This document shows, piece after piece, positions 1 through 33,541 of a stretch of 33,541 nucleotides of DNA. Origin of the DNA: an uncultured Rhodospirillales bacterium. GTDB taxonomy: Bacteria > Pseudomonadota > Alphaproteobacteria > Acetobacterales > Acetobacteraceae. Positions within the stretch are counted from its first letter, which is position 1, and every line of letters starts with the position of its first letter. The stretch covers positions 1 through 33,541 of the forward strand of contig CAITOL010000099.1 in NCBI GenBank assembly GCA_903893975.1, read 5' to 3'. The notes beneath the pieces are model-generated. The model had not been told where the DNA came from. It did not search any database and was given only the letters and a program-made list of their open reading frames with translations. The position numbers were made by a program, and so were the translations under genes.

Positions 1-29
1 CTTTGCTGGACTGACCACCCTCATCCCGG

Positions 30-55
30 CCTTCTCCCGCAAGCGCGGGAGAAGG
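30..55. repeat. REP-like intergenic palindrome
   Basis: A perfect inverted repeat has 11-bp arms (30-40 and 45-55, CCTTCTCCCGC against GCGGGAGAAGG) around the 4-base loop AAGC. A run of nine G follows at 57-65. Short CCTTCTCCCGC-type hairpins of this form are common intergenic dispersed repeats in high-GC alphaproteobacteria. No second copy was seen in the window, so calling it a dispersed repeat rests on its form. It could also act as a bidirectional terminator for a gene left of the window. Confidence 0.5.
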
Positions 56-137
56 AGGGGGGGGGTGACGGGGTGGGTTTGTTTGGGGTGGGCTGCTTCG
101 GTGCGGGCGGGAGGGGGCGAAGAAAGGGTTGCAGCGG

Positions 138-761
138 ATGAGAAAAATGGTTATTATTTTTAACATGCCCGAAACCCCTTCCCTTCCCCCTTCAGACGCG
201 CCGGCGTTGGCGCGGCGGTTGGGGGTTATTTTGCTGGCGTTGGCGGGGGTGGTAGCGGCGCGGTTTTTGCGGCGGCCGGGGTTGGCGGGGTTGATTGTGC
301 CGTTGTGGCGGCGGTTGACGCATGTGGCGCGGCGGTTTGAGCGGGCGGCGGTTTGGGTGCCCGGGCCGAAGCGGGTGCGGGCGGCGCGGGTTCGGGCGCG
401 GGCGGTTGGGGTTCGGCTGCCCTCGGCGCAGGGGTGGTTGGTGCGGGCGTTGGGGTATGAGGCGGCGGGCTATGGGTCGCAGTTGGCGCATTTGCTGGAT
501 GAGGCGGAGATGCAGGCGCTGATTGCGGCGGTGCCCGCGGTTGGGCGGGTGTTGCGGCCGGTGTGCTGGATGTTGGGGTTGGCGGAGGTGCGGTCGGCGC
601 CGGAACGGGCGGCGGATGCGGCGGTAGTGGCGGAGGGCCGGGTGATCCGGCGGCGGGCCTGGCCGTTATGGCCGCGCCCGACCAGGCCGAAGCCCGCGCC
701 ACCGCCGTTGCCGTGGGATGGGTGGGTGGCGCCGGAGCGAAATTTGCCCCGGCGCTGGTGA
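138..761 (+). CDS. hypothetical small membrane-anchored protein
   Basis: I do not recognise this 207-aa protein. A hydrophobic stretch near residues 23-40 (LGVILLALAGVVAARFL) looks like one N-terminal membrane anchor. It is followed by an Arg/Val/Ala-rich central region and a Pro/Arg-rich C-terminus. The ATG at 138 was chosen because AAGGG lies 9 bases upstream. A TTG at 129 sits too close to that motif, and the ATG at 165 has no Shine-Dalgarno sequence. Leucine is often encoded by TTG and glycine by GGG. That follows the G-rich plus strand here and makes the ORF less certain, but its composition and the absence of a competing real gene support it. It converges with the next gene across a T-rich 70-bp gap. 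Confidence 0.55.
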   Translation: MRKMVIIFNMPETPSLPPSDAPALARRLGVILLALAGVVAARFLRRPGLAGLIVPLWRRLTHVARRFERAAVWVPGPKRVRAARVRARAVGVRLPSAQGWLVRALGYEAAGYGSQLAHLLDEAEMQALIAAVPAVGRVLRPVCWMLGLAEVRSAPERAADAAVVAEGRVIRRRAWPLWPRPTRPKPAPPPLPWDGWVAPERNLPRRW

Positions 762-831
762 GGGGTTGGCTTGGCTTTTTTGTTACGTTATCGTATCTTA
801 TTTTCCGTTTGATCTTTGAAGTTGCTTGGAA

Positions 832-2409
832 TTATACGCGACGGACGTTCCAGGGTTTGGCGACGCCGGGCAGGATGCCGGTGAGGTCTGAACGCCAGGC
901 GGAGGGTTGCATGGTGACGCCGCAGGGGGCGAAGGGGACGCTTTGCAGCACCTCCAACTGGATTTCTCCGGCGATGGCGGCTTGCTGGGCCGGGTCGGTG
1001 GTGGAGACCCAGCGGCGGCGGATGTCTTCATAGGCGTCGGAGTGGTACCAGCCGGCTTCCACCGTGTCGTTACCGCGCAGGCGGGAGTTGACCAGCGGGG
1101 TGGCGAGGGAGAGGCCGGGGATGGAGAGCATGTGCAGGTGCCAGCCGCCGGCCTCGATCGGGTCTTTTTTATTCACCCGGGTGGTCATGGTGGACCAGTC
1201 GGTGGTTTGCAGATCCAGATTGACGCCGATGCGGCGCAGCAGGTCGGCGAGGACTTCGCTGGCGGCTTTGACGTTCGGGTAGTCCCCGGGCATGACCTGG
1301 ACGATGCGTTCGCCCTTATAGCCGGCGGCGGCGAGGGCGGCTTTGGCGCCGGCGACATCGAGCGGCTTTTTCAGCTGATCGAGGCCCACCTGGGTTGCCG
1401 AGGGGCCGGGCGGGAAGAAGCCGACGCCGGTGCGTTGCAGCGAGGTATCCACCCCGGCGACGGCGTTGACGAAATCTGACTGATCCACCGCATGCAGGAT
1501 GGCGCGACGCATGGCGGGGTTGTTGAACGGGGCGAGCAGATGGTTGAAGCGGACCATTTTGAACTCGCCTTCGGTTTCCAGCACCTCGGCATGCAGTTTG
1601 GGGTCGCGTTTGATGGCGGGCATGAGGTCGTGGGCGGCAAATTCCCACCAGTCCTGCTCGCCTTTTTGCAGCGAGGCGTAGGCGGTGCCGATATCGGGCA
1701 TCGTGGTCCAGACCACGCGGTCGAAATGCATGATTTTCGGGCCGGTGCCGCGATCGGGCGTGCCGTTGGGGCGGGGGACGTAGCGGTCGAACCGTTCGTA
1801 GACGTTGCGGACGCCTTGCAGGCGCTCGGCGGCGACGTAGCGCAGCGGGCCGGAGCCGATGAGTTCGGGGATGGGTTTGAACGGGTCGGTCAGGGCCAGG
1901 CGTTCGGGCATCATCGCCGGCATGAAGGCGCCGGGTTTGCCGATGGCTTCGGGCAACATGGGGAAAGCGCGTTTGAGGCGGAAGACGATGGTGCGGTCGT
2001 CGGCGGCGGAGATTTCGTTGCTGATGGCCAGCAGTTCCATGCCGAGCACGTCGCGCGCGCCCCAGCGTTTGAGGCTGGCGACGCAATCGCGGGCGAGGAC
2101 TTGGGTGCCGTCGTGCCAAAGCAGGCCGTCGCGCAGGCGGATGCGCCAGGTGAGGCCGTTATCCTCCACCACATGGCCTTCGGCCATTTGCGGCTGGGCG
2201 TGATAGTTCGAATCGGTGCCGTAAAGCTGGTCGAACACCAGGCCGCCATGGTTGCGGGTGATGTTGGTGGTGGAGGTGTGCGGGTCCAGGAAGACGAGGT
2301 CGATCTGGGGGATGAAGCGCAGGACGCGTGCGCTTTCGGCCGCGATGACCGCCGGGGCGGCCAGGGTGAGCGCGCCGCCGATGAAGCCGCGCCGTCCGAG
2401 TTTCGGCAT
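832..2409 (-). CDS. ABC transporter substrate-binding protein, family 5 (peptide/nickel type)
   Basis: This 525-aa periplasmic solute-binding protein belongs to the SBP_bac_5 (DppA/OppA/NikA) family, which delivers oligopeptides, opines, nickel chelates or similar ligands to an ABC importer. The start at 2409 is fixed by GGAGG 8 bases upstream; longer in-frame starts have no such site. The N-terminus has a Tat-type twin-arginine signal (RRGFIGG, then a hydrophobic stretch ending AVIAAES). The body shows family features such as a LRDGLLWHDG-like segment and an ILHAVDQSDFV-like helix. No permease or ATPase gene is nearby, so it is an orphan binding protein. It lies 81 bp downstream of the transporter pair on the same strand. 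The ligand cannot be told from sequence. Confidence 0.9.
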   Translation of the reverse strand: MPKLGRRGFIGGALTLAAPAVIAAESARVLRFIPQIDLVFLDPHTSTTNITRNHGGLVFDQLYGTDSNYHAQPQMAEGHVVEDNGLTWRIRLRDGLLWHDGTQVLARDCVASLKRWGARDVLGMELLAISNEISAADDRTIVFRLKRAFPMLPEAIGKPGAFMPAMMPERLALTDPFKPIPELIGSGPLRYVAAERLQGVRNVYERFDRYVPRPNGTPDRGTGPKIMHFDRVVWTTMPDIGTAYASLQKGEQDWWEFAAHDLMPAIKRDPKLHAEVLETEGEFKMVRFNHLLAPFNNPAMRRAILHAVDQSDFVNAVAGVDTSLQRTGVGFFPPGPSATQVGLDQLKKPLDVAGAKAALAAAGYKGERIVQVMPGDYPNVKAASEVLADLLRRIGVNLDLQTTDWSTMTTRVNKKDPIEAGGWHLHMLSIPGLSLATPLVNSRLRGNDTVEAGWYHSDAYEDIRRRWVSTTDPAQQAAIAGEIQLEVLQSVPFAPCGVTMQPSAWRSDLTGILPGVAKPWNVRRV

Positions 2410-2490
2410 TGTTGGAGCCTCCCGCATTTTTGTTGCCCGCATTTTAGTTGACGGTATCTGACCGCGCGCGGCGGGGAAGCGCAAGATGGG

Positions 2491-3015
2491 TCAGAAGCGG
2501 AAGAGGTAGCCGCAGAGGCCGCCGAGGGCGAGGACGAGGAGCGGGTGGATTTCGCTGAGGGTGAGGGCGATGGCGGCGGCGGCGGTGATGGCGGGTGCGG
2601 CGAGGCCGGTTTCGGTGCCGCGCATGAGGGCGATGGCGGAGGCGAAGATGAGGCCGATGGAGACTGGGGCGAGGCCGCGCTCGACCCAGACCCGCCAGCC
2701 GGCGTCGCGGTAGCGGCCCCAGACGCGGGCGGCGGCGTGGACCAGCAGGCAGGTGGGGCCGTACATCGCCAGGGTGGCGACGGCGGCACCGGTGAGGCCG
2801 GCGGCTTTCTGCCCGACCAGCGAGGCGATGAGCGAGCCGGGGCCGGGGGCGAGGCGGGAGATGGCGAAGAGGTCGAGGAAGTCTTTGTCGGTCATCCAGC
2901 CTTGGGTGGTGACGGCGGCGTGCTGCATGGCGGGGATGACGCTGTTGCCGCCGCCGACCGCGAGGAGGGACAGGCCGAGAAAGAGGAGCGCGAGTTTGAG
3001 CAGCACGCCGGTCAT
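2491..3015 (-). CDS. chromate transporter family protein, second half-size subunit
   Basis: This 174-aa integral membrane protein of the CHR (ChrA) family corresponds to one half of a full-length ChrA. It has GGGNSVIPAM near the N-terminus, then the LAPGPGSLIASLVG signature and several hydrophobic segments. Its start overlaps the stop of the upstream half gene (ATGA, 3012-3015), so the two are translationally coupled. Short-chain CHR proteins are known to work as pairs with opposite membrane topology. The exported ion may be chromate or sulfate, but the sequence does not settle this. Confidence 0.85.
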   Translation of the reverse strand: MTGVLLKLALLFLGLSLLAVGGGNSVIPAMQHAAVTTQGWMTDKDFLDLFAISRLAPGPGSLIASLVGQKAAGLTGAAVATLAMYGPTCLLVHAAARVWGRYRDAGWRVWVERGLAPVSIGLIFASAIALMRGTETGLAAPAITAAAAIALTLSEIHPLLVLALGGLCGYLFRF

Positions 3016-3551
3016 GGTCGGGCGCCCCAGAGGCCGAGCGGGATGGCGGCGATGAGGACGGCGACCAGCGGCAGGCCGGCTAGGCCGATGGCGGCGGCGA
3101 TGGCGGCGAGGAGGCAGTACGGCCAGAGGCCGGTGATGTTCTTGCGCATCATCCGCACGCCGTTGGCGACGTTCATGCCGATGGCGGCGGCGCCGATGCC
3201 GGTCATGACCGGTTCGACGCCGGGGATGTCGCGGATTTCGGTGAAGAGGGCGCCCATGGCGAGGACGGCGATGACGGGGACGAGTAGCATGCCGATGAGG
3301 GCGGCGAGCGCGCCGGCGGGGCCGCGCAAGGTGGTGCCGACGAAGACGGCGAGGTTGACGCCGTTGGCGCCCGGGGCGATTTGCGCGAGGGCGAGGCCGC
3401 CGACGAATTCACGTTCCCCCATCCAGGCGCGGCGATGCACGACTTCGCGCCGGATCCAGGCGCTCATGCCGCCGCCGAAGCTTTGCATGCCGATGGCGAG
3501 GAATACCCAGGCGATGGCGCGCAGGCTGGGTTTGGGCGCGGGGGCGGGCAT
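3012..3551 (-). CDS. chromate transporter family protein, first half-size subunit
   Basis: This protein is 179 aa from the ATG at 3551; an in-frame TTG at 3587 would add 12 residues, and neither start has a clear ribosome site. It is a CHR-family half transporter, with an N-terminal amphipathic helix, SFGGGMSAWIRREVV, a REFVGGLALAQIAPGANGVN segment and about five hydrophobic spans. Canonical ChrA has FGGP-x-AH near the N-terminus; here it reads FGGGMSAW, so the Pro and His are missing. It is the first gene of a coupled pair with the next half. Family assignment is firm; ion specificity is not. Confidence 0.82.
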   Translation of the reverse strand: MPAPAPKPSLRAIAWVFLAIGMQSFGGGMSAWIRREVVHRRAWMGEREFVGGLALAQIAPGANGVNLAVFVGTTLRGPAGALAALIGMLLVPVIAVLAMGALFTEIRDIPGVEPVMTGIGAAAIGMNVANGVRMMRKNITGLWPYCLLAAIAAAIGLAGLPLVAVLIAAIPLGLWGARP

Positions 3552-3587
3552 GCGGGGGGGTGGACCGATCGTGCGGGGGCAGGCCAA

Positions 3588-3640
3588 CGGGGGGGCGGCT
3601 GGGTCAGCTGGCAGCCCCCCTTGGGCTTGCGGTGCGGGGG
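3588..3640 (-). terminator. possible hairpin between flavin monooxygenase and transporter genes
   Basis: A GC-rich imperfect inverted repeat (a G-run plus GCTG, with CAGC plus a C-run opposite) lies just after the monooxygenase stop on the minus strand. There is no T tract on either strand, so intrinsic termination is uncertain. Confidence 0.25.
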
Positions 3641-4984
3641 TTACTTTTTGGCTTTTTTGCCGGCGGGTTTGGCGGGGGCCTTTTTGGCTGGGGCTTTCGG
3701 GGCTGGGGCTTTTTTGGTTGCGGCTTTCGGGGCGGCCTTCTTCGCGGCCGCCTGGGCGGCGCGGAGTTTGGCGATATCCGGCACGTTGCTGGCCGAGGCG
3801 CTGAGCATGGCGGATTTGGTGACGGCGAGGGCTTCCGCGGCGGCCTTGTTGTCGATGATCTTGGCCATCACCGCGTCGCGCGCGCGGTCGAAGGCGCCGC
3901 GGTTTTCGATGACGTAGGTTTGCGACTTGCGCAGGCCTTGCAGGTAGCCGTTGATTTCCGGCACCACGTAGCGGGCAACCAGGTCCCAGCTGCGCATGGT
4001 GTTTTCCGGGTTGGCCCAGTCATGCACGAAGCCGATAACGGTGCCGAAGCCGCCGGAGACTTCGAGCACGGATTTGATGGTTTGCACCAGATCGTCCGGG
4101 GTGCCGATGGTGGCGGCGGCGCCGGGGAGGAAGGCGGTTTTGTCGACCGCTTCATCCGGGGTGGTGAAGGGCTTGGCGCCTGGGCGCTGCAAGGTGGCGG
4201 TGATGTATTCATTGTGGTGGCGCATCAGGCCGTCGCGGGCCTGTTCGCGGGCTTTCTCCCGGGTTTCGGCGATGTGCCAGCTGAGCAGGACGCGCCAGTT
4301 TTTCCGGTCCACGGTCTGGCCATGCTTTTTGGCAGCGGCCTCGGCGAAGCCCCATTGCGTGGGCAGGGATTGCAGGCCCTCGCTGGACATCGAGCCGATG
4401 GAGATGATGCCGATGCCGTGCTTGCCGGCCAGGGTCATGCCGGAGGGGCTGATCTGGGAGGCGACGGCGAAGGGCATGTCTTCCTGCAAGGGGAGCAGTT
4501 GCAGTGCGGCGTCGTTGAGGGTGAACCAGTCGGTTTTCGCGGTGACCCGTTCGCCGCGCATCAGGCGGCGGATGACGCCGATGGCTTCATCCTGCCGGTC
4601 GCGCAGCACCATCGGGTCCAGGCCGAGCGCATGGGCGTCGGAGGCGAGGGCGCCGGGGCCGGAGCCGAAAATGGCGCGGCCGCCGGTCATGTGGTCCAGC
4701 TGCACCATGCGTTGGGCGACGTTGAACGGGTGGTGATAGGGCAGCGAGACCACGCCGGTGCCGAGCATGATGCGGTGGGTGCGTTCGCCGGCGGCGGCGA
4801 GGAACATTTCCGGCGAGGCAATCATTTCCCAGCCGCTGGAATGGTGCTCGCCGCACCAGAATTCATCGTAGCCGAGTTTGTCGAGATGCTCGGTCAAATC
4901 CAGGTCGCGGCGGAATTGCAGCATCGGGTGTTCGCCGATGGGGTGATGCGGGGCGAGAAAGGCACCAAAGCGGAGGCGGGACAT
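3641..4984 (-). CDS. LLM-class (luciferase-like) flavin-dependent monooxygenase with Lys/Ala/Pro-rich tail
   Basis: This 447-aa protein belongs to the bacterial luciferase-like superfamily, which uses reduced FMN and O2 to oxidise small organic substrates. The start at 4984 follows AGGAG by about 7 bases. Residues 1 to about 380 carry the TIM-barrel fold, with DEFWCGEHHSSGWE near 40-52, GTGVVSLPYHHPFNVA near 76-91 and GRAIFGSGPGAL near 102-113. These match the hydrocarbon or limonene-type monooxygenase subgroup. The last roughly 43 residues (nt 3641-3772) are a low-complexity Ala/Lys/Pro tail with about 14 lysines, like tails of histone H1-like bacterial proteins and not part of the family. 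The tail could bind nucleic acid, membrane or an acidic partner. A SMP-30-type lactonase gene lies 56 bp upstream on the same strand. Confidence 0.88.
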   Translation of the reverse strand: MSRLRFGAFLAPHHPIGEHPMLQFRRDLDLTEHLDKLGYDEFWCGEHHSSGWEMIASPEMFLAAAGERTHRIMLGTGVVSLPYHHPFNVAQRMVQLDHMTGGRAIFGSGPGALASDAHALGLDPMVLRDRQDEAIGVIRRLMRGERVTAKTDWFTLNDAALQLLPLQEDMPFAVASQISPSGMTLAGKHGIGIISIGSMSSEGLQSLPTQWGFAEAAAKKHGQTVDRKNWRVLLSWHIAETREKAREQARDGLMRHHNEYITATLQRPGAKPFTTPDEAVDKTAFLPGAAATIGTPDDLVQTIKSVLEVSGGFGTVIGFVHDWANPENTMRSWDLVARYVVPEINGYLQGLRKSQTYVIENRGAFDRARDAVMAKIIDNKAAAEALAVTKSAMLSASASNVPDIAKLRAAQAAAKKAAPKAATKKAPAPKAPAKKAPAKPAGKKAKK

Positions 4985-5040
4985 AGGGGGCTCCTGGACA
5001 GGTTTATTGATTGGGCGGGCAGTTTGGGGAAACTGGCCGA

Positions 5041-5892
5041 TCAGGGCAAGCCGGCACCGGGGACGGAAACCCGCACCACGTCGATCCCGCCCTGGCGTTG
5101 TTCGGCGATGGCCGGGCCGGTGCCGGGTGCGGTGGAGACGTAGAGGTCGCGACGGTCCGTGCCGCCCAACATGCACGCATAGGCAAAGCGGCCTTCAGGG
5201 AGGGCGATACGATCGACAATTTCTCCACCTTGGCGGACGCGCAACAAATCTGGACCTCGCGCGTCGGCGATCCAGATGGCGCCTTCGGCATCGAGGCAGA
5301 TGCCGTCCGGGAAATGGCCGGGCAGGTCGGCGAAGACGCGGCGGTCGTGCAGGGTGCCATCGGCGGCGACTCGGAAACTGGTCAGGCGCTGGCCCATGGT
5401 CTCCGCGATGATCATGGTGCCGCCGTCTGGGGTGATGACGGTGCCGTTGGGGAAGTGCAGCCCCTCGGCGGCGGCCGAGACGGTGCCGTCGGGCGCGATG
5501 CAGGCGAGGGTGGCCGGACGTTCGGCCTCCCCCTGGTACCGGTCGAAGCCGAAATTGCCGACATAGGCGCGGCCGGCGCGATCGACCACCATGTCGTTAC
5601 ACGGGCCGCCGGCGAGATGCGACAGATCGGCCACCAATTCAAGCCCGGTGCCGGCGAGGCGCATCAGTTTGCGATCGAGCATGGACACGATCAGCAGGGT
5701 GCCATCCGGGCGCCAGCCGAGACCCGAGGGTTGCGCGGGGACGGTGACGATGGTTTCGGCCGTGCCGGCCGGGCCGATGGCGATGACGCGATGGCTGTAG
5801 AAATCGGAGAACCACAACCGGCCGGCATGCCAGCGTGGCGCCTCGGTGAAGGTGAGGTCGCGCAGCACGGGCCGCAGGGTGGATGTGGGCAT
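5041..5892 (-). CDS. SMP-30/gluconolactonase/LRE family protein
   Basis: This 283-aa six-bladed beta-propeller belongs to the SMP-30/gluconolactonase family. These are divalent-metal lactonases that hydrolyse sugar or other lactones. Expected metal ligands are in place: Glu in FTEAPRWH (residue 17), Asn in LHFPNGTVITPDG and Asp in the AIWIADARG region. The length matches the family and no signal peptide is seen, so it should be cytosolic. It lies just upstream of the flavin monooxygenase on the same strand. A Baeyer-Villiger-like oxidation followed by lactone opening is a possible joint role, but that is inference. Confidence 0.88.
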   Translation of the reverse strand: MPTSTLRPVLRDLTFTEAPRWHAGRLWFSDFYSHRVIAIGPAGTAETIVTVPAQPSGLGWRPDGTLLIVSMLDRKLMRLAGTGLELVADLSHLAGGPCNDMVVDRAGRAYVGNFGFDRYQGEAERPATLACIAPDGTVSAAAEGLHFPNGTVITPDGGTMIIAETMGQRLTSFRVAADGTLHDRRVFADLPGHFPDGICLDAEGAIWIADARGPDLLRVRQGGEIVDRIALPEGRFAYACMLGGTDRRDLYVSTAPGTGPAIAEQRQGGIDVVRVSVPGAGLP

Positions 5893-5965
5893 TGGTGGTT
5901 CTCCGGACGTTTGCCCGGATCATATCGCAGGGGTGGTGGATTGCCAGAGGGCGTGGCAACGAGGG

Positions 5966-5991
5966 GGCCGCGCCTGAAGCCAGGCGCGGCC
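5966..5991 (-). terminator. GC-rich hairpin downstream of FAS1 gene
   Basis: A perfect inverted repeat has 11-bp arms (5966-5976 and 5981-5991, GGCCGCGCCTG against CAGGCGCGGCC) with loop AAGC. It lies 14 bp past the FAS1 stop on the minus strand. No uridine run follows, so it may be a weak terminator or an mRNA-stabilising hairpin. Confidence 0.45.
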
Positions 5992-6004
5992 GGAGGCGTG
6001 GCGG

Positions 6005-6598
6005 TTAGCCGGGGAGCATGACTTTGTCGATCACCTGGATGACGCCGTTGGATTGCACGACGTCGTAGGTGGTGATGTGGGCGACGTCGCCCTTGGCGTC
6101 GATGACCAGCACGTTGTGCGGGCCGTTCATTTTCACCATCAGCTTTTCGCCGGCGACCGTGGTGAGGGTGGCGGTGCCGTTGGCGTCCATCACCATTTTG
6201 TGCAGGGCATCGAAGTCCAGCTTGCCGGGCACGACGTGGTAGGTGAGCACCTTGGTCAGGGTCGCCTTGTTCTCCGGCTTTAGCAGGGTGGCGACGGTGC
6301 CGGCGGGCAGCATGGCGAAAGCGTCGTTGGTGGGCGCGAAGACGGTGAACGGACCTGGGGTCTTCAAGGTTTGCACGAGGCCGGCGGCTTTGACTGCGGC
6401 GACGAGGGTGGTGTGGTCGGCCGAGTTGACGGCGTTGTCGACGATATCTTTGCCGGCGAACATTTGCTGGCCGCCCACCATCACCGGGGCGGGCATGGCG
6501 GCGGCGGCCATCGGGGTGGGGGCTTGCGCGCCGGCCTGGGCGCAGGCGGCGAGGAGCAGGGCGGTGACGGTCAGCGGGGCGAATTTGCGAAAGGTCAT
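6005..6598 (-). CDS. fasciclin (FAS1) domain lipoprotein
   Basis: This 197-aa protein starts at 6598, with AGGAA about 9 bases upstream; a longer frame to 6646 lacks a ribosome site. The N-terminus is a lipoprotein signal, with lipobox LAAC placing the acylated Cys at residue 19. A short Ala/Pro linker follows, then one FAS1 domain. Its H1 box is visible as [14 protein letters not shown] and its H2 region as [18 protein letters not shown]1 domains mediate adhesion at the cell surface. The gene appears to stand alone between a hairpin downstream and the MATE gene upstream. Confidence 0.92.
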
Positions 6599-6700
6599 GG
6601 CGGCGGGTTCCTGATCGGTGAGGGCTGCACCAAGCAACCCCTTCACGACAGCGTTACGCAGCCATGCCGGCAGCAGATGCAGGCGACCGACGAAATAGTT

Positions 6701-8050
6701 TCAGGCCAATGCGCGGCTGAGCCGGCGGAAGCGCCAGGGGAGCAGCACGGCCGCCGCGGACAGGCCGGCGATCAGGCCCATCCACATGCCGCGCGCGCCG
6801 AGCCCGAGGCCAAACGCCAGATACCAGCCGACCGGCATTCCGATCACCCAATACGATATCGCGGTGATCAGCATCGGGACGCGGGTATCTTTCAGGCCGC
6901 GCAAAGCCCCTGCCCCGGTGACCTGAAACCCGTCTGACAGTTGAAAGATCGCCGCAAGCGCCAGCAGCGCCATGCCGCCGTGGATCACTGCCGGGTCGTC
7001 AGTATAAAGGCGCACGATTGCGCCGGGGATGGTGAGCATGAGCGTGGAGGACACGCCTTGGGTGAGCAGGGTGAGCAGAAATCCGGCCAGGCCGGCCCGG
7101 CGCACGGCGGCATAGTCCTGCCGCCCCATGGCGTTGCCCACGCGAACCGTGACCGCCATCGACATGGCCAGCGGCACCATGAAGCTGAGCGCGGCGATGT
7201 TCAGGGCGATCTGATGGCTGGCGACGGCAACCGGGCCGAGGCCGCCGATCATGACACCAACGGCACTGAACAATCCCATTTCCAGCAACACGCTGACCGC
7301 CATCGGGCCACCGAGGCGGAGGATGCCGAAGATGACGCTGAGGTCGGGCGTGCGCCGGCCGTGATGCCAGCCGAGATCGGCGAAGCGTGGGCTGAGGCGG
7401 ACATAGCCGAGCATGGCCAGCGCCTGCACCCAGAGCACGATGGTGTTAGCAACGCCGGACCCGAACGCCCCCCAAGCCGGCATGCCGAGGCGGCCGTACA
7501 TAAGCGACCAGGCGATTGGCAGCAACAACAGCACGGCGCCGATGCTGGCCACCATGGTGGCGCGCGGGCGTGAGGACCCATCGGCGAGGCCGCGACAGGC
7601 AACCCAGATGCCCATCGCCGGCCCGCCGAAGCTGGCGGCGCGCAGGAAGGCGGCGATATCGGCGTGCAGCGAGGCATCGATGCGCAGCAGCGGCGCGATC
7701 CGGCCGGAAAGCAGAAACACCAGCAGACCGGCGAGGCACCCGAGGGTCAGCGAGAGGTAGAGCCCCTGGCGGAACAGGGCCGCAGCCTCCCCCCGCCGGC
7801 CGGCGCCGTCGAGGTGGGCGATGGAGGGCGGCAGCGCCATCATGACGCCGATGATGCCCATGACCGGCACCATCCAGACATTGCCGCCCACTGCGACCGC
7901 GCCGAGCACGCCGGCGCCGAGATGGCCGGCGAGCATGGCTTCAACGATATTAGTGCCGAAGCCGGCGAGTTGCCCAATGACCAAGGGCAGGCCAAGGCGC
8001 AAGGTGGCGCGCAGATCCGTGCTGACGGATGCGCCGCTTTGGAACGACAT
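6701..8050 (-). CDS. MATE family efflux transporter
   Basis: This 449-aa inner-membrane protein has about 12 hydrophobic segments arranged as two MatE repeats, as in NorM. Each repeat opens with a segment like LVIGQLAGFGTNIVEAMLAG (first half) or AVSVLLEMGLFSAVGVMIGG (second half). Such proteins export cationic drugs and metabolites with Na+ or H+ antiport. The length is normal. The ATG at 8050 has only a weak AAAGG upstream. It is not tightly linked to its neighbours (75 bp to the SDR stop, 102 bp to the FAS1 start). Confidence 0.92.
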   Translation of the reverse strand: MSFQSGASVSTDLRATLRLGLPLVIGQLAGFGTNIVEAMLAGHLGAGVLGAVAVGGNVWMVPVMGIIGVMMALPPSIAHLDGAGRRGEAAALFRQGLYLSLTLGCLAGLLVFLLSGRIAPLLRIDASLHADIAAFLRAASFGGPAMGIWVACRGLADGSSRPRATMVASIGAVLLLLPIAWSLMYGRLGMPAWGAFGSGVANTIVLWVQALAMLGYVRLSPRFADLGWHHGRRTPDLSVIFGILRLGGPMAVSVLLEMGLFSAVGVMIGGLGPVAVASHQIALNIAALSFMVPLAMSMAVTVRVGNAMGRQDYAAVRRAGLAGFLLTLLTQGVSSTLMLTIPGAIVRLYTDDPAVIHGGMALLALAAIFQLSDGFQVTGAGALRGLKDTRVPMLITAISYWVIGMPVGWYLAFGLGLGARGMWMGLIAGLSAAAVLLPWRFRRLSRALA

Positions 8051-8125
8051 TTTCGGCCTTTATATGACGAGTTCGGCGACTGGCGATGTTGGTCTGGCTC
8101 TACCCATCAATGCGGCCCGCGGCAA

Positions 8126-8827
8126 TCAGAACTTCTCGACCCACGGCCGGACCTCGATCTCCCAACTCCAGGCGCTGCGATGCTGGTGCATCACGTGCCA
8201 GTAGGTTTCGGCAATGGCGTCCGGGTCCAGCAGGCTGTCCGGCCGATCGGCGGGGACCGGGCGCTCGGCGCTGCGGATGCCGCCGTCGATGACGAAATGC
8301 GCCACGTGGATGCCGGCGGGGGAGAGTTCGCGCGCCATGGATTGGGCTAGGCCGCGCAAAGCGAACTTGCCCATGGCGAAGGCGGCTGAGAGCGGGAAAC
8401 CTTTCACGCCCGCTGTGGCGCCGGTGAGCAGAATGGCGCCGCGCTGGTGCGGCAGCATCAGGCGCGCGGCGTGTTGGGAGACTAGGAAGGCGCCGAAGGC
8501 GCTGATCTCCACCGCACGGCGAACGGCCTCTGGGTCCAGGTCCACCAACGGCCCGCGGGCGCGGGCGCTGGGGTTGTAGACCACCACATCCGGCGCGCCC
8601 TGGCTGGCACCGACGGCGGCAAATAGTGCGGCGACGCTGGCGGGGTCTGCGGCATCGCAGGCATAGGCGGTGGCGCCGGTTTCCGCGCATAACGCATCGA
8701 GCTTACCGGTGTCGCGCGCGGCGAGGGCGACGCGCAGACCATTGGCGGCGAAGCGCCGTGCCAGTGCGGCACTCAGTCCGGGACCGGTGCCGACAATCAA
8801 TGCTGAGCGATATGTGGTATGGACCAT
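8126..8827 (-). CDS. SDR family oxidoreductase lacking the catalytic tyrosine
   Basis: This 233-aa short-chain dehydrogenase/reductase starts at 8827, preceded by GGGAGA. The Rossmann nucleotide loop is GTGPGLSAAL (residues 13-22), followed by an Asp-rich region (CDAADPAS) and VVYNPSA in place of the usual NNAG. The active-site YxxxK is FAMGK (F150, K154), and the usual Ser region is TGATAG. The Tyr-to-Phe change recurs in one SDR subgroup and makes ordinary alcohol/ketone redox chemistry doubtful. The gene is divergent from the FrnE-like gene across 69 bp, so the two may share a control region. Confidence 0.85.
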   Translation of the reverse strand: MVHTTYRSALIVGTGPGLSAALARRFAANGLRVALAARDTGKLDALCAETGATAYACDAADPASVAALFAAVGASQGAPDVVVYNPSARARGPLVDLDPEAVRRAVEISAFGAFLVSQHAARLMLPHQRGAILLTGATAGVKGFPLSAAFAMGKFALRGLAQSMARELSPAGIHVAHFVIDGGIRSAERPVPADRPDSLLDPDAIAETYWHVMHQHRSAWSWEIEVRPWVEKF

Positions 8828-8896
8828 GGGGCTCTCCCGTTTGCAGCAAACCGGTGTAAGCTGACAGCCTGCAAGGCCGACAACAAGGACGCCACG

Positions 8897-9586
8897 ATGG
8901 ACGCGCAAGCCGAGACCACCCCGCCGTTGGACCTGACCCGGATCGACGTGATTTCCGATGCGATTTGCCCGTGGTGCTATATCGGCAAGCGGCAGTTGGA
9001 ACTGGCGCTACCGGTGCTGGCGCAGCAGGGCCTGTCGTTCAATGTGCATTGGAATCCGTTCCAGCTGAACCCGGACATGCCGGCCGGAGGGCGCGACCGG
9101 TTGAGCTACCGAATTGAGAAGTTCGGCAGCGCGGAACGGGCCGCCGAGCTCGACGCGCGCATTACCGCGACCGCCGCCGGGGTAGGCCTGGAATTTCACC
9201 TCGAACGGCTGACCCGCACCCCGAACACGGTCAGCGCCCATCGGACCATTTTGCTGGCCGGCAGCGAAGGGGTGCAGGATGCGGTGGTGGAGGCGCTGAT
9301 GAACGCGTATTTCTGCCAAGGCGCGGATATCGGCGACAGCGAGACCCTGGCCGAGATCGCGGACGGCGCCGGGCTTTCCGGGGACCGGGTGCGCGCGATG
9401 CTGGCGGGGGATGAGGGGTTGGAGATTGTGTTGCGCGGTGATGCCATGGCGCGCCGGGCAGGTATTTCGGGGGTGCCGAGCTTCGCGCTCGCCGGGCATG
9501 TGTTGTTCTCAGGCGCCTATCCGGCGGAGCAGATGGTGGATAATTTCATCCGCGCCCGGCAGTTGCTGGCCAGCCGCGCGGCGTGA
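8897..9586 (+). CDS. DsbA family oxidoreductase (FrnE / HCCA isomerase-like)
   Basis: This 229-aa cytosolic thioredoxin-fold protein is of the FrnE/DsbA-like type (PF01323). The start at 8897 follows AAGGA by about 7 bases. The redox motif is CPWC (C24, C27) within DAICPWCYIGKRQ. An alpha-helical insert follows, then the cis-Pro loop GISGVPSFAL near residues 194-203. FrnE proteins act as disulfide oxidoreductases, and relatives isomerise 2-hydroxychromene-2-carboxylate. The CxxC argues for the redox role here. There is no signal peptide. The stop overlaps the start of the next gene (GTGA, 9583-9586), so the two are translationally coupled. Confidence 0.9.
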   Translation: MDAQAETTPPLDLTRIDVISDAICPWCYIGKRQLELALPVLAQQGLSFNVHWNPFQLNPDMPAGGRDRLSYRIEKFGSAERAAELDARITATAAGVGLEFHLERLTRTPNTVSAHRTILLAGSEGVQDAVVEALMNAYFCQGADIGDSETLAEIADGAGLSGDRVRAMLAGDEGLEIVLRGDAMARRAGISGVPSFALAGHVLFSGAYPAEQMVDNFIRARQLLASRAA

Positions 9587-11034
9587 GGCACGCAGTTCGC
9601 CATTCCTGGATTTGTGCCGCCTGGGTGCTAATCGGGCTGGCCGGCGCGCCGGTGGCGGCAGTTGCACAGGACGTCCCCTCCCCCGCTGATGCGCTGAAGG
9701 CGGCGACCGCGCAAATTCAGCACGGGCAGGTCGCGGCGGGATTGGATATCATTCGCCAACTGGCGCTGGATGGCTATGCGCCGGCGCAGAACGCGCTGGG
9801 GATGGCGCTGCAAACCGGGGATGGTGTGCCGCAGGACCGTGCGGCGGCGCTGGATTGGTTCCGCCGGGCCGCCGCCCAGGGCTCCCCCGATGCGGCGTTC
9901 AACCTCGGGACGTTGTTGGAAGCCGGTGAGGTGGTGCGGCAGGATCTGCCGGGCGCGGCGCAATTATACCGGCGTGCGGCTGAGCAGGGCGTTGCCGTGG
10001 CGCAGCATGCGTTGGGCATGTTGTATGCCACCGGACGCGGCATGCCCAGGGATGACGGGCAGGCCGCGTTGTGGTTTGGCCGCGCGGCGGAGCAAGGTTT
10101 CGCGCTGGCGCAGGCAAGCCTGGCGAGCATGATCGAACAGGGCCGCGGGGTGCGGCGGGACGATAAGCTCGCCTATCAATGGTATCGGGCCGCCGCCGAG
10201 CAGAACAGCGTGCCGGCGATGAACGCGTTGGGGGTGTATCTGCTCAACGGGCGCGGCACCAAGGTGAACCAAACCGAGGCGCTGGGCTGGATCCGCCGCG
10301 CGGCGGAAGCGGGGCTGCCGGAGGCGCAGCGCCGGTTGGGCCAGATGATGGAAGCCGGGATCGGCACGCCATCGGACGATTTGTCCGGGCGGATGTGGTA
10401 TCGGCGGGCGGCGGAAAGCGGCGATACCGAAGCGCAGATCCGGCTTGGGGTGCTGCTGGAATCCGGATGGCATGGCGCGGATAAGGATCTGGCACAGGCG
10501 GCGCAATGGTATTTGCGGGCGGCTGGCCGGGGTGTGGGCATGGCGCAATACCGGCTGGCGTTGCTGTATCTGCGCGGTGCGGGGGTGCCGGTGGATGATG
10601 ATGCCGCGGCGGCCTTGCTGATGCGGGCGGCCGAGCAGCGCGTGGTGGGGGCGGCCTGGCAGCTGGGCGCCATGGCGTCGGAAGGGCGCGGTGGGCTGGC
10701 GGATAACGAGGCTGCGCTGCATTGGTATCAACTGGCCGCTCAGCATGATGGCAATGCCGCGCTGGAGCATCTGTTAGCCTGGTACGATGTGTTCAAGGCG
10801 GCACGGCTGAAACCGGGGCGGAACCAGCCGATTACCGATGTCCAGGCCGTGCGCCATTTGCGCCTTGCGGCGGAGCATGGCCTGCCGAATGCGCAAAACA
10901 ACCTCGCCGTGATGCTCTACAACGGTTGGGGCGTGAAGCAGGACATCGCCGGGGCCAAGCGCCTGTTCAGCCAGGCGGCGACGGCGGGCAACCGCACCGC
11001 CAAAGCCTGGCTGGACTGGCTGGCGCAGGAATAG
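9583..11034 (+). CDS. secreted Sel1-repeat (TPR-like) protein
   Basis: This 483-aa protein starts with a GTG overlapping the stop of the upstream gene. A signal peptide is visible (ICAAWVLIGLAGAPVAAVAQ), so export is expected. The mature part is almost wholly made of about 11 Sel1-like repeats of 36 residues, each of the form AQxxLGxxxxxGxGVxxDxxxAxxWxxxAAxxG, running from about residue 62 to the end. The tenth repeat is longer. Sel1 proteins act as scaffolds for protein-protein contacts in envelope or signalling complexes, and the partner is unknown. Coupling with a thiol oxidoreductase may be only transcriptional economy. Confidence 0.9.
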   Translation: MRHAVRHSWICAAWVLIGLAGAPVAAVAQDVPSPADALKAATAQIQHGQVAAGLDIIRQLALDGYAPAQNALGMALQTGDGVPQDRAAALDWFRRAAAQGSPDAAFNLGTLLEAGEVVRQDLPGAAQLYRRAAEQGVAVAQHALGMLYATGRGMPRDDGQAALWFGRAAEQGFALAQASLASMIEQGRGVRRDDKLAYQWYRAAAEQNSVPAMNALGVYLLNGRGTKVNQTEALGWIRRAAEAGLPEAQRRLGQMMEAGIGTPSDDLSGRMWYRRAAESGDTEAQIRLGVLLESGWHGADKDLAQAAQWYLRAAGRGVGMAQYRLALLYLRGAGVPVDDDAAAALLMRAAEQRVVGAAWQLGAMASEGRGGLADNEAALHWYQLAAQHDGNAALEHLLAWYDVFKAARLKPGRNQPITDVQAVRHLRLAAEHGLPNAQNNLAVMLYNGWGVKQDIAGAKRLFSQAATAGNRTAKAWLDWLAQE

Positions 11035-11040
11035 CGGCGG

Positions 11041-11916
11041 CTAGAGGAAGGCTTTCACCTCTGCCAGGAAGCGGTCGAGCTGATCGTGTTGGACCCAGTG
11101 CCCGGCATTGGCGATGGTGACGACCTTGGCGTTTTGGAAGTGCTGCAGCCGGCCGTCGCCTTCCGGGTTGGAGGCCCAGCTTTCCTTGCCGTAGACCAGC
11201 AAGGTCGGGCAGGTAATGCGGGCCCAGAGCTTGTCGATCTCCTCATACGGCATGTCATAGGCCGGCCAGCTGCGGACGTAATTGTCGAACTTCCAGGAAT
11301 AGGTCCCGTCCTCGCTCTGGTTCACGCCGTGCAGGGTGAGATGGCGGGCGCGTTCGGGGGTGAGGTGGCCGTTCTGCTCCTGCATCCGCTTGAGCGCTTC
11401 GTCGATGGAGGCGTAGCGGCGGGGCAGCCGCCCGGCGAGGGCGCGCTGCTCATCGACCCAGCTATGCATGCGTTCCGCCAGGGTGAGATGGGCCCGCTTG
11501 GCGATGGATTTGGGCGACGGGCCGAGGCCTTCAATGGCCACCAGCTTCTGCACGGTTTCCGGGTAGAGACCGGTGTAGCGCAGGGCGACGTTGCCGCCGA
11601 GCGAGTGGGCGATGATGGTGAGCGGCGCCATTTTTTGCTGATGGATCAGCTGGGCGAGGTCGTAGATGTAGCTGTCCATCCGATAGCTGCCATCTTGCGA
11701 CCATTGGCTGTCGCCATGGCCGCGCAGGTCTGGGGCGATGATGTGCCAGTCTTTCCGCAGGTCCTGCGCCACCCAGTCCCAGTTTCGGCAATGGTCCCGC
11801 CCGCCATGCAGCAGCAGCAGCGGTGGCGCTTCGGGGTTGCCCCAATCGACATAGTGCAGCCGCAGCCGTTGGGAGAAAAACACCCGGGAGGTCGGGCCGC
11901 TGGAGGTTAGGGGCAT
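11041..11916 (-). CDS. alpha/beta hydrolase
   Basis: This 291-aa alpha/beta-hydrolase-fold enzyme has an oxyanion-hole HGG at 37-39, APDLRGHGDS at 61-70 and a nucleophile elbow AHSLGG with Ser105. The catalytic His lies in NAGHWVQHDQ near residue 273. The acid residue is probably in the LLVYGKESW strand-turn region. The sequence type covers esterases, epoxide hydrolases and C-C bond hydrolases, so the substrate cannot be assigned. It is convergent with the Sel1 gene (6-bp gap) and divergent from the MaoC pair. Confidence 0.9.
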   Translation of the reverse strand: MPLTSSGPTSRVFFSQRLRLHYVDWGNPEAPPLLLLHGGRDHCRNWDWVAQDLRKDWHIIAPDLRGHGDSQWSQDGSYRMDSYIYDLAQLIHQQKMAPLTIIAHSLGGNVALRYTGLYPETVQKLVAIEGLGPSPKSIAKRAHLTLAERMHSWVDEQRALAGRLPRRYASIDEALKRMQEQNGHLTPERARHLTLHGVNQSEDGTYSWKFDNYVRSWPAYDMPYEEIDKLWARITCPTLLVYGKESWASNPEGDGRLQHFQNAKVVTIANAGHWVQHDQLDRFLAEVKAFL

Positions 11917-11959
11917 CGGTTCGCCTATTCAACTTTGCACGCAGGATCGAAATGCTGAT

Positions 11960-11989
11960 TTGCCATGCTCAACCCCACATGGCTAGACT
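11960..11989 (+). promoter_or_regulatory. putative sigma-70-type promoter for the MaoC pair
   Basis: TTGCCA (11960-11965) and TAGACT (11984-11989) are separated by 18 bp, within the divergent intergenic region and about 55 bp before the TTG start at 12044. The -35 matches 5 of 6 consensus bases and the -10 matches 4 of 6. This is motif evidence only. Confidence 0.4.
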
Positions 11990-12043
11990 TAGCGGCAAGC
12001 CGCAACAGTCGGTCCCACCAACCCAAAGAAACCGGAGGATAGC

Positions 12044-12526
12044 TTGGCCAAAATCACCTTCCCCGTCGAGGCGTCGCACATCATGATGTTCGCGCGCGCC
12101 ATCGGCGACACCAACCCGGTGTATTACGATGCCGAAGCGGCAAAGGCGTCTGAGGCCGGCCGGATTGTGGCCCCGCCGAGCTTCGCCCAGTCGGTGGCCC
12201 AGTTTAACCCGGACTATTTCCTGCGTCCGAAGCCCGGTGTGGCCTGGTTCGGATCTGGCAAAACCGCGACCGGCCTGACCGAGAAGGCATCGTCATCCGG
12301 CGGGCTGCATGCGGAACAGCATTTCGAGTTCCACCGCCATATCAGCCCCGGCGATGTGCTGACGGTTGAATCCAAGCCCGGCAAGATCTGGGAAAAGGAA
12401 TCCAAGCGCGCTGGCATCCTGAAGTTCCGTGAATCGGTCACCGAATACCGCGATCAGGCCGGCAATCTGGTGATCACCGCCACCAGCGTCGGTGTGACCA
12501 CCGAGCGTCCGGTTGCGCAGAGCTGA
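12044..12526 (+). CDS. FAS1-like dehydratase (MaoC N-type) subunit
   Basis: This 160-aa hotdog-fold protein belongs to the FAS1-like dehydratase group (PF13452), similar to HadA/HadC partners of mycobacterial 3-hydroxyacyl-ACP dehydratases. It starts with TTG; GGAGG 5-8 bases upstream makes this start convincing. The segment FARAIGDTNPVYYD (near 16-29) is where active MaoC proteins carry the Asp/His dyad. The His is absent (Tyr instead), which is usual for the non-catalytic subunit. The catalytic partner follows 15 bp downstream. Together they should form a heterodimeric (R)-specific enoyl hydratase or 3-hydroxyacyl dehydratase. Confidence 0.88.
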   Translation: MAKITFPVEASHIMMFARAIGDTNPVYYDAEAAKASEAGRIVAPPSFAQSVAQFNPDYFLRPKPGVAWFGSGKTATGLTEKASSSGGLHAEQHFEFHRHISPGDVLTVESKPGKIWEKESKRAGILKFRESVTEYRDQAGNLVITATSVGVTTERPVAQS

Positions 12527-12541
12527 GGGGAGCGAAATCAC

Positions 12542-12964
12542 ATGGCACTCAATGCAAGCCAGCTGAAGGTTGGCGATACCCATAGCGAGCAGATTTGCGA
12601 CAATCTGACCCGCACCCAGATCGTGCAATATGCCGGCGCGTCAGGCGACTATAACCCGCTGCATACCGACGAAGTCTACACCACTCAGGTTGCTGGCTAT
12701 CCGAGCGTGTTTGCGCACGGGATGCTGACGATGGGCATGACCGGCAAGGCGCTGACCAACTACGTTGGCGATGGCACGCTGACGAAGTTTGGCGTGCGCT
12801 TCACCAACCAGGTGTGGCCGGGCGATACGCTGACCGCGACCATGACCGTGGCCGGAATGCGGAACGAGGGCGGACAGAACTTCGTCGATCTGACAATTTC
12901 CACTGTCAATCAAGATGGCAAGGAAGTGATGACGGGTAACGCGAGCGCGCGCGTTAACCCGTAA
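12542..12964 (+). CDS. MaoC family dehydratase, catalytic subunit
   Basis: This 140-aa single hotdog protein carries the hydratase-2 motif (YAGASGDYNPLHTDEVY, residues 30-46). The expected catalytic residues are Asp36 and His41, matching the Asp/His pair of PhaJ-type (R)-enoyl hydratases. AHGML follows at 59-63. The start has GAGGGGAG upstream, in the 15-bp gap after the partner gene. The arrangement matches HadA-HadB style pairs. The substrate could be a CoA or ACP thioester. No other beta-oxidation or fatty-acid synthesis genes are adjacent. A strong terminator follows at once, so the pair is a complete bicistronic unit. Confidence 0.9.
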   Translation: MALNASQLKVGDTHSEQICDNLTRTQIVQYAGASGDYNPLHTDEVYTTQVAGYPSVFAHGMLTMGMTGKALTNYVGDGTLTKFGVRFTNQVWPGDTLTATMTVAGMRNEGGQNFVDLTISTVNQDGKEVMTGNASARVNP

Positions 12965-12976
12965 GCCCTAACGAAC

Positions 12977-13015
12977 ATGGCGCGGAACCAGCATAGGTTC
13001 CGCGCCATTTTCTTG
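12977..13015 (+). terminator. rho-independent terminator after MaoC pair
   Basis: Perfect 13-bp arms (12977-12989 and 12996-13008, ATGGCGCGGAACC against its complement) enclose the 6-base loop AGCATA and are followed by TTTTCTT. It lies 12 bp past the MaoC stop and 20 bp before the M20 peptidase start, so the peptidase gene needs its own promoter or limited read-through. Confidence 0.9.
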
Positions 13016-13035
13016 TACCCTGTCAGGAAGCCGAT

Positions 13036-14334
13036 ATGACTGCCTTATTGCCGATCGATGACGGTGTTCGCCGCGCCATTACCCAGGCGGTTGATAGTTT
13101 GCGGGCGGAGAACGAGGCGTTGGTCGCGCGGTTGGTGCGGCACAAGAGCGTGCTCGGGCATGAGCAATCCTGCCTGGCGGATATGGAAGTTCTGTATGGC
13201 GAATTGGGGCTGCAACCGCGACGGGTGCCGATTGATGCGGACGCGCTGGGCGAACACCCCGGATTTTCCCCGCCGCTGATCCCCTATGCCGGGCGGGACC
13301 CGGTGGTGGGCATGTTGCGACCGCGTGAGGTGAAGGGCCGCAGCCTGATGCTGCAAGGCCATATCGATGTGGTGCCGGAAGGGGCGGAGGATTTGTGGCT
13401 TAGCCCGCCTTATGAGCCGACGATCCGCAATGGGCGGATGTACGGGCGTGGGGCTGCGGACATGAAGGCGGGGGTGGCGGCCAGCCTGACAGCGGTGCGG
13501 GCGCTGCAACTGGCCGGGCTGCGGCCGGCGGCGATGCTGCAAATGGCGGCGGTGATCGAGGAGGAATGCACCGGCAATGGGGCGCTCGCGGTTATGCAGG
13601 CGCTGGAAAAGCCGGATGCGTGCCTGATCCCCGAACCTGGCCCGGGCTATGCGGCGCTGTATACCGCCGAGGTTGGGGTGGTTTGGGCTTGGGTGACCGT
13701 CACCGGGCGCCCGGTGCATGTGCGCGACATGCATGCTGGGGTGAACGCGATTGAGGCGGCGACCACGATTGCCGCCGCGTTCAAGGAGTACGAGTCGGAG
13801 ATGAACCGCGCCGAACGGCGGCACTTCGCCTTCGCTGGCGACAATCATCCGATCAACATCAATTTTGGCACCATCGAAGGCGGGGAATGGAACTCCTCCG
13901 TGCCGACGCGGGCGCGCATCGGCATGCGGGTGGGGGTGATGCCCGGCTATTCCGCGCGGCTGGTGGCGGCCGATATCCGCAGGTTGGTGGCGCAGGCGGC
14001 GGCCGACCCGAAATTGGCCGGCACGCAGGTGAAGGTCGAGTTCAAGGGCTTTATGGCCGATGGCTGCGTGTTTCCGGCCGAGCAGGCGATCAGCCAGGCG
14101 GTCAGCGGCTTACATCGGCAGGTCACCGGGGAGGAATTGCGCCATTATGCCTCGGCCGGGCTGACGGATGCGCGGCATTACGTGCTGTATCAGGACACGC
14201 CGGCGACCTGCTACGGCCCGGACTCCGACAGCATTCATGGCATTGACGAAAGTGTCGGCCTGCAATCGCTGCACGACGTTACCACGGTGCTGGCGCTGAC
14301 CATTGCCGGATGGTGCGGGGTGGAGCGGATTTGA
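13036..14334 (+). CDS. M20 family metallopeptidase (ArgE/DapE-type deacylase)
   Basis: This 432-aa di-zinc amidohydrolase of the M20 family hydrolyses N-acyl amino acids, succinyl-diaminopimelate or similar amides. The metal and catalytic residues are visible: QGHIDVVP with His109 and Asp111, GRGAADMKAG with bridging Asp142, EEECTGNG with the general base and metal Glu at 176-177, and a late His in DSIHGIDE near 407. A dimerisation (lid) domain lies in the middle, around residues 215-330. The ATG is preceded by AGGAAG. The length fits the ArgE/DapE group, but the substrate is not defined and no arginine or lysine pathway genes are nearby. Confidence 0.9.
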   Translation: MTALLPIDDGVRRAITQAVDSLRAENEALVARLVRHKSVLGHEQSCLADMEVLYGELGLQPRRVPIDADALGEHPGFSPPLIPYAGRDPVVGMLRPREVKGRSLMLQGHIDVVPEGAEDLWLSPPYEPTIRNGRMYGRGAADMKAGVAASLTAVRALQLAGLRPAAMLQMAAVIEEECTGNGALAVMQALEKPDACLIPEPGPGYAALYTAEVGVVWAWVTVTGRPVHVRDMHAGVNAIEAATTIAAAFKEYESEMNRAERRHFAFAGDNHPININFGTIEGGEWNSSVPTRARIGMRVGVMPGYSARLVAADIRRLVAQAAADPKLAGTQVKVEFKGFMADGCVFPAEQAISQAVSGLHRQVTGEELRHYASAGLTDARHYVLYQDTPATCYGPDSDSIHGIDESVGLQSLHDVTTVLALTIAGWCGVERI

Positions 14335-14368
14335 CAGCGCCGCCGCGCTGGTGAACGCTGGCGTTGGT

Positions 14369-14653
14369 ATGGCCGAGGTCATCAAACTTCCGCGCGTCAC
14401 CGACGATACGATGTGGGCGGTGGTCGCCTCCATCGGGCGCAGCAATCGTGTGGCCGAAATCTACCCGACCCGTGTGGCGGCGCTGGCGGATCGGCAATGG
14501 CGGGAACAGCAGGTTCGGGCGTATGCCGGGTTTCTATCAACCTGCAAGCAACCGGCGCCGCGTTACTCGGTGGTGCCGATGCGGCGGGCGGAACTGCCGC
14601 GCGGCTGGAAACCGCTGCCGGCGTTGGGATTTCTGCGCGGCCAGTTCGCCTGA
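14369..14653 (+). CDS. hypothetical small protein
   Basis: I do not recognise this protein. It is 94 aa from the ATG at 14369; an in-frame TTG at 14303 would extend it into the M20 gene. Neither start has a clear ribosome site. The sequence is basic, with IKLPRVTDDTMWAVVASIG near the start and RAELPRGWKPLPALGF near the end, and no membrane segment. It fills the gap between the M20 gene and the convergent enolase gene exactly (2-bp gap), and has ordinary codon use, which supports it as real. It could be a minor DNA-related or regulatory protein, but nothing seen points to a function. Confidence 0.5.
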   Translation: MAEVIKLPRVTDDTMWAVVASIGRSNRVAEIYPTRVAALADRQWREQQVRAYAGFLSTCKQPAPRYSVVPMRRAELPRGWKPLPALGFLRGQFA

Positions 14654-14654
14654 T

Positions 14655-15764
14655 TTAACCGATGCGGGTGCGGGCCAGCAGGTCCTCGTTCAGGTCGAAC
14701 CCCATACCCGGCGCTTCGGTCAGGTTGATCCAGCCATTGGCATCCACATCGCAGGCGGCTTGCAGCGGGAAATCCCGCCGCGTGATCGACCATTCCGGCG
14801 GGTCATACGGGAATTCGAGATAGGGCACATCGGCGAGGCCCGCGGCGAGATGGGCATTGGCGATGACGCCGATGCCGTTGCCCCAGGTATGCGGGGTGAA
14901 GACCAGATTATGCTCCTGCGCCATCAGCGCGACCCGGCGCAGCCCGGTGATGCCGCCGACCAAGGTTGCGTCGGGCTGCAGCACATCGAGCGCGCCGGCG
15001 GTGATCAGGTCGCGGAATTCGTATAATTCGCGGGTCATTTCGCCGCCGGCCAGGCGGATGTCGAGCGTGTCGCGCAGGCGGCGCATGCCCTCGCGGTCGC
15101 CGCGGTGCAGTGGTTCTTCCATCCAGTAGACGCCCAGGCGTTCGAGTTCTCGCCCGACTTCGACCGCGTCTTTCAATGTCCAGGGGGCGTAGGTGTCCGC
15201 TGGCAGGCGCCAGCCTTGGTTGCAATCGACCATCAGCACCAGCCGATCCCCGACCCGCTTGCGCACCGCTGTGAGGGCGGCGATGTCGTCGCGCCAGTCG
15301 CCACGTTGGAAGCGGATTTTCATCGCCGGAAAGCCGCGCGCCAGCAAACGTTCGGCCGTTTCCGCCATGCCGCCCGGGTCGCGCAAGGTGCCGGAGGAGG
15401 CGTAGGTGCGGACGCGATCGGACAGGCCGCCGAGTAGTTTCCAGCACGGGGTGCCGGTGATTTTGCCGGCCAGATCCCACAACGCCAGATCCAGCGGCCA
15501 GCAGCGGCCGTAGTGGAAATTGATGTGGCTGAGCACGCGGTAATGCCGCTCCAGCCGCATCGGGTCCCAGCCGACGAACAGATGTTCGTGCCCGGCAAAG
15601 CCCAGCATCAGATCGCCCGAGCCAATGCCGACCAGCCCGGCATCGGTGCTGACGCGGACGATGGTGCTGTCAAAATACTGGCGGGGCACGCTGTCCCAGG
15701 CGGCGCGGAATGGCGGGTCCAGCGGCAGGCGGTGATGGGTGATGGTGATGGCGGTGATTTTCAT
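14655..15764 (-). CDS. mandelate racemase/muconate lactonizing enzyme family protein (acid-sugar dehydratase type)
   Basis: This 369-aa enolase-superfamily enzyme follows the mandelate racemase pattern. Lys149 and Arg151 (MKIRF) stand in place of K164/K166, and Asp180 with Asn182 lie in MVDCNQGW. Glu216 lies in MEEP and Glu242 in AGGEM. The general-base dyad is Asp264 and His292 (FTPHTWGNG). Mg2+ ligands are Asp180, Glu216 and Glu242. Family members abstract the alpha-proton of a carboxylate and usually dehydrate sugar acids. The second Lys of KxK is Arg, as in some dehydratases. It overlaps the upstream dehydrogenase gene by ATGA (15761-15764). The likely role is sugar-acid or related hydroxy-acid catabolism; the exact substrate is unknown. 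Confidence 0.9.
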   Translation of the reverse strand: MKITAITITHHRLPLDPPFRAAWDSVPRQYFDSTIVRVSTDAGLVGIGSGDLMLGFAGHEHLFVGWDPMRLERHYRVLSHINFHYGRCWPLDLALWDLAGKITGTPCWKLLGGLSDRVRTYASSGTLRDPGGMAETAERLLARGFPAMKIRFQRGDWRDDIAALTAVRKRVGDRLVLMVDCNQGWRLPADTYAPWTLKDAVEVGRELERLGVYWMEEPLHRGDREGMRRLRDTLDIRLAGGEMTRELYEFRDLITAGALDVLQPDATLVGGITGLRRVALMAQEHNLVFTPHTWGNGIGVIANAHLAAGLADVPYLEFPYDPPEWSITRRDFPLQAACDVDANGWINLTEAPGMGFDLNEDLLARTRIG

Positions 15765-16879
15765 GCGCGGAGCACCATCTCGGCGAGGGGCAGCAGATCG
15801 GCGTCCGCAACGACGCGGCGGGTGGCGTTGCGCATTGGCGCGTTATCCGGGGCTGCCATCTCGGCCGCAAGGGCGGCGGCGGTCAGGCCGGGGATGCCGG
15901 GGGTGATCCCGGCCAGCTGCACCAAGTTCGTGAAGCCCGCCATTAGGTCGCCGCCCAGCAGCGCGGCGAGTTCGGCGAAGCGGCCATCGGGGTCCTCGGC
16001 AGAAACCCAGCCTAAGGTGGCCTGCATTGCCAGGGCCACGGCGCGACCGTGATGGAGATGCGCCAGCGTGCCGATGGCGTGGCCGATATTATGCGCCAGG
16101 GCGGTGCCGGTATTGTCGATGCCGATGCCGGCGAGGCAGGCGGCGTATTGCAGCCCGGCCCGTGCGGTGAGGTCGCGCGGATGCTGCATCACCTGCGGCA
16201 GGTGGCGCACGACGAGGCGGATGGCGGCGTGGCAGAACACATCGTTGCCGGCATTGGCATTGCGGTTGGTGCAGGCTTCCATCGCGTGCACCAGCGCATC
16301 GATGGCGGTGGCGCCGGTCAGGCCGAGCGGCAGGCTGAGGGTGAGGTCTGGGTCGAGCAGGATCACGTCGGCTTTCAGCGTATCGCCCCAGAGCCAGGTT
16401 TTGGCACCGGTCGCGTCGGAGGCCACCACGGTGCGGGTGGCTTCCGAGCCGGTGCCGGCGGTGGTCGGGATGCAGATTTTGGCCAAAGCGCGTGCCGGCA
16501 GCGGTGCGGCGCAGAGCCGGTAGCGCGCGGCGGGGTCGGCTGCTGGGGCGATGGCGGCCGCGGCCTTGCCGACATCGAGCGCCGAGCCGCCGCCCAAGGC
16601 GACGACCAGCGCGACGTTATGGTCACGCGCGGCCTGGGCGGCCGCGTCGATCTGCGCCAGGGTCGGGTCGCTGGTCAGGGCCTCGAATAGCACTGTGGCG
16701 AGCCCGGCCTGAAGCAAGGCGGCACGCGCGGCGGCGGTGATGCCGAGGCTGGCAAGGCCAGGGTCGGCCACCAGCAGGACCGGCTGCCCGGCGGCCAGCG
16801 GTGCGGCGAAATCCCCCAGCCGGGATAGCAGGCCGGAGGCCTGCACGATGCTGGGCACACGGTCGAGAGTGAATGCCAT
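15761..16879 (-). CDS. iron-containing alcohol dehydrogenase
   Basis: This 372-aa group III (Fe-ADH) enzyme starts at 16879, with GGAGG about 8 bases upstream. The NAD(P) motif GGGS is at 96-99. Metal ligands Asp194, His198, His263 and His277 have the spacing of lactaldehyde reductase FucO. The family oxidises or reduces small alcohols, diols and aldehydes, and some members are maleylacetate reductases. It is the first gene of a two-gene operon with the enolase-superfamily gene. A dehydratase plus an Fe-dependent dehydrogenase suggests a short sugar-acid or diol pathway. The MFS transporter of the sox operon diverges across 115 bp, so shared regulation is possible. Confidence 0.92.
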   Translation of the reverse strand: MAFTLDRVPSIVQASGLLSRLGDFAAPLAAGQPVLLVADPGLASLGITAAARAALLQAGLATVLFEALTSDPTLAQIDAAAQAARDHNVALVVALGGGSALDVGKAAAAIAPAADPAARYRLCAAPLPARALAKICIPTTAGTGSEATRTVVASDATGAKTWLWGDTLKADVILLDPDLTLSLPLGLTGATAIDALVHAMEACTNRNANAGNDVFCHAAIRLVVRHLPQVMQHPRDLTARAGLQYAACLAGIGIDNTGTALAHNIGHAIGTLAHLHHGRAVALAMQATLGWVSAEDPDGRFAELAALLGGDLMAGFTNLVQLAGITPGIPGLTAAALAAEMAAPDNAPMRNATRRVVADADLLPLAEMVLRA

Positions 16880-16994
16880 GGACTGCCTCCGCATGATCGT
16901 CTCGCCTGCATAGCGAACCTGCCGCAGGGGGGCTAGGGCGGATGCGCGCAGATGCGGGCTTTGCCGACAGGCGCGGGCAGGCCATCATGGGCGC

Positions 16995-18200
16995 ATGCCC
17001 TCCCCCTCCCCCATCGTGCCGGTGCTGTCCAGCATGTTCATCGCCTATATCGCGCTCGGCGTGGTGGGGCCGCTGGTGCCGTTGCTGCTGTTGGGCCGTG
17101 GGGTGCCGGCGCCGGAGATCGGCCTTGTGGCGTCGTGCTATTCGGCGGGGTTTATTCTTGGGACTTTGCTGCTCGGCCGGGTGATCGCACGCATTGGCCA
17201 CCGGGCAGGAATGGTGGCGGTGAGCGTGCTGAGCGGGCTGACGGTTGCGGCGATGACGGTGGATAGCAGCACGCTGGTATGGGCGGGGCTGCGGGCCGCG
17301 ATGGGGCTGGGGCATGCCGGGATTTGCATTGTGGCGGAGAGCTGGCTCAACAGCCATGCCGGGAACCATAATCGCGGGCGGATCTTCAGCGCCTATCTGC
17401 TCACCACCTGGGGTGGGTCGGCGCTGGGGCCGCTGGCGATTGGCGCCTTTCCGGCTTCGGGCGGATTGCTGCTGGCCGCTGCGGCGGTGATGGCGCTGAC
17501 GGCCTGGCCGTTGCTGCGCAGCCGCGCCGCAGCGCCACCGCCGCCGCCGGCGAACCGGCCGCGCATGGGCTTGCTCGCGTTGATGCGGCTGTCGCCGGTG
17601 GGGATTGCCTGCTGCCTGGCGGCCGGGCTGTGCAACACCGCATATTACGCGATGTCTCCGGTGGCGTTGGCGGGGCAGGCCCATTCCAAGGGGGAGATCG
17701 CCAGTTTTCTGGTGGCGATCAATCTGGCCGGGATGCTGGTGCAAATGCCGTTGGGGATGCTGTCCGACCGCTTTGGCCGCCGGCAGGTGGCGGTGGGGGC
17801 GCTGGCGCTGGGTGGGGTGATGGGGGCGCTGCTGTTCCACCTCGCGGATGCTGGAATAGCGGTGCTGATTGCCGCCGGGATCGGGCTGGCCTGCATGACA
17901 TCGGGGCTTTACGGGCTGGGCGCGAGCCAGACCAATGACCGCATCGCCGAGGATGGCGGCGGCGATACGGTTGCGGCCAGCGGCGGCTTGCTGCTGGCCT
18001 GGGCGATTGGGTCGACCCTTGGGCCGACGGTCGCCGAGGCGGCGATGGCGTGGATGGGGCCGGGCGGGTTGTTTTTCTATCTGGCCTGCGTGCTGGTCTG
18101 CGGCGCGGTTTTTACCGCGGTGCGAATGGTGCTACGCAGCGATGCGCCGCGCGATGCCCGTGCGGCGTTTGCTGACCTTCCGCCCGCAGGACACTCGTGA
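16995..18200 (+). CDS. MFS transporter (YcaD-like)
   Basis: This 401-aa inner-membrane protein has about 12 hydrophobic segments in two halves. The loop after TM2 reads LLGRVIARIGHRAGM, and ESWLNSHAGNHNRGRIFSAY at the end of the fourth span marks the YcaD-like group of the major facilitator superfamily. No strong Shine-Dalgarno sequence precedes the ATG. The stop overlaps the soxB start (GTGA, 18197-18200), so it is the first gene of a coupled six-gene operon. Uptake of sarcosine, dimethylglycine or a related N-methyl compound is a reasonable inference from context. Sox operons more often lack this type of transporter. Confidence 0.9.
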   Translation: MPSPSPIVPVLSSMFIAYIALGVVGPLVPLLLLGRGVPAPEIGLVASCYSAGFILGTLLLGRVIARIGHRAGMVAVSVLSGLTVAAMTVDSSTLVWAGLRAAMGLGHAGICIVAESWLNSHAGNHNRGRIFSAYLLTTWGGSALGPLAIGAFPASGGLLLAAAAVMALTAWPLLRSRAAAPPPPPANRPRMGLLALMRLSPVGIACCLAAGLCNTAYYAMSPVALAGQAHSKGEIASFLVAINLAGMLVQMPLGMLSDRFGRRQVAVGALALGGVMGALLFHLADAGIAVLIAAGIGLACMTSGLYGLGASQTNDRIAEDGGGDTVAASGGLLLAWAIGSTLGPTVAEAAMAWMGPGGLFFYLACVLVCGAVFTAVRMVLRSDAPRDARAAFADLPPAGHS

Positions 18201-19447
18201 CCCGCTATTCCGCCTTTCAGTTGCTGCGCCAGGGCTTTGCCGGCCAAACCGGCTGGGGGGAAGCCTGGCGCGATCCGGTGCCGAAGCGACGCTATGACGC
18301 GATTATTATCGGTGGTGGCGGGCATGGCCTGGCAACGGCGTATTACCTCGCCAAGCTGCACGGCATGACCAATGTGGCGGTGCTGGAGCGCGGCTGGATT
18401 GGCGGCGGCAATACCGGGCGCAACACGACGATTGTGCGGTCCAACTATTTCTTCCCCGAGAGCGCGGCGCTGTACGATCTGGCGTTGCGGCTCTATGAGG
18501 GGCTGAGCCAGGATTTGAACTACAACATCATGCTCAGCCAGCGCGGCGTGGTGCAGATTGCCCATTCCGAGCACCAGATGGAGTTGATGGCGCGCAGCGT
18601 GAACGCGATGCTGATCAACGGCATCGATGTCGAATTGCTGAGCGCGGAGGATGTGCATCGGGAGGTGCCGCTGCTGAACCGCGACCCGGCGGCGCGCTAC
18701 CCGATGCATGGCGGCTTTGTGCAGCGGCGGGCGGGGATTGCGCGGCATGATGCGGTGGCCTGGGGCTATGCGCGCGCGGCCAACGCGCTGGGGGTGGATA
18801 TTATCCAGAACTGCGAGGTCACCGGCTTTCAATGGCAGGATGGCCGGGTGGTGGGGGTAGAGACCAGCCGTGGCGCGATGCAGGCCGGGGCGGTTGGGCT
18901 TGCGGTCGCCGGGCATTCCGGGGTGCTGGCGGCGAAGGCGGGCTTCAAGCTGCCGATCCAGAGCTATGCCTTACAGGCCATGGTCAGCGAGCCGGTGAAG
19001 CCGGTGCTGGATACGGTGATCCTGTCCGGCGCGACCGGGATTTATTGCAGCCAGTCCGACAAGGGCGAGTTGGTGTTCGGGGCGGGGTTGGATTTGTATC
19101 CATCCTACGCCCAGCGTGGCGGGTTGCCGACGGGGCAGACCATCGTGGCGGCGTTGCTGGATATGATGCCGGCGTTCCGGTCGCTCAAACTACTGCGGCA
19201 ATGGGCGGGAATTGTGGATGTGTGCTGGGATTATTCGCCGCTGATCGGGCCATCGCCGGTTGCCGGGCTGTATCTGAATTGCGGCTGGGGCACCGGGGGG
19301 TTCAAGGCGATCCCGGCGGGTGGCTGGTTGTTGGCGCATAATATGGCGACCGGGCGACACCATCCGATCTCCGAACCGTTCGACCTGCATCGTTTCACCA
19401 CTGGCCGGCTGATTGATGAAGCCGCCGGCGCTGGGATTGCCCATTAA
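18197..19447 (+). CDS. soxB: sarcosine oxidase subunit beta, heterotetrameric
   Basis: This 416-aa flavoprotein subunit oxidises sarcosine. The FAD dinucleotide fold is at 35-52 (AIIIGGGGHGLATAYYLA), with Glu64 closing the motif (VLERGW). GNTGRNTTIVRSNY follows at 71-84. IARHDAVAWGYAR places His184 at the site where this family carries the covalently bound FMN. The C-terminus has the family motif GWGTGGFKAIPAGG. The GTG start overlaps the MFS stop, and the TAA stop overlaps the soxD ATG (TAATG). The enzyme yields glycine, H2O2 and, with tetrahydrofolate, 5,10-methylene-THF, together with the other three subunits. Confidence 0.96.
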   Translation: MTRYSAFQLLRQGFAGQTGWGEAWRDPVPKRRYDAIIIGGGGHGLATAYYLAKLHGMTNVAVLERGWIGGGNTGRNTTIVRSNYFFPESAALYDLALRLYEGLSQDLNYNIMLSQRGVVQIAHSEHQMELMARSVNAMLINGIDVELLSAEDVHREVPLLNRDPAARYPMHGGFVQRRAGIARHDAVAWGYARAANALGVDIIQNCEVTGFQWQDGRVVGVETSRGAMQAGAVGLAVAGHSGVLAAKAGFKLPIQSYALQAMVSEPVKPVLDTVILSGATGIYCSQSDKGELVFGAGLDLYPSYAQRGGLPTGQTIVAALLDMMPAFRSLKLLRQWAGIVDVCWDYSPLIGPSPVAGLYLNCGWGTGGFKAIPAGGWLLAHNMATGRHHPISEPFDLHRFTTGRLIDEAAGAGIAH

Positions 19448-19689
19448 TGCTGTTGCTCCCCTGCCCGCATTGCGGTTTGCGTGATGAACCGGAATTCAGC
19501 TTCGGTGGTGAACCGGCGATCCGCCCGGTGCCGGCCAGCACGGTCGATGATGCGACCTGGGCGGATTACGTCTATCTGCGCCAGAACGAGAAAGGCGCGC
19601 ATCGGGAGATCTGGTGCCATAGCGGCGGCTGCGGCCAATGGTTCGTGCTGACGCGCGATACCGTGACCCATGCGGTGATCGCGCCATGA
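19447..19689 (+). CDS. soxD: sarcosine oxidase subunit delta
   Basis: This 80-aa zinc-binding subunit of heterotetrameric sarcosine oxidase has ligands Cys6 and Cys9 (LPCPHCG) and His58 and Cys62 (IWCHSGGCGQW). This is the Cys2-His-Cys set known for the delta subunit, shifted by at most one residue. It is normally short. It overlaps soxB by one base and soxA by four (ATGA, 19686-19689). Its role is structural, joining the alpha and beta subunits. Confidence 0.96.
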   Translation: MLLLPCPHCGLRDEPEFSFGGEPAIRPVPASTVDDATWADYVYLRQNEKGAHREIWCHSGGCGQWFVLTRDTVTHAVIAP

Positions 19690-22562
19690 GATTGTCAACC
19701 GGCGGCCGGATCGACCGCAGCACACCGCTGGCCTTTACCTGGGACGGGCGGGCGATGACCGGCTATGCCGGCGACAGCATCGCCTCGGCCCTGCTGGCCA
19801 ACGGGGTTAAAATCGTTGCCCGGAGTTTCAAATACCATCGCCCGCGCGGCATTTGGGGCGCTTGGGTGGATGAGCCGAATGCGGTGGTGGACGTGGTCTG
19901 GCAGGGCCAGCACGACCCGAACGCGCGGGCAACCTTGGTGCCGCTGCGCGACGGGATGGCGGTGCGCGGGGTGAACGCCTTCCCCAGCGTCAGCTTCGAC
20001 CTGTTTGGTGCGATCGACGCGTTCAGCCAGTTTTTGCCGGCGGGGTTCTACTACAAAACCTTCAAATGGCCGAACTGGCAGCATTACGAGCCGCGCATTC
20101 GTGCGATGGCCGGGCTCGGCCGGGTGGGGCACCAGCGCGATACGCGTGCCTATGAAACGCGCCATGCCAAATGCGACCTGCTGATTGTCGGCGGCGGGCC
20201 GGCGGGGTTGGCCGCCTTGCGGGCGGCGGCGGCAGGCGGGCTTTCGGTTATGCTTGCCGATGATCAGCCGGCATTGGGCGGCAGCCTGCTGACGGATACC
20301 GCGGAAATTGACGGCACCGACGGGCTCGCCTGGGTGGCGGCGGTGGCGCGCCAGGGCCAGGTGCTGTCAGGCACCACCGTCTTCGGCGCCTATGACGATG
20401 GCAGCTACGGCCTGCTGGAGGCGCGCAACCATGCGCCGGCCGGGTGGGGGCAGGCGCGGCTTTGGGTGGTGCGGGCGGCGAAGGTGATCTTCGCCACCGG
20501 CGCCATCGAACGGCCGCTGGTGTTTCCGGACAACGACCGGCCGGGGATCATGTCCGCCGATGCCGTGCGGCGGTTTCTGCGTGGGCAGGCGGTGTTGCCG
20601 GGCCGCAGCGTGGTTGTGGCGACCAATAACGACAGCGCCTATGCCACCGCGCACGCGTTGCAGGAAGCCGGAGCCAGCGTGGTGGTGGCCGATGCGCGGG
20701 CGGTGCCGGGGGCGATTGCCGACGGCTTGCGGGTGTTGCCAGGCACTGTGCCGCTGGGCACTGGCGGGCGGCGGGGGGTGAGTTGGGTTGACCTCGGCCC
20801 GCAAGACGGCGCGCGGCGCGAGCGTATGCCCGTAGATTTGCTGGCGGTGTCCGGGGGCTGGTCGCCGGCGGTGCATTTATTCAGCCAGGGCGGCGGGGCG
20901 CTGCGCTGGGACATCGAACGGGTGGCATTTGTGCCGGAGGGCGGCGCGACGGTGGCGGGCAGCATAACCGGTGCCACCGATCTCCCCACCTGCCTCGCGC
21001 AGGGGCATGCGGCGGGATTGGCTGCGGCGGGCGGCGGCGATCTGGGGGCCCCATACAGCCCCCCTGCCCCAGCCGCCGGCGCGGTGCTGCCGCTCTGGCA
21101 GATTGGCACATCGCGTCGCCGGCAATGGGTGGATCTGCAAAACGATGTCACCGCCAAGGACGTTGGGCTGGCTGCCGCGGAAGGGTATCGCTCGGTCGAG
21201 CATCTGAAGCGCTATACCACGCTGGGCATGGCGACCGATCAGGGCAAGACCAGCAACGTGAACGGGCTGGCACTGCTGGCGGCGGCGACCGGGCGCAGCA
21301 TCGCGGAGGTGGGCACCACCAAGTTCCGCCCGCCCTTTACCCCGGTGCCATTGGCCGCCTTGGCCGGCAGCCGGTTCGACCGGTTGGTGGCCCCGTTGCG
21401 CGAATTGCCGGTGCATCACGATCACCTGGCGCTGGGCGCGGAGATGCGGGATTACGGCGGCTGGGCCCGGCCGGCGTGCTACCAGCAGATCGGCGAACCG
21501 GTGGCCGCCGCGATTGCGCGTGAGGCGGACAATGCCCGCGCGCGGCTGGGTGTGTTCGATGGCTCAAGCCTCGGCAAAATCGAGGTGCACGGGCCGGATG
21601 CGGCGGCGTTCCTCAACCTGATTTATTACAACGAGGTCGCCAATCTGCGGCCGGGGCGGCTGCGCTATTGCCTGGTGCTGCGCGAAACCGGGGTGGTGTT
21701 CGATGATGGCGTGGTGGGACGCCTGGCGGCGGATCGCTATCTGCTCTCGCCCTCATCGAGCCATACGGCCGGGGTGTTGGCGATGCTGCAGGCCTGGCAT
21801 CAGTTGGAATATCCGGCGATGCAGGTGGCGTTCCATGATGTGACCGCCGCCTGGGCGACATTTGCGGTCAGCGGGCCGCGCGCGCGGGCGCTGATGCAGC
21901 AGCTCGGCAGCAGCGTCGATGTGTCCGACGCGGGCTTGCCCCATATGGCGGTCGCCGATGGCAGCGTGCAGGGCGTTACCTGCCGCATTGCCCGGGTCAG
22001 CTTTACCGGCGATGCGAGCTATGAGATTTCGGTGCCGACCGGCTACGCCACCGCCCTTTGGCGCCACCTGCTCGACCTCGGCGCGCCGTTGGGGATGATG
22101 CCGTATGGCATTGAGGCGCTCTCGGTATTGCGGGCCGAGAAAGGCTATATCCTGATCGGCACCGATACCGACGGCATGACCTTGCCGGTGGATCTCGGGC
22201 TCGACGGGCCGCTGCGCGCCAAGCAGGTGGATTTTGTCGGCAAGCGGTCCTTGATGACGCCGGATGCCAAGCGGGCCGACCGGCGGCAATTCGTCGGGTT
22301 ATTGCCTGAGGACGCGAACGCGGTGCCGGCGGTTGGCAGCCACGCGGTGGCTGGGCCGCGCGAGGCACGACGCAGCCTGGGTTGGGTGACATCGGCCTGC
22401 ATGAGCCCGGTGCTGAAACGTTCCATCGCGCTGGGCATGATCGAGGGCGGACGGGCACGGCTGGGGGAAACGGTGGAGTTGTTCCATCTCGGCAAGATCA
22501 GCCGCGCGACGATTTGCGCGCCGGTCTTTGTCGATCCGGCGGGGGAGCGGTTGCATGGTTGA
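19686..22562 (+). CDS. soxA: sarcosine oxidase subunit alpha, heterotetrameric
   Basis: This 958-aa subunit starts at 19686, where ATGA overlaps the soxD stop. The N-terminus (1 to about 100) has the ferredoxin-like fold without cluster cysteines. An NAD-binding/pyridine-nucleotide-reductase-type region follows, with GGGPAGLAALRA at 169-180 and the FATGAIERPLVFPDNDRPG motif near 275-293. A SoxA_A3 segment comes next. From about residue 590 a GcvT-like aminomethyltransferase domain binds tetrahydrofolate and turns the iminium intermediate into methylene-THF. The length is in the normal range. The last 8 bases overlap soxG, which has its GGGGGAG ribosome site inside this gene. Confidence 0.96.
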   Translation: MRLSTGGRIDRSTPLAFTWDGRAMTGYAGDSIASALLANGVKIVARSFKYHRPRGIWGAWVDEPNAVVDVVWQGQHDPNARATLVPLRDGMAVRGVNAFPSVSFDLFGAIDAFSQFLPAGFYYKTFKWPNWQHYEPRIRAMAGLGRVGHQRDTRAYETRHAKCDLLIVGGGPAGLAALRAAAAGGLSVMLADDQPALGGSLLTDTAEIDGTDGLAWVAAVARQGQVLSGTTVFGAYDDGSYGLLEARNHAPAGWGQARLWVVRAAKVIFATGAIERPLVFPDNDRPGIMSADAVRRFLRGQAVLPGRSVVVATNNDSAYATAHALQEAGASVVVADARAVPGAIADGLRVLPGTVPLGTGGRRGVSWVDLGPQDGARRERMPVDLLAVSGGWSPAVHLFSQGGGALRWDIERVAFVPEGGATVAGSITGATDLPTCLAQGHAAGLAAAGGGDLGAPYSPPAPAAGAVLPLWQIGTSRRRQWVDLQNDVTAKDVGLAAAEGYRSVEHLKRYTTLGMATDQGKTSNVNGLALLAAATGRSIAEVGTTKFRPPFTPVPLAALAGSRFDRLVAPLRELPVHHDHLALGAEMRDYGGWARPACYQQIGEPVAAAIAREADNARARLGVFDGSSLGKIEVHGPDAAAFLNLIYYNEVANLRPGRLRYCLVLRETGVVFDDGVVGRLAADRYLLSPSSSHTAGVLAMLQAWHQLEYPAMQVAFHDVTAAWATFAVSGPRARALMQQLGSSVDVSDAGLPHMAVADGSVQGVTCRIARVSFTGDASYEISVPTGYATALWRHLLDLGAPLGMMPYGIEALSVLRAEKGYILIGTDTDGMTLPVDLGLDGPLRAKQVDFVGKRSLMTPDAKRADRRQFVGLLPEDANAVPAVGSHAVAGPREARRSLGWVTSACMSPVLKRSIALGMIEGGRARLGETVELFHLGKISRATICAPVFVDPAGERLHG

Positions 22563-23004
22563 CCTGGCACGGCAGAGCTTTACGGCGCCGAATGTCGTGA
22601 CCCCGGCCTCGCTGCATCTGGTCTCTGGCCGGGTGCAGGCGCCGAATAGTGTGGAGGGGACCGACCCGGTTTCCGTCTGGCTCGCGCCGGATCGGGTGCT
22701 GGTGGTGGGATGGGCGCAGCCGGCGGTGGTAGCCGGGGGGTTCGCTTCCGACATCACCGATGCGCAGGTGGTGTTTCGCCTCACCGGCCCGCATTGCAAC
22801 GATGTGCTGGCGATGGGCACGAGCCTGGACCCGGCCCTGCTGGCACCGGGGCGATGTGCGCAAACCCTGTTCGCCGGCGTGCGCGGCTTGCTGTATCGGC
22901 ACGGGGATGCGGTGTGCCTGCATGTGGACCGCCCGCTCGCCCGCTTTGTCGCCGATTGGCTGGCGCAGGCCGCAACCGCTTTCGAAGGAGCCACGAGCCC
23001 ATGA
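22555..23004 (+). CDS. soxG: sarcosine oxidase subunit gamma
   Basis: This 149-aa gamma subunit has a fold related to the GcvT N-terminal region. The ATG at 22555 was chosen because GGGGGAG lies 7 bases upstream, inside soxA; an earlier in-frame start has no such site. The motifs VSVWLAPDRVLVVG and FRLTGPHCNDVLAMG fit the family (compare LGPDEWL and SG..A..LL). It is somewhat shorter than the 180-200 residues often seen for SoxG, with little sequence after the C-terminal helix. It overlaps the next gene by ATGA (23001-23004). The subunit stabilises the folate-binding alpha subunit. Confidence 0.92.
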   Translation: MVDLARQSFTAPNVVTPASLHLVSGRVQAPNSVEGTDPVSVWLAPDRVLVVGWAQPAVVAGGFASDITDAQVVFRLTGPHCNDVLAMGTSLDPALLAPGRCAQTLFAGVRGLLYRHGDAVCLHVDRPLARFVADWLAQAATAFEGATSP

Positions 23005-25412
23005 AATCGCATGTACGCGTCGCCGTGATCGGCGGTGGGGTGGTTGGGTGCAGCGTGCTGTATCACCTGACCAAGTTGGGCTGGACCGATGTGGTGCTGC
23101 TGGAACGGGCGGAGTTGACCGCAGGATCTACCTGGCATGCGGCCGGGGGCATGCATACGCTGAACGGCGACCCGAACGTGGCCAAGCTACAGAAATACAC
23201 CATCGAGCTTTACAAGGAGATCGAGGCGATTTCCGGCCAGTCCTGCGGTTTGCATATGCCCGGCGGGTTGATGCTGGCTGGCACGCGGGAGCGGATGGAC
23301 TGGCTGAAAATGGCGGTGGCGCGCGGGGATTACCTCGGGATGGATGCGCAGCTGATCAGCGTGGACGAGGCCGCCAAATTGCTGCCGCTGATCGACAAAT
23401 CGCAATTCGTCGGCGCCATGTGGGACCCGCTGGATGGCTATGTTGATCCGTCCGGGGTGACCAATGCCTATGCGAAATCGGCCACGCTGGCCGGGGCGGA
23501 GATTTATCGCCATACGCGGGTGGAGGCGCTGACGCAGAACCCGAATGGCAGTTGGACGGTGACGACCGAGGCCGGCACGCTGGTGGCGGAGCATGTGGTC
23601 AATGCCGGCGGCTTGTGGGCGCGTGAAGTGGGCCGGATGGTCGGGCTGGAACTGCCGATCCTGGCGATGGAGCACCAGTACCTCATCACCGAGGACATGC
23701 CGTCGCTGGCTGGTATGCCGGAGCTGCCGCACACCATCGATTTCGAGGGCGAGATCTATCTGCGGCAGGAACGCCAAAGCGTGCTGCTCGGCACCTATGA
23801 GCATAACGGCACCCCGTGGTCGGCCAAGACGACGCCGTGGGATTTCCCGGCCGAATTGCTGCCGCCCAACCTGGACCGCATCGCCGGCAACCTTGAAGTT
23901 GGCTTCAAGCATTTTCCGGCGCTGGAGAATGTTGGCATCCGTCGGATTATCAATGGCCCGTTCACCTTCGCCCCCGATGGCAATCCGTTGGTCGGGCCGG
24001 TGCGCGGGCTGAAAAATTTCTGGGTTGCCTGCGGGGTGATGGCCGGCTTCAGCCAAGGTGGCGGCGTGGGGTTGGCGCTGGCCGGCTGGATGATCAACGG
24101 CGATCCGGGCTTTGATATCTGGGCGATGGATGTGGCGCGCTACGGCGATTGGGCGACCCGCGCCTATACCAACGCCAAGGTGCGGGAAAATTATGGCCGG
24201 CGCTTTCGCGTCAGCTTCCCCAACGAGGAACTGCCCGCCGGCCGACCGCTGCGGACCTCGCCGCTGTATGAGCGGCAAAAGCAGGCCGGGGCGGTGTTTG
24301 GCGCGGCCTGGGGGCTGGAATACCCGCTTTGGTATGCGCCGGCCGGGACCGCGGCGGTGGAGCAGGTGTCCTTCCGGCGCAGCAATGCGCATGTGCCGAT
24401 TGGTGCGGAATGCGCGGCGGTGCGGCAGTCGGTTGGGATGATCGAAACTTCCGGCTACGCCAAATACGCGGTCTTTGGCCCCCAGGCCGAGGCGTTCCTC
24501 TCGCGGATGCTGACCAACCGGATGCCGGAGCCGGGCCGGATTGTGCTGGCGCCGATGCTGAACCAGAACGGCAAGCTGATCGGCGATTTCACCGTCGCAC
24601 GCGTGTCATCGGACCGGTTTCATGTATTCGGCACTGGTGGGGCGGAAGAATATCACCTGCGCTGGTGGCAGGAACATCTGCCGGAGCGCGGCGTATCGGT
24701 GCGGTCGCTGCGGTCCGGTCTGGTGGGGCTGTCGATTGCCGGACCGCAAGCACGGGCGTTGCTGGCGCGGATCAGCGGTGAGGATGTGTCCAACGCCGCC
24801 TTCCCGTTCATGCAGTACCGGCGGATGGATCTGGGCCTGATCCCGGCCCGGGTTGGGCGGCTGACCTTTACCGGCGGGTTGGGGTACGAGATTTGGGTGA
24901 CGCCGGATTACCACCTGGCGCTGTATGACCTGCTGGTGCGGGAGGGGGCGGATTTTGGCCTGGCGCATGTGGGCACACGGGCGATGAATGCGCTGCGGCT
25001 GGAGAAAAGCTGGGGCACCTGGGCGCGCGAATACCGACCGATTTATGGGCCGTATGCGGCCGGGCTCGGCCGCTTCGTCAGCTTGAAGAAACCGGACTTC
25101 ATCGGCCGTGACGCGGCCATGCGGGAACGCGATGCGGGGCCGGCACTGCGGCTGATCACCCTGGATATCGACGCCACCGACGCGGATGCGTTGGGGGACG
25201 AGCCAGTGCGACTGGACGGCAAGGCGGTCGGGTGGGTGACCTCGGGCGGCTATGCCCATCATGTCCGCCGGTCGGTCGCGCTGGCTTATGTGCCGGCGGC
25301 ACTGGCCGAGGCGGATGCGGGCTTGACGGTCGAAATTCTGGGCGACCAGCGCGCGGCGCGCCGGGTACCGGCGCCGCTATTCGACCCGGACGGGCTGTTG
25401 ATGCGGGGCTGA
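23001..25412 (+). CDS. dimethylglycine dehydrogenase-like FAD/GcvT fusion enzyme
   Basis: This 803-aa protein starts at 23001, with GAAGGAG 10 bases upstream. The N-terminal half is a DAO-type FAD domain: VAVIGGGVVGCSVLYHLTK at 7-25, then GSTWHAAGGMHTLN. His46 sits where dimethylglycine and sarcosine dehydrogenases bind FAD covalently. From about residue 440 it is a GcvT aminomethyltransferase with its C-terminal barrel, so the formaldehyde equivalent passes to tetrahydrofolate. Family and context (last gene of the sox operon) point to N,N-dimethylglycine or a similar N-methyl compound, giving sarcosine for SoxBDAG. The substrate is inferred. The last 36 bases overlap the end of the convergent RND gene. 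Confidence 0.9.
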   Translation: MKSHVRVAVIGGGVVGCSVLYHLTKLGWTDVVLLERAELTAGSTWHAAGGMHTLNGDPNVAKLQKYTIELYKEIEAISGQSCGLHMPGGLMLAGTRERMDWLKMAVARGDYLGMDAQLISVDEAAKLLPLIDKSQFVGAMWDPLDGYVDPSGVTNAYAKSATLAGAEIYRHTRVEALTQNPNGSWTVTTEAGTLVAEHVVNAGGLWAREVGRMVGLELPILAMEHQYLITEDMPSLAGMPELPHTIDFEGEIYLRQERQSVLLGTYEHNGTPWSAKTTPWDFPAELLPPNLDRIAGNLEVGFKHFPALENVGIRRIINGPFTFAPDGNPLVGPVRGLKNFWVACGVMAGFSQGGGVGLALAGWMINGDPGFDIWAMDVARYGDWATRAYTNAKVRENYGRRFRVSFPNEELPAGRPLRTSPLYERQKQAGAVFGAAWGLEYPLWYAPAGTAAVEQVSFRRSNAHVPIGAECAAVRQSVGMIETSGYAKYAVFGPQAEAFLSRMLTNRMPEPGRIVLAPMLNQNGKLIGDFTVARVSSDRFHVFGTGGAEEYHLRWWQEHLPERGVSVRSLRSGLVGLSIAGPQARALLARISGEDVSNAAFPFMQYRRMDLGLIPARVGRLTFTGGLGYEIWVTPDYHLALYDLLVREGADFGLAHVGTRAMNALRLEKSWGTWAREYRPIYGPYAAGLGRFVSLKKPDFIGRDAAMRERDAGPALRLITLDIDATDADALGDEPVRLDGKAVGWVTSGGYAHHVRRSVALAYVPAALAEADAGLTVEILGDQRAARRVPAPLFDPDGLLMRG

Positions 25413-28400
25413 ACGGCCCCGTTCCTCAAAGCGTTGCAGCACCACGAAGAACGCGGGCACGAACAGCACCGCAAGGCAGGTGGAGGCCAGCATGCCGCTG
25501 AACACACTCAGGCCGAGCGAGGCACGAGCATTGGCCCCTGCCCCGCTCGCGGTCAGCAGTGGCACCACGCCGAGGATGAAGGCGAACGAGGTCATGATGA
25601 TCGGGCGGAAGCGGGCGCGGGCCGCACCGATGGCGGCGGCGACAATCTCCTCGCCATGCTTGCGCTGTTCCCGCGCCACTTCGACGATCAGGATCGCATT
25701 CTTGGCCGAAAGCGCGATCAGCAGGACCAACCCAATCTGGGTGTAGAGGTTATTCGCCACCCCCAAACCGCCCAACGCCAGAGACGGACCAAGCAGCGAG
25801 AGCGGCACGGCGAAGATCACTGACAGTGGCGCGATCCAGCTTTCGTATTGTCCGGCGAGGCAGAGATAGACCAGCAACAGCCCGAAGCCGAAGGCGAAGA
25901 TGATCGCCATGCCCGCGGCTTTTTCCTGAAACGCCATCGCGCTCCATTCATACGTGCTGCCAGCGGGCAGCACTTTGCTGGCGATTTCTTCCATCAGGGT
26001 CAACGCCTCCCCGCTCGACGTCGCGGGGCCGGGGCTGCCGACCAATGTGGCGGTGGGATAGAGGTTGTAGAGGCTGATGAGCGAGGGGCCGACCGTGGGG
26101 CGGATGGTGACGAGGCTGCCCAGCGGCACCATTTTTCCGGCGGCGCTGCGCACCTGCAGTTTCTCGATATCGTCGGGCCGTAGCCGGAATTGCGATTCCG
26201 CCTGCACGTAAACCTGGAAGGTGCGGCCGAATTTGTTGAACTGGTTGACGTAGCCGGAGCCGACATAGGCGGACAGGGTGGCAAACACATCCCCGACCGA
26301 CACTTGCAGGATCTGCGCCTTCACCCGGTCCACCACCACATCAAACTGCGGCACCCCGGCGCGGAACGAAGTGTTCAGCCGCGCCAGGCCGGACTGGCTG
26401 TTGCCGTCTTGCACGATGGCGCGGGTGAGGCTTTCCAGCTTGGCCCAGTCATTGCTGCCGTCGCGCAGTTCGACCTGCATGGTGAAGCCGCCGGCATTGC
26501 CGATGCCTTGGATTGGCGGCGGCGGGATCACCAGGGCGATGCCGTCATCCAGATGATCCAGCGCTTTGTTGAGCGCCATGTAGAGCGGCAGCAGACTGGC
26601 CGCCTTGCCGCGCACCGCCCAGTCCTTCAACACCACATAGACCACGCCGGTGCTGGATAGGGAGGCGTTATTGTCCAGCGCGGAAATGCCGGAAATCGCC
26701 ACCGCCTGATCGACGCCATCGACGGTGCGCACGATAGTGCTGACCGCCGCGAGCGACTGGCGGGTGCGCTCCAGCGAGGCGCCGTTGGGCAATTGCACGG
26801 AGACGACGAAATAGCCCTGATCCTCGATGGGGATGAACGCGGTTGGCAGCCGCGCCACGCCCCACACGCCCACGCCGCCGAGCACGAGGCCGAGCAGCAC
26901 CAGCGTGCCGGAATAGCGGGTCATCCGGCCGATTAATGCGCCGTAGCCGCGTTCCACCACGCCGTAGACGACGTTAAAGCCCCGGTAGAACCGATTGCGC
27001 TGCGCCGGCGGCACGGCCGGGCGAAGCCAGAGTGCGCATTGCGTCGGCTTCAAGGTCCCCGCGTTGACCGCGCTGATCAGCGCCGTGGCGGCAATCACCA
27101 AGGCGAACTGCGCGAACATCTTGCCGCTGAGGCCGGGCAGGAACGCGGCGGGAATGAAGACCGCCATCAAAACCAGGGTGATGCCGATCACCGGGCCGAA
27201 CAGTTCATCCATCGCCTTGACCGCGGCGTTATGCGCCGACAATCCGCGCTCAATATGATGCGCCGCGCCTTCGACGATGACAATCGCGTCATCGACCACG
27301 ATGCCGATGGCGAGCACGATGGCGAACAGGGTTGAGAGGTTGATGGTGAAGCCCATGGCGGCCATGGCGGCGAAAGCGCCGATGATGGTCACCGGCACCG
27401 TGGTCGCCGGCACCAGCATGGCGCGCCAGTCTTGCAGGAACACCAGGATGACCACCAGCACCAGGCCGGCGGCTTCGATCAGCGTGGTGTAAACCTCGTC
27501 GATAGAGGCTTTGACGAATTTCGTCGTATCGAACGGCACGCTGGCATGCATGCCTGCGGGGAAATTCTGCGAAAGCTCCTCCATGCGCGCCCGCACCCGG
27601 GTTGCGACATCCAGCGCATTGGCGTTGGGGGTTTGGAAAATCGCCAGGCCGGCCGCCTGCTGGCCGTTGAGTTCAAAAATCTGCGAGTAGGTTTGCGCCC
27701 CCAATTCTACCCGCGCGACATCGCGCAGCCGGGTGACACGCCCACCGGCGGACGGATCGCTCTTGACGATGATATCGCCGAACGCCTCCACATCCGCCAG
27801 TCGGCCGTCGACATTGACGGTGTATTGGAACGACGTGCCGATCGCCGGCGGGGTGCCGATCTGGCCGGCGGCGACCTGCTGGCTTTGCTGGCCGATCACG
27901 CCGATCACATCCGCCGGCACCAGACCGCGGCTTTGCAGGCGCTCCGGGTCCAGCCAGACGCGCATGGCGTATTGGCCGACGCCGAAGACGGTGACCGACC
28001 CGACCCCTGGCACGCGGCTGAGTTCGTTGAGCAGGTTAATCGTGGCATAGTTGGTCATGAACAGGCTGTCATGCGCCTTGTCCGTCGAGGTCAGGGTGAC
28101 GATCTGCAGGATAGAGGTGCTGCGCTGCTGCACATTCACCCCCTGCGCCTGCACCGGTTGCGGCAAAGACGACAGCGCGGCGGCGACGCGGTTTTGCACC
28201 AGCACCTGGGCAAAGTTCAGGTCGGTGCCGATTTCAAAGGTCACCGTCAGCACATAGGTGCCGTCCGCCGTGCTGGTGGACTGCATGTAGAGCATCCGCT
28301 CCACCCCGTTGACCTGCTGCTCGATCGGCAGCGCCACGGTGTTCATCACCGTCGCCGCGCTGGCGCCGGGGTAGCGGGTGGTGACCTGCACTGTTGGCGG

Positions 28401-28520
28401 CACCACGTTGGGGTATTGCGACACCGGCAGGGCATAGAGTGCGATGGCGCCAAGCAGCACGATGACGATGGCCAGCACGTTGGCCAGCACCGGTCGGTCG
28501 ATAAAGAACCGCGAGATCAT
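25377..28520 (-). CDS. RND multidrug efflux pump, HAE1 family (AcrB/MexB-like)
   Basis: This 1047-aa inner-membrane trimeric proton-driven exporter has the classic N-terminus FFIDRPVLANVLAIVIVLLG and 12 expected membrane spans in two repeats with large periplasmic loops. The proton-relay aspartates are in AIGIVVDDAIVIVEG, and the partner lysine is in LSAKNAILIVEVAREQ. The length is typical. It is coupled to the adaptor gene by ATGA (28517-28520). No outer-membrane channel gene follows, so the pump must use a TolC-like protein encoded elsewhere. Its 3' end runs 36 bases into the end of the opposite-strand dehydrogenase gene. Confidence 0.96.
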   Translation of the reverse strand: MISRFFIDRPVLANVLAIVIVLLGAIALYALPVSQYPNVVPPTVQVTTRYPGASAATVMNTVALPIEQQVNGVERMLYMQSTSTADGTYVLTVTFEIGTDLNFAQVLVQNRVAAALSSLPQPVQAQGVNVQQRSTSILQIVTLTSTDKAHDSLFMTNYATINLLNELSRVPGVGSVTVFGVGQYAMRVWLDPERLQSRGLVPADVIGVIGQQSQQVAAGQIGTPPAIGTSFQYTVNVDGRLADVEAFGDIIVKSDPSAGGRVTRLRDVARVELGAQTYSQIFELNGQQAAGLAIFQTPNANALDVATRVRARMEELSQNFPAGMHASVPFDTTKFVKASIDEVYTTLIEAAGLVLVVILVFLQDWRAMLVPATTVPVTIIGAFAAMAAMGFTINLSTLFAIVLAIGIVVDDAIVIVEGAAHHIERGLSAHNAAVKAMDELFGPVIGITLVLMAVFIPAAFLPGLSGKMFAQFALVIAATALISAVNAGTLKPTQCALWLRPAVPPAQRNRFYRGFNVVYGVVERGYGALIGRMTRYSGTLVLLGLVLGGVGVWGVARLPTAFIPIEDQGYFVVSVQLPNGASLERTRQSLAAVSTIVRTVDGVDQAVAISGISALDNNASLSSTGVVYVVLKDWAVRGKAASLLPLYMALNKALDHLDDGIALVIPPPPIQGIGNAGGFTMQVELRDGSNDWAKLESLTRAIVQDGNSQSGLARLNTSFRAGVPQFDVVVDRVKAQILQVSVGDVFATLSAYVGSGYVNQFNKFGRTFQVYVQAESQFRLRPDDIEKLQVRSAAGKMVPLGSLVTIRPTVGPSLISLYNLYPTATLVGSPGPATSSGEALTLMEEIASKVLPAGSTYEWSAMAFQEKAAGMAIIFAFGFGLLLVYLCLAGQYESWIAPLSVIFAVPLSLLGPSLALGGLGVANNLYTQIGLVLLIALSAKNAILIVEVAREQRKHGEEIVAAAIGAARARFRPIIMTSFAFILGVVPLLTASGAGANARASLGLSVFSGMLASTCLAVLFVPAFFVVLQRFEERGRSAPHQQPVRVE

Positions 28521-29677
28521 GGTGTGGTGGCTTCGATGCGCGCCGCGACCGGCACCACCTTCGCCCCCGGCACGGCGCGGCCGAGGCCCCGCACCGCCAC
28601 ACGATCATCGGCTTGCAGGCCGCTGGTGATCACCCGCAGATTGCCCACCAACGGGCCGGTCTGCACCCGGCGGAGTTCCAGAATGTCCTGCGCGTTGACC
28701 ACTTGCAGGTAGCGCCCGGCCTGATCGGTGCCGATGGCCCGATCGGGCACCAGCAAGGCGGTATCGGTTTGCGGGGTCAGCGGGATGACGATGTGAACGA
28801 AGTAGCCGGGCAACAACGTATGGTCCGCATTGGCGAAGACCGCGCGCATGCGCAGCGTGCCGGTCGCCGGGTCTACCAGCGGCTCGATATAGTCCAGCAT
28901 GCCGGTATGCGGGGCGTCGGTTTCGGTCATCAGCCCAAGCCGCACCGGCACGTTACCGCCGGTGGTGCTGCCGCCGGGTAGGTTGCGGCGGGAAAAGTCG
29001 CTGCGGATGCGCTGCACGTCTTGCTCGGAGAGCGTGAAGTTGGCGTAGATCGGGTCCATCTGCACCATCGTCGCCAGCTTCGTCGGGCCGCCCACCCCGA
29101 CCAGATTGCCCACCGAGACCTGATGCGCGGTCACCACGCCGGCGAACGGCGCGGCAACATGGGTATACCCGACATCCAGCGCGGCCAAGGTGGCGCCGGC
29201 CTGGGTGTTGCTGACATTGGCTTTGGCGTTGTCCCGCGCGGCGCGTGACTGGTCGAGCGTGCTGCGCGAGGAGAAATCGTTCTTTGCCAGGGCGGATTGC
29301 CGGGTGAATTCGGCATCGGCCTGGGCAAAACTGGCCTGCGCCGCAGCCTGTGCTGCCTCCGCCTGCTGCAGTTTGGCTTCGTAGGGCGCCGGGTCCACGA
29401 CGAACAGGGTATCGCCGGGTTTGGCCAGCGCGCCATCGGCGTATTTGATCTGTTGTAAAACCCCCTGCACGCGCGCCACCAGGTCAACCTGGTTATAGGC
29501 GGACAACGTGCCAGTCAGGTCGAGGGTTGGCGTAACCGACTGACGCAGCGGCAGCGCCACGCCAATCTCCGACGGCGGCGGTGGCACAAACACATTCGGT
29601 TTCTTGCATCCCGCCAGCAGGAGCGTGCCGCACAGCGCCAACAATCCCCAGAAATTCGGCATCCTGCGCAGCGTCAT
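28517..29677 (-). CDS. RND efflux periplasmic adaptor (membrane fusion) lipoprotein
   Basis: This 386-aa HlyD/AcrA-type adaptor starts at the ATG at 29677, which has GGGACG upstream; a TTG at 29692 is possible. The signal ends in lipobox LAGC with Cys24. The order is the usual beta-barrel, lipoyl (DLVARVQGVLQQIKYADGA), alpha-helical hairpin (Gln/Ala-rich coiled coil near residues 100-160), second lipoyl half (YTHVAAPFAGVVTAHQVSVG) and membrane-proximal domains. It is the first gene of the two-gene efflux operon. A 43-bp AT-rich gap separates it from the sugar transferase stop, so it could be read from that transcript or from a promoter in the AT-rich gap. Confidence 0.95.
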   Translation of the reverse strand: MTLRRMPNFWGLLALCGTLLLAGCKKPNVFVPPPPSEIGVALPLRQSVTPTLDLTGTLSAYNQVDLVARVQGVLQQIKYADGALAKPGDTLFVVDPAPYEAKLQQAEAAQAAAQASFAQADAEFTRQSALAKNDFSSRSTLDQSRAARDNAKANVSNTQAGATLAALDVGYTHVAAPFAGVVTAHQVSVGNLVGVGGPTKLATMVQMDPIYANFTLSEQDVQRIRSDFSRRNLPGGSTTGGNVPVRLGLMTETDAPHTGMLDYIEPLVDPATGTLRMRAVFANADHTLLPGYFVHIVIPLTPQTDTALLVPDRAIGTDQAGRYLQVVNAQDILELRRVQTGPLVGNLRVITSGLQADDRVAVRGLGRAVPGAKVVPVAARIEATTP

Positions 29678-29720
29678 CGCGTTACGTCCCAAGAAATATT
29701 GGCATATATGATGCTATATT

Positions 29721-30434
29721 CTATTGCCCCGCTGCCGTCAGCACCACAAGCACCGTGCGCGCGATAATGCGCAAATCCGTTCGCAGCCACGACCAAAACC
29801 CGGAGAGTTGCATAGCGTAGGCTGCATCAAGCGCCACCTTGCGGCGCACGCCTTCGAGATCGGTATCGTAGCCCTGCATTACCTGCGCGAGACCGGTGAC
29901 GCCGGGGCGGAGCCCCATCATACGGTCGGCGTAAAATGGCAGCGCCCGATCTAACCGGTCCACCAAACCCGGGCGCTCCGGACGTGGCCCAATCAGCGAC
30001 ATATCACCACGCAGAATGTTGATGAGTTGCGGGATCTCGTCCAGCCGGGTCAGGCGAATGAACCGGCCAACCCGGGTGACACGCGGATCACGTTTTTGTG
30101 CCCAAACCGCGCCTGTGCCTACCTCCGCATCCACGCGCATGGAGCGGAATTTCAAGATCATGAATAGTTCGGTGCGGTCCGCCAGTGCCCGGCCAACCCG
30201 CATTTGGCGGTAGATCGCCGGGCCTTTGCTATCCAATTTTACCGCAAGCGCGACCAGCACGAACAAAGGTGCCGTGAGCACCAACCCGAACAGCGCCGCG
30301 GCAATGTCAACGATGCGTTTGCCGACCTGCATGGAACGCGGAACGAACGCGCCCGGAAACGGCACATGTGAGTGGACTATCGCCCCAGTGGCATCGGGCG
30401 CAGAGACTTGGAGCGAGGTTTGGTCAGGCGACAT
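29721..30434 (-). CDS. undecaprenyl-phosphate sugar phosphotransferase (bacterial sugar transferase)
   Basis: This 237-aa enzyme of PF02397 moves a hexose-1-phosphate from a nucleotide sugar to the lipid carrier, the first step in making an exopolysaccharide or O-unit. One hydrophobic span lies near 39-65 after GKRIVDIAAALFG. The catalytic core includes YRQMRVG, LKFRSM near 95-100, RLDEIPQLINILRGDMS and LIGPRPE. The N-terminal four-span domain of large WbaP/WcaJ proteins is missing, so it is the minimal form. TGAGGA lies just before the ATG. It follows the sigma-54 activator by 80 bp on the same strand. No other glycosyltransferase is in the window. Confidence 0.94.
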   Translation of the reverse strand: MSPDQTSLQVSAPDATGAIVHSHVPFPGAFVPRSMQVGKRIVDIAAALFGLVLTAPLFVLVALAVKLDSKGPAIYRQMRVGRALADRTELFMILKFRSMRVDAEVGTGAVWAQKRDPRVTRVGRFIRLTRLDEIPQLINILRGDMSLIGPRPERPGLVDRLDRALPFYADRMMGLRPGVTGLAQVMQGYDTDLEGVRRKVALDAAYAMQLSGFWSWLRTDLRIIARTVLVVLTAAGQ

Positions 30435-30514
30435 TCAGTCCTCAGCTTGGATCGGTCACGTAGCATGTCAGACACGGAACGATGATGCGAGGGGGGGGAT
30501 ATCGTCGCCGATGG

Positions 30515-31990
30515 CTAAATTGCCAGCCCGAGTGCACGCCATGCTTGAAGCTTGCGATAAATCGTCGACGGGTTGATCTCCAGCAACGCCGCGGCGCGGG
30601 GCACATCGTTATCAGTCTGCCGCAACGCGGCGACGATCAATCGGCGTTCCATCGTGGCGAGCGGCACAATCTCTCCTTGCCACGCGTCGGAAGGGGCCGA
30701 GGCGACTGCGGCTGGCGTTGCTGGCGATTGCGGATCGGGCTCAAAACCACGCGTCACAGCGATCGGCAAGGCAGCCTGAGCGGGGGGCACGACCGCGATG
30801 CCAGGCCGATAAACTGGCGGCGGCAACATCTCCGCCGTCACCAGTTCGCCGTCGTGCAGCACAACCACATTGCGGATCACGTTCTGCAACTGGCGCACGT
30901 TGCCGGGCCAATCATACGCCAACAGCATGGCCTCGGCTTCCGCCGAAAACCCGCTGAACCGGCGCGCTTCCTCGCGGCTAAAGGTCACCAGAAAATGTCG
31001 AGCAATGGCCAATACGTCGTCGCCCCGCGCACGTAACGGGGGCAAGTCGATCGGCACAACGTACAGCCGGTAGTACAAATCCTCGCGGAACCGACCGGCC
31101 CTTACTTCCAGCAGCGGATCACGGTTGGTTGCACACACAAAGCGCACGTCGACGCGCTCGACCTTCGATGACCCCACCGGGCTGAAGGTGCCGGTCTGCA
31201 CGAAGCGGAGCAGCTTGACCTGCATGTCCAACGGCATCTCGCCGATCTCATCCAGGAACAACGTGCCGCCGTCGGCCAGCTTGGCCGCACCCTCACGGTC
31301 ATTGGCCGCCCCCGTGAAGGCACCGCGCACATGGCCAAAGACTTCCGATTCCAGCAAGTCGCGCGGAATGGCGCCGCAATTCAAGGCGACGAAGTGATGC
31401 GACGCACGCGGGCTGGCGCGATGTACCGCGTCAGCGGCCAATTCCTTGCCGGTGCCGCTTTCGCCGGTGATGAACACGCTGGCTTTACTGCCGGCCACGC
31501 TCTCGATGGTTCGGTATGCCGCCCGCATCGGCGCGCTGGAGCCGATAAAACCGAAGAACTTGTCGCGATCCGCACGGGTTTCCGCCTGTTCGCGCACCGC
31601 AACCAGCGCCCGCTTTTCCAGCACATTGGCCAGCGTGACCGCGAGCCGCGCCTTCGCATACGGTTTAACGATGAAATCGACCGCCCCGGCGCGCATCGCC
31701 TGCACCGCAGCACTGATGGAAGCGTTGGCGGTGACGACAATGACCGCCGCGTCGATCCCTTCCCCATGCAATTGCTGCATGAGTTCAAAGCCATTGTAAT
31801 CCGGCAATTCGATGTCGACCAAAATCGCGTCCGGCTGCCATTCGCGCGCCGCGACTAACGCCCAACCAGCCGATGGGGCAATCCGTGCCTGATACCCTAG
31901 GCTGCCCAGAAGGGCACGCGCCAACTCCGCCTGAGTTGGCGTGTCCTCAACGACCAGAATACGCGCGGCGGGATGGCCGTCTGACACCAC
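30515..31990 (-). CDS. LuxO/SypG-like sigma-54-dependent response regulator
   Basis: This 491-aa regulator has a receiver domain (1 to about 120) with Glu15/Asp16, phosphoacceptor Asp59 (ILVDIELPD), Thr87 and Lys109. The AAA+ domain has Walker A GESGTGKE at 176-183, the sigma-54 contact loop GAFTGA at 223-228, Walker B TLFLDEIGEM and an arginine-finger region RFREDLYYRL. The C-terminus is a Fis-type helix-turn-helix, with recognition segment NPSTIYRKLQAW. WPGNVRQLQNVIRN, VVVLHDGELVT, EMLPPP and STIYRKLQ closely resemble what I recall of Vibrio LuxO and SypG, more than NtrC. It lies 15 bp after the HPt gene. Phosphorylation should trigger ATP-driven opening of sigma-54 promoters such as the one at 33154. 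Confidence 0.93.
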   Translation of the reverse strand: MVSDGHPAARILVVEDTPTQAELARALLGSLGYQARIAPSAGWALVAAREWQPDAILVDIELPDYNGFELMQQLHGEGIDAAVIVVTANASISAAVQAMRAGAVDFIVKPYAKARLAVTLANVLEKRALVAVREQAETRADRDKFFGFIGSSAPMRAAYRTIESVAGSKASVFITGESGTGKELAADAVHRASPRASHHFVALNCGAIPRDLLESEVFGHVRGAFTGAANDREGAAKLADGGTLFLDEIGEMPLDMQVKLLRFVQTGTFSPVGSSKVERVDVRFVCATNRDPLLEVRAGRFREDLYYRLYVVPIDLPPLRARGDDVLAIARHFLVTFSREEARRFSGFSAEAEAMLLAYDWPGNVRQLQNVIRNVVVLHDGELVTAEMLPPPVYRPGIAVVPPAQAALPIAVTRGFEPDPQSPATPAAVASAPSDAWQGEIVPLATMERRLIVAALRQTDNDVPRAAALLEINPSTIYRKLQAWRALGLAI

Positions 31991-32005
31991 TACAATTCCG
32001 AAAGA

Positions 32006-32353
32006 TTACGATGCGTCGAGCGCAGCGACAAAGCGGGCAAGTTCCCGCATCGCATCTTCGGCCAGAACATCAATCGTTGACATGGTAGCGCTCAGTTCAC
32101 CTAGTTTTGTCTCAGCCTGCGCCATCGCCTTCCGACATTCCTGTTCGAGCGCCCGCGCGCCGACCGCGCCGGCGGCACCCGCCAGGCCATGAGCAGCACG
32201 CCGAAAGCCAATAGCATCGTCACCAGCAGCCGCTTCGCGCAATACGCCCGTCAGCCGCGCAACGTCCCGGCCGAAGACCTCGAGCACATGACGCAAATCC
32301 GCTGGCCCAAGATCCTCAGCGAGCTGGGCGGCGAAGCTCGGCTCATTCATCAT
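32006..32353 (-). CDS. HPt (histidine phosphotransfer) domain protein
   Basis: This single-domain phosphorelay protein is 115 aa from the ATG at 32353 (a second ATG follows directly); GGGAG lies about 6 bases upstream. RRAAHGLAGAAGAVGARALEQ gives the phospho-acceptor His55 in the HPt four-helix bundle. Size and pairing with a LuxO-like activator parallel LuxU. It should carry phosphate between a hybrid sensor kinase, not in this window, and Asp59 of the regulator. An in-frame upstream extension to 32587 has no ribosome site and is rejected. Confidence 0.9.
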   Translation of the reverse strand: MMNEPSFAAQLAEDLGPADLRHVLEVFGRDVARLTGVLREAAAGDDAIGFRRAAHGLAGAAGAVGARALEQECRKAMAQAETKLGELSATMSTIDVLAEDAMRELARFVAALDAS

Positions 32354-32445
32354 CGTGCTCCCGTTCTCTAAGCAGCCCCCGACCATGCGGGCTACCAATG
32401 GCGTGGACGATATCGGTTCGTCTAGATGCGCCGGGCCGTATCCCG

Positions 32446-32458
32446 TTGCAAGATGCGA
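32446..32458. promoter_or_regulatory. possible LuxO-type enhancer site upstream of HPt gene
   Basis: TTGCAAGATGCGA matches TTGCA-N3-TGCAA at 9 of 10 fixed positions. It lies 93 bp upstream of the HPt start. It is weaker evidence than the pair at 33310-33372, because no sigma-54 promoter was found nearby. Confidence 0.35.
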
Positions 32459-32461
32459 AAG

Positions 32462-32499
32462 CCCCGCCTTGGACCATGCGCGCATGGGCCAAGACGGGG
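32462..32499. repeat. 38-bp near-perfect palindrome
   Basis: Arms 32462-32480 and 32481-32499 pair at 17 of 19 positions (mismatches at 32467/32494 and 32473/32488), centred on GCGC. As minus-strand RNA it would form a very stable hairpin followed by CUUUCG, about 225 nt past the STAS stop. It could be a weak terminator or processing site for the STAS mRNA, or a protein-binding palindrome. The short T run does not decide between these. Confidence 0.6.
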
Positions 32500-32723
32500 G
32501 ACGGTCGCTTAAATCGCCTAACCTTAATATCCGCAAGCTGTTAGATGCTCCTGTCTCACCACTCAAATTACGCAACAGCTTCGTCAATCACACAGAGGGC
32601 TTCGCATAGTTCGGCCCGCAAAAATTCGTCGTTCCGCCCCGGTTCATCTGAGCCTCGTGGCGACATCGATCAGACGCGGCGGAAATATCGCCGGCTTAAA
32701 TTGTCTGGTCGCGTCGCCGTTAT

Positions 32724-33080
32724 TTAACGGGCGAGGGCCCAACCGGGGCGGCTGAAAAGAGGGCGACGGGTCGCCTTGCCGGCGAGAGCGAAAAGATTGC
32801 CCAACCCCATTTCGCGCAGTAGCTGCGCTGGCTGACCGGTCACGCCGATAATTGTCAGCTTCCGACCTTTGGCCATCAAACGCTTGAAGACATAGGCGAT
32901 GGCCGTAACCCCCGAGCCATCCATATACGTGACACTGCTGAAATCCAGCACCACGTCGCGATTGGTGGTCGCAGAAATTTCTTCCAACCCTTCGCGAATG
33001 GCCGCCGTGCCTTGACCGTCGAGGATGCCCCGGAGGTTAAGGACGACTTTGTCAGACCCGCAGTCAATCCGATCGATCAT
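32724..33080 (-). CDS. STAS domain protein (anti-sigma factor antagonist type, SypA-like)
   Basis: This protein is 118 aa from the ATG at 33080, which has GGAG 7 bases upstream; the TTG two codons earlier is too close to it. It is a single STAS domain of the SpoIIAA/SypA type, with VVLNLRGILDGQG at 12-24 and VVLDFSSVTYMDGSGVTAIA at 43-62. Ser56 in DGSG is the site where such proteins are phosphorylated to switch partner binding. About 18 basic residues follow the domain. It is preceded by a sigma-54-type promoter and two enhancer-like sites. In Vibrio fischeri the STAS protein SypA is a post-transcriptional switch for biofilm polysaccharide, and the same role is inferred here. The matching kinase/phosphatase is not in the window. 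Confidence 0.9.
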   Translation of the reverse strand: MIDRIDCGSDKVVLNLRGILDGQGTAAIREGLEEISATTNRDVVLDFSSVTYMDGSGVTAIAYVFKRLMAKGRKLTIIGVTGQPAQLLREMGLGNLFALAGKATRRPLFSRPGWALAR

Positions 33081-33153
33081 TCGCAATCTCCGAAATACGT
33101 CTTGCGCTGGGCCGTTAAAATAAACGTCGTGGCAGGCTTACGAATTAGTTAAC

Positions 33154-33168
33154 GCAAGCCGCGTGCCA
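33154..33168 (-). promoter_or_regulatory. sigma-54 (-24/-12) promoter for the STAS gene
   Basis: The minus strand reads TGGCAC (33168-33163), five bases, then TTGC (33157-33154). The consensus is TGGCAC-N5-TTGC(A/T); every position matches except the last base, which is G. The transcription start should fall near 33142, giving a leader of about 61 nt to the ATG at 33080. The sigma-54 activator gene nearby supports it. Confidence 0.75.
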
Positions 33169-33309
33169 GCGGACGCGGCACCAAGGGAGAAAAGATTGCG
33201 CGCGTGATTTTGGGCGGTTTTCTTACATTGTCACGAAACGTCGCGACGCCGGACATGGCGCCGGCAGCGTCCGCCACGGGCGCGTCTGCAGCAAATTCCG
33301 CGTTTTGCC

Positions 33310-33322
33310 TTGCAATTTGCAT
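33310..33322. promoter_or_regulatory. putative LuxO-type enhancer site 1
   Basis: TTGCAATTTGCAT matches TTGCA-WWW-TGCAA, the LuxO binding consensus as I recall it, at 9 of 10 fixed positions with an all A/T spacer. Its centre lies about 174 bp upstream of the predicted sigma-54 start, a normal enhancer distance. Confidence 0.6.
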
Positions 33323-33359
33323 CGCATCACCGGTCTGGAGACGCATGCGGCGCGAATGC

Positions 33360-33372
33360 TTGCAAATTGCAG
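33360..33372. promoter_or_regulatory. putative LuxO-type enhancer site 2
   Basis: TTGCAAATTGCAG matches TTGCA-WWW-TGCAA at 9 of 10 fixed positions. It is centred 50 bp from site 1, near five helical turns, so both would face the same side of the DNA. The differing last base is at the likely boundary of the insertion sequence. Confidence 0.6.
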
Positions 33373-33404
33373 GGATTGCGCAACCTGAAGTCTGGAAATT
33401 TACG

Positions 33405-33541
33405 TCACGGGGAGTGAACGGTATTGGCCTTCCAAGTGATATAGGGTTGCGTTGAAGCGGCCCATTTTTCGTCGATTTCGACGAGGACGGCTGATACGAG
33501 GCGCAGAAGTGCGTGGGTGCTGGGGAAGACGCGGACTTTGA
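33405..33541 (-). mobile_element. IS256-family transposase, C-terminal part (cut by window edge)
   Basis: The minus frame from the window edge to TGA at 33407-33405 encodes 44 residues before the stop. It contains KVRVFPSTHALLRLVSAVLV and then EIDEKWAAS. The FP-x(5)-LLRLV-x(3)-LVE-x(3)-KW pattern is the typical C-terminus of IS256 (mutator-type, DDE) transposases. The element continues to the right. Its terminal inverted repeat probably begins near 33372 (GGGATTGCGCAACC), but the other end is needed to confirm that. Whether the transposase is intact cannot be seen. Confidence 0.8.

Follow-up and report, generated by a model that had tools for sequence, protein, structure and literature searches.

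Paired LuxO-type sites upstream of a predicted sigma-54 promoter of a STAS–Hpt–LuxO-like regulator operon in an uncultured member of the Acetobacteraceae

In this study, we analysed a stretch of 33,541 nucleotides from an uncultured member of the Acetobacteraceae (the window), which is one entire contig (C99) of a 4.2-Mb genome in 202 contigs (G000), and confirmed that a pair of LuxO-type sites is located upstream of a sigma-54 promoter. It is very probable, judging from sequence comparisons, that these sites are upstream activating sequences for a LuxO-like regulator encoded in the same operon, and that this regulator belongs to an autoregulated phosphorelay of the hybrid-kinase/Hpt/LuxO type connected with surface polysaccharide. 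The layout is most likely nearer to that of the syp system of Vibrio fischeri than to quorum sensing.

Results

Paired sites, promoter and operon

The features of the window are as follows.

33360-33372, no strand assigned: distal LuxO-type enhancer site (predicted), TTGCAAATTGCAG, 192 bp from the -24 box
33310-33322, no strand assigned: proximal LuxO-type enhancer site (predicted), TTGCAATTTGCAT, 142 bp from the -24 box
33154-33168, minus strand: sigma-54 -24/-12 promoter, TGGCACGCGGCTTGC, a perfect match; TGGCAC-N5-TTGC in all four congeners
32724-33080, minus strand: single-domain STAS protein, first operon gene; ATG at 33080, preceded by GGAG; DGSG motif
32006-32587, minus strand: Hpt phosphotransfer protein (HGLAGAAGAVGA); start uncertain, perhaps an ATG near 32353
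30515-31990, minus strand: LuxO-like sigma-54 response regulator with REC, AAA+ and HTH_8 domains; helix NPSTIYRKLQ
29721-30434, minus strand: bacterial sugar transferase (Bac_transf, by domain match), next after the regulator
28517-29692, minus strand: HlyD-type membrane fusion protein, candidate regulon member, order as in congener G004
25377-28520, minus strand: RND efflux protein, candidate regulon member, order as in congener G004
33374-33541, minus strand: end of an IS256-family-like element, which adjoins the distal site and parts the operon from the kinase gene
33366-33373, no strand assigned: 8-bp target duplication, ATTGCAGG; its reverse complement is found next to the kinase gene where contig C72 ends

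The original prediction placed two sites resembling the LuxO consensus, 50 bp apart, at about 174 and 224 bp ahead of the start of a sigma-54 promoter. Both 13-mers were found where they had been placed, 50 bp apart, each with one mismatch to TTGCANNNTGCAA and a WWW centre, and the promoter was recovered as the perfect minus-strand box at 33168-33154. Transcription would begin near 33142, 12 nt past the GC of the -12 element, so that the site centres come to lie about 174 and about 224 bp upstream; recomputation from the box thus gave the values first proposed. The operon box is one of 21 perfect TGGCACN5TTGC matches in the 4.2-Mb genome, and the reversed-pattern control gave 3 per strand. Leftward from it, the genes follow in the order STAS, Hpt, sigma-54 response regulator, sugar transferase, membrane fusion protein and RND pump. 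Read-through from the STAS into the Hpt gene is likely, since terminator-like patterns in 30400-33400, one of which lies at the 3' end of the STAS gene, are no commoner than chance (2 vs 3.7 expected).

It could be argued that in a GC-rich genome, in which the word GCAAWTTGC is frequent, two copies came to lie here by accident. This word is indeed common (73 copies in the genome), and at up to two mismatches to TTGCANNNTGCAA the window is without enrichment (11 matches found vs 14.95 expected). The pattern YGCAWWWTGCR occurs twice in the window, precisely at 33310-33322 and 33360-33372. Four hundred dinucleotide shuffles of the full window contained 0.92 copies on average; 88 of the 400 had at least two, and 2 of the 400 had a pair within 100 bp. 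When shuffling was confined to 33169-33374 (206 bp, on the upstream side of the box), at least two sites with up to one mismatch arose in 4 of 5000 cases. A third one-mismatch match in the window lies at 32446, in the Hpt region. This local pairing speaks against an accident, as do the conservation among congeners, the difference between LuxO-clade and control loci and the de novo rediscovery of the dyad that are described below; on the conservation and control results, chance is a very unlikely explanation that we hardly entertain. We regard conservation as stronger evidence that the sites are real than the window statistics.

Conservation in the genus

Comparison of the intergenic region in four congeners (G001 to G004) showed that the proximal site and the sigma-54 box are conserved in all of them, so that the box is maintained in five of five genus members. 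The distance from the proximal site to the -24 box, 142 bp in the window, is 139, 141, 139 and 139 bp in G001, G002, G003 and G004, respectively; that from the distal site is 192 bp in the window, 190 bp in G002 and 188 bp in G003. The distal copies of G001 and G004 are degenerate and start with GG, and an additional middle site is found at 172-174 bp in G001, G002 and G004. The claim that the two sites are exactly 50 bp apart holds for the window but not across species, the spacing being 49 bp in G002 and G003 and, by eye, 49 bp in G001 and G004. An exact 50-bp spacing was therefore discarded as a rule; it is roughly maintained within the genus, and none was seen outside the genus.

Displaced kinase gene

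Each of the four congeners has, just upstream of the sites, the end of an ORF with sequence of kinase and receiver type. The protein of G004 contains HisKA, HATPase and two receiver domains, together with a Cache match that scores under its cut-off. The orthologue in the genome studied here (69 % identity) is located at the end of contig C72, where the kinase stop codon is followed by the reverse complement of ATTGCAGG and then by sequence similar to the IS end. From the shared 8 bp and the IS-like end on C72, it is most likely that C72 and C99 are neighbours and that the element inserted beside the distal site and left the site whole. Five matching copies of the element are present in the genome, including that of the window, and all five run into contig ends; its 44-residue end gave four plasmid matches, one of them annotated as IS256 family. 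A second pair of a kinase and a sigma-54 activator is encoded beside the hybrid kinase (L068:15983-18765, G000:C72), followed by a sigma-54 box, and this activator has a different helix.

The LuxO-like regulator

The best of 111 NCBIfam matches to the regulator is LuxO (the equivalog NF041946), with 580 bits over profile positions 1-461 of 463; the second-best family is NtrC with 381 bits. The full-length match and the architecture of REC, sigma-54 AAA+ and Fis-type HTH domains agree with the LuxO layout, and the score lies below the curated LuxO cut-off of 800 bits, which is exceeded in none of 147 relatives and by which an Aeromonas protein (L256, 669 bits) also falls short. The nearest solved structure is that of LuxO (5ep0), matched over residues 10-394, a match that stops before the DNA-binding domain.

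The recognition helix had been described as LuxO-type, and this proved right: in addition to the profile result, a helix of the form (P/A/T)ST(I/V/L)YRK is present in 43 of 43 LuxO-clade proteins examined that have an intact C-terminus, one of them a duplicate record (25 PSTIYRK, 7 ASTIYRK, 1 TSTIYRK, 6 PSTVYRK and 4 PSTLYRK), and in 0 of 40 control activator ORFs. Among the members of the clade are genes on Azospirillum plasmids, one gene on a Rhodobacterales plasmid and one from Aeromonas caviae, which scores 669 bits with LuxO. Aeromonas L256 stood in for the Vibrio LuxO helix, there being no Vibrio LuxO among the matches listed. The control helices read NRNTLRKK in NtrC and ERSALHRK in NtrX, names that are our own assignment, and QRQLLYDK in the C72-type neighbour in congeners. 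A helix of this kind is not diagnostic by itself, because STLYRK helices are also found in several distant activators, and that of a Brevundimonas protein (L185) reads GRSTLYRK. The codons of the YRKLQ helix read CGCAAATTGCAG (L067:206, L068:10098, L069:12997), which is a near match to the presumed site; this is a coincidence that inflates motif counts, and matches in YRK(L/M)Q codons should therefore not be counted.

Co-occurrence of site and regulator beyond the genus

If the DNA site and its reader are conserved together, as had been suggested, the site should accompany LuxO-like genes in more distant bacteria. Scanning 147 genomes with the LuxO profile and a cut of our own at 470 bits gave 31 carriers. 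G003, whose regulator gene runs into the end of a contig, was also counted, which makes 32 of 147; the best score below the cut, 458 bits in G056, was treated as absent. Around 35 LuxO-like loci (some genomes have two) and the window, 599 kb contained 29 matches to TTGCANNNTGCAA with up to one mismatch, compared with 3 in 376 kb around 20 NtrC-type control loci from 20 carrier genomes. Such a site was found within 350 bp upstream of 14 of 62 sigma-54 boxes in the LuxO loci and of 0 of 17 in the controls; 10 of the 14 are credible, as two lie in recognition-helix codons and two in a kinase gene. An unsupervised dyad count over 74 upstream regions, a set that contains the window and the congeners, placed GCAA-N1-TTGC first (9 regions vs 0.63 expected; 0 of 16 controls), with GTCG-N7-CGAC a close runner-up (8 regions vs 0.70 expected).

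With YGCAWWWTGCR, 38 sites were found in 703 kb around 43 LuxO-clade loci, window included, and 1 in the 376 kb of the 20 controls. Twenty-three of the 38 are near a sigma-54-like box, 4 are YRK(L/M)Q codon coincidences or lie inside a kinase gene, and 15 are inside ORFs according to a rough caller, which over-extends in GC-rich DNA. The enrichment persists when the genus is excluded (22 sites in 592 kb around 36 loci vs 1 in 376 kb around 20 controls; p=2e-4 by rate, 4e-4 by locus), where dinucleotide shuffles lead one to expect 6.6 sites in the LuxO loci and 4.2 in the controls. The full-consensus site is present in 18 of these 36 loci and absent in the other 18. Of the eight best extra loci, L178-L181 were used in the counts, L176 duplicates G001 and L183 was excluded; adding L177, L182 and L256 gave 24 sites in 39 loci (p=1.3e-4).

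A composite pattern of a sigma-54 box, N14-44 and the site, with a gap that cannot capture the window's own site pair, occurred 8 times in 6 of the 147 genomes, and its reversed control 0 times. All six genomes are among the 32 carriers (Fisher p=7e-5, or 0.0016 if G003 is not taken as a carrier). Both the enrichment of the site in LuxO-clade loci over controls and the restriction of the composite pattern to carriers are in agreement with joint conservation of site and reader. Weighing against our reading are the distance from the site to the -24 box, which varies between loci from about 20 to 192 bp, and the loci outside the genus that lack the full-consensus site.

Candidate regulon

In the genome studied here, only 3 of the 21 perfect sigma-54 boxes have a site with up to one mismatch within 500 bp, which speaks against our reading. 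The loose core GCAAWTTGC is of little use as a regulon marker and was abandoned: it occurs in 73 places, and among the first 15 examined, which were mostly unrelated to sigma-54 boxes, one had a box with up to one mismatch within 230 bp, compared with 4.4 % of random places. Its reversed control (5 copies) is a poor one owing to its different dinucleotide make-up. The full site YYGCAWWWTGCRR occurs 9 times, and its reversed control twice. Six of the nine copies are inside ORFs according to the caller and three, on C99, C41 and C105, were judged intergenic; a 132-codon ORF over the C105 site was rejected because of a genus-conserved small-protein gene on the opposite strand. All three intergenic copies face a sigma-54 box downstream, that on C41 with one mismatch. 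An even scatter of the motif over the genome, which would have spoken against a regulatory site, is thus seen in part, and for the loose core only.

The C105 promoter precedes a gene for a 69-residue membrane-like protein (L275, G000:C105; also L279-L282) and then a terminator-like stem. Four of four congeners encode the protein, as do 0 of 55 other genomes searched; its sigma-54 box is maintained in five of five genus members, where the start of the site lies 63-64 bp above the start of the box and, in G004, the site is one letter off. The four congeners also carry a tandem paralogue of this protein without the site and the box. We considered a Qrr-like RNA at C105; the 69-codon ORF and the terminator-like stem make a small-protein mRNA more likely. 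The C41 promoter precedes a gene for a 77-residue protein, and a like gene in G004 (38 % identity) is also behind a site and a box.

In other genera, such promoters precede STAS genes (G080 and G112, confirmed by profile, and G097, by reading), a sugar transferase gene in G095 and an epimerase-like gene in G112 (by reading). In G024, such promoters precede a SIS/amidotransferase gene and a polysaccharide export gene, the latter with a lipoprotein-like ORF in front of it; the Hpt and LuxO-like genes of G024 are flanked by these polysaccharide-type genes. A further LuxO-type site with a perfect sigma-54 box (L169, G003:C195, about 1350-1550, minus strand) precedes about 200 nt without a clear ORF but with a terminator-like stem, which made it a candidate for a LuxO-dependent RNA. 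We did not retain it as an RNA: a DNA match was found in 0 of 59 other genomes searched, and the stretch folded, from which the terminator was left out, showed no unusual folding. Among the candidates examined, C105 and L169, we found no link to quorum sensing or Qrr RNAs.

The sites could be real and yet have another sigma-54 activator as their main reader, either a LuxO-like paralogue on C184 or the activator on C72 beside the hybrid kinase. The C184 paralogue is 52 % identical to the operon regulator, scores 545 bits with the LuxO profile, has the helix ASTIYRK and has a promoter with a one-mismatch site nearby; however, it may share the sites with the operon regulator, as LuxO and SypG do. 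The C72 activator, the third in this genome, owes its candidacy to its position, but was rejected as the reader: its type of helix, as read in congeners, is different (QRQLLYDKMRR), and no LuxO-type site with up to one mismatch was found within 500 bp of its own promoter, the sigma-54 box next to its gene. As the sites are moreover found together with the regulator of the operon outside the genus (G080, G097), we consider a different main reader unlikely and favour that regulator.

Discussion

The following model would account for these findings. A membrane hybrid histidine kinase, with HisKA, HATPase, two receivers and perhaps a Cache sensor, may phosphorylate the Hpt protein, which in turn would pass the phosphate to the LuxO-like regulator. 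Bound at both sites, the regulator would drive sigma-54 polymerase at 33168-33154 by looping, and the levels of the STAS protein, the Hpt protein and the regulator itself would presumably rise, which amounts to positive autoregulation. In addition, the regulator may act on a limited set of genes for polysaccharide and for small membrane proteins. A SypA-like switch, controlled by phosphorylation and acting below transcription, is the probable role of the STAS protein. The serine is not universal in these proteins, since the motif is DGSG in the window but DGPG in G097.

The sign of the control could also be the opposite, with the bound regulator acting as a repressor of its own operon and the sites having no enhancer function at this sigma-54 promoter. 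Dyads next to a promoter can repress, and Vibrio LuxO is reported to repress its own gene. However, enhancers usually lie where these sites do, at 142-192 bp from a perfect sigma-54 box on its upstream side, and site and box are arranged comparably at other promoters, which makes repression improbable compared with activation by the LuxO-like regulator.

The LuxO site is TTGCAWWWTGCAA, SypG sites overlap with it, and LuxO and SypG are about 48 % identical (PMC10162802). The system described here resembles Vibrio LuxU-LuxO in the REC-AAA-HTH class of its activator, in a neighbouring Hpt gene, in the input from a hybrid kinase and in the enhancer consensus TTGCAWWWTGCAA. As expected of a LuxO, upstream activating sequences of this kind lie near the predicted target sigma-54 promoters, with YGCAWWWTGCR as the consensus here. 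The Hpt gene adjoins the LuxO-like gene and is a candidate counterpart of LuxU. LuxU orthologues are found only in Vibrio by reciprocal best hit, and LuxO-like genes are widespread (PMC524169). In contrast to Vibrio LuxO, the regulator is from an alphaproteobacterial host and scores under the LuxO cut-off, the targets faced by its sites are its own operon, which includes a STAS gene, and polysaccharide genes in relatives, and there is no Qrr RNA that we recognized and no autoinducer link known.

The V. fischeri syp system has input from a hybrid kinase and an Hpt domain (PMC12369376), and the first gene of its locus, sypA, encodes a STAS protein that is switched by serine phosphorylation (PMC4517449). 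It shares with the present system a LuxO-related activator, sigma-54 enhancers, hybrid kinase and Hpt input and polysaccharide genes, and in both a STAS gene leads the regulated locus, as is also the case in G080 and, by reading, in G097. However, the Hpt here is a separate protein, no SypE-like kinase/phosphatase was recognized among the neighbouring genes scanned, and the SypG site TTCTCANNNTGMDWN (PMC10162802) was not matched by eye, the sites fitting LuxO better. Further background on related systems can be found in PMC8895600 and PMC2680268.

Among Alphaproteobacteria, the ShkA-ShpA-TacA relay of Caulobacter is similar in that it consists of a sensor kinase with a receiver, a separate Hpt protein and the response regulator TacA (PMC7010744). 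A DNA site for TacA was not found in the literature passages searched. The helix of Brevundimonas L185, which we take to be TacA, reads GRSTLYRK and differs from PSTIYRK here. TacA is sigma-54-dependent. The PEP-CTERM-box response regulators (PEP_resp_reg, TIGR02915), a family linked to exopolysaccharide loci, are likewise response regulators of the sigma-54 type; however, the regulator scores 350 bits with this profile, below the cut-off of 502.6, compared with 580 for LuxO.

To our knowledge, LuxO-like genes in these bacteria have been recorded only as similarity annotations, and among open-licence papers we found none on alphaproteobacterial LuxO enhancers. The present analysis names a candidate reader for a DNA site in Acetobacteraceae-type bacteria and predicts a small regulon for it. 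It also bears on the origin of the LuxO/SypG circuits, since an operon headed by a STAS gene, and polysaccharide genes, are linked to the same enhancer code in another class of Proteobacteria. We tentatively raise the possibility, which we hold with less than even confidence, that LuxO-type activators and the TTGCA-N3-TGCAA code predate Vibrio quorum sensing and originally formed an autoregulated hybrid-kinase/Hpt/STAS polysaccharide switch, kept in Acetobacteraceae and relatives, such that syp would be near-ancestral and LuxO-Qrr a later rewiring. Site pairs with spacings of 22 and 30 bp were also seen near LuxO-like genes in another alphaproteobacterial family (L136:5114-5146) and on a Rhodobacterales plasmid (L259:3934-3977); no clear sigma-54 box accompanies them.
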